From positions 310,001 through 374,000 of the forward strand of contig NZ_CP064908.1 of NCBI RefSeq assembly GCF_015841355.1: 64,000 nt of DNA, written 5' to 3'. The DNA is from Synechococcus sp. CBW1107. Its GTDB lineage: Bacteria; Cyanobacteriota; Cyanobacteriia; PCC-6307; Cyanobiaceae. The position numbers and the translations under genes are program-made. Under the pieces are notes generated by a model. The model did no database searches, was not told the DNA's origin, and saw only the letters and a list, made by a program, of their open reading frames with translations. Of the stretch, positions 1 to 64,000 are shown piece after piece; within the stretch, counting starts at the first letter, position 1; the number at the start of each line of letters is the position of its first letter.

Positions 1-1
1 T

Positions 2-1237
2 CAGCTGCTCCAGGCGGCGGGTTGGCTGGCGGCCTTCGCTCTGCTGGTGCTGCTGCTGGCGCTGGAGTTCACCATGGGGCGTGCACCGCGCCTGGGGGCC
101 ACGGAACTCACCCCCGCGAGCCCCTCCACGGGCGCCGCTGAGGCCGGCGGCGGCGATTTCCTCAGCGTGATCGTGCCGGCCTACAACGAGGCGACCAGGA
201 TCAACGACTGCGTGGGCGCGTTGCTGGCGAGCGACCTGCAGGGTCTGAGCTGGCGCCTGATCGTGGCTGACGATGACTCCAGCGACGGCACCGCCGAGGG
301 GTTGGACGCACTCATCGCGGCCGGAACGTTCCCATCGCCGCCCCTGGAGGTGATGCGCTGCGGGCCCCGTCCAGCGGGCGAGCGCTGGAATGGCAAGACC
401 TGGCCGTGCAGTGAAGCGGTACGACGGCTGCCCCATCCCCCCACTCCCGAAGCGGGCCCACCCCCGACGGAGTGGCTGCTGTTCGTGGATGCCGATGTGA
501 CCGTGGCGCCGGCGGCCCTCACCAGCGCCGTGGCCGAGGCCCGCCGCAGCGGGGCCGATCTGCTCACCCTCGCGCCACGGATCCGCTGCGGCTGCCTGGC
601 CGAGTGGGTGGTGCAGCCGATCGTGGTGGCGCTGCTGGGTCTGGGCTTTCCGATCGCCCGCGCCAACGATCCCGGCGACCCCACCGCCTTCGCTGCAGGC
701 CCGTTCATGCTGTTTCGTCGCTCCAGCTACGAGGCCATCGGCGGGCACCGGGCTCTGGCGGCGGAGGTGGTGGAGGATCTGGCCCTGGCGCGGGCGATCA
801 AGCAGCGGGGATTCCGCCTGCGTTACCTGCTCGGCATCGACCTGCTGGAGCTGCGCATGTACCCCGATTTCAAGGCGCTCTGGGAGGGCTGGACCAAGAA
901 CTGGCATCTGGGCCTGAACCGCAACCCTCTGCTCACCCTGGCCAGTGGTGCCGTGGTGTTCGGCCTGTTCAGCGGTCCCTGGCTGCTGCTGCCGCTGGCG
1001 TGTCTGCAGCTGATTCAGCAGCCGTCCGACTGGCCGTCACTGCTCACGCCGGCCCTGACGGGAGTGGCTCTGCAACTGGCGGTCAGGCTCTGGAGCCGCT
1101 GGCGTTTCGGACTGGGGCTGCGCCACTGGTGGCTGGCCTGGCTGGGTGGTGTGGTGATCGCCGCGATTGCTCCGGTGTCGATCTGGAAAACCAGCACCGG
1201 CCGGGGCTGGACCTGGCGGGGTCGCTCGCTGGCCTGA
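2..1237 (+). CDS. Family 2 glycosyltransferase, membrane-anchored (5' end outside window)
   Basis: The frame is open from the first bases of the window, so the gene starts upstream; a GTG at 47 would be only an internal start. The visible N-terminus is a hydrophobic helix. Next comes a GT-A fold with the nucleotide-sugar motif SVIVPAYNE, a DDDSSDGT turn, the metal-binding DAD (LLFVDADV) and an acceptor-site ED (VVEDLALA). Two or three hydrophobic helices close the protein. The conserved stretch around AAGPFMLFRR and EGWTKN resembles the glycosyltransferases associated with carotenoid or hopanoid glycosylation, so a lipid acceptor at the membrane is likely. The exact substrate cannot be told from sequence alone. 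Confidence 0.8.
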   Translation, partial: QLLQAAGWLAAFALLVLLLALEFTMGRAPRLGATELTPASPSTGAAEAGGGDFLSVIVPAYNEATRINDCVGALLASDLQGLSWRLIVADDDSSDGTAEGLDALIAAGTFPSPPLEVMRCGPRPAGERWNGKTWPCSEAVRRLPHPPTPEAGPPPTEWLLFVDADVTVAPAALTSAVAEARRSGADLLTLAPRIRCGCLAEWVVQPIVVALLGLGFPIARANDPGDPTAFAAGPFMLFRRSSYEAIGGHRALAAEVVEDLALARAIKQRGFRLRYLLGIDLLELRMYPDFKALWEGWTKNWHLGLNRNPLLTLASGAVVFGLFSGPWLLLPLACLQLIQQPSDWPSLLTPALTGVALQLAVRLWSRWRFGLGLRHWWLAWLGGVVIAAIAPVSIWKTSTGRGWTWRGRSLA

Positions 1238-1272
1238 GGCGGGAGTACCGGAGGGGTTGCTGCCGACCGGAC

Positions 1273-1353
1273 TCAGGCCTTGCTGAGCCTCTTGACGATC
1301 CAGTTCATCAGCACCAGGGAGCCCACCAGGGCAATCAGCAGGGCGATGGTCAT
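1273..1353 (-). CDS. 26-residue single-helix membrane peptide (putative)
   Basis: This short frame encodes MTIALLIALVGSLVLMNWIV followed by the basic tail KRLSKA and a stop. It has the shape of a single-span thylakoid or plasma membrane subunit: about 20 hydrophobic residues, then positively charged residues. An AGAAGG sequence lies about nine bases before the ATG and could be the ribosome binding site. It sits between the glycosyltransferase and a small conserved-looking gene on the minus strand. I do not recognise it as any known Psb, Psa, Pet or Ndh small subunit, and it could be chance. Confidence 0.35.
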   Translation of the reverse strand: MTIALLIALVGSLVLMNWIVKRLSKA

Positions 1354-1375
1354 GGGGAGTTGCCTTCTGGCGTGA

Positions 1376-1612
1376 TTATGTCGGGTCGCTGAGCAGGGAA
1401 TCCGCCACCACCGTTCCATCCCGCAGCAGGCGCGCGACGGTGAGATTGCTCACCGGTTGATCGTGGCCACCCTCCAGCAGCCACTCGGCCATTTCCATGC
1501 GCAGGGCGTAGGCGTCCTCGAAGCGTTCACGGCTCTCGAGGGCGTGCAGGCGGCACTCGAGCCAGTGGCGTGTTTCGCCCGGAAGCTGGCGCTGGAGGCG
1601 TCGTCGAGTCAC
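1376..1612 (-). CDS. Small hypothetical protein, 78 aa
   Basis: The GTG at 1612 is preceded by GGAG with six to seven bases of spacing and is the best start; the frame also stays open to an ATG at 1699. The product is basic and helical (VTRRRLQRQL at the N-terminus, then ECRLHALESRERFEDAYALR). It has no signal peptide or membrane span. Its biased codon use matches the neighbours. I do not recognise a function. It is divergent from the secreted protein that begins at 1717. Confidence 0.5.
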   Translation of the reverse strand: MTRRRLQRQLPGETRHWLECRLHALESRERFEDAYALRMEMAEWLLEGGHDQPVSNLTVARLLRDGTVVADSLLSDPT

Positions 1613-1716
1613 CAGAGCTCTCCATGCATATGGGAATCCTGGCGGAGCGCCTCGCCTTTGGTGTAGCAAGGGGAACACATCCGGTTGGAGACTGGACACC
1701 GCTGGATGTTGTCGCG

Positions 1717-1986
1717 ATGAGCCACCGCTGCCTTGGGCCTGCCCTGGTGATCACCGCACTTCTGGCCAGCCCGGGCGGGGTCCGGGCGTCCGACACCAGC
1801 CATGACACCCGCCACGACTGCCGCCTCTGGCGGAGCAGCCACGGCCTGGAGCGGGTGGAGATCGCCAACCGCCTCGGTGCCGCCAACCTGCTCACCAAAG
1901 TGCACAACTTCGCGGTGGCCACCCCGGGGGACACCCGAAGCCTCTACAGCAGTTCCGACATCCGGCGCCTCTGCGCGCTGCAGTGA
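1717..1986 (+). CDS. Small secreted protein of unknown function
   Basis: The ATG at 1717 gives an 89-residue protein with a short signal peptide (LGPALVITALLAS) and a likely cleavage after GVRA. The mature part is about 65 residues and has one cysteine (HDCRLW). Nothing in it identifies an enzyme or binding family. The same frame is open upstream to about 1570, but starting there would bury the signal peptide. The next gene on the other strand ends about 30 bases downstream, so the two are convergent. Confidence 0.45.
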   Translation: MSHRCLGPALVITALLASPGGVRASDTSHDTRHDCRLWRSSHGLERVEIANRLGAANLLTKVHNFAVATPGDTRSLYSSSDIRRLCALQ

Positions 1987-2017
1987 AGGCGAGGCGGATC
2001 CTGCCGTCTCGTCCTGC

Positions 2018-4138
2018 TTAACCCGCCACCAGCCAGCGCCCCCCTGCCCCCAGCGCCAGGGCCGCGGAGCTGGCCCACGCCAGGGCCGCCCAGCTGTTCA
2101 GCAGCAGGCGGCGCAGCAGCAGCAGCGACCCGCCGGCCCCCAGCAACAGCACCAGGCTCTGGCAGAAGGCGATCACGTGGTGATCGGCGCTCCAGCTGGG
2201 CAGCGGCAGCTGGAAGGTGACCGGCAACAGCCGGCCCGCTTCCGCCATCCCCACCGGCAGATGCCGCGCCAGCAGCAGGGCCCAGAGCAGGGGCAGCAGG
2301 CCATAAAGCCCGAGACGCAGGCGCCGCGGACTTCCAAGACGAAGCGCGACCAGGGCCAGGGCCGAGGGCAGCGCCAGGGCCAGGGCCGCGAAGGCCAGAC
2401 GCGGCAGCAGCGGCCCCTCCTGCAGACTCTCGGGAGCCAGGGGCAGCCACCCCAGCAGGCGGTCCCAGAATTTCAGGCAGACGCCGCCGGCCAGCACCAG
2501 GATCAGCCCTGCCTCACCGTCGGGTGGGGCCATCTCCCGCTGCAGATCGGCGGCGGGGGGCCGCAGGCTCAGTTGCACCGAACGGTGCGGGCAGGCCTGG
2601 GCGCAGGTGAGGCAGAGCACGCAGTTGCGATTGTCCTCGAGGTGGGCCGGGTGGGTGCCGAGCGGGCAGCCGGCTGTGGCCAGGCCTTCCCCATCGGCGG
2701 GACCGCCCTTGAAGCAGGCGTAGGTGCTGCAGCTGCCACTGCAGGTGCCCACCTGGGCGCGCAGCTCCAGGACCGAGAGCTTGGCGAACAGGCCGTTCAT
2801 CCCCCCCACCGGGCAGAGGTAGCGGCACCAGAAGCGCTTTTCGAAGCGCAGGGAACCGATCACGGCCCCGGCGGTGATCAGCAGCAGCAGACAACTGCTC
2901 AGGCGGGCGCTGTTCTCCAGATCCGCCAGCTCCTCCCAGAGCAGGATCGCGGCGAAGCCGGCGGCCAGCGCCGGCGCGGCCCAGCGGTCGGTCTCCCCCC
3001 TCGGCCAGCGGGAGGGCTGCCAGCCCAGGGCAGCGGCCAGCTTCTGGCTGATCTCACCCCAGACCATGAACGGGCAGAAGGAGCACCAGAGGCGGCCCAC
3101 CAGGGGATAGCCCAGCAGGATCAGGGGCCACCACCAGGCCCAGAACAGGTTCAGTGCTCCGTTGTGGGCACGGTCCTGGGGACCCAGCCACAGCCAGAGG
3201 TTCACCAGGACGAACACCCAGCTCACGAGGCCGAAGAGCAGGGCGTTCCACAGCCGTGGCGAGCGCATCCGCAGACGCAGGGACGGCTTCCAGCGCCACA
3301 GGTCGAAGCGCGGGCGGATCTGACGGGAGGGGGGCCAGAAGACCTCTTCCGGAAGCTCCGGCGGCGGCTCGCCTTCGGCTGGAACCGGCAGCTGGCGCAG
3401 AGCCCGCTCCACCAGGTCCTCGAGCTCGCGCACGTTGCCGGGGAAGTCACGGGTCTGCAGGCGCCGGATCAGCTCGGTGCCGACCACCGGCACCACAGGC
3501 CAGCCGAGAGCCCGGCTCTTGAGACGCAGGTCGTAGCGCAGCCAGTCGCCCAGATCCTGGCGCCGGACCCGTAGCGGCGGCACCCGGATCAGCGTGCAGA
3601 CGCGCTCGAAGCCGGGAACCACCGCCTCGGTGGTGAAGAACACCCGGCCGGGGAAGTGGTGGGGGGGATCGACTGGATCCGGGGCCTGCCAGCGGCCGCT
3701 GCTGGCCAGTTCCAGCAGGGCGGGCAGCAACTGGGGATCGACCCGATCGAGCTTGTCGATCAGCAGGGCGCCCACCTCGTGGTTCTCGAGAATGGATCCC
3801 TCACCGCCACGGCCGGCGGCACCGAAGAGCTCGGCGCCGTCGCCCCGCAGCAGCGCGCCGTCGAGCCGAACCATCAGCTGCCGCCGGGCGGGGGAGCCGA
3901 AATGGATCAGGGCGGCGATGTTGTCCTTCTCCAGCCCCGGTTCGCCGCTGATCAGCAGCGGCCCGCCGCGCGGATCCTGGGAGGCCGTCCGCACGGCTTC
4001 TCTCAGGGTGTGGGCGTAACGGCTGTCGCCGACGATGCCGCGGCGGGCACGGCCCACCAGATGGGGCGCCAGACGGAGCAGGCTGTCGGCCACTGGCGCG
4101 TCCTGCTGATGAGGCTCCATTCTGCGGCGAGGACTCAC
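2018..4138 (-). CDS. Sigma-54-activator-like AAA+ domain fused to NapH/NosR-type 4Fe-4S membrane protein
   Basis: The 706-residue product joins two modules. Residues of about 30-275 form an NtrC-class AAA+ domain: Walker A reads GEPGLEKDN, and the sensor II end reads FPGNVRELEDLVERAL. The GAFTGA loop that contacts sigma-54 is missing after ELFG, and Walker B reads ALLIDKL, so the catalytic Glu of the usual DE is a Lys. Residues of about 300-705 form a polytopic membrane region with the NapH/NosR motifs CSFCP and CRYLCP, and then a 4Fe-4S ferredoxin motif CVLCLTCAQACP. The start is a GTG at 4138, 14 bases from the divergent GST gene; ATG 4120 is an alternative. The role is probably membrane electron transfer, with the AAA+ part as a sensor or scaffold. 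Function is inferred. Confidence 0.8.
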   Translation of the reverse strand: MSPRRRMEPHQQDAPVADSLLRLAPHLVGRARRGIVGDSRYAHTLREAVRTASQDPRGGPLLISGEPGLEKDNIAALIHFGSPARRQLMVRLDGALLRGDGAELFGAAGRGGEGSILENHEVGALLIDKLDRVDPQLLPALLELASSGRWQAPDPVDPPHHFPGRVFFTTEAVVPGFERVCTLIRVPPLRVRRQDLGDWLRYDLRLKSRALGWPVVPVVGTELIRRLQTRDFPGNVRELEDLVERALRQLPVPAEGEPPPELPEEVFWPPSRQIRPRFDLWRWKPSLRLRMRSPRLWNALLFGLVSWVFVLVNLWLWLGPQDRAHNGALNLFWAWWWPLILLGYPLVGRLWCSFCPFMVWGEISQKLAAALGWQPSRWPRGETDRWAAPALAAGFAAILLWEELADLENSARLSSCLLLLITAGAVIGSLRFEKRFWCRYLCPVGGMNGLFAKLSVLELRAQVGTCSGSCSTYACFKGGPADGEGLATAGCPLGTHPAHLEDNRNCVLCLTCAQACPHRSVQLSLRPPAADLQREMAPPDGEAGLILVLAGGVCLKFWDRLLGWLPLAPESLQEGPLLPRLAFAALALALPSALALVALRLGSPRRLRLGLYGLLPLLWALLLARHLPVGMAEAGRLLPVTFQLPLPSWSADHHVIAFCQSLVLLLGAGGSLLLLRRLLLNSWAALAWASSAALALGAGGRWLVAG

Positions 4139-4152
4139 ACCGCACCCATCCC

Positions 4153-4737
4153 ATGACCCTGACTCTGTATGGCGGAGCCCGCTCGCGGGCCTCGATGCCG
4201 CGCTGGTATCTGGCCGAGAAGGGGATTCCCTACACCTGGCGCCTGCTCGACATGGAGGCTGGAGAGCACCGGCAGGAGGCCTTCCTGGCCCTCAATCCCT
4301 TCGGCAAGGTGCCGGCCCTGGAGGACTCCAGCGCCCACGCCCCTGCGGGCGGACCCCTGCACCTGTTCGAGAGCGGCGCAATCCTGCTCTACCTGGCCGA
4401 TCGCTACGGACAGGAGTTCACCAGCCCCGAGCAACGGGCCCTGGCCGAGCAGTGGGTGCTGTTCGCCAACGCCACCCTGGCCACGGCCCTGTTCGTGGAG
4501 TCGGCCCGGGAGCGGGAGTTTCCGCGGCTGATGGCCGCTCTCGACCAACTCCTGGCCAAAGGGAGCCCCCTGATCGGTGAGGCCTGGGGGGTGGCCGACT
4601 GCGCCGTGAACGCCCACCTGGCGTACCTGCCGGTCTTTTTCCCCCAACTGGATCTGAGTCCGTACCCGGCGGTTCAGGCCACGATCGCGACCACCCGCGC
4701 CCGGCCCGCCTACCAGGCGGCGATGGCCACGGCCTGA
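4153..4737 (+). CDS. Glutathione S-transferase family protein
   Basis: This 194-residue protein has a thioredoxin-fold N-terminal domain beginning LTLYGGARSRAS and a helical C-terminal domain. The cis-proline segment that holds glutathione reads FGKVPALED, and the gamma-glutamyl contact reads LFESGAILLYLADRYG. The C-terminal capping motif is recognisable in GEAWGVADCAVNAHLAYL. The length is normal for a bacterial GST. It would act in the cytosol in detoxification or thiol chemistry; the substrate is unknown. It is followed within 12 bases by pdeM and may be co-transcribed with it. Confidence 0.85.
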   Translation: MTLTLYGGARSRASMPRWYLAEKGIPYTWRLLDMEAGEHRQEAFLALNPFGKVPALEDSSAHAPAGGPLHLFESGAILLYLADRYGQEFTSPEQRALAEQWVLFANATLATALFVESAREREFPRLMAALDQLLAKGSPLIGEAWGVADCAVNAHLAYLPVFFPQLDLSPYPAVQATIATTRARPAYQAAMATA

Positions 4738-4749
4738 GCGGACGCGGCG

Positions 4750-5457
4750 ATGGCGGATCAACCCCTCGATCGGGCCCCCTTCCACTGGCGGGGGCAGCGG
4801 CTGGAGCTGCTGGCAGCCAAGGCCCTCTGGGATCCCCGGCAGGAGCTGCTGCTGCTGGCCGACCTGCACCTGGGCAAGGCCGAGACTTTCCAGAGCCACG
4901 GCATCGCCCTGCCCAGTGACGGGGATGCGGGCACCCTCAACGCTCTGCTGGCCCTGGCCCACCGCTGGCGCCCCCAGGAGGTGCTGGTGCTGGGCGATCT
5001 GATCCACAGCCGGATCGGCCTCACCGCCGAGCTGCGCCAGAAGCTCAGGGCCCTGCCCCAGCTGCTGGGCTGCCCCCTGAGGCTGATCGGCGGCAACCAC
5101 GAACGGGGCAGCTGGATCGAGGACCTGCCCCAGGAACCAGCCACCGCCCGGGGGGGTCTCTGGCTCAGCCATGGCCCCGAAGATCAGCCTCCGCCGGGGT
5201 CCGGCGATCTGCTGCATGTCTGCGGCCACCTGCACCCTGTGGCGCTGATCGGTGACCGCAGCGACCGATTGCGCCTGCCCTGCTTCAGCTACGACGCCGA
5301 ACGCGGGCGGCTGGTGCTGCCCTCCTTCGGGCAACTCACCGGCGGACACCCCTGCGATCCCCGCGAGCAGGTCTGGCTGGTGGCTGACGGGGCGATCGTG
5401 CCCTGGCAGGACCTCAGCCCTCGGCCGCCAGCGCGCGCACGACGTCGCCGCGGGTGA
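4750..5457 (+). CDS. pdeM: Ligase-associated DNA-damage-response metallophosphoesterase PdeM
   Basis: This 235-residue protein carries all the calcineurin-like metallophosphatase motifs in order: ADLHLGK near residue 38, GDLIHS near 85, GGNHE near 117, LSHG near 138 and GHLHP near 159. The LHLGK form and the C-terminal LPSFGQLTGG stretch fit the PdeM family, which accompanies DNA repair helicase/ligase clusters in other bacteria. No such ligase cluster is in this window, so a repair role rests on family knowledge only. The last 44 bases overlap the 3' end of the convergent CBS gene. Confidence 0.8.
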   Translation: MADQPLDRAPFHWRGQRLELLAAKALWDPRQELLLLADLHLGKAETFQSHGIALPSDGDAGTLNALLALAHRWRPQEVLVLGDLIHSRIGLTAELRQKLRALPQLLGCPLRLIGGNHERGSWIEDLPQEPATARGGLWLSHGPEDQPPPGSGDLLHVCGHLHPVALIGDRSDRLRLPCFSYDAERGRLVLPSFGQLTGGHPCDPREQVWLVADGAIVPWQDLSPRPPARARRRRG

Positions 5458-5890
5458 GCACCCCCACCACCGTCTCGCCGTCACGCACGAACAGCCGCTG
5501 GGTGGAGCGGTCGTGCAGCAGCTTGGCGGCGGCCGCCAGCGACACGTCGGAGCTGCAGCTGTGGGGATGGCGGCTCATCACATCGCCCACCGTGTTGCCG
5601 AGCACCTGGTGCACCTGCTTGTCCCAGTCGAGTGGGTTGCGCAGGTAGATGACGGCATCGAGCAGCATCACGTAGGGGCCTGCATCGAAGCCGCTCTCCC
5701 GCACCATCAGATCCTGCTCGCTCAGTTCAGCGATCAGCGCCCCCTCCTCATCCAGCACGGGGAGGCCGCTGATGTGATGGTCACTCATCAGCTTCACCGC
5801 CTCCTGCAGCGGCGTGGTCGGAGTCACCGACAGGACGGGTGTGGACATCACGTCGGCCACCCGTACGGTTCCTGGGGTGTCGGGGGTCAT
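5414..5890 (-). CDS. CBS-domain pair protein
   Basis: This 158-residue protein consists of two CBS motifs. The first starts VADVMSTPVLSV and includes HHISGLPVLDEEG. The second starts VGDVMSRHPHSC and includes RLFVRDGETVVGVLTRGDVV. Such pairs bind adenine nucleotides and act as energy sensors or modulators of partner enzymes and channels. There is no additional catalytic domain and no membrane segment. About 60 bases separate its ATG from the divergent pgsA. The partner protein cannot be predicted from this neighbourhood. Confidence 0.85.
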   Translation of the reverse strand: MTPDTPGTVRVADVMSTPVLSVTPTTPLQEAVKLMSDHHISGLPVLDEEGALIAELSEQDLMVRESGFDAGPYVMLLDAVIYLRNPLDWDKQVHQVLGNTVGDVMSRHPHSCSSDVSLAAAAKLLHDRSTQRLFVRDGETVVGVLTRGDVVRALAAEG

Positions 5891-5951
5891 CGGTGCAGAG
5901 CGTCTGCAAGGGTTCTAGGCCAGCGTGGGGGCCCGCCAAGGCTCCGCTGCG

Positions 5952-6539
5952 ATGACCCCTTCCGCCTCTGAATCGTCTGGAGGGCGGTCTGCCGTGCCAC
6001 GGGCTCGCCGCCTGGCCGACGCCCTCACCGTGGCCCGGGCCTTCCTGGGGCTGCCCCTGCTTCTGGCTCTCGGCGCCGGTCAGGCCGGGCTTGGCTGGGC
6101 GCTGCTGCTGCTGGCCGGCTTCAGCGACTGGGCCGACGGCTGGCTGGCCCGACGCTCGGGCGGCGGCTCGGTCTGGGGGGCACGGCTCGACCCGCTCACC
6201 GACAAGATCCTGATCAGCGCCCCTCTGCTCTGGCTGGCGCGGGAGGGGACCCTGCCCCTCTGGGCTGTCTGGCTGCTGCTGGCCAGGGAGCTGCTGATCT
6301 CCGGCTGGCGGGCCGGCCAGGCCAGCGGCGCTCCGGCCTCAGCCGCCGGCAAGGCGAAGACCGTGCTCCAGTTCACGGCCCTGCTGCTGCTGCTCTGGCC
6401 GCTCACCTGGCCCCTGGCCAGCGGCCTGCGCAGCCTGGGCTGGTGGCTGTTCTGGCCCTCGCTGCTGCTGGCGCTCAGTTCGGGCGCCAGCTATCTGCGG
6501 GCGGGCCTCAGCCGGCCAGCAGGGCCTGATCGGAGCTGA
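5952..6539 (+). CDS. pgsA: CDP-diacylglycerol--glycerol-3-phosphate 3-phosphatidyltransferase
   Basis: This integral membrane enzyme makes phosphatidylglycerol phosphate, the step leading to phosphatidylglycerol, an essential thylakoid lipid. The CDP-alcohol phosphotransferase signature is present as DWADGWLARR, a spacer, then GARLDPLTDK, near residues 48-76, and supplies the metal-binding aspartates. Four to five hydrophobic helices follow. The product is 195 residues, near the usual PgsA length. The ATG at 5952 is chosen because the sequence upstream has no conserved features. The 3' end overlaps the convergent epimerase gene by 32 bases. Confidence 0.85.
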   Translation: MTPSASESSGGRSAVPRARRLADALTVARAFLGLPLLLALGAGQAGLGWALLLLAGFSDWADGWLARRSGGGSVWGARLDPLTDKILISAPLLWLAREGTLPLWAVWLLLARELLISGWRAGQASGAPASAAGKAKTVLQFTALLLLLWPLTWPLASGLRSLGWWLFWPSLLLALSSGASYLRAGLSRPAGPDRS

Positions 6540-7434
6540 AGTCGGGGGTGGTGGCCCCGCGCAGGGCGTAATCGTTGCTGTAGCTGTCGGCCAGGCCGGC
6601 GTCGAGATCGAAGGCGGGCGACCAGGCCAGCTCCCGCTGCACCCTGTGGATGTCGGTGAGGAAATGGGCCAGACGCAGGGGAAAGGCCTTGCGGGCTTTC
6701 TTGTCGAGCCCGGAGGGATCGAAACTGCGGATCTCCACGGCCTCAGGTTCGACACCGCAGGCCCTTGCCGCCGCGGCCACCAGGCCACGGAAGGTGACGC
6801 CCTTGGCTCCACTGCAGTTGTAGATGCGGTTGGCCGCGGCCTCCACATCCAGGCAGCGGGCCATCGCCGTGGCCAGGTCACTGACATGGCCCAACTGGGT
6901 GATCGTGGTTCCATCGCCCGGCAGGGGCACGGGCCGGCCATGCACGATCCGGTCGAAGAACCAGCTCTCCACCGGGTTGTAGTTGCCGGGTCCGTAGATG
7001 TACGTGGGACGGAAGCTGGTGAAGGGAATCGCCTGCTGCCGCAGCCAGGATTCGGTGTCCAGCTTGCCGGCGTGGCGGCTGGCGGGGTCGGTGGCGGCGT
7101 TCTCATCCAGGGGCCAGAGCTCGCTGTCGGCGTAGACCCCGGCGGAACTCACATACACGAAGCGGTGGCTGGGCGCTCCCGTGCGCTCCACCACCGCCTG
7201 GCTGTCGGCTCCACTGCGGCCGCTGGAATCGATGATCACATCGAAGGCGCGACCGCGCAGCGGCTCCAGGGCGGCGGGGTCGCTGCGGTCGCCCGAGAGA
7301 TGCTCCACGCCCTCGGGCAGGGGCTGGCGGCCGCGGGTGAAGAGGGTGAGCTCGTGCCCGGCGGCAAGCAGCTGAGCCACCAGGGGCTTGCCGATGAAAC
7401 GGGTTCCACCCATCACCAGGATCTGCACGGCCAT
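6508..7434 (-). CDS. NAD(P)-binding epimerase-like protein, CSP41 family
   Basis: The 308-residue protein has an N-terminal Rossmann motif (MGGTRFIGKPLV, residues 8-19) and an extended short-chain dehydrogenase fold. It resembles the chloroplast stem-loop RNA-binding proteins CSP41/CRB and their cyanobacterial homologues. The usual YxxxK catalytic pair is not conserved: the stretch reads RHAGKLDTES, with no Tyr at the expected spot. That fits CSP41, which works in RNA binding and stability rather than sugar epimerisation. The FRPTYIYGPGNYNPVE segment is typical of the family. The assignment to RNA metabolism is by family resemblance. Confidence 0.75.
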   Translation of the reverse strand: MAVQILVMGGTRFIGKPLVAQLLAAGHELTLFTRGRQPLPEGVEHLSGDRSDPAALEPLRGRAFDVIIDSSGRSGADSQAVVERTGAPSHRFVYVSSAGVYADSELWPLDENAATDPASRHAGKLDTESWLRQQAIPFTSFRPTYIYGPGNYNPVESWFFDRIVHGRPVPLPGDGTTITQLGHVSDLATAMARCLDVEAAANRIYNCSGAKGVTFRGLVAAAARACGVEPEAVEIRSFDPSGLDKKARKAFPLRLAHFLTDIHRVQRELAWSPAFDLDAGLADSYSNDYALRGATTPDFSSDQALLAG

Positions 7435-7481
7435 TCAGCGGAGAGGGCGCCATTCAAGCGGCCGGGGCGGCGGCCGCTGCG

Positions 7482-8228
7482 ATGCTGCGCAGCAGGATCG
7501 CCCGTCCGACCATGCCCCGCTGGACCGAGCTGCTGCGCTCCGTGAACAACCTCAAGCTGCTGGCGGCCATCGGTCGCAGCGGCGGCGATCTGCACTCGGT
7601 GGCCGATCTCGTCGACAACATGCTCGAAAGCCCGCAGATGGACGCCTGCGTGCGCCGTTTCCGCTCCGTGCCGGGCGGTGCCGAGATGATGGATCAGCGC
7701 TACCCGCCCCTGCAGCCGGACATCGAGCGCATGATCCAGATGCCGGCAGGCAGCCTCGGCCACGGATACGGCCAGCTGATCCGCGAGCTCAACTATGACC
7801 CCGACTTCTTCCGGCCCCGCCCGATCGACACCGAGGCGCGCTGGCTGACCCAGCGGATCGCCACCACCCACGACATTCACCACGTGGTGACGGGTTTCGG
7901 CACAGGGACCGTGGGCGAGAACGGTGTGCTGATGATCACCGCCAACCAGATCGGCTTCCCCGCCTACGTGCTGCTCAACAGCGCCGCCCAGCTGAGCAGC
8001 TTCCGCCAGCAGAGCACGCAACGCCCCGTTCAGCTCGACTTCGAGCAACTCAGCGCGGCCCTGGCCCAGGCGATGGCCATCGCCTGGGCCAGGGCCTCCT
8101 GTCTGGCGGCGGTGCGCTGGGAGGAGGGCTGGGAGCGTCCGGTTCAGAGCTGGCGTGAGGAGCTGGGAATCCTCGAGCCCGCCGATGACGCTCCCTATGG
8201 ACTGACGCTCCTCGCACCGGCGTTGTGA
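7482..8228 (+). CDS. Coq4 family protein
   Basis: The 248-residue product carries the Coq4 zinc-ligand motif HDIHHVVTGF near residue 127 and the surrounding MPAGSLGHGYGQLIRELN and RPIDTEARWLTQR blocks. In eukaryotes and some bacteria Coq4 acts in ubiquinone ring modification or as a quinone-complex organiser. Cyanobacteria make plastoquinone and phylloquinone instead, so the role here is open. ATG 7482 is the first start; ATG 7512 (MPRWTELL) is equally plausible. Its TGA overlaps the GTG of the next frame (GTGA), which suggests translational coupling. Confidence 0.75.
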   Translation: MLRSRIARPTMPRWTELLRSVNNLKLLAAIGRSGGDLHSVADLVDNMLESPQMDACVRRFRSVPGGAEMMDQRYPPLQPDIERMIQMPAGSLGHGYGQLIRELNYDPDFFRPRPIDTEARWLTQRIATTHDIHHVVTGFGTGTVGENGVLMITANQIGFPAYVLLNSAAQLSSFRQQSTQRPVQLDFEQLSAALAQAMAIAWARASCLAAVRWEEGWERPVQSWREELGILEPADDAPYGLTLLAPAL

Positions 8229-8533
8229 GCGGAAGTCAGCCACGCCTGCCGCCCCACTGGACCGCACAGACCGCCAGCCTCTGTGAGAGCGGTGGTCATC
8301 GTCATTTCCGCCTGCTGGGACTGCGGGGGCACGGCCGTGGGCGGGCGATCGAGCTCTCGGCCCTGCTGGATCCATCGTTTCGGCTGGTGGTGCCGTTGCA
8401 GCGGCTGCGCGACCGCCGGCACTGGCTTCCGGGCTGGCAGAGGCTGCCACCATCCGAGCCTGAGCCGGAGACGATCCCGGACAGCGGCCAGGGAAGATGG
8501 GACACGCCCCAGCGCCAGTCCCCCGTCGCCGCC
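8225..8533 (+). CDS. Trp-rich TIGR02450-type domain, in frame with hisA
   Basis: This stretch begins at a GTG overlapping the upstream stop and encodes about 103 residues with the hallmarks of the cyanobacterial TIGR02450 Trp-rich family: HWTAQTASL, GGHRHFRLLG, IELSALLD, FRLVVPLQ and RHWLPGWQRLP. Family members are normally free-standing proteins of about 70-90 residues. Here there is no stop before the HisA methionine at 8534, so the frame runs on through hisA to 9295. It is therefore either the N-terminal part of a fusion or a separate start whose product continues into HisA. The family's function is not known to me. Confidence 0.6.
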
Positions 8534-9295
8534 ATGCAGATCATCCCGGCCATCGACCTGCTCGACGGGCAGTGCGTGCGCCTGCACCAGGGCGATTACG
8601 ACCGGGTCACCCGCTTCAGCGACGATCCGGTGGCCCAGGCCCTCTCCTGGCAGGAGCAGGGGGCCGAACGGCTGCATCTGGTCGACCTCGACGGGGCCCG
8701 CAGCGGTCAGCCCATCAACGATGCCGTGGTGCGTGCCATCACCGCCTCCCTGACGATCCCCGTGCAGCTGGGGGGCGGCGTGCGCACGGCGGAGCGGGCC
8801 GACGACCTGCTGGCCTGCGGCCTCGATCGGGTCATCCTCGGCACCGTGGCGATCGAGCAGCCGGATCTGGTGCGGCAGCTGGCAGCCCGCCATCCCGGCC
8901 GCATCGTGGTGGGCATCGATGCGCGCAACGGCCTGGTGGCCACCCGCGGCTGGATCGAGGACAGCCGCACCCAGGCCACCGAGCTGGCCGCCAGCTTCGA
9001 GGGCAGCGGCGTGGCGGCGATCATCAGCACCGACATCGCCACCGACGGCACCCTGGCCGGGCCCAACCTGGAGGCCCTGAGGTCCATGGCCGAAGCCACC
9101 TCCCTGCCGGTGATCGCCTCCGGCGGCGTGGGCTCGGTCACCGACCTGCTGGCCCTGCTCAGCCTCGCCCCGCTGGGGGTGGAGGGAGTGATCGTGGGCC
9201 GCGCGCTCTACGACGGCAGTGTCGACCTGGGGGAAGCTCTTCAGGCGGTGGGACCCGCGCGGCTGCAGGACCCCCTGGATGCCTCACTCTGCTGA
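8534..9295 (+). CDS. hisA: Phosphoribosylformimino-5-aminoimidazole carboxamide ribotide isomerase (HisA)
   Basis: HisA catalyses the fourth step of histidine synthesis, an Amadori rearrangement in a TIM barrel. The 253-residue region from ATG 8534 starts with the invariant IIPAIDLLDGQCVRL, which holds the catalytic Asp, followed by QLGGGVR, the second catalytic Asp in ISTDIATDGT and the phosphate-binding SGGVGS. The length is normal for HisA. No clear Shine-Dalgarno sequence precedes 8534, and the frame is open back to GTG 8225 through a Trp-rich domain, so the true N-terminus needs protein data. A strong hairpin follows the stop. Confidence 0.93.
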   Translation: MQIIPAIDLLDGQCVRLHQGDYDRVTRFSDDPVAQALSWQEQGAERLHLVDLDGARSGQPINDAVVRAITASLTIPVQLGGGVRTAERADDLLACGLDRVILGTVAIEQPDLVRQLAARHPGRIVVGIDARNGLVATRGWIEDSRTQATELAASFEGSGVAAIISTDIATDGTLAGPNLEALRSMAEATSLPVIASGGVGSVTDLLALLSLAPLGVEGVIVGRALYDGSVDLGEALQAVGPARLQDPLDASLC

Positions 9296-9311
9296 TCGGA
9301 ACAACTCTCAG

Positions 9312-9344
9312 GGCGGGTTCAAGTCAGCTGCTTGAACCCGCCCC
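9312..9344 (+). terminator. Perfect 13-bp stem-loop after hisA
   Basis: GGGCGGGTTCAAG (9312-9324) is perfectly complementary to CTTGAACCCGCCC (9332-9344) across a seven-base loop. It lies 17 bases after the hisA stop and is followed only by CTT, so it is a hairpin with a weak T tract. A transcription terminator for hisA is the simplest reading. An operator for the downstream Fur-family gene is the alternative. Confidence 0.6.
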
Positions 9345-9382
9345 TTAACATAAGGACTAGTTCCGATCCAGTCGTCGTCTCC

Positions 9383-9913
9383 GTGTCCGTCGCCCTCACC
9401 ACCACTGACGTGCCGGTGAGTTCCGGAGCGACCCAGTCCCCCGGCGGACGTCCAGCTCAGGCGGGCGGCGAGAACGCTCAGCCGGATCAGGCCCCGTCCG
9501 ATCTGCGCGCCACGGTGGCCCAGGCGTTCCGGCGCTGCCGTGACCTGGGCATGCGTCTGAGCCGCCAGCGGCGGATGGTGCTGGAACTGCTCTGGAGTGA
9601 TCGGCGTCACCTCAGCGCCCGCGACATCTTCGAGCGCCTCAATGCCCAGGGCCGCAACATCGGCCACACCTCCGTCTACCAGAACCTCGAGGCCCTGCAG
9701 TCCGCTGGTGTGATCGAGTGCCTCGATCGCGCCAGTGGCCGGCTCTATGGCTACCGCAGCGATCCCCACAGTCACCTCACCTGCCTGCAAAGCGGTGAGA
9801 TCGAGGACCTCGACGTGGTGCTGCCCGAGGAGCTGCTGCAGCAGATCGAGGATCTCACCGGCTACAGCATCGAGTCGTACACCCTCCAGCTCTTCGGCCG
9901 CCGCCGGGCCTGA
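9383..9913 (+). CDS. Fur-family transcriptional regulator
   Basis: The protein has an unstructured N-terminus of about 40 residues, then the winged-helix domain of the Fur superfamily (RLSRQRRMVLELL, HLSARDIFERL, GHTSVYQNLEALQSAGVIE) and a dimerisation domain. The metal-site segment reads DPHSHLTCLQSG: the usual CxxC is reduced to one Cys, and there is no second CxxC at the C-terminus, so the structural zinc site is lost. The GTG at 9383 is chosen because starts further upstream fall inside the hisA hairpin. It could be a PerR-like, Zur-like or orphan member; I cannot decide among them. Confidence 0.8.
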   Translation: MSVALTTTDVPVSSGATQSPGGRPAQAGGENAQPDQAPSDLRATVAQAFRRCRDLGMRLSRQRRMVLELLWSDRRHLSARDIFERLNAQGRNIGHTSVYQNLEALQSAGVIECLDRASGRLYGYRSDPHSHLTCLQSGEIEDLDVVLPEELLQQIEDLTGYSIESYTLQLFGRRRA

Positions 9914-9979
9914 TCCGATTCCAGCCCTGGAGTTTCCTTCACGCGCTCGTTACCTTGAGCCCATGTACCGGACCGGCGC

Positions 9980-11674
9980 GTGACTGAGCCTGCGGGCGCC
10001 CCTGGGGTTGCCGGGACCCCCAGGTGCCAGGTGCTGCTGCTGGCTCCGCCCCTGCTGCGCCAGGGCCTGAGCCGCCTGCTCGCGGATGCGAGCCCGCCCT
10101 GCCGGGTGGCAGGCGAGGCTGGCGACCTCGAGGGCGCCCCACAGCTGGTGATCTGGAGCCTGGAGGCCCCGATCCATCCCGACACCCTGCTGCTGGAGCT
10201 GGAGCGGCTGGACCAGCGCTGGCTGCCGGCCCCCCTGCTCCTGCTGATTCCCGCCCAGCCCGGCTGCAGCAGCGACTGGCTCCTGCAGCTGCCGGCCGCC
10301 GGACTTCTGCAGGACCCCGAGCCCGAAGCCCTGCTGGAGGCCGTGAGCACCCTGCTTCAGGGAGGACGGGTGGTGGCCCTGGACGGGGACGGCGGCACCA
10401 GTGTGACTGCCGGGTCGGGCAGCGCCTGGGGAGCGGGAACGATGGGGCTCGGCCAGTGGCTGCTGATCAGCGGGCTGCAGCAGATCGATCAGGAGCTGGA
10501 ACTCGGCCGCCGGCTGCTGGACCCACCCCCGGCCAATCTGCTGCTGCAGCTGATCCTGGAAGGCCGGCAGCGGGAACTGCGCTCCGCTCGGACCCTGCTG
10601 ATCTGGCTGTGGGGGCCGGTCTCGATGGCCTGGGGAGCCACGGGTCTGCCTCCGGAGCCGAAGAGCCCTGTGCAGGAGCCGCGCCCCCCCAGCGGCGGCA
10701 GCACCGCCATCACCCTGCGGCAGCGCACCGCCGTGGCTGTATGGGAGGCGATCCATCAACGGCTGAGCCAGGCCAGCCAGGGCCCGCTGCTGCGCCAGGG
10801 CAGCGTCGAGCTGTTCGCCCTGGAGGGACTGAGCCAGGAGCGGCGGAGGGATCTGTTCCTGGCCCTGCTGGCTCAGCTGGATCAGCTGTTGCGGCAGCTG
10901 CGCCAGGAGCGCCTGCGCGGCGACGAGCTGCAGGGCCGCTGGCAGACGCTGCAGCCGGAACTGCGCCGACAGGCCCTGCTCCAGATGGCTGGTCCCTACG
11001 TGCAATTGCCTCAGCAGGGGAACCTGCTGCCCGTGGCCGACACCCTCACCAGCCAGGGGAGCTTCGATCTCGACGACCCTGATCTCCCTCCCAGCCAGCC
11101 GATGCTGGCGGCCCTGATCTCCGCCCAGCCCCTGCTGGTGGACGGACGACTGCTGGCCCCGGACGAACCCCAGGCCCTGCTCTATCTCGAGACCCTGGTG
11201 AGCAACTGGGTCATCCGCAGCGCCGAGAGCATCAGCGCCGATGTGCTCGCCTGTTGCGGCGACTGGCCTGAACTGCGCCGCTACCTGCTGGTGAAGGAGC
11301 TGATCGCCACCCGCAGCCTGGAGCGCCTGCGCAACCAGCTCAATGCCCAGCAGCGCTGGAGCGAGTGGTTCGAGAAACCGATCCAGCTCTACGAGAGCCA
11401 GCGGCGGCTCTACCGCCTCGAGGAGGGAGGAACGATCCGCCCGCTGCTGCTCACCGAACCCCGCGACGAGGAACTGCGCCAGCTGGGCTGGCTGCAGCAG
11501 AGCGTCACCCTGGCGCTGGAGGCCCGCGATGCCCTGGCACCGCAACTCCGGGCCCTGCTGCAGCGCGTCGGCGATCTGATCGTTGTGGTGCTCACGCAGG
11601 TGATCGGTCGTGCCATCGGCCTGGTGGGGCGCGGCATCCTTCAGGGGCTCGGGCGAGGCATCAGCAGGCCCTGA
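9980..11674 (+). CDS. DUF3685 / Ycf55-like protein with degenerate receiver domain
   Basis: The 564-residue product starts with a segment like a NarL-type receiver domain: LLLAPPLLRQGLSRLLAD corresponds to the usual VDDHPLFRQGL, and LVIWSLEAP replaces the strand that carries the phosphoacceptor Asp. Both acidic positions are gone, so it is a pseudo-receiver. From about residue 160 the protein matches the cyanobacterial and plastid Ycf55/DUF3685 family, helical and rich in Leu, Gln and Arg, and ends with a hydrophobic stretch (LIVVVLTQVIGRAIGLVG). The start is a GTG. The function of the family is not established. Confidence 0.75.
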   Translation: MTEPAGAPGVAGTPRCQVLLLAPPLLRQGLSRLLADASPPCRVAGEAGDLEGAPQLVIWSLEAPIHPDTLLLELERLDQRWLPAPLLLLIPAQPGCSSDWLLQLPAAGLLQDPEPEALLEAVSTLLQGGRVVALDGDGGTSVTAGSGSAWGAGTMGLGQWLLISGLQQIDQELELGRRLLDPPPANLLLQLILEGRQRELRSARTLLIWLWGPVSMAWGATGLPPEPKSPVQEPRPPSGGSTAITLRQRTAVAVWEAIHQRLSQASQGPLLRQGSVELFALEGLSQERRRDLFLALLAQLDQLLRQLRQERLRGDELQGRWQTLQPELRRQALLQMAGPYVQLPQQGNLLPVADTLTSQGSFDLDDPDLPPSQPMLAALISAQPLLVDGRLLAPDEPQALLYLETLVSNWVIRSAESISADVLACCGDWPELRRYLLVKELIATRSLERLRNQLNAQQRWSEWFEKPIQLYESQRRLYRLEEGGTIRPLLLTEPRDEELRQLGWLQQSVTLALEARDALAPQLRALLQRVGDLIVVVLTQVIGRAIGLVGRGILQGLGRGISRP

Positions 11675-11708
11675 GCGTCACAATGGCCCCAGCCCCTCTG
11701 GTGTTCGG

Positions 11709-12301
11709 TTGCGCCTTCCTGTCCGCCTCGGCTTCCAAGCCGGTCCCCTCTCCGCCCTCAGAGCCTGTCTGCTCAGCCTGATCCTCGGTGCCTGGCTGCT
11801 GCTCGCCCCGGCCTCTCCAGCGGCGGCGGCCCTCACCACCAACAGCTACGACGGCAACATCTATTCGCTCTATGCCGGCAATGGCTCGCTGGTGCCGCCC
11901 CGGAGCACCCTGGCCAAGGCGATGGCCGATCACCGCCCGGTGGTGCTGATCTTCTATCTCGATGACAGCGCCGACAGCAAGCAGTTCGCCCCCGTGGTCT
12001 CGGAGCTGCAGCGGCTGTGGGGCTCGAGGGTCGAGATCATCCCACTCACCACCGATCTGCTCCAGAACCGGCCCGAGGAAGGCGTCAGCGACCCCGCCCA
12101 CTACTGGAAAGGCCTGATTCCCCAGGTCGTGGTGCTCGATCCCGCCGGCCGTGTGGTATTCGACGGCAAGGGGCGGGTGAGCAGCGAAGCCATCAGCGCG
12201 GCCCTGAGCAAGGCCACCGGGCTCAACCCGGCCGGCAGTGCCGAGACCAGCGCCACCCGCAGCTTCAATGAGCTGAACAGCGAAGTTGTCCCCGCAGGCT
12301 G

Positions 12302-12302
<1 letters not shown>
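11709..12302 (+). CDS. Thioredoxin-fold thylakoid protein (photosystem I accumulation factor type)
   Basis: After an N-terminal signal/anchor ([20 protein letters not shown]) the protein carries [20 protein letters not shown] and a thioredoxin-like fold ([18 protein letters not shown]) without a CxxC. This matches a cyanobacterial family annotated as thylakoid membrane photosystem I accumulation factor. The lumen or thylakoid membrane is the likely site. No ATG fits; TTG 11709 is the best start that keeps the signal sequence intact, and it is uncertain. Its stop overlaps the fumC ATG by one base (TGATG), so the two are probably one transcript. Confidence 0.7.
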
Positions 12303-13696
<1,394 letters not shown>

Positions 13697-14316
13697 ACCA
13701 CTGTTGCGGGTCAGGGATCGTCACACTCAAGGAGTGACTGGGCCATCAAGACTGCACCACCACGAAGACCCTGGCTGCCGAGCATCGGTTGATCGATGGC
13801 CAGGAGTTCAGGCGGAGGCCGATTGGGAGAACATCATCAAGGAAGGCAACCGCTCGCCACCCCACGATCTGGACTTCGACCATGGCCCCAGGTGCCACAT
13901 TCCTCTCAGCGGGCCCACCCTCAACAGTGCCTTCACCAACTGCTATTGGCTGCATCACCTGGTGGGGGCATATATTTATTTGACTACAACTCGAAGGACT
14001 AAGCAGAGGGAGAGTCGCACTGCATCTGTACAATTCTCCCCCTACTGGAATTTCTTGATTCAGGGCAGAAGGCATTTACCGTTGAGTTCGGCTTTGAAGC
14101 CAACATGGGGATGCATGTGCTCGACCGGAAGTTGCTGAGACAGCCATTTTGCGGAAGAATGCAAGCAGATATTACCTGATGGCACTATTGAATGTGACGC
14201 CGCTTCCCGACATTGACCCGCGCTGAAGCTGCCTATTCTAAAACTGCAAGAAGCGCTCAATCCAGCATCCGAAATTCGCAGATTGCCGAAAAAGATCATT
14301 ACACCCAATTGCAAAC
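13697..14316. other. Lower-GC region without a recognisable gene
   Basis: These 620 bases contrast with the flanking genes: A+T-rich patches such as gcatatatttatttgac, no coherent codon bias, and only short or unlikely frames on both strands. Frames at 13704-14138 (+) and 13746-14075 (-) translate to sequences I do not recognise. The stretch looks like decayed or foreign DNA between fumC and the broken NYN gene. Confidence 0.5.
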
Positions 14317-14809
14317 GCATTCCACCTGGACGTACTGATCGATGCCGACAACGCTCAGACGCCAGTGATCTGCGAACTGCTGGCGGAGGTGGCCCTGATC
14401 ATCGACGGCATGGATCTGCTGCATGGCGGCCGGGTGAACGGCTTCTGCCTGGTGTCCTCCCACAACGACTTCACACGACTGGCCACCCGCAACCGTGAGG
14501 CGGGGCTGGCGGTCTACGCCTACGGCGTGAAGAAGACGCCCAAACCCTTCGTGGCCGCCTGCGACAAATTCATCTACACAGAGATCCTGCGCAAGGCTCT
14601 TTCTCCTGGGCGCCATTGCTGCAGTGAGCCAGGAGGACGGATGGGCGCCTCTGAGCACTGTGGGCAACCAGCAGATCAAGAACGACCCCTCCTTCGACCC
14701 CCGCAACTTCGGCTTACGCAAGCTGAGCGAACTGGTGAAGGCCCAGACCTACCTGGTGGTGAAGGAAGTGCCGATCGCGGCGGGTACCCAGTTGACCGGC
14801 GACCGCTAA
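14317..14809 (+). pseudogene. NYN (PIN-like nuclease) / OST-HTH protein, broken
   Basis: The remnant begins with FHLDVLIDADNAQTP, the first strand and metal-binding Asp of NYN/LabA-like domains. It then jumps from LLAEVA to LIIDGMDLLHGGR, so about 60 central residues usual in the family are missing. It continues with NGFCLVSSHNDFTRLATR and KTPKPFVAACDKFIYTEIL, which are well conserved. Between about 14588 and 14610 the frame shifts. The other frame then reads QEDGWAPLSTVGNQ and PSFDPRNFGLRKLSELV, typical of the C-terminal OST-HTH (LOTUS) RNA-binding domain, and ends at 14809. No start codon is visible. Confidence 0.8.
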
Positions 14810-14824
14810 AAGTGGAGTAGGTGC

Positions 14825-15478
14825 TTAACTCCCCAGGATATTGATCGCTCGAGCAGCGATCGTTGCGATCGTCACCAGCGAGATCACGCTCTCCAGCATC
14901 ATCAGCCCCATGGCCCGGGCCGTGAGCGGTATGGCACCGGTAGGGCTGAAGGCGGTGGCTGTCGAGAAGCCCAGGAACAGATAGTCGATGAAGGTGGGCC
15001 GCCATTCGGGCGGCACCGAGTCGGGAACCCCCTCCTGCGGGAAGAACCAGTCGGCGCGGGTGGGCAGGCGGTTGAGCCGCGCCTCCGGTCCAGCGCGATC
15101 AACATGCCAGAACGCCAGCGAGAAGCTGACGATGTTGGTGAACCAGATGACAACACCCGAGGCGAGCAGTTCAAGGGCGCTGAGTTCCGCCCCACCGAAC
15201 ACCATCACCTCGACCAGGATCGTCACATTGGCGATAGTCATGAGGATCAGAATCACCACGACCAGCCAGAGGACTGTGCGTTCGATCCGTAACCAGGGAG
15301 CCTGACCGCCCGTCACACCGACGGCGACCATCGGGGTCAACGCTGCCGCCATCAGCAGGACAGACAACCCCACCGGAAAGAGGTGGAAACGGTTGGGGCT
15401 GCCCACCAGCAGAAGCGTCATCACCAGAACCGCCAGACCGGCCGGCCAGCGCGGCTCGATCCGCGGCGATCGGCTCAT
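14825..15478 (-). CDS. Multi-span membrane protein with channel-pore-like C-terminus
   Basis: The 217-residue protein has about five hydrophobic helices (residues 13-31, 33-55, 67-92, 105-126 and 190-212) and a re-entrant-like segment FLGFSTATAFSPT between the last two. That segment recalls the pore loop of two-helix potassium channels, but the GYG selectivity triplet is absent. Its ATG overlaps the stop of the upstream arylsulfatase gene by four bases (ATGA), so both are translated from one message. I do not recognise a named family with certainty; it resembles small cyanobacterial integral membrane proteins of the DUF1345 type. Confidence 0.65.
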   Translation of the reverse strand: MSRSPRIEPRWPAGLAVLVMTLLLVGSPNRFHLFPVGLSVLLMAAALTPMVAVGVTGGQAPWLRIERTVLWLVVVILILMTIANVTILVEVMVFGGAELSALELLASGVVIWFTNIVSFSLAFWHVDRAGPEARLNRLPTRADWFFPQEGVPDSVPPEWRPTFIDYLFLGFSTATAFSPTGAIPLTARAMGLMMLESVISLVTIATIAARAINILGS

Positions 15479-17844
15479 TGCCGCGCCATGGCCAACTGGA
15501 TCGCCACGGCCGGATCGATGCGGTGTTCCAGGCTCTCGGCCACGTCATCGATCGCCAGCTGCACCCCCTTGACCCGGCCATTGAAGGCATTGCCGCGCGG
15601 TCCATAGTCTTCCGACACCGGTGCGCCACTGTCCTCGCCGATGTCGCAACCGTCATCGGCGGAGAAGACCATCGCCAGAGTGGCGCCGATCTGGCCTGCG
15701 CCCACCGTCGTGCCATCGGTGAAGAGCGTGACGGTGCCGCCCTTGCCCAGACCGCCGCCGGCGTAGGAGAACTCCATCCGCACCTGGTGTTCACCAGCAG
15801 GGATGGGCGACTCCCCCTCCACATAGAACCGCTGGAAGCCTCCCCAGTTGTAGCAGTACTTGAGTTTCCCCCCTTTGGCATACAGGCTCCAGCCGCCGAT
15901 GTTGGCGCCTTGGGAGATGATCACCCCCTCGGCACCGTTTTCCGACACAACGATTTCGGCCGTGACCGAGTGGGATTTGTTTTTGATGTTGAGAACGCAA
16001 TTCTCCGACAGGCGGCCCATGCCACCGAACAGCAGTTGCGTCTTGCCCTTGATCAGGATCGGGCGGCCAGCCGTGTCGGGGTTGATCCTCTCGATCAACC
16101 GATCATCGATCGGCAGCACCTTGTAGCGCGTGGCCTCGATCAACCAGAGGCGCTGCAGTTCGTGCAGTTTCTGCGGCATTTCCATGGCAAGATCCTTGGC
16201 CTGGCTCCAGTCTTTACTCGTGTCGTAGAGCTCCCAGACGTCGTCATCAAGGGCAGGCGGAGCAGCCTGCACCCAGGGTGTGGAGTGGTGGGTCACGGCC
16301 GTCCATCCCTTGTGATAGATGCCGCGGTTGCCAAACATCTCGAAATACTGGGTTTCGTGCCGCTCAGCGGCGCCCGGATCATCGAAGGCGTAAAGCATGC
16401 TCACCCCTTCGATCGGATCCTGCTGGATTCCATCGACAGACACGGGTTCCGGCAGGCCGGCCGCCTCCAGGATCGTCGGTGCCACATCAATCAAGTGGGT
16501 GAACTGGGAGCGGATCTCGCCCCTGGCCCTGATGCCCCTTGGCCAGTGGACGACGGTGCCATTGCGCGTGCCTCCGAAGTGGGACGCCACCTGTTTGGTC
16601 CACTGGTAGGGCGTGTTCATCGCGTGGGCCCAGCCCACGGCGTAGTGGTTGTAGGACTCAGGCCCTCCCAGCTTGTCGAGCCGCTCTGTCAGGAACTCAG
16701 GCGTTTCAAGCGCCTGCAGGCCATTAAAATAGCTCATCTCATTGAAACAGCCATTCAAAGAACCCTCGGCAGAGGCACCATTATCGCCGATAATATAATA
16801 AATAAGTGTGTCCTCGAGGATGCCGAGCTTTTCGAGGCCCTCGACAATGCGCCCCACGTGATGATCGGTATACTCCATGAAGCCTGCATAGACCTCCATC
16901 TGGCGGCTCAGCACCGGGCGGAAAGCCTCCGGTATCTCCTCCCAGGCGGGTATCTCGCCATGGCGGTCGGTGAGTTCGCATTCCGGAGGAATCACACCCA
17001 ATTGTTTCTGGCGGGCGATCGTCTGCTCGCGCAGAGCATCCCAGCCTGCATCGAATTGGCCTTTGTATTGATCGGCCCATTCCTTTGGCACGTGGTGCGG
17101 AGCATGGGTGGCGCCAGGCGCGAAATAGGCGAAGAAGGGCTGATCGGGCGTCAGTGCTTTCTGCTGCCCGATCCAGTTCAGGGCCTTGTCGGCCAAGTCC
17201 TCCATGAGGTGGTAGCCCTGCTCAGGTGTCTTGTCAGGCTCCACCGGTGTGGTGCCTTCATACAGCGTTGGGTACCACTGATTGGCTTCACCGCCGACGA
17301 AGCCATAGAAATGATCGAAGCCGCCGCCGCCCGTCGGCCAGGCGTCAAACGGTCCGACGGGACTGGTCTGCCACACCGGTACTTCATGGCACTTGCCGAA
17401 CTGCGCGGTGGCATAGCCATTCAGCCTCAATGTTTTGGCCAGAGGGGCCATGCTGTTGGGCAGAACCGAGCAGTAGCCCGGCGCACCCGTGGCGATCTCG
17501 GTGATTCCGCCCATGCCGGCCGAGTGGTGGTTGCGCCCGGTGAGCAGGGCCTGACGCGAAGGCGAGCACAGAGCGGTGCTGTGGAAGCGGTTGAACTTCA
17601 GACCGCCAGCGGCCAGTTTTTCTGCGGTGGGCGTCTGGCAGGGGCCACCGAAGGCGCTGGCGGAGCCGAACCCGGCATCATCGATGAGAACGATCAGCAC
17701 GTTCGGCGCTCCTTCGGGCGGACGCAACTGCTCGATCGGCGGGAATGAGGTATCGGGATCCTTTGCGTCATAAGTGATCAGACCCGGCCGCGCCGTGTTC
17801 GGCATCGGCAGGTGGGAGCGGTGTTTCCTGGTTTGATTGCTCAT
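15475..17844 (-). CDS. Arylsulfatase (type I, Cys-type)
   Basis: The 789-residue protein is an alkaline-phosphatase-superfamily sulfatase. Metal-binding aspartates are in LIDDAGFG (residues 53-60), and the signature C93-S-P-S-R97 provides the cysteine that is converted to formylglycine, followed by LLTGRNHHSAG. Other conserved parts are GKCHEVP and YIIGDNGAS. The C-terminal part of about 250 residues is a beta-rich extension common in large bacterial arylsulfatases. There is no clear signal peptide. It would release sulfate from organic sulfate esters. A formylglycine-generating enzyme is not in the window. It overlaps the small membrane gene downstream. Confidence 0.9.
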   Translation of the reverse strand: MSNQTRKHRSHLPMPNTARPGLITYDAKDPDTSFPPIEQLRPPEGAPNVLIVLIDDAGFGSASAFGGPCQTPTAEKLAAGGLKFNRFHSTALCSPSRQALLTGRNHHSAGMGGITEIATGAPGYCSVLPNSMAPLAKTLRLNGYATAQFGKCHEVPVWQTSPVGPFDAWPTGGGGFDHFYGFVGGEANQWYPTLYEGTTPVEPDKTPEQGYHLMEDLADKALNWIGQQKALTPDQPFFAYFAPGATHAPHHVPKEWADQYKGQFDAGWDALREQTIARQKQLGVIPPECELTDRHGEIPAWEEIPEAFRPVLSRQMEVYAGFMEYTDHHVGRIVEGLEKLGILEDTLIYYIIGDNGASAEGSLNGCFNEMSYFNGLQALETPEFLTERLDKLGGPESYNHYAVGWAHAMNTPYQWTKQVASHFGGTRNGTVVHWPRGIRARGEIRSQFTHLIDVAPTILEAAGLPEPVSVDGIQQDPIEGVSMLYAFDDPGAAERHETQYFEMFGNRGIYHKGWTAVTHHSTPWVQAAPPALDDDVWELYDTSKDWSQAKDLAMEMPQKLHELQRLWLIEATRYKVLPIDDRLIERINPDTAGRPILIKGKTQLLFGGMGRLSENCVLNIKNKSHSVTAEIVVSENGAEGVIISQGANIGGWSLYAKGGKLKYCYNWGGFQRFYVEGESPIPAGEHQVRMEFSYAGGGLGKGGTVTLFTDGTTVGAGQIGATLAMVFSADDGCDIGEDSGAPVSEDYGPRGNAFNGRVKGVQLAIDDVAESLEHRIDPAVAIQLAMARQ

Positions 17845-17957
17845 GATCCTGTGCCCTTAACGAATGTCAGTGACGCCGGGTGTGGCCCGCCCCGATGCCG
17901 CAAGGCTGTCAACGCCCTGTGGCCTTGAGGTGTCCCCGTGATGAATCGTTGAAGCTG

Positions 17958-19340
17958 CTACAGCAGATTCGCCGCCAGCTCCGCCAGCGGGGAACGCTCA
18001 CCCTTGAGCAGGGTGACATGGCCCGCCAGCCGCTGGCCCTTGAAGCGTTCCACCAGCCAGGTGAGGCCGTTGCTGTCGGCATCCACGTAGGGATTGTCGA
18101 TCTGATACGGGTCGCCGGTGAACACGATCTTGGTCCCTTCTCCCACCCGGGTGACGATCGTCTTCACCTCATGGGGCGTGAGGTTCTGCGCCTCATCCAC
18201 CACCATGTACTGGCGCGGGATCGAGCGGCCGCGGATGTAGGTGATCGCCTCCACCTCCAGCAGGCCCATGCCCTTGAGATCGGACCAGTTGCTGCGGGGA
18301 CCTCGGCTGGAGCGCAGGCTTCCGGAATGCGCATCCTCCCCACCGAGGAGGTAGTCGAGGTTGTCGATGATCGGCTGCATCCAGGGACCCATCTTCTCCT
18401 GCAGATCGCCGGGCAGGAAGCCGATGTCCTTGCCCAGGGGAATCACCGGCCGGGTCACCAGCAGCCGGTCGTAGAGGTGATCATCGGCCACCTGGTGCAG
18501 CCCGGCGGCCAGGGCCAGCAGGGTCTTGCCGGTTCCGGCCTTGCCCACCAGGGTCACCAGGCTGATGGCGGGATCCAGCAGCAGATCAAGAGCGAAGGTC
18601 TGCTCGCGGTTGCGCGAGCCGACACGGCCCAGTTTGGTTCTGTTCACTTTCTGGAGGGGCCGCAGGCCCCTGGCCTCCGCATCCGCCCGCGCCAGCAGGG
18701 TGTGCTGGGGTTGCAGGGCATCCACCAGGGTCACGCCTTCGTTGGCCAGCAACGGTGGCTGGGGCGGCAACCGGGGCGGCAGCTTGTCCAGGGCCAGGGA
18801 TCCCTGCTGGTGCAGCTGATCGATCTGTTCTGCCGTCACCACCCATTCGCTGAAGCCCGGGTAGAGGTCGGCGATCGCCACCTTGTCGGTGCTGTAGTCC
18901 TGGGCGATCAGGCCCACCGCATCGGCCTTGATGCGGAGGTTCGTGTCCTTGGTGACCAGCACCACGGGGGGCTGGTTGCCCATCACGTCCTGGAGGCGCT
19001 GCTCCAGCGCCACTGCCAGGATGTTGTTGTCGCCGTTGCCGGATTTCAGCTCCGGTGGCAGCTGGGCGAGGGTTTCGCTGCGGCAGAACACCACCTTGAG
19101 CAGGCCGTGGTGCTCGGCGTTGATCTCCACCCCCTCCGAGAGGTTGCCCTTGCCACGCAGCTCATCGAGCAGGCGGGAGGTCTGGCGGGCATTGCGGCCC
19201 CGTTCGGAGGAATCGCGCTTGAAGCGGTCGATCTCCTCGACCACCTCGATCGGGATCACCACCGTGTTGTCTTCGAAGCGGGTGATCGCCAGAGGATCGT
19301 GCAGCAGCACGTTCGTGTCGAGAACGAAGGTCTTCTTCAT
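17958..19340 (-). CDS. PIN-domain PhoH-family ATPase
   Basis: The N-terminal 150 residues form a PIN nuclease domain (KTFVLDTNVLLHDP, then EEIDRFKR and DNNILAVAL). After a linker there is a PhoH P-loop domain with Walker [14 protein letters not shown] near residue 265, the conserved RPVIPLGKDIGFLPGD and Walker B MVVDEAQNLT. This is the YlaK/PhoH2 architecture: an RNA helicase-like ATPase joined to an RNase. The length is normal at 460 residues. ATG 19340 is preferred over the adjacent GTG. It stands alone, with about 110 bases to the sulfatase gene and a divergent gene at 19451. Confidence 0.88.
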   Translation of the reverse strand: MKKTFVLDTNVLLHDPLAITRFEDNTVVIPIEVVEEIDRFKRDSSERGRNARQTSRLLDELRGKGNLSEGVEINAEHHGLLKVVFCRSETLAQLPPELKSGNGDNNILAVALEQRLQDVMGNQPPVVLVTKDTNLRIKADAVGLIAQDYSTDKVAIADLYPGFSEWVVTAEQIDQLHQQGSLALDKLPPRLPPQPPLLANEGVTLVDALQPQHTLLARADAEARGLRPLQKVNRTKLGRVGSRNREQTFALDLLLDPAISLVTLVGKAGTGKTLLALAAGLHQVADDHLYDRLLVTRPVIPLGKDIGFLPGDLQEKMGPWMQPIIDNLDYLLGGEDAHSGSLRSSRGPRSNWSDLKGMGLLEVEAITYIRGRSIPRQYMVVDEAQNLTPHEVKTIVTRVGEGTKIVFTGDPYQIDNPYVDADSNGLTWLVERFKGQRLAGHVTLLKGERSPLAELAANLL

Positions 19341-19450
19341 CACCCGCGCCGCAATGGCAAGACCGTGAACCTAGGCCGCAGCGGTGTCCACCCCGCCAGC
19401 GCCAGGCACCAGACGCGATCTACGCTCCCGCAGACCCGGCACCCCCGCCC

Positions 19451-20671
19451 TTGCCGTCCCTGCCTCCATTGCTCTGCGCGCTGCTGCTGCTTGCGCTGCT
19501 CTTCGGCCTCACCCTGCTCTGGCTGGAGTTGCGCCACCGCCTGAGGCCGGCCTCGCCCCTGCGCCTGAGTTCCGGCCCCTGGACCACCCGCTGGAGCAAC
19601 CGGGGGGCGGTGACCCTGGAGGGCAGCTTCCGCATCGACAACCCCCATGCGCGCATGGAGGTGATGGTGCCCGAGCTGCAGCTGCGTCCCACCATCCTCG
19701 GCCGCAGGGATCTCTCACGCCTGCGGGTGACCACGAAGGTCGTCGCCGACCACCCCGACGAGCCGAGCCGGCCCGATGGCTACTGGGCTGCGTACATCGT
19801 CAAAGGGCACAAGAGCACCCAGCTCAGGGCGAGTGTGCGCATCAGCCTGCCCGGCGGCACGAGCGGACCGAGCCCCGAAGAGCGCCACACCATCCTGGAG
19901 GACCTGCTCGACACCCTCTGGCTGGAGGTGCTCTGGGTCAATTACGGACCGTTCGGTCGCCTCGAAAGGCGCCAGGGATTCCTGGCCCCTGTGCGCCATC
20001 CCGAACCGCTCGATCCGGCCACGGCTGCCTGGCGCGACGGCGACGGCTGCCAGGTGCTGCCGGTGCCCACTCACCTGCTGGGGGTGCTCGATGACCCCGC
20101 CGAGGTGCTGCGCCGCTACGCCGGGCCCGTCCTGCGTCCAGGCGACATCCTCACCATCGGCGAAACGCCCCTGGCGGTGATCCAGGGCCGTTACCAGCAC
20201 CCGTCCATGGTGGAGCCCTCCTGCCTGTCCCGGCTGCTCTGCCGCGTCTTCCATCCCACCAGCAGCCTGGCCACGGCCTGCGGCCTGCAGAGCCTGATCG
20301 ACACCGTGGGGCCGGCGCGGGTTCTCTGTGCCTGGCTGGCCGGCAGCCTGATGAAGCTGGTGGGCAGCAAAGGCGGCTTCTACCGCCTCGCCGGTGAGCA
20401 GGCCCGGCTGATCGACGACATCACCGGCACCACCCCTCCCTACGACCAGACCATCGTCCTCGGTCCCGATCAGCCCGAACGCTGCTGTCAGGAGCTTGCC
20501 CAGGCTCTTGGGGTGCCGGTGGCGGTGGTTGATGTCAACGATCTCGGACGGGTCAAGGTGCTCGCCTCCAGCGCCGGCTGCGACGAAGACCTGCTCAGGC
20601 GCGCCCTGCGTCCCAACCCGGCCGGCAACGCCAACGAACGCACACCCCTTGTGCTGGTCCGACCCGCCTGA
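19451..20671 (+). CDS. F420-0:gamma-glutamyl ligase-like (CofE family) protein
   Basis: This 406-residue protein starts with a hydrophobic anchor (LLCALLLLALLFGLTLLWLE). It continues with the CofE-like fold: GDILTIGETPLAVIQGRY, then DTVGPARVLCAWLAG, and the cofactor/nucleotide region DDITGTTPPYDQTIVLGPDQP. Cyanobacteria carry such homologues, but most are not known to make F420, so the substrate is probably different. The start is a TTG (19451); no ATG keeps the anchor. The gene begins a long same-strand run. Confidence 0.7.
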   Translation: MPSLPPLLCALLLLALLFGLTLLWLELRHRLRPASPLRLSSGPWTTRWSNRGAVTLEGSFRIDNPHARMEVMVPELQLRPTILGRRDLSRLRVTTKVVADHPDEPSRPDGYWAAYIVKGHKSTQLRASVRISLPGGTSGPSPEERHTILEDLLDTLWLEVLWVNYGPFGRLERRQGFLAPVRHPEPLDPATAAWRDGDGCQVLPVPTHLLGVLDDPAEVLRRYAGPVLRPGDILTIGETPLAVIQGRYQHPSMVEPSCLSRLLCRVFHPTSSLATACGLQSLIDTVGPARVLCAWLAGSLMKLVGSKGGFYRLAGEQARLIDDITGTTPPYDQTIVLGPDQPERCCQELAQALGVPVAVVDVNDLGRVKVLASSAGCDEDLLRRALRPNPAGNANERTPLVLVRPA

Positions 20672-20724
20672 AGCCTCAAGGTCCCTGTCTCGCCCCGATA
20701 CAGTTGATCATCAGCGGTTCTTCC

Positions 20725-21831
20725 GTGCATCACCCCACTCCAACCCGTTCCCCGGGAGGTGATTCACTCGCCGGACCTGGGGACGTCCAGGTCGACGCCC
20801 TGCAGGGCTGGATGCTGCCGCACCTGCAGGATCCTGCCGTCATCGACCTGCAGCCACTGCTGCAGAAAGCCCTGTTGCTGCAGACCCCGGAGCGGCTGCT
20901 GAGCAGCCTGGTGCGCCGTCCGCCCCTGGCCCCCGAAGTGCTGGTGGCTCACCGCGGCGGTGATCGTCTGCTGGGCCTGAGCGTGGTGCGGCGGCTCAAC
21001 CGCAGCGGCAGCTGCTGGGGGGTGGAGGAGTTGCGGCTCTGCCGCGGCGCCCTGAGCGAGCCGGGATCCCCCACCGCCAGGCAGGTGGAGGGAGCCCTGC
21101 TGCGCGAGGCCCTCCACCGCTGCCCTGGGGCCTCCAGCTGGATCACCAGGGTCCCCACCGGCCACCAGGACCGCCTGGCCCTGCTGCGGGAGCAGGGGTT
21201 CCAGCCGCTGCTCCAGGAAACCCTCTGGTATTGGGAGCCGGGTCCGGTCGAGGCCGGCAGCAGTCTGCCGGCGGCCGTGCCGCCCGGTGACGACCTGCAG
21301 TTGCGCCATCTCAACCGCCGCAGTGCGCCTCTGCTCTGGCACCTGGAGCAGGCCACCTGCCCGGCCCAGTTGCGCCAGCTGCTGGATCGCCGCATCGAGG
21401 ACGTACTCGATCAGAGCGAAGGGCGGGGGCTGCTCTGGGTGGACACCAGCCGCCAGCAGGCGGTGGCGGCGGTGCGCCGGCTGCGCCAGCACCGCCTGGG
21501 TCCGGTGGAGCTGGAAGTGACCCTGCATCCGGGCTGGTCCCATCTGCATGGCCCCGCTCTGGCGAGGCTGGTGCGGCATCAGGCTGACGGAATCTCACCC
21601 CTGCGCCTGCGCAGCGACTCGGGCGACCACGAACGCGAAGGCTGGCTCAGCAACCTCGGCGCGGTGGCGGAGGGGGAGGACCTGTTGATGGCCCGCAGTG
21701 TCTGGCGGCGGCAGGAGTCGCGCGTGCTCAGCCGCCAGTCCTGGCGTCTCGACACCGTGCTCGACTCCTTCAAGCCCCGCCGCCGCCCCGTTCCCACCCC
21801 GCTGCAGCGGGGGGTGGGCAGCGGCCGTTGA
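20725..21831 (+). CDS. Hypothetical protein, possible GNAT-like fold
   Basis: The product is about 368 residues from GTG 20725 (TTG 20704 also possible). It has no signal or membrane span. The order of segments (LVAHRGGDRLLGLSVVRRL, then a VEGALLREALHRC helix and LREQGFQPLLQETLWY) looks like a GNAT acetyltransferase fold, perhaps duplicated, but no acetyl-CoA motif is clear. It lies directly before ruvX, whose TTG start overlaps its stop. I do not recognise a function. Confidence 0.6.
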   Translation: MHHPTPTRSPGGDSLAGPGDVQVDALQGWMLPHLQDPAVIDLQPLLQKALLLQTPERLLSSLVRRPPLAPEVLVAHRGGDRLLGLSVVRRLNRSGSCWGVEELRLCRGALSEPGSPTARQVEGALLREALHRCPGASSWITRVPTGHQDRLALLREQGFQPLLQETLWYWEPGPVEAGSSLPAAVPPGDDLQLRHLNRRSAPLLWHLEQATCPAQLRQLLDRRIEDVLDQSEGRGLLWVDTSRQQAVAAVRRLRQHRLGPVELEVTLHPGWSHLHGPALARLVRHQADGISPLRLRSDSGDHEREGWLSNLGAVAEGEDLLMARSVWRRQESRVLSRQSWRLDTVLDSFKPRRRPVPTPLQRGVGSGR

Positions 21832-22313
21832 GCCGACAGCCGCCGCCTCCCCGCTCCGTGCTGGCCCTCGATGTGGGCCGCCGGCGGATCGGCCTGGCCG
21901 GTTGCGACCCGCTCGGCCTGACCGTCACTCCCCTGCCCCCCCTGGCCAGAGGAGATTTCCCCGCCGACCTCGAGCAGCTGCGGCCCCTCGTGGCCCGGCG
22001 GCGTGTGCAGGCCCTGGTGGTGGGGCTGCCCCTCGACGCCAGCCAGCAGCCCACCCCCCAGGCCAGGCACTGCCGCCGCTACGGCCAGCGTCTGGCTCAG
22101 GCCCTGGCACTGCCCCTGGCCTGGGTGGATGAACACGGCAGCACCTGGGAGGCAGGCGAACGCCGAGGTCTCCACGGAGATCGCAGCGGCCGGCTCGACA
22201 GTGCCGCCGCGGCACTGCTGCTGGAGCAATGGCTGCGGGAAGGTCCCGAGGCCCTTCCGGTCAGCCCAGCGACACCGACGCTCGACCGGCCGGCCGGCGC
22301 TGAGACATTCTGA
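21828..22313 (+). CDS. ruvX: Putative pre-16S rRNA nuclease / Holliday junction resolvase YqgF
   Basis: This 161-residue RNase H-fold protein starts with SVLALDVGRRRIGLAGCDPLG, which holds the first catalytic Asp and the conserved GxxRIG. It continues with VVGLPLD and WVDEHGST, the second acidic site, and the C-terminal LDSAAAALLLEQWL with the third Asp. It fits RuvX/YqgF, which processes pre-16S rRNA ends and was earlier described as a resolvase. The TTG start overlaps the upstream stop (TTGA). Confidence 0.88.
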   Translation: MSRQPPPPRSVLALDVGRRRIGLAGCDPLGLTVTPLPPLARGDFPADLEQLRPLVARRRVQALVVGLPLDASQQPTPQARHCRRYGQRLAQALALPLAWVDEHGSTWEAGERRGLHGDRSGRLDSAAAALLLEQWLREGPEALPVSPATPTLDRPAGAETF

Positions 22314-22332
22314 TGGGACCTGGTGATTCCCC

Positions 22333-22902
22333 ATGAGTGCCGAAGGACCGTCGATCACTGGATCCGGTGACGTGCCCACGGTGCTCGTTCGTGATGGACA
22401 GAACCGCCAGCTGCTCTGCTTTCTTGAGCAACTGATCCCCCTCGACGGCCACGACTACGCCCTGCTCACGCCGGTGGACACCCCGGTGTGCCTGGTGCGC
22501 ATCGCCGAGGGAGACGATGAGGAGGACGAGGTGGTCGAGGAGGTCGATGCCGCCGAATCGATCCTCACCGTGGCCGACGTGGTGCTGCAGGAGCATGACC
22601 TGACCCTGGTGCGCTCGGCGGTGACCCTCACCGTCAGCGGTGAACTGGAGGAACCGGACCCCGATGACCTGGAGGATGATCTCCAGGGCGATGGCGACGG
22701 CGACGAGGAGACCGACCTCTACGAGATGTTGATCCAGTTCCGCGCCGAAGGCCAGGAATACGGCCTCTACATCCCCCTCGATCCCTTCTTCGTCGTGGCC
22801 CGCATGCAGAACAACGAGGCGGTGCTGGTGGAAGGGGAGGAATTCGAGCGGGTGCAGCCGCGCATCGAGGCCGAACTCGAGGACCGGGAGAACATTGGGT
22901 GA
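22333..22902 (+). CDS. DUF3727 family protein
   Basis: This 189-residue acidic protein has an N-terminal DUF1292-like strand set (VLVRDGQNRQLLCFLEQLI, YALLTPVDTPV), a central Asp/Glu-rich linker (PDPDDLEDDLQGDGDGDEE), and a C-terminal part with YGLYIPLDPFFVVARM. This arrangement is the cyanobacterial DUF3727 family. It is soluble, and its role is not known. It overlaps the following yqeG gene by four bases (GTGA) and lies in a compact run from ruvX to proB. Confidence 0.82.
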   Translation: MSAEGPSITGSGDVPTVLVRDGQNRQLLCFLEQLIPLDGHDYALLTPVDTPVCLVRIAEGDDEEDEVVEEVDAAESILTVADVVLQEHDLTLVRSAVTLTVSGELEEPDPDDLEDDLQGDGDGDEETDLYEMLIQFRAEGQEYGLYIPLDPFFVVARMQNNEAVLVEGEEFERVQPRIEAELEDRENIG

Positions 22903-23414
22903 ACCTCCAGCAGCTGTTGCGCCCTGACTGGGTCCTGAGCACCACCCTGGCCCAGATGCCCCTGGAGAACCTGCTGGATCGTGGGATCCGCGCCCTGGTG
23001 CTGGACGTGGACCGCACTCTGCTTCCCCGTCGCCAGGCCGAGATGCCCCCGCTGATGGAGGCGTGGCTGCGGCAGGCCAAGGATCGCCTGCGGCTGCACC
23101 TGTTCAGCAACAACCCCTCGCGGCGACGGATCGGCTCAGTGGCCCGACAGCTCGATCTGCCCTTCACCACCTCGGCGGGCAAGCCCCGCCGCAGTGCCCT
23201 GCGTCGCGTGCTGGCCGACCTCGAGCTTCCCCCCGAGCAGGTGGCCCTGGCCGGTGACCGTCTCTTCACCGATGTGCTGGTGGGCAACCGTCTCGGTCTG
23301 TTCACCGTGCTGGTGAAGCCCGTCGGTCCTGAAGGTCGGCCCTGTCAGCAGGATCGCCTGCAGCGGCTGGAGGTGGGTCTGGCACGGCTGGTGGGCGCCG
23401 GGTGGAGCCGATGA
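22899..23414 (+). CDS. YqeG family HAD-IIIA phosphatase
   Basis: This 171-residue HAD phosphatase has motif I LVLDVDRTLLPRR with the nucleophile Asp, motif II LHLFSNNPS, a lysine in AGKPRR, and motif IV LAGDRLFTDVLVGNRLG. This pattern is the YqeG/GEP4 family, some members of which dephosphorylate phosphatidylglycerol phosphate. That link would match the pgsA gene elsewhere in the window, but the substrate here is not proved. The start is a GTG overlapping the DUF3727 stop, and its own stop overlaps the proB ATG. Confidence 0.82.
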   Translation: MNLQQLLRPDWVLSTTLAQMPLENLLDRGIRALVLDVDRTLLPRRQAEMPPLMEAWLRQAKDRLRLHLFSNNPSRRRIGSVARQLDLPFTTSAGKPRRSALRRVLADLELPPEQVALAGDRLFTDVLVGNRLGLFTVLVKPVGPEGRPCQQDRLQRLEVGLARLVGAGWSR

Positions 23415-24550
23415 CGACGCAGGCTCCCCCGACACGCCGGGTGATCAAGGTGGGCACGAGCCTGCTGCGCGGCACGGCCCAGCGGGACACCGAGGCGGTG
23501 ATCGCCGGTCTGGCCGCCAGCCTCAGCCGGCGGCGCCAGCTGGGGGAGGCCATCGCCCTGGTCACCAGCGGTGCCGTGGGTCTGGGCTGCCATGCCCTCG
23601 GGTTCGGGGAGCGTCCCGAGGAGGTGGTGGCCCTTCAGGCCGCCGCCGCCGTGGGCCAGGGCCGGTTGATGCGGCTCTATGAAACGGCCTTCGCCGAGCA
23701 CGGCACCTCCGTGGCCCAGGTGCTGCTCACCCGCGGCGACCTGGCCTCCCGCCGCCGCTACCAGAACGCCTGCCGCACCCTCGAGCAGCTGCTCAGCTGG
23801 GGCGTGGTGCCCGTGGTCAACGAGAACGACACCCTCGCCACCGACGAGCTGCGCTTCGGCGACAACGACACCCTCTCGGCTTTGGTGGCGGTGGCGGTCG
23901 GCGCCGATGAGCTGGTGCTGCTCACCGATGTGGATCGCCTCTATTCGGGTGATCCCCGCAGCGATGCCAGTGCCCGGCCGATCGAGGAAGTGCGCGATCT
24001 GCTGGAGCTGGAGCGCCTGAGCGGCGTGGCCAAGGGCGGCGGACGCTGGGGCACCGGCGGCATGACCACCAAGCTGGCCGCAGCCCGCATCGCCACCTCC
24101 AGCGGGATCGCCGTGCGCCTGGCCGATGGCCGCGATCCAGCGGTGCTCGAAGCCCTGCTGGCCGGAGAACGCCTCGGCACCCTCTTCCGCCCCAGCCCCA
24201 GCCCTCTGCCCGACCGCAAGGGCTGGCTGGCCCACGCCCTGCTGCCCAAGGGGGATCTGCTGATCGATCCCGGCGCCGAGCGGGCCCTGATCGAACGGGG
24301 AGCCTCCCTGCTGGCGGTGGGCATCCGCGCCGTCAACGGCGAGTTCGGACGCCGGGATGCCGTACGGCTGCTGTCGCTGGAGGGCCGGGAGATCGGCCGC
24401 GGCCTCTCGGCCCTCAGCAGCGCTGAGGTGGCCCAGGTGCTCGGACTGAGCAGCCAGGCGGCCAAGAGTGCTCTGGAGCACGGCGCCGGCGATGCCGTTG
24501 TCCACCGCGACCACCTGGTGCTCACCGCGCCGGCGGCGGCCCGGGGCTGA
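23411..24550 (+). CDS. proB: Glutamate 5-kinase
   Basis: ProB phosphorylates glutamate at the first step of proline synthesis. The 379-residue product has an amino acid kinase domain: VIKVGTSLL at the start, [19 protein letters not shown], and [15 protein letters not shown]. It ends in a PUA domain (about residues 270-370; [21 protein letters not shown]). ATG 23411 overlaps the yqeG stop, which suggests coupling; an upstream GTG at 23402 is less likely. Confidence 0.94.
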
Positions 24551-24590
24551 GGGGCCGCCTACGATCCGGCCACCGGCCGCGATCCCTGGA

Positions 24591-25619
24591 ATGCGCTTCA
24601 GCACCTTGCTCACGCACCTGAGCGAGCTGAGCGAGGCCAGCCCCAGAGATCTGGCCACGGATCCCGAGCTGATCACGGCGGCCGCCGTCGACCGGGCCGG
24701 CGCGGCGGAGCTGGCCTTTCTCGAGCCGGGTCACAGCCTGGCCGCAGCCCTCGAAACCTGCTCGGCCGGCGCACTGCTCCTGCCGACCGATGCCGCCCTG
24801 CAGGAGCTCGCCAGCGCCCGGGGCATCGCCTGGGTGGCCCTGAAGAACCCACGGCTGGCCTTCGCCGAAGCCCTCGAGGCCCTGCACCCCCCCCGCCGCC
24901 TGCCGCCGGGCATCCACCCCAGCGCCGTGATCGCCCCGGGGGTGGGCCTGGGGCGAGGTGTTCACATCGGCGCCCATGTGGTGGTGGGAGAGGGCAGCGT
25001 GATCGGCGATGACTGCACCCTCCACGCCGGTGCCGTCCTCTACGAGGACGTGCAGCTGGCGGAGGGCTGTGAGATCCACGCCAATGCGGTCCTGCACCCC
25101 GGCAGCCGTCTGGCCCGCGGCTGCGTGGTGCACTCCACGGCGGTGGTGGGTTCGGAGGGGTTCGGGTTCGTGCCCACCGCCAGCGGCTGGCGCAAGATGC
25201 CGCAGACCGGCCTGGTGGTGCTGGAGGAGGGGGTGGAAGTGGGCTGCGGCACCACCATCGATCGCCCTTCGGTGGGGGAAACCCGCATCGGCGCCGGCAC
25301 CAAGATCGACAACCTGGTCCAGATCGGCCACGGGGTGGTCACCGGCCGTGGCTGTGCCCTGGCCTCGCAGGTGGGCATCGCCGGCGGCGCCACCCTCGGC
25401 GATGGGGTGATCCTGGCCGGGCAGGTGGGTGTGGCCAACCGGGCCAGGATCGGGGATCGGGCCATCGCCTCCTCCAAGTCGGGGATCCACGGGGAGGTGG
25501 CCGCCGGCGAGGTGGTGAGCGGCTACCCGGCCATTCCCAACCGTCTGTGGCTGCGCTGCTCCGCCGCTTTCAACAGGTTGCCGGAGATGGCGAAGGCCCT
25601 GCGCCAGCTGCAGAAGTAG
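24591..25619 (+). CDS. lpxD: UDP-3-O-(3-hydroxymyristoyl)glucosamine N-acyltransferase
   Basis: LpxD adds the second acyl chain during lipid A synthesis. The 342-residue product has an N-terminal LpxD substrate-binding domain and then hexapeptide repeats forming a left-handed beta helix ([36 protein letters not shown]). The catalytic His is in [10 protein letters not shown]. The conserved [18 protein letters not shown] matches the family. It closes with [14 protein letters not shown]. About 40 bases separate it from proB. Confidence 0.92.
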
Positions 25620-25644
25620 CCTCGCGCCCAGTGCTTCCTTGCCG

Positions 25645-26718
25645 ATGACCAGCTACCGGATCACCCTGCTCGCCGGCGACGGCATCGGACCGGAGATCAC
25701 GGCGGTGGCGAGGCGCCTGCTCGATGCGGTGAGCACGCGCCATGGCTTCAGCCTCATCTACGACGAGCAACCCATCGGTGGCGACGCCATCGACCGCAGC
25801 GGCGTGCCCCTGCCGGAGAGCACCCTGGCGGCCTGCCGCAGCGCCGACTCCGTGCTGCTGGCGGCGATCGGCAGCCCCCGCTTCGATGCCCTGCCCCGGG
25901 AGCAGCGGCCCGAAACCGGCCTGCTGGGCCTGCGGTCAGGCCTGGGCCTGTTCGCCAACCTGCGCCCGGTGAAGATCATTCCGGCCCTGATCGGGGCCAG
26001 CAGCCTGCGGCCGGAAGTGATCACCGGCGTGGATCTGCTGGTGGTGCGCGAACTCACCGGCGGCATCTACTTCGGCACCCCCAAGGGACGGGTGGAGACC
26101 GAAGGCCGGGTGCGGGCCTTCAACACCATGGTCTACGCCGACGACGAGATCGACCGCATCGCCCGGGTGGCTTTCCAGTTGGCCAGCGCGCGGAGCGGCA
26201 GGCTCTGCAGCGTCGACAAGGCCAACGTGCTCGATGTCAGCCAGCTCTGGCGCGACCGGGTGGAGGTGATCGCGGCCGAGTTCCCCCGGGTGGAGCTCAG
26301 CCACCTCTACGTCGACAACGCGGCGATGCAGCTGGTGCGCTCCCCCCGCCAGTTCGATGTGCTGCTCACCGGCAACCTCTTCGGTGACATCCTCAGCGAC
26401 GAGGCGGCGATGCTCACCGGCTCGATCGGCATGCTCCCCTCGGCGTCCCTCGGCGCTGAAGGTCCCGGGCTGTTCGAGCCGGTGCACGGCTCCGCCCCCG
26501 ACATCGCCGGGGCCGACCTGGCCAACCCGATGGCGATGGTGCTCTCGGCCGCGATGATGCTGCGAGTGGGCCTGAAGCAGGAAGCGGCCGCCAGCGAGCT
26601 GGAAGCGGCCGTCGACCGGGTGCTCAGCGCCGGTTACCGCACGGGCGACCTGATGGCGGAGGGCTGCACCCGGCTGGGCTGCTCGGCCATGGGCGAGCAG
26701 CTGTTGGCGGAACTCTGA
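25645..26718 (+). CDS. leuB: 3-isopropylmalate dehydrogenase
   Basis: LeuB oxidises 3-isopropylmalate in leucine synthesis. The 357-residue product starts with ITLLAGDGIGPEI and contains VLLAAIGSPRF, RSGLGLFANLRPVK, the substrate-binding RELTGGIYFG, DKANVLDVSQLW, the metal-binding FGDILSDEAAMLTGSIGMLPS and EPVHGSAPDIAG. All catalytic residues are in place. The ATG at 25645 lies six bases after an in-frame TTG and is preferred. Confidence 0.95.
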   Translation: MTSYRITLLAGDGIGPEITAVARRLLDAVSTRHGFSLIYDEQPIGGDAIDRSGVPLPESTLAACRSADSVLLAAIGSPRFDALPREQRPETGLLGLRSGLGLFANLRPVKIIPALIGASSLRPEVITGVDLLVVRELTGGIYFGTPKGRVETEGRVRAFNTMVYADDEIDRIARVAFQLASARSGRLCSVDKANVLDVSQLWRDRVEVIAAEFPRVELSHLYVDNAAMQLVRSPRQFDVLLTGNLFGDILSDEAAMLTGSIGMLPSASLGAEGPGLFEPVHGSAPDIAGADLANPMAMVLSAAMMLRVGLKQEAAASELEAAVDRVLSAGYRTGDLMAEGCTRLGCSAMGEQLLAEL

Positions 26719-26800
26719 ACGGCTGCAGCGCTGGCGGGCACGTGCCGCTGGACCGGTGACCTGCCAAACTCGATCCCTTCGTCCTCTCCCCCCTGCGCCG

Positions 26801-27703
26801 ATGTCCAAGCGTCACCCGGTTGTAGCTGTCACCGGTTCCTCGGGCGCGGGGACCAGCACTGTCAAGCGTGCCTTCGAGCACATCTTCCAGAGGGAGGGGA
26901 TCGTGCCGGCGGTTGTCGAGGGGGACAGCTTCCACCGCTTCGAGCGCGGCCCGATGAAGGAGCAGATGGCCCAGGCCCAGGCTGCCGGGATCAACTTCTC
27001 CCACTTCGGCCCCGAGGCCAACCTGTTCGACAAGCTCGAGGAGCTGTTCCAGTCGTACGGCGAAACCGGCGGCGGCCAGAAGCGCTACTACCTCCACTCC
27101 GTGGAGGAAGCCGCCGAGCACAACGCCCGTCTCGGCACGCACCTGGACCCCGGCCAGTTCACCCCGTGGGAACCGATTCCCTCAGAAACCGACCTGCTCT
27201 TCTACGAAGGTCTGCACGGCGGAGTGGTCGGTGACGGCTACGACGTGGCTTCCCTCGTGGATCTGCTGATCGGTGTGGTGCCGATCGCCAACCTGGAGTG
27301 GATCCAGAAGATCAGCCGCGACAACGCCGAGAGGGGGTATTCGGCCGAGACGATCGTGGACACGATCCTGCGCCGCATGCCCGACTACATCAACCACATC
27401 TGCCCGCAGTTCAGCCGTACGGACATCAACTTCCAGCGGGTGCCCACGGTGGACACCTCCAACCCGTTCATCTGTCGCAACATCCCCACCCCTGACGAAA
27501 GCTTCGTGATCATCCACTTCCGCAAGGGAGCCCGCGAGAAATGGGGCATCGATTTCTCCTATCTGCTGCGGATGATCAACGGCTCCTTCATGTCGAGTCC
27601 CACAAGCATCGTGGTCAACGGCGGCAAGATGGGCTTCGCCATGGAGCTGATCCTCACTCCGATCATCCACCGCCTGATCGAGGATAAGAACAAACTCGCT
27701 TGA
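26801..27703 (+). CDS. prk: Phosphoribulokinase, class I (proteobacterial) type
   Basis: The enzyme phosphorylates ribulose 5-phosphate to ribulose 1,5-bisphosphate in the Calvin cycle. The 300-residue product has P-loop GSSGAGTST (residues 12-20), GDSFHRFERGPMKEQM, FYEGLHGG and INFQRVPTVDTSNPFI. These match the shorter proteobacterial-type enzyme rather than the roughly 330-residue plant and beta-cyanobacterial type. It has no cysteines in the first 190 residues, so the P-loop redox pair used for thioredoxin and CP12 control is absent. A second prk elsewhere in the genome cannot be excluded. Confidence 0.9.
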   Translation: MSKRHPVVAVTGSSGAGTSTVKRAFEHIFQREGIVPAVVEGDSFHRFERGPMKEQMAQAQAAGINFSHFGPEANLFDKLEELFQSYGETGGGQKRYYLHSVEEAAEHNARLGTHLDPGQFTPWEPIPSETDLLFYEGLHGGVVGDGYDVASLVDLLIGVVPIANLEWIQKISRDNAERGYSAETIVDTILRRMPDYINHICPQFSRTDINFQRVPTVDTSNPFICRNIPTPDESFVIIHFRKGAREKWGIDFSYLLRMINGSFMSSPTSIVVNGGKMGFAMELILTPIIHRLIEDKNKLA

Positions 27704-27815
27704 GCGATTAAGCTGTCAGGGCCGATCGGACTGGGTGAGGCCGATTACCTTCGCCACACCTCCATCATTCGACCCCACATCCCCGGCGGCTTCCACCGGT
27801 CCCAGAAAGGCGGCC

Positions 27816-28112
27816 ATGCCGTCCTTCGAGATCCGAGGGGCCTCCAATCCCGGCAACCCTCCGGTGCGCTGGGATCAGATCAACAGCGGCGTGGTCATCA
27901 AGCAGGCGCGGCGCGTCTACTTCCACTACGTGGAGCAGTGCCCGGGGGGAGGCGAGCCGATCGGGATCGTGCTCGAAAGCGGCGGTGGTCAGGGCCGGGT
28001 GGTGTTCGAGGCGCCCGTGCTCCTGCCGGATGAGCAGTTCGTGCCCCTGGAGCTGATCCGCGGCCGCAGTGCTGGCCGACCCCGCACGATGCGCAGCCCC
28101 CAGCGTGGCTGA
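27816..28112 (+). CDS. Small hypothetical protein, 98 aa
   Basis: ATG 27816 begins MPSFEIRGASNPGNPPVRWD, and the protein continues with strands (VVIKQARRVYFHYVEQC, GIVLESGGGQGRVVFEAP) and a basic tail. It has no signal or membrane span. Upstream the frame is open to 27735 but that part looks non-coding. I do not recognise a family. It lies between prk and pilD on the same strand. Confidence 0.55.
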   Translation: MPSFEIRGASNPGNPPVRWDQINSGVVIKQARRVYFHYVEQCPGGGEPIGIVLESGGGQGRVVFEAPVLLPDEQFVPLELIRGRSAGRPRTMRSPQRG

Positions 28113-28138
28113 GCCAACGCCAACCGCGCCCTAGTGCC

Positions 28139-28987
28139 ATGCCTGTGGAGCCCGACACGGCCGTCGACCTCCTGATTCCACTGCTGGTGGCCCTGGTCGG
28201 GGCCTGTGTCGGCAGCTTTGCCAACGTGGTGGCCTGGAGGCTGCCGCGGCGGGAGTCGGTCGTGCTGCCCGCCAGTCACTGCCCGCGCTGCGGCATGTCC
28301 CTGGCCTGGCATCAGAATCTGCCGGTGCTGGGCTGGCTGCTGCTGCAGGGCCGGTGCGGGAACTGCCGCGGCCGGATCTCCCCCCGCTACCCCCTGGTGG
28401 AACTGCTCTGCGCCGGCCTGTGGGTGGCCGCCCTTCAGGCCAGCCCCACCGCTCTTGGGGACGCCCCCGCCTGGCTGCTGATCGGCGCCGGCTGGCTGCT
28501 GATCAGCTGGCTGCTGCCTCTGGTGCTGATCGACTGCGACCACCTCTGGCTGCCGGAGCCCCTCTGCCGCTGGGGTCTGCTGCTGGGCCTGGCGGTCACC
28601 CTCAGCGCCGGGCTCAGCCAGTCGGGGGAGATCGCCCGGGCCCTGCTCTTCAATCACCTGCTCGCCGCCTGCCTGGGGCTGCTCGCCTTCGAGGGGCTCA
28701 GTGCCCTGGCCGAGCGGCTGATGGGCAAACCGGCCCTGGGGCTGGGCGACGCCAAGCTCACCGCCCTGCTGGGGGCCTGGCTCGGGCTCACGGGCCTGGG
28801 ACTGGCCGTGGCCCTGGCGGTGTGCAGCGGTGCGGCCGTGGGGGTTCTCGGCCGGCTGAGCGGACGGCTCGGGCCGGCTCAGCCGTTTCCGTTCGGTCCC
28901 TTTCTCGCCTTCGGGGGCGTGGCGGTCTGGCTGGCTGGAGAGGGCTGGTGGCTGCAGCAGTGGAGTCGGTGGGGCGCCACCCTTTAA
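28139..28987 (+). CDS. pilD: Prepilin peptidase (leader peptidase/N-methyltransferase)
   Basis: PilD cleaves and methylates prepilins for type IV pili and competence. The 282-residue membrane protein has the N-terminal GSFANVVAWRLPR, a zinc site of two CxxC pairs (CPRCG and CGNCRG), and about seven transmembrane helices. The two aspartic-protease aspartates are in VLIDCDHLWLP and GLGDAKLTALLG. The length is normal. No pilin genes are in the window, so the substrates lie elsewhere. Confidence 0.9.
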   Translation: MPVEPDTAVDLLIPLLVALVGACVGSFANVVAWRLPRRESVVLPASHCPRCGMSLAWHQNLPVLGWLLLQGRCGNCRGRISPRYPLVELLCAGLWVAALQASPTALGDAPAWLLIGAGWLLISWLLPLVLIDCDHLWLPEPLCRWGLLLGLAVTLSAGLSQSGEIARALLFNHLLAACLGLLAFEGLSALAERLMGKPALGLGDAKLTALLGAWLGLTGLGLAVALAVCSGAAVGVLGRLSGRLGPAQPFPFGPFLAFGGVAVWLAGEGWWLQQWSRWGATL

Positions 28988-29020
28988 TGGACTCACCGCT
29001 CCGTTGCCAGGTCCCATCCC

Positions 29021-29908
29021 GTGTCCCTGTTCGACTGGTTCGCCGATCGCCGCAAAGCCAATCCGGTGGTGCGCGCCACCCAGGAGATCGAAGAAGGGGA
29101 TGGGCTCTGGAGCAAATGCCCGGAATGCGGACTCGTGGTGTACCGCAAGGATCTGATCGGCAACGCCAGCGTCTGCAGCGGCTGCTCCTACCACCACCGC
29201 ATCGACAGTGACGCCCGCATCCGGGTGATCGCCGATGAAGGCAGCTTCTGCGCGATCGACACCGAGCTGTCCCCCACCGATCCACTCGCCTTCAAGGACC
29301 GTCGCAGCTACGCCGACCGCCTGCGCGACACCCAGCAGTCCACCGGCCTGCGCGATGCGGTGGTCACCGGCCACTGCCTCCTCGAGGGCCTGCCCCTCTC
29401 CCTGGGGGTGATGGATTTCCGCTTCATGGGCGGTTCGATGGGTTCGGTGGTGGGCGAGAAACTCACCCGTCTGATCGAGCAGGCGACCGAACGGCGCCAG
29501 CCTCTCCTGATCGTCTGCGCCTCCGGCGGTGCCCGCATGCAGGAAGGGATGCTCAGCCTGATGCAGATGGCCAAGATCTCCGGTGCCCTGCAGCGCCACC
29601 GCCAGCAGGAGCTCCTCTACATGCCCCTGCTCACCCATCCCACCACCGGCGGAGTGACCGCCAGCTTCGCGATGCTGGGCGACCTGATCCTTGCCGAACC
29701 CAAGGCCCTGATCGGCTTTGCCGGCAGGCGGGTGATCGAGCAGACCCTGCGCGAAAAACTCCCCGAAGGCTTCCAGACCGCCGAGTACCTCCAGGAGCAT
29801 GGGTTCGTCGATCTGATCGTGCCGCGCACCCGCCTGCGCAGCACCCTCGCCAGTCTGCTGCGGCTGCACGGCGTCACGGCCCCCACAACGGCCCCGGTGG
29901 CGGCATGA
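29021..29908 (+). CDS. accD: Acetyl-CoA carboxylase carboxyltransferase subunit beta
   Basis: AccD forms part of the carboxyltransferase that makes malonyl-CoA for fatty acids. The 295-residue product has an N-terminal zinc ribbon with four cysteines (CPECG and CSGC, about residues 28-50). The crotonase-fold domain contains [46 protein letters not shown] and [11 protein letters not shown]. The start is a GTG. Its stop overlaps the ATG of the next secreted protein by four bases. Confidence 0.95.
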
Positions 29909-30303
29909 ACGCTCTGCGCCGGTGGCTGCGTGCCGCCATGCTGGCGGCAGCGCTGCTGCTGTTCGCCCTGACGGCGGGTTCCGGCCCCGCCCACGCCGGA
30001 CCGGTGAACTGGCAGGAGGTGCCCGAGAGCCCCGCCGGCCGTCAGTGGTGGGACAAGGGCAGCCTGCGCCTCAGCCGGGACGGCGAGCTCTCGGTGCTCA
30101 CCCGCTTCCAGCCGGCCTCGGAGGATCGAGGCCAGCTCTACGTCATGGAACTCGACTGCGGTCAGAAGCTCTACCGCGACACGTCAGTGAACGGCCTGCC
30201 CCGCTTCAAGGCCGAGTGGCAGCCCACAGGCGGAGATGACCTGATCAGCGCGGTGCTGGATCAGGCCTGTTCAGCCGGCTCCGACCTGCTGGCATCCCGT
30301 TGA
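29905..30303 (+). CDS. Secreted protein of unknown function
   Basis: The 132-residue product has a clear signal peptide ([20 protein letters not shown], cleavage probably after AHA). The mature part contains [26 protein letters not shown] and [15 protein letters not shown] and two cysteines that could form a disulfide. It looks like a family found in picocyanobacteria, but I do not know its role. It overlaps accD (ATGA) and is likely co-translated. Confidence 0.7.
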
Positions 30304-30329
30304 TCCTCTGAACCCTGAGCCCGAGTGCC

Positions 30330-31427
30330 ATGAGTCATCCCCTTCAGGTCGCCGTGGCCGGCCTCGGCTTCGGGGAGAAGGTGCACCTGAGCGCCCTGCG
30401 CGCCTGCCCTGGCACCGAACCGGTGGCCCTCTGGCACCCCAGGGCCGAACGCCTGGAGACCGCCTGCCGGTCGGCTGAACTCCCTGGCCACACCGACTTC
30501 GGGGCGCTGCTGGCGGACCCGGCCGTGGAGGCGGTGGTGATCGCCACCCCGCCAGCCCCCCGTTTCGAGCTGGCCCGCGCTGCCCTGGAGGCCGGCAAGC
30601 ACCTGCTGCTGGAGAAGCCCGTCGCCCTGGAGGTGGCGCAGGTGCGGGAGCTGAGGCGGCTGGCGATCGAGCGGGGCCTGAGCGTGGCTGTGGATTTCGA
30701 GTACCGGGCGGTCCCGGTGTTCCAGCAGCTGCGGGAGCTGCTGAGCCAGGGAGTGCTGGGGGATCCCTGGCTGGTGCGCTTCGACTGGCTGATGAGCAGC
30801 CGGGCCGATCCCGGCAGGCCGTTCAGCTGGGCGTCGCAGCGCTCCCAGGGGGGCGGAGTGCTCGGGTCCCTCGGCACCCATGCCTTCGACAGCCTGGAGT
30901 GGCTGGTGGGGCCGGTGCGCCAGCTGAGCGCCAGCCTCTCCACCGCCATCACCCGGCGGCCCCTGCCTGGACGTCCTGATCGCTTCGGAGTCGTGGACGC
31001 CGACGATGTGGCCCTGCTTCAGCTGGAGCTGGAGGCGCCCTCAGGAGTCTCGGTGCCGGCCCAGCTCAGCCTCTCGTCGGTGACCCGCGCCGGCCGGGGC
31101 TGCTGGCTCGAGTTCCACGGCAGCGAGGCCAGCCTGATCCTGGGCAGCGACAACCAGGCCGACTATGTGCACGGCTTCCACCTCTGGCTGGCCCGGCCGG
31201 GGGAGCCGCCCCAGCTGGTGCCGGCCGATCCGGCCCTGGCCTTTGGCCGCACCTGGGCCGACGGCCGCATCGCCCCGGTGGCGAGGCTCCAGGGCTGGTG
31301 GAGCGACAGCGTGCGTGAGGGCCGGCCGATGCTGCCGGGCCTGGCTGAAGGAGAGCGAAGCCAGCTCTGCTGCGACCTGGCCCTCGAGGCCGCCGCCAGT
31401 GGCCTGCGCCAGAGCCTCGGCCCCTGA
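30330..31427 (+). CDS. Gfo/Idh/MocA family oxidoreductase
   Basis: The 365-residue product has an N-terminal Rossmann domain (VAVAGLGFGEKVHLSAL), the conserved AVVIATPP and the family motif EKPVALEV that carries the catalytic Lys. A C-terminal alpha/beta domain follows (GSLGTHAFDSLEWLVG). Members oxidise or reduce sugars and related compounds with NAD(P). The substrate is not evident, and the neighbours (accD, fba) do not decide it. A short inverted repeat begins at its stop. Confidence 0.85.
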   Translation: MSHPLQVAVAGLGFGEKVHLSALRACPGTEPVALWHPRAERLETACRSAELPGHTDFGALLADPAVEAVVIATPPAPRFELARAALEAGKHLLLEKPVALEVAQVRELRRLAIERGLSVAVDFEYRAVPVFQQLRELLSQGVLGDPWLVRFDWLMSSRADPGRPFSWASQRSQGGGVLGSLGTHAFDSLEWLVGPVRQLSASLSTAITRRPLPGRPDRFGVVDADDVALLQLELEAPSGVSVPAQLSLSSVTRAGRGCWLEFHGSEASLILGSDNQADYVHGFHLWLARPGEPPQLVPADPALAFGRTWADGRIAPVARLQGWWSDSVREGRPMLPGLAEGERSQLCCDLALEAAASGLRQSLGP

Positions 31428-31444
31428 GGCCTGAATCTCAGGGG
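31421..31444 (+). terminator. 8-bp inverted repeat at end of the Gfo/Idh gene
   Basis: CCCCTGAG (31421-31428) pairs with CTCAGGGG (31437-31444) around an eight-base loop. It includes the stop codon and has no T tract. It could slow or end transcription before fba. A TAGACT hexamer at 31451-31456 just after it could be the fba -10 element. Confidence 0.4.
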
Positions 31445-31551
31445 ATCAACTAGACTCGCGCCCAGCCCGCGTCAAGGTCCCGACGCCGGTGATCCGGCCC
31501 TCCGGGGCCGACCCTGACGCACCACCCACTCAACCTCCAGAGGTTTTTCCC

Positions 31552-32625
31552 ATGGCCCTCGTTCCGCTTCGGCTGCTCCTCGACCACGCCGCTGAGAACG
31601 GCTATGGCATTCCGGCGTTCAACGTCAACAACCTGGAGCAGGTCCAGTCGATCATGGAGGCGGCTCACGAAACCGACAGCCCCGTGATCCTGCAGGCCTC
31701 CCGCGGCGCCCGTCAGTACGCCGGTGAGAACTTCCTGCGTCACCTGATCCTCGCCGCCACCGAAACCTATCCCGACATCCCGGTGGTGATGCACCAGGAT
31801 CACGGCAACAGCCCCGCCACCTGCTTCGGCGCCATCACCAACGGTTTCACTTCCGTGATGATGGATGGCTCCCTGGAGGCCGACGCCAAGACCCCCGCCA
31901 GCTACGACTACAACGTGGCCGTCACCAAGGAAGTGGTGGATGTGGCTCACGCGGTGGGTGTGAGCGTCGAGGGCGAACTGGGCTGCCTGGGCTCCCTGGA
32001 AACCGGCAAGGGTGAGGCCGAGGACGGCCACGGCTTCGAGGGCGCCCTCTCCCGCGATCAGCTGCTCACCGATCCTGCCGAGGCCGCCGACTTCGTGGCC
32101 AAGACCAAGGTCGATGCCCTGGCGATCGCCATCGGCACCAGCCACGGCGCCTACAAGTTCACCCGCAAGCCCACCGGTGAAGTGCTGGCCATCTCCCGGA
32201 TCGCCGAGATCCACAAAGCCATTCCCAACACCCACCTGGTGATGCACGGCTCCAGCTCCGTGCCCCAGGAGTGGCTCGACATGATCAACCAGTACGGCGG
32301 CGCCATCCCCGAAACCTATGGCGTGCCCGTGGAGGAGATCCAGAACGGCATCAAGAACGGTGTGCGCAAGGTGAACATCGACACCGACAACCGTCTGGCC
32401 TTCACCGCCGCCGTCCGCGAAGCGGCCTTCAAGGATCCCGCCAACTTCGACCCCCGCCACTTCAACAAGCCGGCCCGCGCCTACATGAAGAAGGTGTGCC
32501 TCGATCGCTACCAGCAGTTCTGGTGTGCCGGCCAGGCCAGCAAGATCAAGCAGCAGAACATCAACTACTACGCCGCCCTCTACGCCAAGGGCGCCCTCGA
32601 TCCCAAGACCGCCGTGGCCGTCTGA
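31552..32625 (+). CDS. fba: Fructose-bisphosphate aldolase, class II
   Basis: This zinc-dependent aldolase serves the Calvin cycle and gluconeogenesis. The 357-residue product has zinc-binding and active-site motifs in order: [56 protein letters not shown], and [15 protein letters not shown]. An AGAGG sequence about eight bases before the ATG is a good ribosome binding site, unusual among neighbours and consistent with high expression. Two tandem terminators follow. Confidence 0.95.
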
Positions 32626-32663
32626 GCCTCCCGCCGACGCGAATCACGTCTCTCTCTGATCAC

Positions 32664-32684
32664 GGGCCCTGCGGGGCCCTTTTT
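32664..32684 (+). terminator. Rho-independent terminator after fba
   Basis: GGGCCC (32664-32669) and GGGCCC (32674-32679) form a GC-rich stem around a four-base loop, followed by five T residues. It lies about 40 bases after the fba stop. Confidence 0.8.
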
Positions 32685-32687
32685 CAT

Positions 32688-32708
32688 GGGCCCGGTTGGG
32701 GCCCTTTT
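32688..32708 (+). terminator. Second tandem terminator after fba
   Basis: GGGCCC (32688-32693) and GGGCCC (32699-32704) form a second stem around GGTTG, followed by four T residues. With the first hairpin it makes a tandem terminator between fba and the convergent UPF0182 gene. Confidence 0.7.
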
Positions 32709-32746
32709 CATAGCTTGCACTCCAGCACTCCAGCAGCGGCTGGCAT

Positions 32747-35596
32747 TCAGGGCAGGGGCTCGAGCGCGGAGAGCGGCAGGGCGACCGAAGGGGCGGTTGG
32801 GCCCTGGGCCATCAAGGACTGCAGCGCCTTGTCGAGATCAGGCTCCATCGCGAAGCGTCGGCCATCGGTGACCACCACCCGCACCAGCGTGGGCAGATCA
32901 TTGTTCTTCGATTGCAGGTAGATCGGCTCCACGTACAGCAGCCCCTTGCCCACCGGCAACACCAGCAGATTGCCCCGCACCAGCTGCGACCCCGTGCGGT
33001 TCCACAGTCCGAACTGGAAACTGATGGTGGGGTCCTGCTCGATCAGTGCCGAGATCTGCTGCGGGCCCAGCAACAACCGCTGCTGGGGGAAACGTACCAG
33101 CACCAGTTCACCGTAGTGGGGTGGATCGTTGCGAACGGCCAGCCAGCCCACGAGGTTCGTGCGCCGCACCGGCGAGAAGGGCAGCAGCAGCACGAATTCA
33201 GGCCGCTGCTGGCGGGGCAGCTGCAGCGTGGCGTGATAAGGCTCAACCGGAATGTTGCTGGATCCGTAGATCTCCAGCGGCACCGCCCAGACGTCGTCGC
33301 CGTTGTAGAAGGTGCGCACATCGGTGACGTGATAGCGCAACAGGCGCTCCGACTGAATCGTGAACTGGGTGAGCGGCACCCGGATATGGCTCAACAGAGC
33401 CTGAGGCATGGCCTCCAGCGGTTTGAACAGCTCGGGGAAGGCCCTCTGCCAGGTGCGCAGGATCGGGTCTGAGGGGTCGTTCACATACAGCCAGAGCCGG
33501 CCGTCGTGGGCGTCCACCACCGCCTTGACAGGATTGCGGAAGTAGCGAATACCGCTGGAATTGGCATCGCTGTAGGGATAACTTCTGCTGGTGGTGAAGC
33601 CATCGAGCATCCAGTACTGGTGCTGCTCATCGCGGAAGCCCGGCTCGTTCTCGACCCGGGCGGTGACCAGATAGGGCTCGGTTTCGAAATGCAGGAAGGG
33701 GGCCAGGGCCTCCAGGCGCTGATTCACCTGACGGCGGATGAGCAGACGTGACTCGGGCGTGAAGGATCCGGTCAGCAGCACCCTGGGCTCCCGCAGATAG
33801 ACCGCCGCCTTGAATCGCTGCCAGGAGTTGTTCAGCAGGATTCCCCTCTCCCCGTCGTAGTGGGTGTAGACGTTGAGCTCGCCGTCCGGGAAGTCGAACT
33901 CCTGCACCTGGGTGGGCGCGATCACATAGGGCGCAGGCGCCGAGGCGTAGTAGAGACGGGGGCGGCCCACCGGCAGGGCCTCTCGAGCCGCCTCGTCGCT
34001 GATGCCGAGCTTCGGGATGCCCTGAACGCGGCCGCTGCTGCCCAGGTCCTTGACGAAGAACTGGGGCAGGCCGTCGCTGCCGAAGCTGTTCACCGGCGAA
34101 ACGGTGAAGCCGTAGCCATGGGTGAAGACCAGGTGTCGGTTCAGCCAGGTGCGAGACCCGGGCGGCAGGGCGGCGCTGTCGAGTTCCCGGGCCGCGATCA
34201 GCACCTGCTGGGAACCGTTGCGCAGAGGATCCCCCAGAAGGGGATAGCGGTCGACCGCCGCCGAAGGGAAGGTGTAGTAGAGCCGGAGCTGCTGAAGCTG
34301 GCGGTTCGCGGCCAGCAGCGGCTTGCTGTCCCAGAGGCGGATGTTGGCCAGGGTTCCCTGCGACGCCTCCAGGTCGTCCTGTGTCACCTTCTGCTGGGGC
34401 TCGAGAATCTGTTCTTTGAGACCCTCCAGGCCGAAGGCGCGGCGGGTGGCCTGGATGCTCCGCTTCAGATAGGGGGCCTCCACCTCCAGCTCCCGCGGTT
34501 GGACCCAGAAGCGCTGCACCTGGGGAGCCACCAGGAATTCGGCCACCGGCACGAGCAACAGGGTTCCCAGCAGGGGCAGCAGCACCGCCCGGCGCAACCA
34601 GTGGCGTCGCACCGAGAGCAGCAGGCCGGCCGCCATGAGCAGCATCAGTGCCGCCAGCAGCAGACGCAGGGGCAGCCGCACATACAGATCGACGAAGCCG
34701 GCGCCCGAGGCGACGCCGCTGCCCTCCACCATCAGATCGAATGGTGCGAGTGCGCTGCTGAAGGCCATCAGCAGGGCCAGCAGGGCAAACTGCGACTTCA
34801 GTGCGGCCTGTTGATCGCGGCTGAGCCCCACGAAGCGCAGATCACTGAAACTGCTGCCTTCGGTGAAGGTGAGCCAGAGGCAGGAGGCCAGGCCCACGGT
34901 GGTCTGGGCGATCAGCACACTCAGAAGCAGATGAAGCGCGGGCAGGCGCAGAACCGTGAAGCTGAGATCGAGATGCGTGAGGGGATCCCCCTCACCGAAC
35001 GGCACCGCCAGCAGAGCCGGCAACCACAGGCTCCAGCCCCTCGCCAGGGCGGTGGCGGATCCGGCCAGGGCCGCCACCAGCACCAGCCTCAGAGTCGGCA
35101 GCGGTTTCACCAGCAGCGGCAGCAGCAGGCCGGCAGCCAGGGCGACCAGCAGAGGCAGCGGCAGCTCAGCGAGCACCGCAAAGCCGCTGAAGATCTCTCC
35201 ACTGAAGGGGGAGCCGATCAGCCCCCGCGCCTGGACGATCAGGTAGGTGAGTCCGGCGGCCAGGAGCAGCTCCAGACCCGTCAGCACCAGCACCAGGGGC
35301 AGGGGCTCCAGCCGCAGAATCGCGTGGCGCGGGATCACCTTGGTGGCACTGGCGCTGCGCAGGCGCCAACACCGCTGCAGCTGCTGCATCTGCAGGGAAA
35401 CCCCAAGCCCCATCACCAGCAGGAACGCCACGATCTGCAGCCACCAGCGGCGCCACAGCACCGACTCGAAGCCGAACTGGGCGAACCAGTCGAGCTCGAG
35501 GCCCAGCCGGGAGATCAGCACCAGCGCCAGCGGGAGGAACACCAGCACAGCCAGGGCCGCAGGCAGCGACAGCAGGCGCGGAAAACGGGAGGCCAC
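32747..35596 (-). CDS. UPF0182 family membrane protein
   Basis: This 949-residue protein has seven or so N-terminal transmembrane helices (about residues 10-340) and a large C-terminal extracytoplasmic domain. The N-terminal LELDWFAQFGFESVLWRRWW and the later SYPYSDANSSGIRYFRNPVKAVVDAHDG and YVNDPSDPILRTWQRAFPELF are hallmarks of UPF0182 (COG1615). The length agrees with the family. The function is not known. It is transcribed toward fba and is divergent from thrC. Confidence 0.88.
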   Translation of the reverse strand: MASRFPRLLSLPAALAVLVFLPLALVLISRLGLELDWFAQFGFESVLWRRWWLQIVAFLLVMGLGVSLQMQQLQRCWRLRSASATKVIPRHAILRLEPLPLVLVLTGLELLLAAGLTYLIVQARGLIGSPFSGEIFSGFAVLAELPLPLLVALAAGLLLPLLVKPLPTLRLVLVAALAGSATALARGWSLWLPALLAVPFGEGDPLTHLDLSFTVLRLPALHLLLSVLIAQTTVGLASCLWLTFTEGSSFSDLRFVGLSRDQQAALKSQFALLALLMAFSSALAPFDLMVEGSGVASGAGFVDLYVRLPLRLLLAALMLLMAAGLLLSVRRHWLRRAVLLPLLGTLLLVPVAEFLVAPQVQRFWVQPRELEVEAPYLKRSIQATRRAFGLEGLKEQILEPQQKVTQDDLEASQGTLANIRLWDSKPLLAANRQLQQLRLYYTFPSAAVDRYPLLGDPLRNGSQQVLIAARELDSAALPPGSRTWLNRHLVFTHGYGFTVSPVNSFGSDGLPQFFVKDLGSSGRVQGIPKLGISDEAAREALPVGRPRLYYASAPAPYVIAPTQVQEFDFPDGELNVYTHYDGERGILLNNSWQRFKAAVYLREPRVLLTGSFTPESRLLIRRQVNQRLEALAPFLHFETEPYLVTARVENEPGFRDEQHQYWMLDGFTTSRSYPYSDANSSGIRYFRNPVKAVVDAHDGRLWLYVNDPSDPILRTWQRAFPELFKPLEAMPQALLSHIRVPLTQFTIQSERLLRYHVTDVRTFYNGDDVWAVPLEIYGSSNIPVEPYHATLQLPRQQRPEFVLLLPFSPVRRTNLVGWLAVRNDPPHYGELVLVRFPQQRLLLGPQQISALIEQDPTISFQFGLWNRTGSQLVRGNLLVLPVGKGLLYVEPIYLQSKNNDLPTLVRVVVTDGRRFAMEPDLDKALQSLMAQGPTAPSVALPLSALEPLP

Positions 35597-35748
35597 GGGC
35601 TGAGGCTAGACAGCGGCGGGCCACAACGCCCGTCCCGCCCATGAGCACGGCGCCACCTGGGCGGACCATATACCCGACCCTGCAGATCGGCTTTTACGTA
35701 ATGGTTCGGCCGCCGCTGCTAACTTGCCTGCACAGCTGTTGTCGGGCC

Positions 35749-37035
35749 GTGACCGCCACCCTCTCCCGCACCACCTTCACGGGACTGCGCTGCAAGGAAT
35801 GCGGCCACCCCTACGAAGCCGGTGCCCGCCACGTCTGTGAGGACGTCTGCTTCGGCCCCCTCGAGGTCGTCTACGACTACGACGAGATCCGACGTCGCGT
35901 CAGCCGCGCCTCGATCGAGGCCGGCCCCACCTCCATCTGGCGCTACCGCGAGTTCCTGCCGATCGAGGGGGATCCCATCGATGTGGGCACCGGCTTCACC
36001 CCTCTGCTCAAGGCCAACCGGCTGGCCCGCCGCCTCGGCCTGAAGAACCTCTACATCAAGAACGACGGCGTCAACATGCCCACCCTGTCCTTCAAGGACC
36101 GGGTGGTGTCGGTGGCGCTCACGCGCGCCAGGGAGCTGGGCTTCACCACGGTGAGCTGCGCCTCCACCGGCAACCTGGCCAACTCCACCGCCGCCATCGC
36201 GGCCCACGCCGGCATGGAGTGCTGCGTGTTCATCCCCAGCGATCTGGAGATGGGCAAGGTGCTGGGCACCCTCATCTACAACCCCACCCTGATGGCGGTG
36301 AAGGGCAACTACGACCAGGTGAACCGCCTCTGCTCCGAGGTGGCCAACACCTACGGCTGGGGCTTCGTGAACATCAACCTGCGCCCCTACTACTCCGAGG
36401 GCTCCAAGACCCTCGGCTATGAGGTGATCGAGCAGCTGGGCTGGCAACTTCCGGATCACATCGTGGCGCCCCTGGCCTCCGGCTCCCTGTTCACCAAGAT
36501 CCGCAAGGGCTTCGACGAATTCATCAAGGTGGGCCTCGTCGACGAGAAACCGGTGCGCTTCAGCGGCGCCCAGGCCGAGGGCTGCTCCCCCATCGCCCAG
36601 GCCTTCGCCGAAGGCCGCGACTTCATCACCCCGGTGAAGCCCAACACGATCGCCAAGTCGATCGCCATCGGCAACCCTGCCGACGGCCCTTACGCCATCG
36701 ACCTCGCCAACCGCACCAACGGCACGATCGCGGCGGTCAGCGACCAGGAGATCATCGACGGCATCAAGCTGCTGGCGGAAACCGAGGGTGTGTTCACCGA
36801 AACCGCCGGTGGCACCACGATCGCGGTGCTCAAGAAGCTGGTGGAGCAGGGCAAGATCGACCCCGACGAAACCACCGTGGCCTACATCACCGGCAACGGC
36901 CTGAAAACCACAGAAGCGGTGGCCTCCTCCGTGGGCGAACCGCACACGATCGAGCCCCAGCTGGCCAGCTTCAATGCCGCCTGGGAGCGGGCCCAGTCGC
37001 TGCATCGCGCCAGCTGGGAGCCGATCGGCGTCTGA
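35749..37035 (+). CDS. thrC: Threonine synthase
   Basis: ThrC converts O-phosphohomoserine to threonine with pyridoxal phosphate. The 428-residue product starts with a short zinc-ribbon-like segment ([11 protein letters not shown]...C). The PLP lysine is in [12 protein letters not shown], followed by [29 protein letters not shown] and the phosphate-binding region. GTG 35749 is preferred over ATG 35701 because the conserved protein starts at about [14 protein letters not shown]. It is followed by a MoaD/ThiS-like gene. Confidence 0.93.
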
Positions 37036-37102
37036 GCCGACAGCTCCCGCTCGTTCCAACACCATCCTTTCCTGGCGGCTGCCGCCGCCTTCCACTTCCG
37101 TC

Positions 37103-37378
37103 ATGGCGATTCAGGTTCTGATCCCCACCCCCCTGCAGAAATTCACCGCGGATCAAGCAAGCGTCGAGCTCGAGGCCACCAGCGTCGACGGTCTGCTTGA
37201 GGCCCTCGAAGGCCGCTTCCCCGGCATCCTCGCCAGGCTCACCGACGAGAGCGGGAAGCTGCGGCGCTTCCTGAACGTCTACGTGAACAGCGAGGACATC
37301 CGCTTCCTCGACAACCAGGCCACGGCCCTCGCCGACGGCGATGAGGTAAGCATCGTGCCCGCTGTGGCCGGAGGCTGA
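37103..37378 (+). CDS. MoaD/ThiS family sulfur-carrier protein
   Basis: This 91-residue ubiquitin-like protein ([15 protein letters not shown] at the start, [28 protein letters not shown] at the end) ends in the diglycine that is adenylated and thiocarboxylated in sulfur-carrier proteins. It could serve molybdopterin or another sulfur transfer. Its position next to thrC hints at a cysteine, methionine or threonine related sulfur pathway, but the partner is not in the window. Confidence 0.82.
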
Positions 37379-37486
37379 TCAGGCTCCCCTGACCACCGTG
37401 CTCCGCCCTGCAGAGGTGTGCGCGCAAGCACCCAACAGGGTGGTGGTCGTCCATAGGCTCTGCGCACGTTCCGTGCGGCTGGATCC

Positions 37487-38467
37487 ATGACCCAAGCTCC
37501 CGAAGCCCCTGTGGCCCCGCGGCCTGAGGAGAGCGCCGCCCTCTCGATGGCCCCGGCCGGCAAGGCCCTGCTCTTCGACTACCGCCAGGCGGCCAATCCG
37601 GTGCGGCGCGGACTGACCGAGCCGATTCCGGAGGGACGCTGGGGCCCTGAACTGCACGCCAGCGGCCCCAGCGCCATCCTTCCCCTCGATCTCAGCAGCG
37701 AGCTGGGCTGCCGGGGACCGGCCACCAGCCCGGCGCTGAGCGCCAACTTCATCCGCATCCTGGCCGGTGAGTCGATCAGCGCCGGAGCCAACGCCACCAG
37801 CTTCCTGTTTTATGTCTGGCGTGGTGCCGGCCACTGCCGCAGGCCGGCCGGTGCCCTCGGCGGTGCGGTGGATCAGGAGTGGAGCCAGGGAGATCTGTTC
37901 GTGCTGCCCTGCGGTGAGGCGGCCCAGCTGGACGCCCGTGAGGAGAGCGTTCTCTACTGGGTCCACGATGCACCCCTGCTCGCCCACCTGGGAGTGAGCG
38001 CCGATCAGCCCCGCTTCGAGGCCACCCATTACCCAGGCGAATGGCTGCGGCGGGAGCTGGCTGCCCTGGCGGCGGATCCCAGCAGCGCCCGCAGCAACCG
38101 GCTCAGCCTGCTGCTGGCCAACACGGACCTGCCCTCCAGCCGCACCGTGACCCACACCCTCTGGGCCATGTACGGACTGGTGCCGGCGGGGGCCGTTCAG
38201 CCCCCCCATCGCCACCAGTCGGTGGCCCTGGATCTGGTGATCGCCTGCGCCCCGGGCTGCGCCACCCTCTCGGGGCCAGAGCTCAATCCCGACGGCACCA
38301 TCCGCAACCCCGTGAGGATGGAGTGGGAACCGGGTGCCGCCTTCGTGACCCCGCCGGGCCACTGGCACGGCCATGTGAATGACAGTGGTGAGGATGCCCT
38401 GCTGCTGCCGATTCAGGACGCCGCACTGCACACCTACCTGCGCAGCCTCGACATCCGCTTCACCTGA
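37487..38467 (+). CDS. Cupin-domain protein (gentisate dioxygenase-like)
   Basis: The 326-residue protein has two cupin barrels. The N-terminal one has AGANATSFLFYVWRGAGHC and WSQGDLFVLPCG; the C-terminal one has PPHRHQSVALDLVI and WEPGAAFVTPPGHWHGHVND, whose histidines could bind iron. The layout resembles gentisate 1,2-dioxygenase-type bicupins. No aromatic degradation genes accompany it, so the substrate is unclear. Confidence 0.72.
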   Translation: MTQAPEAPVAPRPEESAALSMAPAGKALLFDYRQAANPVRRGLTEPIPEGRWGPELHASGPSAILPLDLSSELGCRGPATSPALSANFIRILAGESISAGANATSFLFYVWRGAGHCRRPAGALGGAVDQEWSQGDLFVLPCGEAAQLDAREESVLYWVHDAPLLAHLGVSADQPRFEATHYPGEWLRRELAALAADPSSARSNRLSLLLANTDLPSSRTVTHTLWAMYGLVPAGAVQPPHRHQSVALDLVIACAPGCATLSGPELNPDGTIRNPVRMEWEPGAAFVTPPGHWHGHVNDSGEDALLLPIQDAALHTYLRSLDIRFT

Positions 38468-38505
38468 TCGGTTCGGTGGCCGGAGGTCTGACAGGGCGCT
38501 GGGGC

Positions 38506-40434
38506 TCAGGCATGTCCGGCCACAGGCACAGCCGGCTGAGCGCCGGATCCGGCAGGGAGAGCACCCGTGGCTTCGAAGCGATCGACGATCTCCCGGAATT
38601 CCTCGCCCCCGAGGGTTTCCTGCTCGATCAGCCGGTCGACCAGCTCATCCATCAGCGCACGCCGGGGGCGCAGCAGGTCCAGCGCCTGCTCCAGGGCATG
38701 CTGCGAGAGCTGACGCACCTGAAGATCGATCTGACGGCCGGTGGATTCGGCGTAGCTGGGGCGGGTGTGGAGCAGATCACGGCCGAGGAACACCTCATGG
38801 CCATCGCCCTCCAGGGCCACCTGACCGAGGGGTGAGAAGCCGTAGCGGGTGACCATCTCGCGACTGATGCGGGTGGCCATCTGCAGATCGCCCGAGGCAC
38901 CCTGGGTGATCTCGCTGGGTCCGAAGACCACCAGCTCGGCGGCGCGGCCGCCCATGACCACCACCAGACGGGCCTGCAGGTAGGCCTTGCTGATCAGTCC
39001 TGAATCGAGGATCTCCTCATCGGGCATGGTGCGGGCGAAGCCTCCGACACCGCCGGAGCGGGGCAGCAGGGTCACCTTGTCGAGCTTGTCGGCATGGGGC
39101 ACCAGGCAGCTGAGCAGGGCGTGGCCGATTTCGTGGTAGGCGATCAGGCGCTTCTTGGCGCTGTCCTGCAGCGGAGCCACCGCCAGGCCCATGGTGATGC
39201 GTTCCAGGGCGTCGCTGAGGGCCTGGTCGTCGATGCTGCTGCGATGGCGGCGGGCGGTGAGGATGGCCCCCTCATTGAGCAGGTTGGCCAGATCGGCGCC
39301 GGAGAACCCCGGGGTACGCGCCGCCCAGGTGCTCAGCGACACCGAGGGATCGAGGGGGCGGCTGCGGGCATGCACCGCCAGGATCGCTTCGCGGCCACGG
39401 CGGTCAGGCAGGTCCACCTGGATCTGGCGGTCAAAACGGCCCGGCCGGGTGAGGGCCACATCGAGCACATCCGGGCGATTGGTGGCCGCGATCAGGATCA
39501 CACCGGAGTTCTGCTCGAAGCCATCCATCTCCGTGAGCAGCTGGTTGAGGGTCTGCTCCCGCTCGTCGTTGCCGCCACCGATGCCGGCGCCGCGCTGGCG
39601 CCCCACCGCATCCACCTCATCGATGAAAATGATGCAGGGAGCCTTTTCCTTGGCCCGCTTGAACAGATCGCGCACCCGGCTGGCACCCACCCCCACGAAC
39701 AGCTCCACGAACTCCGAGGCCGCCATCGAGAAGAAGGGAACCCCGGCCTCACCGGCGATCGCCTTGGCCAGCAGGGTCTTGCCGGTGCCGGGCGGTCCCA
39801 CCAGCAGCACCCCACGGGGGATCTTGGCGCCAAGGGCCGTGAAGCGCTCCGGCTGGCGCAGGAAGCTGACCACTTCCTGCAGTTCTTCCTTGGCCTCATT
39901 GATGCCGGCCACGTCCTCGAAGCGGACGCTGACCGAGCCCTCCGGCTGCAGGCGGGGCTGGCTGCGGCCGAACCCCATCGCCTTGCTGGCCACCTGGGAG
40001 GAGCGGCGCAGCAGCAGGGTGAGCCCACCCAGCAGCAGCACCACCAGCAGCACGTTCACCAGCAGTCCGGCGGTGGCGTCGTCCTGGCGGTCATCCCGGA
40101 CGGTGAGCGGGACGCGGCTCTGCTCGGCGGTGCGCAGCAGCAGCGAATCGTTGGCGAAGACGGGCACCCGTGTGGTGCGGCCGTCCTTGAACTGCACCTG
40201 CACCTCCCGCTGCCGGGGCGAGAGCTCCAGTTCCTTGATCGTGCCCCCCTCGATCAGCTTCAGCAGCTCGCTGTAGGAGGGGGGCGGTTCCGACCGGCCC
40301 ACAAGTCGGCCCATCAACCCTCCCTCCCGCGCCGTGCTGGACGGTGGAGTGGCCTCCGGCTGGGCCGGCGTCGCGGCCAGAAGGGCACGGGCACCCTCCG
40401 GCCAGAGAGGGAGCACCGGACGCGGGCTGCTCAC
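38506..40434 (-). CDS. ftsH: ATP-dependent zinc metalloprotease FtsH
   Basis: FtsH degrades membrane and soluble proteins and in cyanobacteria includes the photosystem II D1 repair proteases. The 642-residue product from GTG 40434 has a periplasmic/lumenal stretch, a helix ([20 protein letters not shown]), the AAA+ domain (GPPGTGKT near 211, [15 protein letters not shown], the second region of homology [20 protein letters not shown]), and the zinc protease motif HEIGH near 433. The frame continues upstream across rpmF, so the true start is uncertain; the first transmembrane helix is weak with the chosen start. Confidence 0.92.
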
Positions 40435-40518
40435 AGGGTTCTGCTTCTGGAGCGAGCTTAGCGATTTGACGAAAGGCCTCACGACAGCGGAAGATCGTTG
40501 TTTGGCTGATCGTGCGGG

Positions 40519-40698
40519 ATGGCTGTTCCCAAGAAGAAAACCTCCAAGGGCAAGCGCAATCAGCGCCATGCCCACTGGAAGGCGAAGGCAGGAGTGGCCG
40601 CCCGCAAGGCGATGTCGCTCGGTAAGGCCGTGCTGAGTGGCCGTGCCCAGGGCTTCGTGTATCCGATCGACGAATCCGAGGACGACAGCGAGAGCTGA
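40519..40698 (+). CDS. rpmF: 50S ribosomal protein L32
   Basis: This 59-residue basic protein starts [20 protein letters not shown] and ends in an acidic tail. It is a canonical cyanobacterial L32 without zinc-binding cysteines. It is divergent from ftsH, with 84 bases between the chosen starts. An imperfect inverted repeat (GAGCAC... GTGCTC, 40697-40728) follows the stop and may act as a terminator. Confidence 0.95.
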
Positions 40699-40749
40699 GC
40701 ACCGCTCAGATCGCTCAGGGCAGTGCTCAACGGGATCCTCCCGGCTTGA

Positions 40750-41751
40750 TCAGGTTGAGTCGTGCGCCGGACCGCTCCAGATGCAGCGCCGCTGGCCATC
40801 GAGTCTGATCAAGGCCGTGGCGGCCGGCGATTCCTCCGCTTGACCTGCCAGCCCATCCTGATAGAGCTCAGGGGGCAGTGAAGTCAGAGTGGCCCGTACC
40901 ATCGCCGCCACCTCCGAAGCCCGGAGGGCCTGCCCAGACGACCGGCGCTGGCGCGCCTCAGCCTGGAGCCGCCAGCGCAGCGGCAGGCTCCAGCGCACCG
41001 GTCTGAGCAACCAGAGCCCATCGAGCTGAGTCCAGAGCGGCTGGTAGTGCTGCAGGTTCCGATCCCAGCGGGGCAGCCAGGCCAGCTCCTCCGCGCTGAG
41101 CGGGTGGCTCCACTTCATCTGGGGCCTTGCCATCGCCGTGCGCAGGGCAGCCTCTCCCAGGGCCCGGCAGCCCACCAGCCAGCCCTCCAGCACCAGCACA
41201 TCGACGGCTTCGAAGCGGCGCCAGCCGGCCCGATCCCCCTGACCTGCGAGCAGGCGTTTGTCGAAGCGGGGCAGCCGCAGCGGTTCGCCCGAGCGCCAGC
41301 GGCGCAGGCACTCCAGCAGCAGCGGCACGTCGTGGCTGCCGGGTGGAACGCGGCTCACCCCGAAGGGATTTCCCGCCAGCCGTTGCAGCCTCTGCTCGAA
41401 CGGCAGGTAGGCGTCATCGATCGAGACCACCACCAGGCGCAGACCGAGGCTGGGGGCCAGCCGTTCCAGCTCCCGGCCCAGGGTGGTCTTGCCTGCGCCA
41501 ACCGGCCCGTTCAGTCCGATCAGCCGCGGAGGCCGCCGGCCGGCGCCGCCACCGTCAGGCCAGGGGAGGCAGCTGCTGAGCAGAGGCAGGATCAGGCCCC
41601 AGAGCAGGCTGGGGTGGGGCGGGCCCTGCCAGGCCCCGAGCCGCTGACGCCACTCCTCCTCCCAGGCGAAGGGATCACTGACGCCACAGCGGGCCAGCAG
41701 CCGGCGGTGGGGTTCCGGCGGGAAGCACCAGGGCCGGTGAGGGGCGCTCAA
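40750..41751 (-). CDS. D-glycerate 3-kinase, plant/cyanobacterial type (GLYK)
   Basis: The 333-residue protein has a P-loop kinase domain: Walker A GLNGPVGAGKTT, then VVSIDDAYLPFEQR, GNPFGVSRVPPGSHDVPLLL, RLPRFDKRL, and VLVLEGWLVGCR. These match the GLYK family, which phosphorylates glycerate at the end of photorespiration. The TTG at 41751 overlaps the ycf20 stop. It belongs to a three-gene operon with ycf20 and a CbbY-like phosphatase. Confidence 0.83.
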   Translation of the reverse strand: MSAPHRPWCFPPEPHRRLLARCGVSDPFAWEEEWRQRLGAWQGPPHPSLLWGLILPLLSSCLPWPDGGGAGRRPPRLIGLNGPVGAGKTTLGRELERLAPSLGLRLVVVSIDDAYLPFEQRLQRLAGNPFGVSRVPPGSHDVPLLLECLRRWRSGEPLRLPRFDKRLLAGQGDRAGWRRFEAVDVLVLEGWLVGCRALGEAALRTAMARPQMKWSHPLSAEELAWLPRWDRNLQHYQPLWTQLDGLWLLRPVRWSLPLRWRLQAEARQRRSSGQALRASEVAAMVRATLTSLPPELYQDGLAGQAEESPAATALIRLDGQRRCIWSGPAHDST

Positions 41752-42092
41752 GAGCCGAGCTTGAACCCTTCCAGCACCACGGCGTAGACCACCCCGATGC
41801 GCAGGTTGTCGCAGAGCACCCAGCCCAGGGAGGGTTCGCCCCGGACCCAGTGGCTGCGCAGGCGAGCCACCAGCTCCACCAGCACCACCACCAGCAGCAC
41901 CATCAACGGGCGTGGACCCACCTGATAGAGCACAAAGGAGGTGACGTTGTTGCCGGCGAACAGTCCGAGCAGCAGGGCGAGCAAGGCCAGGCTGCGGTGG
42001 CGCCAACTGCCGCGCCATCCGGAGAGAGCCGTGCGGCCGCTGCTCTCCAGAGCCTGCTGCAGGCGGGTGGATTGCACGGGCAAGGGGCTCAT
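41748..42092 (-). CDS. ycf20: Ycf20 / DUF565 family membrane protein
   Basis: The 114-residue protein has the Ycf20 layout: STRLQQALESSGRTALSGWR, a hydrophobic span (LALLALLLGLFAGNNVTSF), a second one (PLMVLLVVVLVELVARL) and the C-terminal NLRIGVVYAVVLEGFKLGS, which is diagnostic. Plant homologues affect non-photochemical quenching. Its ATG overlaps the stop of the CbbY-like gene (ATGA), and its stop overlaps the kinase start. Confidence 0.85.
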   Translation of the reverse strand: MSPLPVQSTRLQQALESSGRTALSGWRGSWRHRSLALLALLLGLFAGNNVTSFVLYQVGPRPLMVLLVVVLVELVARLRSHWVRGEPSLGWVLCDNLRIGVVYAVVLEGFKLGS

Positions 42093-42865
42093 GGCACGGG
42101 TGGCAACTGCTCCAGGTAGGAGAGCGTGATCAGGCCGCCGGCACAAGCTGGTCCCTGCAGCACCCTGGTGGGCGCCATGGGCTCGCCCAGGCCGTCGGTG
42201 AGGCTCGAGGCGGACCTGAACAGCGAGACCGAGGCCTGGCTGAAGGCGGCACTGAGGGTCACCAGGCAGCGCAGACCGGCTGCGGTGGCCGCGGCCAGGC
42301 CCGCCGGGGAATCCTCCAGGGCCACGGCCTGGCCGGGCTCCACTCCCAGGCGCTGGAGGGCCAGGACGTAGGCCTCGGGATCGGGCTTCTTGGCGGCCAC
42401 GTCGTCCGCGCAGACGCGCAGCGGCAGCCACCGGCTCTGGTCGCTGAGCTGGTTCTCCAGCAGGGCGGCCACTGCTTCGCGACCGCTGGTGGTCACGATC
42501 GCCTGCTGAAGGCCGGCCGCCGCCGCCGCCTCGATCAGGCGTCGCACACCCGGACGCAGCTGAACCTCACCAGCCACCACCAGCTCGCGGTAGTGGACCT
42601 GCTTGGCCTGGTGCAGGGCGTCCAGCAGCGACCCCTCAGGCTCCTCGCCCTGCTGACGCCGAAGGAACCGGCGCAGACGTTCACGCCCGCCGCTGATCGC
42701 CAGCAGCCCGATGTAGGTGGAGCGGTCCCACCGCCAGGGCAGGCCATGCTCCGCGAAGGCCCGGTTGAAGGCGATCCGGTGACCGTCAAGTTCGGTTTCG
42801 GCCAGCGTGCCGTCCACGTCCCAGAGCAGGGCGCGCAGGGAACCCTGGGCGGCACGGACTTGCAT
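42089..42865 (-). CDS. HAD-family sugar-phosphate phosphatase, CbbY-like
   Basis: This 258-residue HAD hydrolase has motif I LLWDVDGTLAETE, motif II AIVTTSGREAV, the lysine of motif III in AKKPDPEAY, and motif IV ALEDSPAGLAAA. The pattern and length fit the CbbY group, which removes the inhibitor xylulose 1,5-bisphosphate. Glycerate kinase lies two genes downstream, so a carbon-recycling role is plausible, but phosphoglycolate phosphatase activity cannot be excluded. Confidence 0.78.
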   Translation of the reverse strand: MQVRAAQGSLRALLWDVDGTLAETELDGHRIAFNRAFAEHGLPWRWDRSTYIGLLAISGGRERLRRFLRRQQGEEPEGSLLDALHQAKQVHYRELVVAGEVQLRPGVRRLIEAAAAAGLQQAIVTTSGREAVAALLENQLSDQSRWLPLRVCADDVAAKKPDPEAYVLALQRLGVEPGQAVALEDSPAGLAAATAAGLRCLVTLSAAFSQASVSLFRSASSLTDGLGEPMAPTRVLQGPACAGGLITLSYLEQLPPVP

Positions 42866-42887
42866 CCGCCGAGGCTAGGAGCTGGAG

Positions 42888-44816
42888 GTGAGCCGATCAG
42901 AATGGATCCCAATCCCCGAGGTTCCCCTGTCCTTCACACCGCCCGAGCAGCGCTGGCAACTGCCCACCCCCCTGCCGCCCAGCCAGGACGACGTCCAGGC
43001 CAGGGGGATGGCGGCCCTCGAGCTGCCGCCGGAATTGCTGGCGGTGCTGCGCCGTCGGGGCTACGACAGCCCCGAGGCGATCAGGGACCTGCTGGAGCCC
43101 CCCGCCGCCCCCGATCCCCGGCTGCACTTCGCCGATCTGGACGTGGCGGTGCGGCGGCTCGTGCGGGCCTGTGCCGAAGCTGAGACGGTCGCGATCTGCG
43201 GCGACTACGACGCCGACGGCATGACCAGCACGGCCCTGCTGGTGGGGGTGCTGGAGCGGCTGGGAGCCCGGCCGCAGGCCGCCATCCCCAGTCGCCAGGA
43301 GGAGGGCTACGGCCTCAACACCGGCATGGTCGAACGCCTCCAGGACGAGGGGGTGGGCCTCCTGGTCACGGTCGACAACGGCATTGCCGCCCGGGAAGCC
43401 CTGGATCGGGCCCGCGATCTGGGGATGGAGGTGATCCTCACCGATCACCACAGCCTGCCCGCGGAGTCACCGCCCTACCTGGCCCTGCTCCATCCGGCCT
43501 GCACTCCCCAGGGCTCCCCCTACCGGGGCCTGGCGGGGGTCGGGCTGGCCTACCTGCTGGCGATGACGCTGGCCACCGAGCTGGGCCGCGCCGATGCCAC
43601 CGCCATGGCTCTGGATCTGTTCTGCATCGGCACAGTGGCCGACATGGCCCCCCTGCTGGGGGTGAACCGGCGCTGGCTGCGCGATGGCCTCCGGCAGCTG
43701 CACGCGTCGCCCCTGCCCGGCCTGCAGGCGCTGCAGAGACTGGCGGGCCTGGGGGATGGCCCCCTCGATGCCACGGCGGTGGCCTTCAAACTGGCCCCGC
43801 GCATCAACGCCGTGGGGCGGCTGGGGGATCCCGCTCTGGTGGTGGATCTGCTCACCACCGGTGACCGCGACCGCGCCATGGCCCTGGCCCAGGACTGCGA
43901 GGCCCTCAACCGTCAGCGTCGAGAGCTCTGTGAGGCGATCGAGGCGGAGGCGGTGGCCCTGGTGGAAGCCGATGGGCCCGAGCCCAGCCCCTTTGTGCTG
44001 CTCGCTCAGACCCACTGGCATCACGGAGTGATCGGCATCGTGGCCGCCAGGCTGGTGGAGCGCTATGGCCTGCCCGTGGCCCTGCTGGCCGGCGAGGGGG
44101 GAGGAAAACTGCGGGCGTCGGTGCGGGCGCCCAGGGGATTTGCGGTCGATCAGGCCCTGAACCATTGCAGCGCCCTGCTGGAGCGCCATGGCGGCCATCC
44201 CGCCGCCGGCGGCTTCACCGTGAAGGCGGAACGGCTGGCCGATCTGCATGAGCGGCTCAACGGACTGGCGGCCAGCTGGCTGGGCGACCGGGGCAGTGGC
44301 TCGCCGGTGGAGCCGGAGGCCTGCCTGGCCCTGGATCGCATCGGCCGTGGCTTCTGGCGCGACCTGCAGCGGCTGGAGCCCCTCGGGGCGGGGCTGCCGG
44401 CGCCGGTGTTCTGGAGCAGCGCCTGCCGGGTGATCAGCCAGCGGCTGCTGCGGGGCGGCCACCTTCAGCTGGAGCTCGAGCAGCAGGGCCGTCGCGTGCG
44501 CGCGATCGCCTGGCGCTGGCAGGGGGAAGGCACCGTGCCGGAGCTGGTGGATGTGGCCTTCCGCCTGCGCAGCGACAGCTGGCAGGGGGAGGAGCGCCTG
44601 CAGCTGGAACTGGTGGGGTTGCGCGGCAGTGGCGGCGGAGATGTGCTGCTCAGACGGCGCCAGCGCTCGTACTGGTGCCGGCGTCAAGGGGATGGCGTGC
44701 TGATCCGCAACGAAGAAGGCCGGGAACTCCAGGTGGAGCTCCCGGCACTGGATCAGCCGGCCTACCTGCGCGCCCTCATCGACGAGGCCGCCCTGGCGCT
44801 GGGGCTTCAGGCCTGA
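42888..44816 (+). CDS. recJ: Single-stranded-DNA-specific exonuclease RecJ
   Basis: RecJ is the 5'-3' exonuclease of recombination and mismatch repair. The 642-residue product has the DHH motifs: AICGDYDADGMTSTA, LVTVDNGIAA, LTDHHSLP and the DHHA1 segment with APRGFAVDQAL and HGGHPAAGGFTV. The start is a GTG at 42888. It is divergent from the CbbY operon, and its end is six bases from the end of psb30. Confidence 0.92.
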   Translation: MSRSEWIPIPEVPLSFTPPEQRWQLPTPLPPSQDDVQARGMAALELPPELLAVLRRRGYDSPEAIRDLLEPPAAPDPRLHFADLDVAVRRLVRACAEAETVAICGDYDADGMTSTALLVGVLERLGARPQAAIPSRQEEGYGLNTGMVERLQDEGVGLLVTVDNGIAAREALDRARDLGMEVILTDHHSLPAESPPYLALLHPACTPQGSPYRGLAGVGLAYLLAMTLATELGRADATAMALDLFCIGTVADMAPLLGVNRRWLRDGLRQLHASPLPGLQALQRLAGLGDGPLDATAVAFKLAPRINAVGRLGDPALVVDLLTTGDRDRAMALAQDCEALNRQRRELCEAIEAEAVALVEADGPEPSPFVLLAQTHWHHGVIGIVAARLVERYGLPVALLAGEGGGKLRASVRAPRGFAVDQALNHCSALLERHGGHPAAGGFTVKAERLADLHERLNGLAASWLGDRGSGSPVEPEACLALDRIGRGFWRDLQRLEPLGAGLPAPVFWSSACRVISQRLLRGGHLQLELEQQGRRVRAIAWRWQGEGTVPELVDVAFRLRSDSWQGEERLQLELVGLRGSGGGDVLLRRRQRSYWCRRQGDGVLIRNEEGRELQVELPALDQPAYLRALIDEAALALGLQA

Positions 44817-44822
44817 ACCCGA

Positions 44823-44930
44823 TCAGAGGGCGCCGCGCTTGTAGAAGAGGATGAAGATCACGGCTGGGCCGGCCAGGGTGATCAGGGCCAGCGCCATGAA
44901 ATTGGCGATCAGATGGAAATCGATTCCCAT
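44823..44930 (-). CDS. psb30: Photosystem II reaction center protein Psb30 (Ycf12)
   Basis: This 35-residue single-helix protein ([20 protein letters not shown], then [15 protein letters not shown]) is the photosystem II subunit Psb30. The length and sequence are typical of the family. It is transcribed opposite to recJ and is divergent from the ykgJ gene at 45046. Confidence 0.95.
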
Positions 44931-45045
44931 GGATGCGGCGCTCGGATAAAGACAGTCCGGTAGGCAGCGTACGGGTCGCGGAGGCCCCAGCCAAGACCGT
45001 TCCCATGCCACTGTGACGCCTTGTCACAGCTGCAGGAGCCGATCG

Positions 45046-45450
45046 ATGGGCGCCGGACCCCACTGGAGCTGCATCAGCGGCTGCGGCGCCTGCTGCCGCC
45101 TGGACCCGGAGCAACGGGGCGAAGCTCTCGAGGCCCTCAGTGAGGAGCAGCGCCGGTTCTACCTCTCGATGGTGGGGGCGGACGGCTGGTGCCGCCACTT
45201 CAACACGGGCTCGAGAACCTGCCGCATCTACGCCGATCGGCCCGAGTTCTGCCGGGTGGGCGCCCTCGCCCAGCTGTTCGCCGTACCGCCCGACCAGGGC
45301 GAGGCTTTCGCGATCGCCTGCTGCCGGCAGCAGATCCGGGAGGAGTATGGAGGGCGCTCGCTCGTGATGCGTCGCTTCGAGCGCTCCACCCGTCAGGCTG
45401 GTGGCCAACCTGCGCGCCCAGCCCCCAGCGAGCACCGCAACCAGCCATGA
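45046..45450 (+). CDS. YkgJ family cysteine cluster protein
   Basis: The 134-residue protein contains the cysteine pattern of the YkgJ family: CISGCGACCRLDP, then WCRHF, CRIYADRPEFCR and a CC pair. Such proteins are thought to bind zinc or an iron-sulfur cluster. ATG 45046 is selected so that the first cysteine lies near the N-terminus. Its stop overlaps the ATG of the first UPF0016 gene. Confidence 0.82.
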   Translation: MGAGPHWSCISGCGACCRLDPEQRGEALEALSEEQRRFYLSMVGADGWCRHFNTGSRTCRIYADRPEFCRVGALAQLFAVPPDQGEAFAIACCRQQIREEYGGRSLVMRRFERSTRQAGGQPARPAPSEHRNQP

Positions 45451-45881
45451 GCGACCCCGTCGATCCGGATCCCGGCCTGAATCACGAGGCCGGCACCAGC
45501 AGCGAGTCCAGTTCGAGCACGGGCCCCGAGACCGGGGCAGGCTCCGAGCCGGAAACCCCCGAGTCGTCGGATTTTGTGGCCGTGGCCGTCACCACGTTCA
45601 CCACGGTCTTTCTCGCCGAGCTGGGCGACAAGACCCAGCTGGCGGCTCTGCTGCTCTCCGCTGAATCCGGACAGCCCGGCGTGGTGTTCGTCGGGGCCGC
45701 CCTGGCCCTGATCTGCTCCAGCCTGGTGGGGGTCCTGCTGGGGCGCTGGCTGGCTGCGGTGCTGCCGGCCCAGCGTCTGGAGCGGATCGCCGGCGTCCTG
45801 ATGGTGTCCCTCGGCCTCTGGCTGGGAGGCCAGGCCGGCCTCGGCCTGCTCCAGCCCGTCCTCGACTTCCCCAATCCCTGA
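45447..45881 (+). CDS. UPF0016/GDT1 family cation transporter, first half
   Basis: The 144-residue protein has a disordered, acidic N-terminal tail of about 45 residues (SSESSSSTGPETG) and then three helices with the transport motif FLAELGDKTQLAALLL. In full-length relatives (TMEM165/GDT1, cyanobacterial Mnx) two such ELGDK(S/T) halves are in one chain and move manganese or calcium out of the cytosol. Here the halves are separate genes 15 bases apart and probably form a heterodimer. Confidence 0.85.
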   Translation: MSDPVDPDPGLNHEAGTSSESSSSTGPETGAGSEPETPESSDFVAVAVTTFTTVFLAELGDKTQLAALLLSAESGQPGVVFVGAALALICSSLVGVLLGRWLAAVLPAQRLERIAGVLMVSLGLWLGGQAGLGLLQPVLDFPNP

Positions 45882-45896
45882 GCCCCCGGCGCCGTC

Positions 45897-46181
45897 ATGC
45901 AGCTCCCGCTCCTGGCCTCCACCTTCCTGACCGTGTTCGTGGCCGAGCTGGGTGACAAGACCCAGCTCACGATCGTGACCATCAGCGGCACCTCCAGCAA
46001 CACCCTGGCGGTGTTCCTGGGCAGTGCCGGCGCGCTGGTGCTCGCCAGCCTGCTCGGGGCCCTGGCGGGCGGCTCTCTCTCCAGCCTGATCCCCACCGAT
46101 GCCCTGCAGCTGGCCGCCTCCCTGGGCTTCCTGGTGATCGGCCTGAGGCTGATCCTGCGCTCCGGAACCGACGCTCCGTAA
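45897..46181 (+). CDS. UPF0016/GDT1 family cation transporter, second half
   Basis: This 94-residue protein has three helices with VFVAELGDKTQLTIVTIS, the second copy of the transport motif. It fits with the preceding gene as the two halves of a manganese/calcium exchanger. Manganese export would protect photosystem II assembly from imbalance; this comes from family knowledge. Confidence 0.85.
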   Translation: MQLPLLASTFLTVFVAELGDKTQLTIVTISGTSSNTLAVFLGSAGALVLASLLGALAGGSLSSLIPTDALQLAASLGFLVIGLRLILRSGTDAP

Positions 46182-46278
46182 AGTTGACCCCGGAGACATC
46201 GATGCCCCGGGGCTTCGCTGCACGCCCCTGCCGGCATCATGCCGCGCGCCTCACCTCCAACTCCGCCCTGACGTTTCG

Positions 46279-48537
46279 ATGAAGTTCACGGTCGCCCACC
46301 TGCTCGACCAGCTCCCAGCCGCCGACGCCCTGCCGGTGGCCAAGCTCGAGAAGGCACTGGGCCTGAGCCTCAAGCCGGACAAGTCCCAGCTGCGCATCGC
46401 CCTGGAGGGTCTGAGCCGGCTGGGGGTGCTGGTGGAAACCGAGGACGGCATCCAGCGGCGCCAGGACGACACCCTGATCGAGGCGCGCCTGCGCTGCTCC
46501 AGCAAGGGCTTCTGCTTCGCCCTGCGCGAGGACGGCGGTGAGGACATCTACATCCGCGATCACCAGCTCAACCATGCCTGGAACGGTGACCGGGTGCTGG
46601 TGCGCATCACCCGGGAGGGGGGCCGCCGCCGCTCGCCGGAGGGTGGCGTCCAGTGCATCCTCGAGCGCGCCACCACCCACCTGCTCGCCCAGGTGGAGCA
46701 GCAGGACGACCGGATCCTGGCCGTGCCCCTCGACGACCGGCTGCTGACCTCGGTGGAGCTGCCGGCCTCCGATGCCGGTTATCTGGACCCCGAGAAGCAG
46801 TCGGTGGTGGAGGTGCTGCTCGACCGCTATCCGGTGGCTCAGTTCCCGCCCCTGGGCCACGTGGAGCGGCGCCTGCCGATCAACGGCGGTGAGGAGGCCG
46901 ATCTGGATCTGCTGCTCACCAAGCACGGTCTGCGCCAGAGGGCGGCGGCTCCGCGCTCCAGCCTGAAGGCCCCCGTAGAGAAGGACCGCACCGACCTGAC
47001 AGCCCTGCCGACCCTGGTGCTGAGTGGCTGGAGTGGCGCCGACGCCCCGATCCTGCCCGCCATCTCCCTGGAGGACGGCGATGAGGGCCCGCGCCTGTGG
47101 ATCCATGTGCCGGCCGTGGCGGAACGCTTCACCCCCGGTGGCAGCCTCGATCTCTGGTTGCGGGAGCAGGGGGAGTCGATCTGTCTGGGTCGTCGCTGGC
47201 TGCCCCTGCTCAGCCAGGCCCTGAGCAGGGCCGCGGCCTTCAAGCCCGGGGAAACCCAGGCCGCCGTCTCGGTGGGGCTGCGCTGCAACCCGGAGGGTGA
47301 GCTGATCGACTACCGCTTTGCCCTCAGCAGCATCCAGCTGGACGCTGTTGTCGATGGCGGCGCTCTGCAGGCCCTGGCGGAGCGCAAGCCCAAGGCACGC
47401 ACCATCCCGGCGGCCCTCAAACCGATCAAGGATCAGCTGCCTCTGCTGGAGCGGCTGCTGGAGATCACGGCCCTGCTGAGGCAGCGCCGGCTGGAGCGCG
47501 GCTCCCTGGAACTGGATCTTCCCCGCCCCAGCCTCGACTCCCTCGCAGACCTCTGCGTCCCGGCTCCTGAGGAGCGCCGCCAGGGCTGGATGGTGCAGCT
47601 TCCCGAGCACCATCCCACCGCCCTGCTGCGGGAGCTGCTGATCCTCGCGAACCGTGCCCTCGGCGCCCATCTCTCCGCCCTGGGGCTGCCAGCCCTGTTT
47701 GCGGTGAACCCTCCGGCCGATGGCAGCGAGATCAATGAAGTGGCCAAGGCGGCCCTGGGGCTCGATATCCCGGTGGAGCTCAGCGACGACGGCAACGCCC
47801 CCGCCCCGGGCGACCTGGCGGCCACCTTTGCGGCCACCGACCGCAGCCGCGTGCTCCAGCGCCAGCTCAGCGAGGTGATCCCTCCGGTCCAGCTGAGCAC
47901 CAGCGCCGAGGCCCACGTGCTGGCCGCCGAACCGGCGGCTTACGCCCCCTGGTGCCTGCCCTCGCTTCACTACGCCGATCTCTGGAATCAGCAGCTGCTG
48001 GTTCTGCTGCTCACCGAGGGCAAGGACCGCCCCAGCGTTCGCCACAAGACCCGTGTCGACCTGGCGAGCGCCAGCTGCCACGGCACGATCGACTGGCCTC
48101 TGCTCACCCCCACCCAGCTCGCCGAACTGCATCAGGCACGCAGCGATTCGATGCTGCAGCGGCTGAGCGGCCGTGCCCGCTTCGCCGCCGAGGTGGAGGC
48201 CGACCTGCTGGCCATGGCCCAGGCCCGGGCCGCCGAACCCCTGGTGGGTCAGACCCTCACCGGTGTGATCAGCGGCGTGCAGAGCTACGGGTTCTTCGTG
48301 GAGATCCCCCCCTCCCAGGTGGAGGGACTGGTGCACGTCAGTTCCCTCAAGGACGACTGGTACGAATACCGCTCACGCCAGAACCGCCTGGTGGGCCGGA
48401 AGAACCGCCGCACCTACATGCTCGGGGATCAGGTGGAGGTGCAGATCCAGAACGTCGATGCCCTGCGCCATCAGATCGATCTGGCCGTGCTGCTGCCCGA
48501 GGGCGACGAGGAGAGCGGCGAAGACGGGGAGGACTGA
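46279..48537 (+). CDS. RNB-domain (RNase II/R family) protein with degenerate active site
   Basis: The 752-residue product has an N-terminal winged-helix/cold-shock region, a central RNB domain and a C-terminal S1 domain (TLTGVISGVQSYGFFVEIPP, near residues 660-735). The usual catalytic stretch with four aspartates (IDxxxxxDxDDA) is replaced by LVLSGWSGADAPILPA (about residue 254 on), and the SPIRRYADL arginines by LPSLHYADL. The fold continues normally with LWIHVPAVAERFTPGGSLDLW, so this looks like an RNA-binding pseudo-enzyme. It may have regulatory or RNA-chaperone function. Confidence 0.8.
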   Translation: MKFTVAHLLDQLPAADALPVAKLEKALGLSLKPDKSQLRIALEGLSRLGVLVETEDGIQRRQDDTLIEARLRCSSKGFCFALREDGGEDIYIRDHQLNHAWNGDRVLVRITREGGRRRSPEGGVQCILERATTHLLAQVEQQDDRILAVPLDDRLLTSVELPASDAGYLDPEKQSVVEVLLDRYPVAQFPPLGHVERRLPINGGEEADLDLLLTKHGLRQRAAAPRSSLKAPVEKDRTDLTALPTLVLSGWSGADAPILPAISLEDGDEGPRLWIHVPAVAERFTPGGSLDLWLREQGESICLGRRWLPLLSQALSRAAAFKPGETQAAVSVGLRCNPEGELIDYRFALSSIQLDAVVDGGALQALAERKPKARTIPAALKPIKDQLPLLERLLEITALLRQRRLERGSLELDLPRPSLDSLADLCVPAPEERRQGWMVQLPEHHPTALLRELLILANRALGAHLSALGLPALFAVNPPADGSEINEVAKAALGLDIPVELSDDGNAPAPGDLAATFAATDRSRVLQRQLSEVIPPVQLSTSAEAHVLAAEPAAYAPWCLPSLHYADLWNQQLLVLLLTEGKDRPSVRHKTRVDLASASCHGTIDWPLLTPTQLAELHQARSDSMLQRLSGRARFAAEVEADLLAMAQARAAEPLVGQTLTGVISGVQSYGFFVEIPPSQVEGLVHVSSLKDDWYEYRSRQNRLVGRKNRRTYMLGDQVEVQIQNVDALRHQIDLAVLLPEGDEESGEDGED

Positions 48538-48540
48538 GCG

Positions 48541-49164
48541 GTGGATCCGGTGGTTCTGGCGGTGACGGGTGCCTCCGCCATGCCGCTGGCGGAGCGGGGC
48601 CTGCAGTTGCTGCTGGAGGCCGGTGAAACGGTCGAGCTGGTGGCCAGCCGCGGTGCCCTCGGGGTCTGGCTGGCGGAGCAGGGGGTGCGCATTCCCGCCG
48701 AACCCGACCTCCAGACCCGCTTCTGGCGGGAGCGCACGGGCGTGACCACGGGCCACTTGCGCTGTCACCGCTGGAACGATCAGGCGGCGGCGATCGCCAG
48801 TGGCAGCTTTCGAACCCGCGGCATGGTGATCCTGCCGGCCAGCATGGGAACGGTGGGGCGGATCGCCAGTGGGGTGGCCCTCGATCTGGTGGAGCGGGTG
48901 GCCGATGTGCACCTCAAGGAAGGACGGCCCCTGGTGATCGCCCCCCGGGAAATGCCCTGGAGCCTGGTTCATCTGCGTAACCTGACAACCCTGGCGGAGG
49001 CGGGTGCGCGCATCGCCCCACCGATTCCGGCCTGGTATCACCGCCCCACCAGCCTGGAGGAGATGGTCGACTTTCTGGTGATCCGGGTGTTCGATGGCCT
49101 CGGCTATGACCTCGGCAGCCTGCGCCGCTGGGAGGGCCCGGTGGCCACCGCGGCCAGCCTCTGA
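48541..49164 (+). CDS. ubiX: UbiX family flavin prenyltransferase
   Basis: UbiX makes the prenylated FMN cofactor used by UbiD-type decarboxylases. The 207-residue product has a flavodoxin-like fold with VLAVTGASAMPLAERGL, FRTRGMVILPASMGTVGRIASG and the active-site region RPLVIAPREMPWSLVHLRNL. The length is typical. The GTG at 48541 is four bases after the RNB gene stop. The UbiD partner is not in the window. Confidence 0.9.
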   Translation: MDPVVLAVTGASAMPLAERGLQLLLEAGETVELVASRGALGVWLAEQGVRIPAEPDLQTRFWRERTGVTTGHLRCHRWNDQAAAIASGSFRTRGMVILPASMGTVGRIASGVALDLVERVADVHLKEGRPLVIAPREMPWSLVHLRNLTTLAEAGARIAPPIPAWYHRPTSLEEMVDFLVIRVFDGLGYDLGSLRRWEGPVATAASL

Positions 49165-49201
49165 GCCCCGCCCGCCGGTCTCTCCCGGACTGATCCCCTC
49201 C

Positions 49202-49714
49202 GTGCTGCAACGCCTCCTGCTCCTGCCTCTGCTGGCCCCGCTGCTGGCCGTGCTGCTGGTGGCGGCCCTGAACCCCACCCCCGCCAGTCGTCTGCGGCTG
49301 CTGATCTGGACCTCCCCGGCCCTGCCGATCGGGGTCTGGATGGCGCTGGCGGCCAGCGGCGGGGCCGCTCTCAGCGCCGGCCTCACGGCCCTGGCCCTGC
49401 AGCAACCGGGGGATCTGCCCCTGCGGCGGCGATCGGTCCAGGCGACCGGAGGCGGCGACCGGCGCGAGCCTGAACCCTGGGATGACAGGCCCGAGCGGGG
49501 TGACGGGCCTGCTCAGCAGCAACCGACCTCGTGGTACGCCGGACCCGAGCGCTCCCCCCAGGACCCACCTCCCACCCTCTCGGTGCCCTTCCGGATCCTG
49601 CGCACGGGCCGTGGTGGAGCACCGGCCTCAGCCCCCGCAGGGGCCACCGCAACGGCCACCCCAGCCCAGGGCGACGCCAAGGGCTGGGAGACACCCCCCA
49701 GCGACGACTGGTGA
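49202..49714 (+). CDS. Small membrane protein, LapA-like, with disordered tail
   Basis: The 170-residue product from GTG 49202 has two hydrophobic helices (LLLLPLLAPLLAVLLVAALN and PIGVWMALAASGGAALSAGL), separated by a short loop as in LapA-domain proteins. A polar Pro/Gly-rich tail of about 100 residues follows. It could shape membrane or envelope assembly. The function is inferred from topology alone. Confidence 0.6.
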   Translation: MLQRLLLLPLLAPLLAVLLVAALNPTPASRLRLLIWTSPALPIGVWMALAASGGAALSAGLTALALQQPGDLPLRRRSVQATGGGDRREPEPWDDRPERGDGPAQQQPTSWYAGPERSPQDPPPTLSVPFRILRTGRGGAPASAPAGATATATPAQGDAKGWETPPSDDW

Positions 49715-49789
49715 TGCGGAGTCCCTGGCAGCCCAGCGGCCGGGGATGCCTAAAGTCGGGAGCAGTGTTTCGAGCTGAGGCTCCAGCCT

Positions 49790-50200
49790 GTGAGCGACTC
49801 CGCCAGCCCCGCGCCGAATCCCGCCAAGGTCAAGCCACCGGCTCCGGAGGACAAGCCCTTCGCCGAATTCATCCCTCAGCTGTTTCTGCCGGCTCTGCTC
49901 AAAGCCATCGAGGCCTTCGGGGGGGCCGCCCCGCAGCTGAGCTTCGAGCAGGGGCCGATGCCGGTGGTGGCCAGCCCCTGCTGGCAGGTGATCGGAACCT
50001 TCCCCGGGGGCCGACGCTTCTGGCTCTGTTTCACCGAGCCGACCATCAGCTCCGCCAAGACCATCACCCTGGCGGAGGGGGGCAGTGAACCCAGCCTGCT
50101 GGAGTCGTTTCTGATCGACGAGAAAAAAACGACCCTGGCCCTGCTGATCTCGAGGGTGGTCTCCAGGCTCAACAGCCAGAAGTGGCTGGGCCCCAACTGA
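49790..50200 (+). CDS. DUF2996 family protein
   Basis: The 136-residue product has a polar N-terminus and then the conserved block FIPQLFLPALLKAIEAFGG, VASPCWQVIGTFPGGRRFWLCF, KTITLAEGG and ESFLIDEKKTTLALLISRVV. This is the cyanobacterial and plastid DUF2996 family, with no established function. The start is a GTG. It precedes acsF by about 120 bases. Confidence 0.82.
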   Translation: MSDSASPAPNPAKVKPPAPEDKPFAEFIPQLFLPALLKAIEAFGGAAPQLSFEQGPMPVVASPCWQVIGTFPGGRRFWLCFTEPTISSAKTITLAEGGSEPSLLESFLIDEKKTTLALLISRVVSRLNSQKWLGPN

Positions 50201-50323
50201 GCGGCCAGCCCCGGCTGAGCGGCGGTTCCAACCGCAACGACCTGTCCGCGGACGCTTCACATCCAGGCCGGGTAGGCGGAAAGCCCACCTACGATGGTCG
50301 GAACACTCCACTGTTCTGCCCGC

Positions 50324-51415
50324 ATGGTGCCCCCCGTCGCTGCGCCCACCGCTACCCGTGGCACCAACGCCGCTGAAGCCAAGGCCTTCAAGGAGCCGGT
50401 GAAGGACACGATCCTCACACCGCGTTTCTACACCACGGATTTCGAGGCGATGGCCGCCATGGATCTGCGGCCCAACGAGCAGGAGCTCGAAGCGATCTGC
50501 GAGGAGTTCCGCAAGGACTACAACCGCCACCACTTCGTGCGCAACGAGGAATTCGAGGGTGCTGCGGACAAGCTTGATCCCGAAACCCGCAAGGTGTTCG
50601 TGGAGTTTCTGGAGCAGAGCTGCACCTCGGAGTTTTCGGGCTTCCTTCTGTACAAGGAACTGAGCCGCCGCATCAAGGAGAAGAATCCGCTGCTGGCCGA
50701 GTGCTTTGCCCACATGGCCCGGGATGAGGCCCGCCATGCCGGCTTCCTGAACAAGGCCATGGGTGATTTCGGCCTGCAACTGGATCTGGGCTTCCTCACC
50801 GCCAACAAGGCCTACACCTTCTTCAAGCCGAAGTTCATCTTTTACGCCACCTATCTTTCCGAGAAGATCGGCTACTGGCGTTACATCGCCATCTACCGTC
50901 ACCTGGAGAAGCATCCAGAGAGCAAGATCTTCCCGATCTTCAACTTCTTCGAGAACTGGTGCCAGGACGAGAACCGCCACGGGGACTTCTTCGATGCCCT
51001 CATGAAGGCCCAGCCCGACACCGTCCGGGGTCTGCAGGCCCGGCTGTGGTGCCGCTTCTTCCTGCTGGCGGTGTTCGCCACCATGTACGTGCGCGACGTG
51101 GCCCGCAAGGAGTTCTACGAGGCACTCGGCCTGGATGCCCGTGAGTACGACAAGATGGTGATCGCCAAGACCAACGAAACCTCGGCCCGCGTGTTCCCGG
51201 TGGTGCTCAATGTGGATCATCCCAAGTTCTACACGCGTCTGGAGCGCATCGTCACCAACAATGCCGCCCTCAGTGACGCCGAGGCCAGCGGCGGCCCTGC
51301 CCCGATCAAGGCTCTGCGCAAGCTTCCCTACTGGATGGCCAATGGTCTGGAGATGGCCAAGCTGTTCCTGATGGCACCGATCCGCAGCGAGGAGTTCCAG
51401 CCGGCCGTGCGTTGA
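50324..51415 (+). CDS. acsF: Mg-protoporphyrin IX monomethyl ester oxidative cyclase
   Basis: AcsF (ChlE) is the diiron, oxygen-dependent enzyme that forms ring E of chlorophyll. The 363-residue product has two diiron ExxH motifs: [10 protein letters not shown] near residue 133 and [11 protein letters not shown] near residue 215. The conserved [14 protein letters not shown] begins near residue 35. It acts at the thylakoid membrane. The length is normal. An inverted repeat-like GTAGG...CCTAC lies about 40 bases upstream of the ATG. Confidence 0.95.
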
Positions 51416-51455
51416 GGATCGGTCTGGCTAGCCTGACGGTCCTCTCTGAATCGTC

Positions 51456-52889
51456 TTGCTCGCCACTCCCACCCCTTCACTCACGGGCGACAGCCTCGAC
51501 CAACGCTGGCGTGAGCGGCTCGAAGCCGTGCTGGCTGCAGGCACCGCAGCCGGCGCCAGCCTGGTGGAGGTGTTCCTGGAGAGCACCGACCACATCGGTC
51601 TGCTGGCAGAGCAGGAGCGGATCACCAACGTCAGTCCGGCCTTCGGCCGTGGGGCTGGCCTGCGGGTCTTCCTGGGCGAGCGGGATGGCTTCGTGTCCAC
51701 CAACGATCTGAGCGAGGCCGGCCTGCTGCAGGCCCTGGATCAGGCTCTGGGAATGCTGGGCCTCACGCGCAGCACCCTCGGCGCCCACGGCTTCGCCGGC
51801 CTGGCTTTCCTGCATGACCACGGGGCCAGCAAGGAGAGCTGGTTGCAGCGCTGCCCCGGCCTGGATGAGTCCACCGCCCGGCTGCTGGAGGCCACGGCCC
51901 TGCTCAATCGCCACGGGGATCACCTCCAGGCACGTCGCGGCAGCTATGCCCGCGACTGGCAGGAGGTGCTGGTGGCCGCCAGTGACGGCACCTTCGCCCG
52001 CGACATCCGGCTGCACCAGTCGGTGGGCATCAACGCCCTGGCCTCCGACGGCGACCACCGCGCCAGCCTGGGACGCCGCTACGGCAGCTCCGGCCGACCG
52101 GATGATCTGCGCCAGTGGGATGCGGAGGCCTCGGCGATCGATCTCTGCGGCAGCGCCCGCGCGATGCTCTACGCCGACTACGTGGAGGCAGGCAACTATC
52201 CCGTGGTGCTGGCCAATCGCTTCGGCGGGGTGATTTTCCATGAAGCCTGCGGGCACCTGCTGGAAACCACCCAGGTGGAGCGCGGCACCACTCCCTTCGC
52301 CGAGAAGGTGGGTGAAAGGATCGCCCATGAGGCCGTCACGGCCGTGGATGAAGGCCTCAGCGATGGCGCCTTCGGCAGTCTGTCGATGGACGACGAGGGG
52401 ATGGAACCCCAGCGCACGGTGCTGATCGAGAACGGTGTGCTGCAGCGCTTCATCTCCGACCGCGCCGGGGAACTGCGCACCGGCCACGCCCGCACGGGAA
52501 GCGGCCGCCGCCAGAGCCATGCCTTCGCCGCGGCCAGCCGCATGCGCAACACCTTCATCGCCGCAGGTCCCCACACCCCCGAGCAGCTGATCGGCTCGGT
52601 GGACCGGGGCCTGTACTGCAAGTCGATGGGGGGCGGCAGTGTGGGACCCACCGGCCAGTTCAACTTCGCCGTGGAAGAGGGTTACCTGATCGAGGACGGC
52701 CAGCTCACCAAACCCGTGAAAGGGGCCACGCTGATCGGCGAGGCCAGGGAGGTGATGCCGCGCATCTCGATGTGCGCGAATGATCTGGAGCTGGCCGCCG
52801 GCTTCTGCGGCTCGGTGAGCGGCAGCATCTTCGTGACCGTGGGCCAGCCCCACATCAAGGTCGACACCATCACCGTGGGGGGCCGCTGA
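51456..52889 (+). CDS. tldD: TldD metalloprotease subunit
   Basis: TldD forms a heterodimeric zinc protease with TldE, which works on small peptides such as microcin or CcdA in other bacteria. The 477-residue product has the zinc motif HEACGH near residue 261, followed by [14 protein letters not shown] at 51456 starts the frame. The tldE gene follows two bases after its stop. Confidence 0.92.
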
Positions 52890-52891
52890 TC

Positions 52892-54265
52892 ATGGCCAGC
52901 TCCACAAGCCTCCACGCCAGCGATCTGGCCGAGCAGCTGCAGACCCTGGCCACGGAGCTGGGGGTGGCCCGCTGGGACCTGGGCGCCGCCTGCAGCACCG
53001 ACACCTCGGTGCAGGTGGACCGCGGGGACGCCAAGCAGCTCAAGGGCGCCCAGCGCAGCTCGATCACGGTGCGGGCCTGGAACGCCGATGGGCTGGTGGG
53101 CATCACCAGCACCTCCGACCTCTCGCCTGCGGGCCTGGCCCGCGCCCTGGCCGGTGCCCGGGATGCCAGTGCCTACGGCAACCCCGATGACACCCCCGGC
53201 TTCTCCCCCCTGGCCACCGCGCCCCTGGCCCAGCTGGAGCAGCCCCTGAGTGAACCCCGGGCCATCCTCGAGCTGCTGGAGACCCTCAAGCAGGCCGAAG
53301 CGGAGCTGCTGAGCCGCCATCCGGCGATCAGCACCGTTCCCTACAACGGATTGGCCCAGCGCAGCAGCCAGCGGATCTACCTCAACAGTGAGGGGGCCTG
53401 CCGCGAGCAGCAGCTGAGCACCGCCAGCCTCTACCTCTACGCCCGCGCCGAGGAAACCGGCCGCAAGCCCCGCAGCAGCGGGGCCGTGCGCCTGGCCTAT
53501 GGCGCCGGGGAGCTGGATGTGGCCGGCTGCATCGAGGAGGCGGCCGAGCGCACGATCCAGCATCTCGACTACGCCCCGATCGCCACCGGCCGCTACACCT
53601 GCGTGTTCAGCCCGGAGGCCTTCCTTGATCTGATCGGCGCCTTCAGCAGCCTGTTCAATGCCCGGGCCGTGCTCGATGGCGTGAGCCTCAGCCAGCGCGA
53701 GTCGCTTGGCAGCCAGCTGGCGGTGCCGTTCCTCTCGATCCACGACAACGGGCTGCACCCGGGCAACATCGGTGCCGCCAGCTTCGACGGCGAGGGCACA
53801 CCCGTGGCGCGCCTGCCGCTCGTGGAGGGCGGAGTGCTGCGCCACTTCCTGCACTCGGAAGCCACGGCCCGCGCCTTCGGCGTGGCCCCCACCGGCCACG
53901 CCGGCCTGGGCGCCAAGGTATCGGTGGGGCCCCACTGGTTCGAGATCGGTCCGGCCGGCAGCTCCGATGAGCAGACCGGCGCCCGGGGCCTCGATCGTTT
54001 CAGTCAGGATGGGATCGTCTGGATCGATTCGCTCTCCGCGCTCCATGCGGGCGTGAAGGCAAGCCAGGGCTCGTTCTCCCTGCCCTTCGACGGCTGGTTG
54101 ATCCAGGGCGGTGAAGCCCGCTCGATCGAAGCCGCCACCGTCGCCGGCGACATCCGCCAGGTGCTGAAGAGCCTGGTGGGCTTCGAGGGTGAGGCCAAGG
54201 TCACCCCCGATGGCGTCTGCCCGCTGGTGTGGGTCGAGGGGCTCTCGATCACCGGCGACGCCTGA
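52892..54265 (+). CDS. tldE: TldE (PmbA) protease partner subunit
   Basis: The 457-residue TldD homologue lacks the HExxxH zinc motif, as TldE/PmbA does. It has the typical NADGLVGITSTSDLS near the N-terminus and FLSIHDNGLHPGNIGAASFDGEG. It partners TldD. The ATG at 52892 is two bases after the tldD stop, so they are co-translated. Confidence 0.9.
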   Translation: MASSTSLHASDLAEQLQTLATELGVARWDLGAACSTDTSVQVDRGDAKQLKGAQRSSITVRAWNADGLVGITSTSDLSPAGLARALAGARDASAYGNPDDTPGFSPLATAPLAQLEQPLSEPRAILELLETLKQAEAELLSRHPAISTVPYNGLAQRSSQRIYLNSEGACREQQLSTASLYLYARAEETGRKPRSSGAVRLAYGAGELDVAGCIEEAAERTIQHLDYAPIATGRYTCVFSPEAFLDLIGAFSSLFNARAVLDGVSLSQRESLGSQLAVPFLSIHDNGLHPGNIGAASFDGEGTPVARLPLVEGGVLRHFLHSEATARAFGVAPTGHAGLGAKVSVGPHWFEIGPAGSSDEQTGARGLDRFSQDGIVWIDSLSALHAGVKASQGSFSLPFDGWLIQGGEARSIEAATVAGDIRQVLKSLVGFEGEAKVTPDGVCPLVWVEGLSITGDA

Positions 54266-54289
54266 GGCGGACACCCAGCGGAGCCGGCG

Positions 54290-55318
54290 ATGAAGATCCT
54301 GTTCTGGGGCACCCCGGCCTACGCGGTGCCCAGTCTCGAGGCGCTGGTGGCGGCGGGCCATGAACTGGTGGGGGTGGTGAGCCAGCCTGACCGCCGCCGG
54401 GGGCGCGGCGCGGCCCTGATGCCCTCGGCGGTGAAGGCCCGGGCCCTGGAGCTGGGGGTGCCGGTGTTCACGCCGGAACGGATCCGGCGGGAACCGGAGC
54501 TGCAGGCGGAGCTGGCGGCACTGGGCGCGGACGTCTCGGTGGTGGTGGCCTTCGGGCAGCTGCTGCCGAAGGAGGTGCTGGCCCAGCCGCCCCTGGGCTG
54601 CTGGAACGGCCATGGCTCACTGCTGCCCCGCTGGCGCGGGGCTGCCCCGATCCAGTGGTGCCTGATCGAAGGCGACGCCGAGACCGGCGTGGGGATCATG
54701 GCAATGGAGGAGGGCCTCGACACGGGCCCGGTGCTGCTGGAGCGGCGCCTCGCGATTGGCTTGCTGGAGACCGCGGCCCAGCTGGGCGAACGCCTGAGCC
54801 GGCTCACCGCCGAGCTGCTGGTGGAGGCGATGCCCCTGATCGCCGCGGCGGGCCCCGGCCCTGAAGCCGACCGCTGGCGGCGGCTTGGCCTGCATCCCCA
54901 GCCACAGGAGGGCCTCACCCATGCCCGCCTGCTGCAGAAGGACGACTACGCGATCCGCTGGAACACCCCGGCCCTGGCCATCCACCGGCGGGTGATGGGA
55001 CTGCATCCCGGCGCGCACACCACCTGGCGAGGCAAGCGGCTCAAGCTGCTGGCCACCGAACCCCTGGTGCGGCGGCTGGCCGATCAGCTCAGTCCCGAGG
55101 GGGCCGCCCTGGCACAGCGCTGGGGGCAGCCTGCCGACCCGGCAGGGCCGGTGGGTGGCACGGTGCTGGAGGCCGCGGAAGGCGTCGGTCTTGTGGTGGC
55201 CACAGGGGGTTGCCCGCTGCTGCTCCGCGAGGCGCAACTGGAGGGCAAGCGCGCCATGTCCGGAGACGCTCTGATGCAGCAACTGGGTGCCCGGGCTGGG
55301 GATCGCCTGGGCTGCTGA
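54290..55318 (+). CDS. fmt: Methionyl-tRNA formyltransferase
   Basis: Fmt formylates initiator Met-tRNA with 10-formyltetrahydrofolate. The 342-residue product has FWGTPAYAVPSLEALV at the start, GQLLPKEVL, the catalytic NGHGSLLPRWRGAAPIQW near residue 105 and MAMEEGLDTGPVLL. The C-terminal OB-fold domain is present. The length is slightly longer than the E. coli enzyme. It lies 24 bases after tldE. Confidence 0.94.
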   Translation: MKILFWGTPAYAVPSLEALVAAGHELVGVVSQPDRRRGRGAALMPSAVKARALELGVPVFTPERIRREPELQAELAALGADVSVVVAFGQLLPKEVLAQPPLGCWNGHGSLLPRWRGAAPIQWCLIEGDAETGVGIMAMEEGLDTGPVLLERRLAIGLLETAAQLGERLSRLTAELLVEAMPLIAAAGPGPEADRWRRLGLHPQPQEGLTHARLLQKDDYAIRWNTPALAIHRRVMGLHPGAHTTWRGKRLKLLATEPLVRRLADQLSPEGAALAQRWGQPADPAGPVGGTVLEAAEGVGLVVATGGCPLLLREAQLEGKRAMSGDALMQQLGARAGDRLGC

Positions 55319-55427
55319 GGGGGCCACCACGGCCCGAGGCTCAGCGAGGGCGTGAGTCGTCGTCGACCACTCCGGCTGTCGGTTTCGGCAGCGCTCAATG
55401 GCCATCGGGAGGACAAGTCCCGGTTGC

Positions 55428-56342
55428 TCAATCCGGCTCGTTCAGCAAGTCCTGCTTGGCCTGCTCCAGCCTGACCCGCGTCTCATCGCTCACTACTGGA
55501 TAGCTGAGGTCAAGGGAGTCCAGGGTCTCGATGATGGCGGCCGCCACCACGATACGAGTGAACCACTTGTTATCGGCTGGCACCACATACCAGGGGCATG
55601 CTTTGGTTGCAGTATTTTGAATGGTGTCTTCGTAGGCTTTCATGTAGTCGCCCCAGAAGGCACGCTCCTTGATGTCATTAGCCGAAAACTTCCAGTTCTT
55701 CTCAGGATTTTCAAGGCGTTCCAGGAATCGTTTCTTCTGCTCCTTCCTGGAGACGTGCAGAAAGAACTTTCTGATCACCACGCCATTGTTGGTGAGGTAT
55801 TGCTCGTAGTGACGAATGTCACGGAAGCGATCTTTCCAGATTCCCTTGCCCATCAGTTGCTCGGGCAGGGTCTGCTTGTGCAGAAACTCAGGATGCACCC
55901 GCACAACAAGGGTCTCCTCGTAGTAGCTGCGGTTGAAGATACCGATCCGGCCGCGCTCAGGCAGGGCGATGTTGCAACGCCAGAGGAAGTCATGATCAAG
56001 GGCCACGGCTGAAGGTCCCTTGAAGCTGGTCACCTGGCAACCCTGGGGGTTGACCCCGCTCATCACATGTTTGATGGTGCCGTCCTTGCCGGCGGCATCC
56101 ATGGCCTGGAAGATCAGCAACAGGGCCCAGCGGTCCTGGGCATAGAGAAGATCCTGAAATCCGGCCAGCAGTTCCACGCCAAGGGCCAGGGCCTCCTTGG
56201 CTCGTGGTTTGTCTTCCTGGCCGAAATCGAGCGTATTGCCAGGATCAACATCCTTGAGCCGGAAGGATTCTCCGTCTTCAATGCGGAAGGGCTTGGCAAA
56301 CTCCTTGGCGCGCTTGATCAGCTCCTTTTGGCTTTTATCCAT
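55428..56342 (-). CDS. ppk2: Polyphosphate kinase 2 (PPK2 family)
   Basis: PPK2 transfers phosphate between polyphosphate and nucleotides. The 304-residue product has Walker A MDAAGKDG (residues 81-88), Walker B-like FNRSYYEE (136-143), and the family-specific FLHVSRKEQKKRFLERLENP. The pattern is nearest to class III enzymes, which make ATP from AMP or ADP, but class I cannot be excluded. The DNA is visibly less GC-rich than its neighbours (many AA and TT codons), which suggests transfer or weaker constraint. Confidence 0.85.
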   Translation of the reverse strand: MDKSQKELIKRAKEFAKPFRIEDGESFRLKDVDPGNTLDFGQEDKPRAKEALALGVELLAGFQDLLYAQDRWALLLIFQAMDAAGKDGTIKHVMSGVNPQGCQVTSFKGPSAVALDHDFLWRCNIALPERGRIGIFNRSYYEETLVVRVHPEFLHKQTLPEQLMGKGIWKDRFRDIRHYEQYLTNNGVVIRKFFLHVSRKEQKKRFLERLENPEKNWKFSANDIKERAFWGDYMKAYEDTIQNTATKACPWYVVPADNKWFTRIVVAAAIIETLDSLDLSYPVVSDETRVRLEQAKQDLLNEPD

Positions 56343-56506
56343 GAGCCATGAATGCCAGCTTTCTCATTTTTCAATCTATTGGTGATATGGCACGACATCG
56401 ATGAAGCGGTCACAAAAGTTCTGCTCACTTTCTGGCTCGATCTCCATCGCCAGATGTCTCTGGCTCTTCCACTGTCACCGGCGCCGTTCCATCTCCGTCC
56501 TGATGG
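56343..56506 (-). promoter_or_regulatory. Upstream region of ppk2
   Basis: This 164-base region between ppk2 and the SulP gene is A+T-rich on the ppk2 side (AATAGATTGAAAAATGAG about 30 bases before the ATG). It probably contains the ppk2 promoter. I can see no certain -35/-10 pair. Confidence 0.35.
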
Positions 56507-58210
56507 CTACTGGCCTGTCGTTCCGGATTTCTGGGCCAACTGCTGCGTGAGCGCCTCGAGGGCCTGAGGCACGCTCCCGAAGGTGCCCATCCTCAGCCTG
56601 TCGGTACCCAGACCGAAGCGGTGCAGTTCATCGACCATCGCCCGGGAGTTCGTCACCAGAGCGAGACAGATGCCGCGCTGACTGAGCAGATCACGCAGCT
56701 CGAGCAGGGCCTTGGCCGCCGAATAGTCCACATCATCAATCCCGGAGGCATCCACCACCAGGCCCTGGATCCCTGCATCCGGCTGACTGGCCAGGGCCAG
56801 CACCTCCTGGCTGAAGCGATTGGCATTGGCATAGAAGAGGCTGGCCTCGAAGCGATAGGCCAGGATCCCTGGAGCGGCGAGCACGCCCTTAGCCACAGGA
56901 ACGGTGTGCAGCCCGGTTCCGTCGGAGCGTGGTGTCCAGAGACAGGTGCGCGGCCGGTAGGTGTGACGCACCTGCTCAATCAGCGACAGCACGACCGCCA
57001 GGCTGATGCCGGGCATGACCCCCACCTGGGCGACGGTGATCACGGTGGCCAGAGCGATCACGAACTCGTTGCGCTGCAGGCGCCACAACTCTCCGAGGCC
57101 CTCCCAGTCGATCAGCTTCACTCCGATCAGGAAGACGATCGTGGAGAGAACGGCGGCCGGCAGCAGAGCGAGCGGTCCGGTGAAGAACAGCAGCACCAGC
57201 AGCACGACCAGGGCGGCACTGAGATGGGCGAACTGGCTGCGGCCGCCCGCCGCATCCACCATTTCCGTTTTCGTGGGACTGCCGTTCACCACAAACGTGC
57301 CGCTCAGGCCCGCCGCCAGATTGGCGCCGGCCAGGCCGATGAGATCCACGTTTTCCTGGCTGCGTTCCTGATAGCGCTGGGCGTAGGCACGGGCCGTGGC
57401 GGAGCTCTGGGCCAGGATCACGACGAAACAGGAGGCGGCGCTGACCATCACGGCGTTCCACTGGGGGGCCTCCACGACGGGAAACACCAGATGGGGCAAG
57501 CCTCCTGGAACGGGTCCCACCACATCCAGCCCCCGGCCGGGGAAATCCAGCATCCTGCTGAGCAGAATGGAGCCCGCCACAGCGATCAGGGCACCGGGGA
57601 GCCTGCGGTTGAGGCGACGGCAGCCCACGATCACCCCCAGGACCCCAAGGGCCACCAGGAGATGGTCGATCCGACTCTGGCCCAGTCGCATGACGGCGGA
57701 GTGGATCTGCTGCGCCACGCCCACCCCCTCCTTCGGCAGACCCAGCAACCCCGGAAGTTCCCCTGCCGCCACCTGCACGCCGATGCCCGAAAGCAGCCCG
57801 ATCAAGGCGCTGCGGGAGAGGAAATCCGCCAGGAAACCAAGCCGGAGGATAACTGCCAGCAGCAGAAACCCAGCCACAAGAACGGCCGCCGCCATGGTGA
57901 GTTCCACATAGGGCTCAGAGCCCGGAGCTGCCACACCACCCAGGGTGGCCACCAGGATCGCCGCGGTGGCGGAGTCCGCCGCCACCACCAGATGCCGCGA
58001 GGCCCCGAGCAGCGCGAAGACCAGCATGGGCAGGAGCATGGTGTAGAGCCCTGTCACCACCGGGGTGTGGGAGATGCGGGTGTAGCCCATCACCTCCGGA
58101 ATCGCCAGGGCGGCCAGGGTGATCCCGGCCAGCACGTCGGTGAAGATCCCCCGTCCGGGCAGGGGCCACAGTCCTGCCGGGCGGGGCAGTCGGCGCAGCA
58201 GGGCCCTCAC
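56507..58210 (-). CDS. SulP family anion transporter with STAS domain
   Basis: This 567-residue protein has about twelve transmembrane helices with SulP features (DVLAGITLAALAIPEVMGYTRI, GLSGTFVVNGSPTKTEM) and a C-terminal STAS domain (LVVDASGIDDVDYSAAKALLEL). SulP proteins carry sulfate, bicarbonate or other anions; in cyanobacteria some (BicA) are sodium-dependent bicarbonate transporters. The substrate is not decided by sequence. The GTG start overlaps the stop of the upstream channel gene, so the two are coupled. Confidence 0.88.
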   Translation of the reverse strand: MRALLRRLPRPAGLWPLPGRGIFTDVLAGITLAALAIPEVMGYTRISHTPVVTGLYTMLLPMLVFALLGASRHLVVAADSATAAILVATLGGVAAPGSEPYVELTMAAAVLVAGFLLLAVILRLGFLADFLSRSALIGLLSGIGVQVAAGELPGLLGLPKEGVGVAQQIHSAVMRLGQSRIDHLLVALGVLGVIVGCRRLNRRLPGALIAVAGSILLSRMLDFPGRGLDVVGPVPGGLPHLVFPVVEAPQWNAVMVSAASCFVVILAQSSATARAYAQRYQERSQENVDLIGLAGANLAAGLSGTFVVNGSPTKTEMVDAAGGRSQFAHLSAALVVLLVLLFFTGPLALLPAAVLSTIVFLIGVKLIDWEGLGELWRLQRNEFVIALATVITVAQVGVMPGISLAVVLSLIEQVRHTYRPRTCLWTPRSDGTGLHTVPVAKGVLAAPGILAYRFEASLFYANANRFSQEVLALASQPDAGIQGLVVDASGIDDVDYSAAKALLELRDLLSQRGICLALVTNSRAMVDELHRFGLGTDRLRMGTFGSVPQALEALTQQLAQKSGTTGQ

Positions 58211-58839
58211 GGGTTGGTGGCTGTGGTGGGATCAGAGCCGTGATCGGTTCGGTGGAACCGAAGGGCAAGGCACTTCTGGATAACGGCCACCAGCAGGGCG
58301 GTGCTCCAGCCCGCCATCAGGATGCCGACCAAGGCCTCCAGCGAAGCGAGCAGACGGAAGGGAAGGTCGAGGGTGATGTCTCCGTAGCCGAGCGAGGCAA
58401 AAGTGACGCTGGAGAAATAGAGAGCCTCTTCCACAGGCAAGATGGCACCCTGCTGCAGGTAAAGTGCCGCCCAGGAGAGAATCTCCACGAACATGGCCAG
58501 GAATGTCACCATCGCAGTGCCCGCAATCAGCGTGATGCGTCCCAGCGGAGTGCGTGAAGCCCAGGCCATCAGACTGTGACTTTCGTAGCTCACAACGACC
58601 AGCACGGTCACCGCCAGGTGAATGGCCGTGCAGCACAGGCTCATGACCAGGGCCAGCAGGAGTTGCCTGAGAACCTGGGGAGACTGGTCCTCAGCTTGCC
58701 GCAGCAGTGAGTCCAGCGGGAGTGGCTCGACAGGGGTGGCGGCTTGCCCATGGCCCGCGCCGAGTAAGTGACCGACAAAGGGCCCCAGGATCACGGCAAG
58801 CATGATCACGGCAGCAAGGATACGACTACGGGAAGGCAT
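58207..58839 (-). CDS. Potassium-type two-helix ion channel protein
   Basis: The 210-residue product has an N-terminal hydrophobic segment, two or three further helices, and the pore TFASLGYGDI (residues 146-155) with the GYGD selectivity filter, followed by the inner helix LEALVGILMAGWSTALLVAV. This is a pore-only K+ channel arrangement. ATG 58839 is preferred over an open extension to 58932. It is translated together with the SulP gene. Confidence 0.82.
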   Translation of the reverse strand: MPSRSRILAAVIMLAVILGPFVGHLLGAGHGQAATPVEPLPLDSLLRQAEDQSPQVLRQLLLALVMSLCCTAIHLAVTVLVVVSYESHSLMAWASRTPLGRITLIAGTAMVTFLAMFVEILSWAALYLQQGAILPVEEALYFSSVTFASLGYGDITLDLPFRLLASLEALVGILMAGWSTALLVAVIQKCLALRFHRTDHGSDPTTATNP

Positions 58840-59277
58840 CCGAACAGGACGGTCCAACTGGGGTAGGCGGGGCTTCAAGAGGCTGAGGTCAGCGGGGCAT
58901 AGCCAGCGAGTGCTGCAGGGCGATAGGGGCAATGAATCCCAAGCCCCGATCCGCTCCTATCGGCTCTGGAGATGACTCGCATGGGTTGATCTTTACTCCC
59001 TGCGTAACTGCCGAGAGCCTGTCATCCGGAGTTTTCACAGGCTCAACTGTCTGGTCTTCATCGATCGCCGACAGGACGCATGGCGGCCTTCTCTCGAGGT
59101 CAATTGCCGCTCAGGAAATTTGACACAGAATTGTTAACTATTGCAAAGCGCCCTTGTCACATCGACTTGGATTTCTATGCTTGACATGTGTGTCTGCCTG
59201 TTTGGACTTATCTTCTCGCGCTCGACCCTGTCATCTGTGCGCTCCACCAGCGAACCATCACCCTTCTTGTCACCACG
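58840..59277. other. Divergent intergenic region between channel and V-ATPase operons
   Basis: This 438-base region is lower in GC than the neighbours toward its right end (AGGAAATTTGACACAG, AACTATTGCAAAG). It has no convincing gene; a 63-codon frame at 58932-59123 looks like chance. It should contain promoters for both directions. One candidate promoter for the ATPase operon is given separately. Confidence 0.5.
59154..59181 (+). promoter_or_regulatory. Candidate sigma-70-type promoter of the V-ATPase operon
   Basis: TTGTCA (59154-59159) and TATGCT (59176-59181) are separated by 16 bases and fit -35 and -10 elements. They lie about 100 bases before the first ATG of the operon. A TTGACA just downstream (59181-59186) lacks a well-spaced -10. 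Confidence 0.5.
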
Positions 59278-60624
59278 ATGAGCGCACTGATCAGCTATTC
59301 CAAGATTCTTGAGATTGTCGGTGATATTATCCGGGTTGAGGTGTCCTCGGGCGGCGATGGTGGGGCGACCACGCCGCGCTTCAATGATCTGGCTGTGCTG
59401 CAGAACGCCGACGGAAGCTCGTCGCTCGCCCAGGTGATCGATCTCAAGCAGAATTCAGTGGCTCTGCAGGTGTTCCGGGGCACCAAGGGTGTCTCCACCA
59501 ATTCTCAGGTGCGCTTTCTCGGGCACCCGATGACGGCCACCTACTCAGGCAATATCCTCGGCCGGGTGTTCCGCGGCACGGGCGAGCCCATCGACGGGGG
59601 CCCCGATCTGTCCCAGGACCCGCGGGTGGCGATCGGTGGGCCGTCGGTGAATCCCATGTGCCGCATCCTCGCCTCCAAGATGATCCGCACGAATGTGCCG
59701 ATGATCGACATCTACAACTGTCTGGTGGAGAGCCAGAAAATTCCGATCTTCTCGGTTTCCGGTGAGCCGTTCAACCCTTTTCTTGCCCGCATCGGCATTC
59801 AGGCGGATGCGGATGTGGTGGTATTCGGTGGATTGGGTCTGATCTTCGACGATTACTACGCCTTCCGCAAGACCTTCGAGGAAGCCGGCGTGTTCCCGCG
59901 AACGGTGATGTTCGTGAATCTCGCCTCCGATCCGATCGTGGAGCGGATCCTCATTCCCGACATGGCCCTGGCGGTGGCCGAGAAGTTTGCCGTGGAAGAG
60001 GGCAAGCGAGTGCTCGTGCTCCTCAGCGACATGACCTCCTTTGCCGACGGTCTCAAGGAGATCAGCATCGCCATGGATCAGGTGCCTGCCAACCGAGGCT
60101 ATCCGGGTGATCTCTACTCCCAGCTGGCCCGCCGTTATGAGAAGGCCGCCGACTATGCCAAGGGAGGTTCCGTCACGATCCTCACCGTGACCACGATGCC
60201 CGGGGATGATGTGACCCACCCGGTTCCCGACAACACGGGCTACATCACCGAGGGACAATTCTACCTTCATGATGGCATGATCGACCCTTTCGGGTCGCTT
60301 TCCCGGCTCAAGCAGAATGTGATCGGCAAGGTGACCCGCGAGGATCACAGCCAGATCATGAACACCACGATCCGCTTGTATGCGGGGGCCAGGGATGCCC
60401 AGCAGAAGCAGGCCATGGCCTTCGAGCTCTCCGACTACGACCGCAAGCTGATCCGCTTCGGGGATCTCTTCCGTCAGCGCTTCATGGACATCAACGTGGA
60501 CCTGCCCCTGGAGGCCGCGCTGGATCTCGCCTGGCAGACCCTCGCCGAGTGCTTTGAACCCCAGGAACTGCTGATGAAGCAGGAGCTGATCGACAAGTAC
60601 TTTCCCGAGCCAGCCGTCACATGA
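59278..60624 (+). CDS. atpB: V/A-type ATP synthase subunit B
   Basis: The 448-residue product is the non-catalytic nucleotide-binding subunit of the peripheral ring. It starts ALISYSKILEIVGDIIRVEV and has GRVFRGTGEPIDGGP, the degenerate P-loop position SVSGEPFNPFLARIG (residues near 160) without the GKT of catalytic subunits, LLSDMTSFADGLKEIS and NRGYPGDLYSQLARRYE. It resembles the V-type ATPases of chlamydiae and spirochaetes more than archaeal ones by its MSALISY start, which is my impression. It is first in an operon of overlapping genes. The symbol follows V-type naming, not F-type atpB. Confidence 0.92.
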   Translation: MSALISYSKILEIVGDIIRVEVSSGGDGGATTPRFNDLAVLQNADGSSSLAQVIDLKQNSVALQVFRGTKGVSTNSQVRFLGHPMTATYSGNILGRVFRGTGEPIDGGPDLSQDPRVAIGGPSVNPMCRILASKMIRTNVPMIDIYNCLVESQKIPIFSVSGEPFNPFLARIGIQADADVVVFGGLGLIFDDYYAFRKTFEEAGVFPRTVMFVNLASDPIVERILIPDMALAVAEKFAVEEGKRVLVLLSDMTSFADGLKEISIAMDQVPANRGYPGDLYSQLARRYEKAADYAKGGSVTILTVTTMPGDDVTHPVPDNTGYITEGQFYLHDGMIDPFGSLSRLKQNVIGKVTREDHSQIMNTTIRLYAGARDAQQKQAMAFELSDYDRKLIRFGDLFRQRFMDINVDLPLEAALDLAWQTLAECFEPQELLMKQELIDKYFPEPAVT

Positions 60625-61232
60625 GCCGACTCCCCCTCACCAAGGCGTCGCTGAGCCGGCAGAAAGGTCTGCTGAAGACCTATCACGACGTGCTGCCGTC
60701 GCTGGATCTCAAGCGCCGCCAGCTGGGGGCGGAGCGCGAGGCTGCACGGCGGCAACTGGAGCAGGCGCGGGCCCGGGCCGCCGAGATCACTGCGGAGGTG
60801 GGCAAGTCCTGCCCGATGCTGGCCCATGAGCGCATCGACCTCTCGGGTCTGGTGACCATTGCGGCCGTCCACCAGGTGCAGGAAAATCTGATGGGCACCC
60901 GGCTGCCGAAGCTGGAGCGGATCGACTTCCGCGTGGCCGACTACGGCCTGCTCACCCGCCCCTTCTGGGTGGATGCGGTGGTGGAGTGGCTGCAGGAGGC
61001 GATGCGCAACCAGCTGCAGCTGCAGGTGGCCGAGCACCGGCTGGAGTTGCTGCGGCAGGCCGAGCGCAAGGTGACCCAGCGGTTCAACCTCTTCGACAAG
61101 GTGCTGATTCCAGGAACCCGTCGCAAGATCAAGACGATCTCGATCTATCTGGCGGACGCGGAGCGCGCCGGTGTGGTGAATTCGAAGATCGCCAAGCGCA
61201 AGAAGCAGCATTCATCCGCCGAGGCGTCATGA
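60621..61232 (+). CDS. atpD: V/A-type ATP synthase subunit D
   Basis: This 203-residue protein is the central rotor stalk subunit. It has the coiled-coil N-terminus (LPLTKASLSRQKGLLKTYHD), a middle part (LPKLERIDFRVADYGLL), and a C-terminal helix with VTQRFNLFDKVLIP and RRKIKTISIYLADAE, which is the family signature. Its ATG overlaps the subunit B stop (ATGA). The symbol follows V-type naming. Confidence 0.9.
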   Translation: MSRLPLTKASLSRQKGLLKTYHDVLPSLDLKRRQLGAEREAARRQLEQARARAAEITAEVGKSCPMLAHERIDLSGLVTIAAVHQVQENLMGTRLPKLERIDFRVADYGLLTRPFWVDAVVEWLQEAMRNQLQLQVAEHRLELLRQAERKVTQRFNLFDKVLIPGTRRKIKTISIYLADAERAGVVNSKIAKRKKQHSSAEAS

Positions 61233-63037
61233 CGATCATTCCCCTCGCCAAGGTGACCCTGCTGGGACTTTCCGCCGACCGCGAGCAACTGCTCGATGGT
61301 CTGCAGAGCCTGGGCTGCCTGCATCTGATCCCGCTCGCCTCGGTCAGCGATGAGGAGAGTTTCGTGCTGTCGCGGCCCAGCGAGGATGCCCGTCAGGCCC
61401 TCCGCTACCTCAATGATGTCCGCCGCCGCCGCCATCAGACGCGGGTGGATGCCGACTTCGATTTCGAGCGCATCGTGGCCGAGGCCCTGGCCAACCGCCG
61501 GCAGAAGCAGCTGGCCGAGGATCGGGTGCTGGCGCTCAAAAAGCGCCTGGAGGAGCTCAGGCCCTGGGGAGACTTCGACCTGCCCGCCCTCGACGCTCTG
61601 GGGGGCATGCGCCTCTGGTTCTACCGCGTGCCCCATCCCAAGGCCGCTGCCTTCCGTCAGTCGCTCGGCACTCTGGGTGTTCCCTGGCAGCGGCTGTACG
61701 AAAGTGCCCGTAACGCCTATTACGTCCTGATCGCCGAGGAGGAGCCCGACCCTGCTCGTCTGCCGGTGCCACGGTCCCATCTAGGGGCCCAGTCCCACCG
61801 GGATGTGCAGCGCGAGCTCGATGTCGCGCGAACGGCCCTGGAGGATGTGGAGGCGGACCATGAATCGCTGAGCCGCTGGGCCTTTCTGCTCTCCAAGCAC
61901 CTCAGCCAGGCCGAGGATGCCCAGGCCCGGGAGCAGGCCAGCGGCATGGCGCTCGACGACAGCACGCTCGTGCAACTCCAGGGCTGGGTTCCACGGCCTC
62001 TTCTCCCCCGCCTGGATGCCCTGGCTTCTCAGCTGGGTCTGGCCTACCTGGCGGATGTGCCTGAGCCGAAGGACAATCCACCGACCCTGATGCGCAATCC
62101 CTCCTCCCTCAGCGGCGGGCAGGATCTGGTGACGTTCTATGAGACTCCCGCCTACCGCGACTGGGATCCCTCGATCGTCGTCTTCTTCTCGTTCGCGTTC
62201 TTCTTTGCGATGATCATGGCCGACGCCGGCTATGCCCTGGTGCTCGGGCTTGTGGTGGGCCTGAAGTGGAAGGCGATGGGACGCTCGCCCGGCGGACGCC
62301 ACTTCCGCATCCTCGCGGCTTTCGGACTGGTGATGGGGCTGGTGTACGGAATCCTGGCCGGAAGCTATTTCGGTGTGGAACCCCCGGCCGGCTCCTTCCT
62401 GGCGCAGCTCAAGCTGCTGGATCTCAATGATTTTGCGGCGATGATGAAACTTTCCCTGGTGGTGGGCTGTGCTCACCTGCTGCTCGCCAATGGCGTGGTG
62501 GCCCTGCGGGGACAATCTCTGGCCCAGAAGGCACCACCGATCGGCTGGATGGCGGTGATTCTCGGGGGGCTGACGCTGTATCTCGGCAACGCCGTACCGC
62601 CCTTCCTCCATCTGGGCCTGGGCCTGATCGCCGGTGGGCTGCTCACCGTTCTTCTGCTCAGCAGTGAACGTCGTATCAGCCATCCGGCTGATCTGGTGCT
62701 GCGCCTGCTCGACGGCCTGGGAGCTCTCACGCGCATCTCGAGCCTGTTCGGGGATGTGATGAGCTACCTGCGGCTCTTCGCTCTCGGTCTGGCGAGTGCA
62801 TCCCTGGCCATCACCTTCAATCAGCTCGCTGGGCAGGTGTCACGATCCGGCCTGGCGCTGGGCGTGCCGATCGCCCTGCTGATCCTGGTGCTGGGCCATG
62901 GCATCAATCTCCTGCTGGCCATCATCAGCGGATTCGTGCACGGCCTCCGGTTGAACTACATCGAGTTCTTCAACTGGGGGCTGTCCGGGGACGGTGTTCC
63001 CTTCAGGCCTTTCATCAAAAAGGAGCTTGCCTCTTGA
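61229..63037 (+). CDS. atpI: V/A-type ATP synthase subunit I
   Basis: The 602-residue product is the stator membrane subunit (homologue of eukaryotic subunit a). The first 320 residues are cytoplasmic with a long coiled coil. The rest has about seven to eight transmembrane helices, with YETPAYRDWDPSIVVFFSFA, FFFAMIMADAGYALVLGL, GSYFGVEPP and SLFGDVMSYLRLFALGLAS, the last being the conserved helix pair that carries the functional Arg. It overlaps subunit D (ATGA) and subunit K (TTGA). The symbol follows V-type naming. Confidence 0.92.
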   Translation: MTIIPLAKVTLLGLSADREQLLDGLQSLGCLHLIPLASVSDEESFVLSRPSEDARQALRYLNDVRRRRHQTRVDADFDFERIVAEALANRRQKQLAEDRVLALKKRLEELRPWGDFDLPALDALGGMRLWFYRVPHPKAAAFRQSLGTLGVPWQRLYESARNAYYVLIAEEEPDPARLPVPRSHLGAQSHRDVQRELDVARTALEDVEADHESLSRWAFLLSKHLSQAEDAQAREQASGMALDDSTLVQLQGWVPRPLLPRLDALASQLGLAYLADVPEPKDNPPTLMRNPSSLSGGQDLVTFYETPAYRDWDPSIVVFFSFAFFFAMIMADAGYALVLGLVVGLKWKAMGRSPGGRHFRILAAFGLVMGLVYGILAGSYFGVEPPAGSFLAQLKLLDLNDFAAMMKLSLVVGCAHLLLANGVVALRGQSLAQKAPPIGWMAVILGGLTLYLGNAVPPFLHLGLGLIAGGLLTVLLLSSERRISHPADLVLRLLDGLGALTRISSLFGDVMSYLRLFALGLASASLAITFNQLAGQVSRSGLALGVPIALLILVLGHGINLLLAIISGFVHGLRLNYIEFFNWGLSGDGVPFRPFIKKELAS

Positions 63038-63489
63038 ACGACCATTACTCTCTGCTTGCGCTCGGCTGGATCGGGATCTACGCACCGGTGGCACTCGGAG
63101 CCATCGGTGCGGCGATCGGCTGCACCATTGCCGGTCAGGCCGCGATCGGCGCGATGATGGAAGTCAACAGCGGTTACGGGCGTTTCGTCGGCCTCTCCGC
63201 CCTTCCCTCCTCGATGTCGATCTACGGCATCGTGGTGATGTTCATCCTCAACAGGCCCGTGCTCCCGATCAATGCCGGGGCCCTGTTCGGGCTGGGGGTG
63301 CTCTCCGGGCTCGCCTTCCTGCTGGCGGCCATCTATCAGGGCCTCTGCTGTGCCTCGGCCATCTCCGGATCGAAGTCGAAGCCGGAGATCTTCGGTCTGG
63401 CCCTGGCGCCCGCCGCGATCGTGGAAGGTTTCGCCGTGTTCGCCTTTGTCTTCGCCCTGGTGGCTGCCGGCGGCATTCCCAGCAAGTGA
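63034..63489 (+). CDS. atpK: V/A-type ATP synthase subunit K (proteolipid)
   Basis: The 151-residue ring subunit has four helices in two hairpins. The ion-binding carboxylate is Glu131 in AAIVEGFAVFAF, and Gln102 in AAIYQGLCCA corresponds to a sodium ligand of the Enterococcus hirae ring. The other ligand pair, Thr-Gln in LPGTQGLYG of E. hirae, is Ser60-Met61 here (LPSSMSIYG). So one sodium ligand is lost and the ion is uncertain. It starts with TTG overlapping the subunit I stop. Confidence 0.9.
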   Translation: MNDHYSLLALGWIGIYAPVALGAIGAAIGCTIAGQAAIGAMMEVNSGYGRFVGLSALPSSMSIYGIVVMFILNRPVLPINAGALFGLGVLSGLAFLLAAIYQGLCCASAISGSKSKPEIFGLALAPAAIVEGFAVFAFVFALVAAGGIPSK

Positions 63490-63548
63490 TCCCGGGTCCG
63501 TGAGTCACGTCGCGATCCGCTGTCCCCTTCCCTCCGCTCTGCCGTTCG

Positions 63549-64000
63549 ATGCCCAAGTCCCGAACCGACCGTGACGACACCCCGGCTCAGGTGGCAGCCG
63601 GAGTCGACGAACTGATCGCCCGGCTGCGCAATCAGGGGGTGGCCGCCGGCCGGACCCAGGCCGACCAGCTGGTGTCCGAGGCCCGGGCCGAGGCCCAGCG
63701 CACCCTTGATCAGGCCCGGCAGCAGGCCGAGCAGATCCTGCAGGAAGCGCGCCAGGAGGCGGAAACCCTGGAAACCTCCGGCAAGCAGGCGTTGGAGCTG
63801 GCCCTGCGGGATGCGGTTCTGACGCTGAAATCCCAGCTGATGGAGCGTTTCCGGGGTGAGGTTCGCCAGCTGGTGGGTGAAGAGCAGCAGAAGCAGGAGA
63901 TCCTCGAGAAGATGATCCTGGAGGTGGTGGGTCGCGTGCGTGCGGAGGCCGATCGCTCCGAGCACACCGAGGTGATCCTGCCGCGCCACATCGTCGGCCT
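63549..64000 (+). CDS. atpE: V/A-type ATP synthase subunit E (3' end outside window)
   Basis: The frame starts MPKSRTDRDDTPAQVAAGVD and forms a long Ala/Gln/Glu-rich coiled coil (ADQLVSEARAEAQRTLDQAR). It then continues into a mixed fold (LEKMILEVVGRVRAEADR) typical of the peripheral stalk subunit E. The gene runs past the window edge after 150 codons; about 50 more are expected. It is 59 bases after subunit K, so the operon continues and probably includes A and other subunits. The symbol follows V-type naming. Confidence 0.78.
   Translation, partial: MPKSRTDRDDTPAQVAAGVDELIARLRNQGVAAGRTQADQLVSEARAEAQRTLDQARQQAEQILQEARQEAETLETSGKQALELALRDAVLTLKSQLMERFRGEVRQLVGEEQQKQEILEKMILEVVGRVRAEADRSEHTEVILPRHIVG

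What the first reader, a model, noticed from the sequence alone, without database searches (positions are those of the whole stretch)
46279..48537. RNB protein without its catalytic aspartates
The RNase II/R active site needs an Asp cluster; here that position reads LVLSGWSGADAPILPA, and the conserved arginines of SPIRRYADL are LPSLHYADL, while the rest of the fold and the S1 domain remain. This looks like a maintained pseudo-nuclease that could bind RNA or regulate the active RNase.
Basis: partly seen in the sequence, partly recalled or inferred. Interest (0 to 1): 0.55.

Follow-up and report, generated by a model that had tools for sequence, protein, structure and literature searches.

The report
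Zam, a decayed cyanobacterial RNase R
The gene encodes Zam, a protein that cyanobacteria in general carry: it descends from an RNA-degrading enzyme, has lost the cutting site, and is still strongly maintained, probably to sense redox state and adjust RNA handling; its dead active site is already published.

Summary
Window 46279-48537 encodes a 752-aa RNB protein lacking the four catalytic aspartates and R500 of RNase II; the genome holds a second, intact RNB gene. It is the picocyanobacterial ortholog of Zam, whose degenerate active site, redox cysteines and deletion phenotypes were published in 2022 (PMC9145284). So it is a member of a known family. A Zam query matched 386 of 388 class genomes, two of them only weakly. 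None of 247 aligned Zam sequences has the four aspartates. Whole-gene dN/dS is 0.06-0.19 in 19 close pairs; CSD1 and S1 are conserved, the nuclease domain drifts. Most likely mechanism (partly shown in PCC 7002, inferred here): a non-catalytic, redox-switched factor acting through CSD1 and S1 on RNA or RNase E. Seen here beyond what I read in that paper: decay is graded (13 of 247 keep three aspartates, 35 keep D209-D210); the cysteine pair is missing in a few lineages; one complete genome lacks Zam; a ubiX-type gene follows zam in most loci with enough flank. Unresolved: Anabaena Alr1240, called Zam by one group, was reported active by another.

The parts
46279..48537 (+). zam ortholog, 752 aa, RNase R-like architecture (N-terminal helical part, two cold-shock/OB domains, RNB, S1)
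   Evidence: orthology; model mef747afe8817 mean pLDDT 86.8, pTM 0.83
46486..46653 (+). CSD1 (OB_RNB, aa 70-125), the most conserved domain
   Evidence: Pfam OB_RNB 70.8 bits; mean identity 0.749 over randomly sampled Zam pairs
46495..46497 (+). Cys73, first redox cysteine of Zam
   Evidence: same residue number as C73 of PCC 7002 Zam (PMC9145284); C73 and C79 both Cys in 240 of 243 rows that cover both columns
46513..46515 (+). Cys79, second redox cysteine of Zam
   Evidence: PMC9145284
46987..48015 (+). RNB domain (aa 237-579), catalytically degenerate
   Evidence: Pfam RNB 158 bits; mean identity 0.356 over randomly sampled Zam pairs, the lowest of the six segments compared
47014..47061 (+). 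former Mg-binding loop, LVLSGWSGADAPILPA; D201/D207/D209/D210 positions read S/P/L/P
47956..47982 (+). LPSLHYADL, counterpart of SPIRRYADL; R500 position is Leu
48241..48489 (+). S1 domain (aa 655-737), strongly conserved
   Evidence: Pfam S1 46.2 bits; mean identity 0.710 over randomly sampled Zam pairs
48541..49164 (+). flavoprotein of the UbiX type, next gene downstream; conserved neighbour
   Evidence: Pfam Flavoprotein 123 bits; a match to it lies on the same strand within 1200 nt downstream of zam in 106 of 111 picocyanobacterial rows and 59 of 91 other rows that have at least 700 nt downstream; the name UbiX is recalled

Best explanation
The gene is zam, a cyanobacterial descendant of RNase R that has lost exoribonuclease catalysis. 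It most likely works as a non-catalytic regulator: the CSD1 and S1 domains contact RNA and/or RNase E, and a disulfide between Cys73 and Cys79 in a CSD1 loop sets its activity by cellular redox state, changing RNA turnover and thereby pigment and photosystem levels. Shown here by sequence: loss of the catalytic residues, conservation of CSD1, S1 and the cysteine pair, purifying selection, and an intact second RNB gene. Shown elsewhere in Synechococcus PCC 7002: cysteine-dependent function and deletion phenotypes. Inferred: that the window protein behaves the same, and that the target is RNase E or RNA.
For: Active-site residues absent: 0 of 247 aligned Zam rows have D/D/D/D, and 0 of 129 picocyanobacterial rows have an acidic residue at positions 207, 209 or 210. 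Family: 66 Zam rows form one clade apart from five RNase R rows, SH-aLRT 100 on a quick tree without bootstrap; a Zam query matches 386 of 388 class genomes, of which G420 (E 9e-8, its Rnb gene) and G540 (E 2e-10, a fragmented assembly, not examined) are weak. Selection: whole-gene dN/dS 0.055-0.191 in the 19 close pairs printed; in the four pairs with the window gene CSD1 and S1 dN = 0 (dS 0.30-0.58 and 0.21-0.31), RNB 0.18-0.21. Redox cysteines kept in 240 of 243 covered rows. Fold: model matches RNase R 5xgu (TM 0.69 by query, 0.81 by target) and yeast pseudonuclease Ssd1 7am1 (0.56, 0.53). Published function: PMC9145284 (abstract, parts 1-3 of 6, discussion, legends).
Against: Purified PCC 7002 Zam showed no RNA binding (data not shown, aggregation-prone; PMC9145284). 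The RNase E link rests on Anabaena Alr1240, which a review reports as an active RNase II; if Alr1240 is Zam, a degenerate site may still cut RNA. Family code f18 keeps Zam without the cysteines, and L147, L101 and L134 have only one of them, so the redox switch is not universal. No experiment on the window species.
Confidence: 0.6

Rival explanations
1. Zam binds specific mRNAs directly, like the fungal pseudonuclease Ssd1, and controls their translation or stability without RNase E.
For: CSD1 and S1 are the conserved parts; Ssd1 is among the fold matches; in Ssd1 RNA binding moved to a conserved outer patch (PMC8934651, abstract).
Against: No RNA bound by purified PCC 7002 Zam in the cited tests (PMC9145284); the fold match to Ssd1 (rank 35) is weaker than to RNase R; I saw no RNA targets reported in what I read.
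Confidence: 0.25
2. Zam still cuts RNA, with other residues holding the metal ion or with weak activity.
For: Alr1240 of Anabaena, called Zam by PMC9145284 and here fitting the zam-ubiX-F2 gene order (three-gene unit alr1240-alr1241-alr1242), is reported to degrade unstructured RNA (PMC10989914 passages). Relatives in one group keep D201, D209, D210 and R500.
Against: In the window protein all four positions and R500 are changed and no conserved acidic cluster replaces them; purified PCC 7002 Zam showed no nuclease activity (data not shown, PMC9145284).
Confidence: 0.07
3. A decaying gene on its way to loss.
For: RNB domain drifts; one complete genome (G420) has no Zam; zam is split over two frames in G235.
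Against: dN/dS 0.055-0.191 over 19 close pairs and no amino-acid change in CSD1 and S1 in the four window pairs; matches in 386 of 388 genomes.
Confidence: 0.02

Closest known systems
Zam of Synechococcus PCC 7002 / Synechocystis PCC 6803 (sll1910)
   Same: Same architecture, degenerate RNB site, C73 and C79 at the same residue numbers, second Rnb gene in the genome
   Different: The window protein belongs to the picocyanobacterial branch, where acids at 207/209/210 are gone in 129 of 129 rows, R500 and Y253 are changed in the window protein, and a further Cys126 is fixed (129 of 129 picocyanobacterial rows, 0 of 118 others)
RNase R (TIGR02063; E. coli rnr)
   Same: Domain order, fold (5xgu), sister group in the tree
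   Different: Catalytic aspartates and arginine lost; 211 bits against a cut-off of 597.85
Ssd1, yeast pseudonuclease of the RNase II family (7am1)
   Same: Non-catalytic RNB protein with conserved cold-shock domains (PMC8934651, PMC8097288 abstracts)
   Different: Eukaryotic, derived from Dis3L2 (PMC8097288 abstract); whether it has anything like the Zam cysteine pair was not tested
Cyanobacterial Rnb (here P0002)
   Same: RNB domain, same genome
   Different: Keeps D/E/D/D and R500; Pfam finds no CSD or S1. The Synechocystis rnb product is described as essential in the abstract of PMC3293843

Membership tests
Zam | Cyanobacterial clade of RNB proteins separate from Rnb and from RNase R | tested here: met
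   Zam rows one clade against five RNase R rows (SH-aLRT 100, quick tree); window row L002 inside. Separation from Rnb by best BLAST match only and by the four Rnb-type rows in the outgroup
Zam | Degenerate RNB active site | tested here: met
Zam | Two cysteines, C73 and C79, in CSD1 | tested here: met
   P0001 has Cys at 73 and 79
Zam | Redox-active, required in vivo; deletion alters pigments and gives acetazolamide tolerance | not testable with these tools
   Published for PCC 7002 and PCC 6803 (PMC9145284)
RNase R / RNase II (active enzyme) | Four catalytic aspartates and R500 | tested here: not met
   S/P/L/P and Leu
RNase R (NCBIfam equivalog TIGR02063) | Score over the curated cut-off of 597.85 bits | tested here: not met
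   211.2 bits
RNase R fold | CSD1-CSD2-RNB-S1 fold | tested here: met

The most novel reading that the evidence does not exclude
Zam is caught in graded decay: some living lineages hold Zam proteins that still have D201, D209, D210 and R500 and may be bifunctional, partly active RNases, while others, including picocyanobacteria, are pure regulators; the regulatory role through CSD1 and S1 arose before catalysis was lost, as proposed for fungal Ssd1/Dis3L2. That could also explain why one cyanobacterial Zam is reported active and another inactive.
Probability: 0.3. Interest if true: 0.5.

Novelty: already known. Interest (0 to 1): 0.22.

Why it matters
PMC9145284 notes that Zam is annotated as a functional exonuclease in many genomes; none of the 247 sequences aligned here has the full active site, although some match the exoribonuclease superfamily model above its cut-off. 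The graded series, with near-intact and empty sites among orthologs, makes the order 'new function first, catalysis lost later' testable in bacteria, and the Alr1240 conflict bears on how RNase E is controlled in cyanobacteria.

Tried and rejected
Repeated independent loss of the D209-D210 pair, as in fungi: parsimony gave 2 changes on the 117-row tree and 3 on the 71-row tree (D209 alone: 7 on the first), but the AU test did not reject all other Zams (45 rows, L275 set aside) as one clade, p-AU 0.783, and that tree was 14.8 log units better than the free one. So one main loss suffices; only L275 (HIDS, inside the DD group at SH-aLRT 83 to 93) suggests a further one. The second test begun (DD rows as one clade) did not finish and was not repeated. 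Both trees are quick ones without bootstrap, with warnings on letter make-up and on long rows.

Identifying Anabaena PCC 7120 through its plasmids: three accession look-ups found no record; I then relied on gene order only. A plasmid search with the N-terminal 156 aa of Zam found nothing. The paper on Alr1240 and RNase E (doi 10.1093/nar/gkaa092) is not held; I know it only through passages in other papers and recall.

Decay to a dead gene, and rescue by other acidic residues, were rejected. Rows dropped before counts: duplicates (266 Zam ORFs to 247); for the tree L172, L178, L179, L078, L104, L111 and rows at or above 88% (others) or 68% (picocyanobacterial) identity to a kept one, leaving 85 and 27; the 71-row tree used 20 DD, 32 other, 8 picocyanobacterial and 6 added Zam rows with 5 RNase R rows, chosen by me for spread. 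Two of those five RNase R rows (L324, L325) are unannotated in their records and were taken as RNase R by match and by their D/D/D/D. In the 247 rows two (L178, L179) are fragments and L172 lacks its N-terminal part. The 19 dN/dS pairs are those between 0.88 and 0.995 identity among the rows chosen.

Full report
What is there. The ORF at 46279-48537 (+) encodes 752 residues with the domain order of RNase R: OB_RNB (70-125), CSD2 (88-131), RNB (237-579, 158 bits) and S1 (655-737). It reaches only 211 bits on the NCBIfam RNase R model, whose cut-off is 597.85. Its predicted structure is good (mean pLDDT 86.8, pTM 0.83, alignment of 37 sequences) and matches E. coli RNase R 5xgu (TM 0.69 by query, 0.81 by target), other RNase R and Dis3 structures, and, at rank 35, the yeast pseudonuclease Ssd1 (0.56, 0.53).

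The active site. The proposed refutation, aspartates recovered elsewhere, was tested: columns at least 95% D/E in picocyanobacterial rows between residues 200 and 600 are nine and scattered. The genome has a second RNB gene with D/E/D/D and R500. E at position 207 also stands in the Rnb-side rows L298, L301 (the same gene as L284) and L303, while four rows from outside the class have D; I take E there as tolerated, which is an inference.

What it is. The 80 loci kept by the genome-contig scan are mostly records named Synechococcus, Cyanobium or uncultured cyanobacteria; WH 5701 is 94% identical in its best segment. The family is Zam. PMC9145284 (2022; I read the abstract, parts 1-3 of 6, the discussion and the legends) states that Zam proteins are a cyanobacterial RNB clade with an extremely degenerate active site, two cysteines C73 and C79 in CSD1 that are redox-active and needed in vivo, and deletion phenotypes of slower growth, less phycocyanin, altered PSI:PSII and acetazolamide tolerance. 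The window protein has Cys at exactly 73 and 79. My searches of the held library on this family were made; they cover open-licence PMC papers only.

Census. A Zam query matched 386 of 388 genomes of the class. The two misses, G387 and G549, are assemblies of about 1150 and 910 contigs. Two of the 386 are weak: G540 (E 1.8e-10, about 850 contigs, not examined) and G420 (E 9.2e-8, one contig, 99% complete), where the match is the Rnb gene, the single RNB found in that genome: a lineage without Zam. In the wider phylum 194 of 386 genomes matched; five of these lie outside the class and are weak. Four of the five are RNB proteins with D/D/D/D; the fifth matches over S1 only.

Conservation. The alignment holds 247 different Zam sequences: 129 that I call picocyanobacterial (the window's family code f1 and the loci) and 118 others. 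Mean identity over randomly sampled pairs is 0.749 in CSD1, 0.710 in S1, 0.481 in CSD2 and 0.356 in RNB. In 19 close pairs whole-gene dN/dS is 0.055-0.191; in the four pairs with the window gene CSD1 and S1 carry no amino-acid change at dS 0.21-0.58 while RNB has 0.18-0.21. The protein is maintained, and most of all in CSD1 and S1. In the 21-codon loop at the former active site the small counts give ratios from 0 to about 2, too noisy to read.

Graded decay. No row of 247 has D/D/D/D. Thirteen have three of the four (ten D-A-D-D, two D-V-D-D, one R-D-D-D), and 35 keep both D209 and D210, 34 of them with R500. Position 207 is acidic in 6 of 118 other rows (one D, five E) and in 0 of 129 picocyanobacterial ones. 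Two rows of the D-A-D-D type score 564 and 582 bits on the RNase R model, close to its cut-off, and 446 bits on the exoribonuclease superfamily model, over its cut-off of 368.6. The 30 best RNB-domain scores among 195 class genomes, up to 351 bits, all fall in genes that match Zam better than Rnb. So a strong RNB match does not show activity, and some Zams may not be fully dead. PMC9145284 says in its discussion that the canonical site is in no Zam protein, and in its results that most lack the four acids; the four-residue count here agrees. In the four genomes of family code f49 examined, Zam reads A-G-D-F, P-L-Q-M, P-L-Q-T or P-L-Q-C at the four positions and matches the RNB model only at its two ends. 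Whether the D209-D210 pair was lost repeatedly is not settled: one clade of the other Zams is not rejected (p-AU 0.783).

Redox cysteines. Both are Cys in 240 of 243 rows covering both columns. The three exceptions are L101 (Synechococcus RCC307) and L134 with Ser73, and L147 with Gly79; L171, gapped at 79, has Phe at 73. In family code f18 all seven genomes examined lack both (R[FY]SRGS[FY]WA). All 129 picocyanobacterial rows have a further Cys126 that none of 118 others has. The switch model must allow for these.

Neighbourhood. A match to the window's UbiX-type flavoprotein lies on the same strand within 1200 nt downstream in 106 of 111 picocyanobacterial and 59 of 91 other rows with enough flank; the median match begins at nucleotide 31. 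Of 40 loci looked at gene by gene, 12 are of family code f7 (Nostocaceae by my inference), and 11 of these have the order zam, ubiX, F2. Nostoc PCC 7120 has a transcription unit alr1240-alr1241-alr1242 with a nitrogen-regulated antisense unit (PMC10287535, one passage). That fits Alr1240 being Zam, as PMC9145284 says; yet the review PMC10989914 (passages) reports Alr1240 as acting like RNase II and as binding RNase E and enhancing it. A later paper detected RNase II with RNase E in Anabaena (PMC10783494, passages). The conflict over activity is unresolved; the original paper was not held.

Mechanism. Most likely a redox-switched, non-catalytic factor that acts through CSD1 and S1 on RNA or RNase E. 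Shown: loss of site, conservation, selection (here); cysteine dependence and phenotypes (PCC 7002). Inferred: the partner, and the transfer to this species. The nearest functional parallel is Ssd1: cold-shock domains conserved, active-site mutations at least four times in fungi, and a bifunctional ancestor proposed (PMC8097288, abstract and one section; PMC8934651, abstract).

Verdict. Observation and interpretation hold, and the thing is an ortholog of a described protein family. Interest is low as a discovery; the graded active site and the Alr1240 conflict are the parts worth following.

Noticed in passing
L171, L277, L316-L322 (genomes of family code f18): Zam proteins in which both redox cysteines of CSD1 are replaced, in all seven genomes examined.
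   Followed up: partly
L317 / L172 (G235:C1:735597-737608): zam lies in two ORFs in different frames (281 and 475 aa), while relatives have one frame of about 690 aa; broken gene, programmed shift or sequencing error not decided.
   Followed up: no
G420 (L284, L301): A one-contig, 99% complete cyanobacterial genome with a single RNB match, of the Rnb type, and no Zam.
   Followed up: partly
window 42888-51415: Two adjacent GDT1-family half-size genes (45468-46181) and a CxxCxxCC gene upstream of zam; DUF2996 (49790-50197) and an acsF-like gene (50294-51415) downstream; a RecJ-like gene at 42888-44816 (the names RecJ and acsF are recalled).
   Followed up: no
L087: Record titled Bifidobacterium breve MAG that carries a 66% identical Zam and so is evidently a mislabelled cyanobacterial bin.
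   Followed up: no
plasmid collection: Nine Acaryochloris plasmid records are among the 154 with a match to a near-intact Zam (tally); their RNB genes were not looked at.
   Followed up: no
PMC3293843 against PMC10989914: The 2012 abstract states that Synechocystis PCC 6803 has only one RNase II-family member, while the review lists sll1290 and sll1910; Zam seems to have been left out.
   Followed up: no
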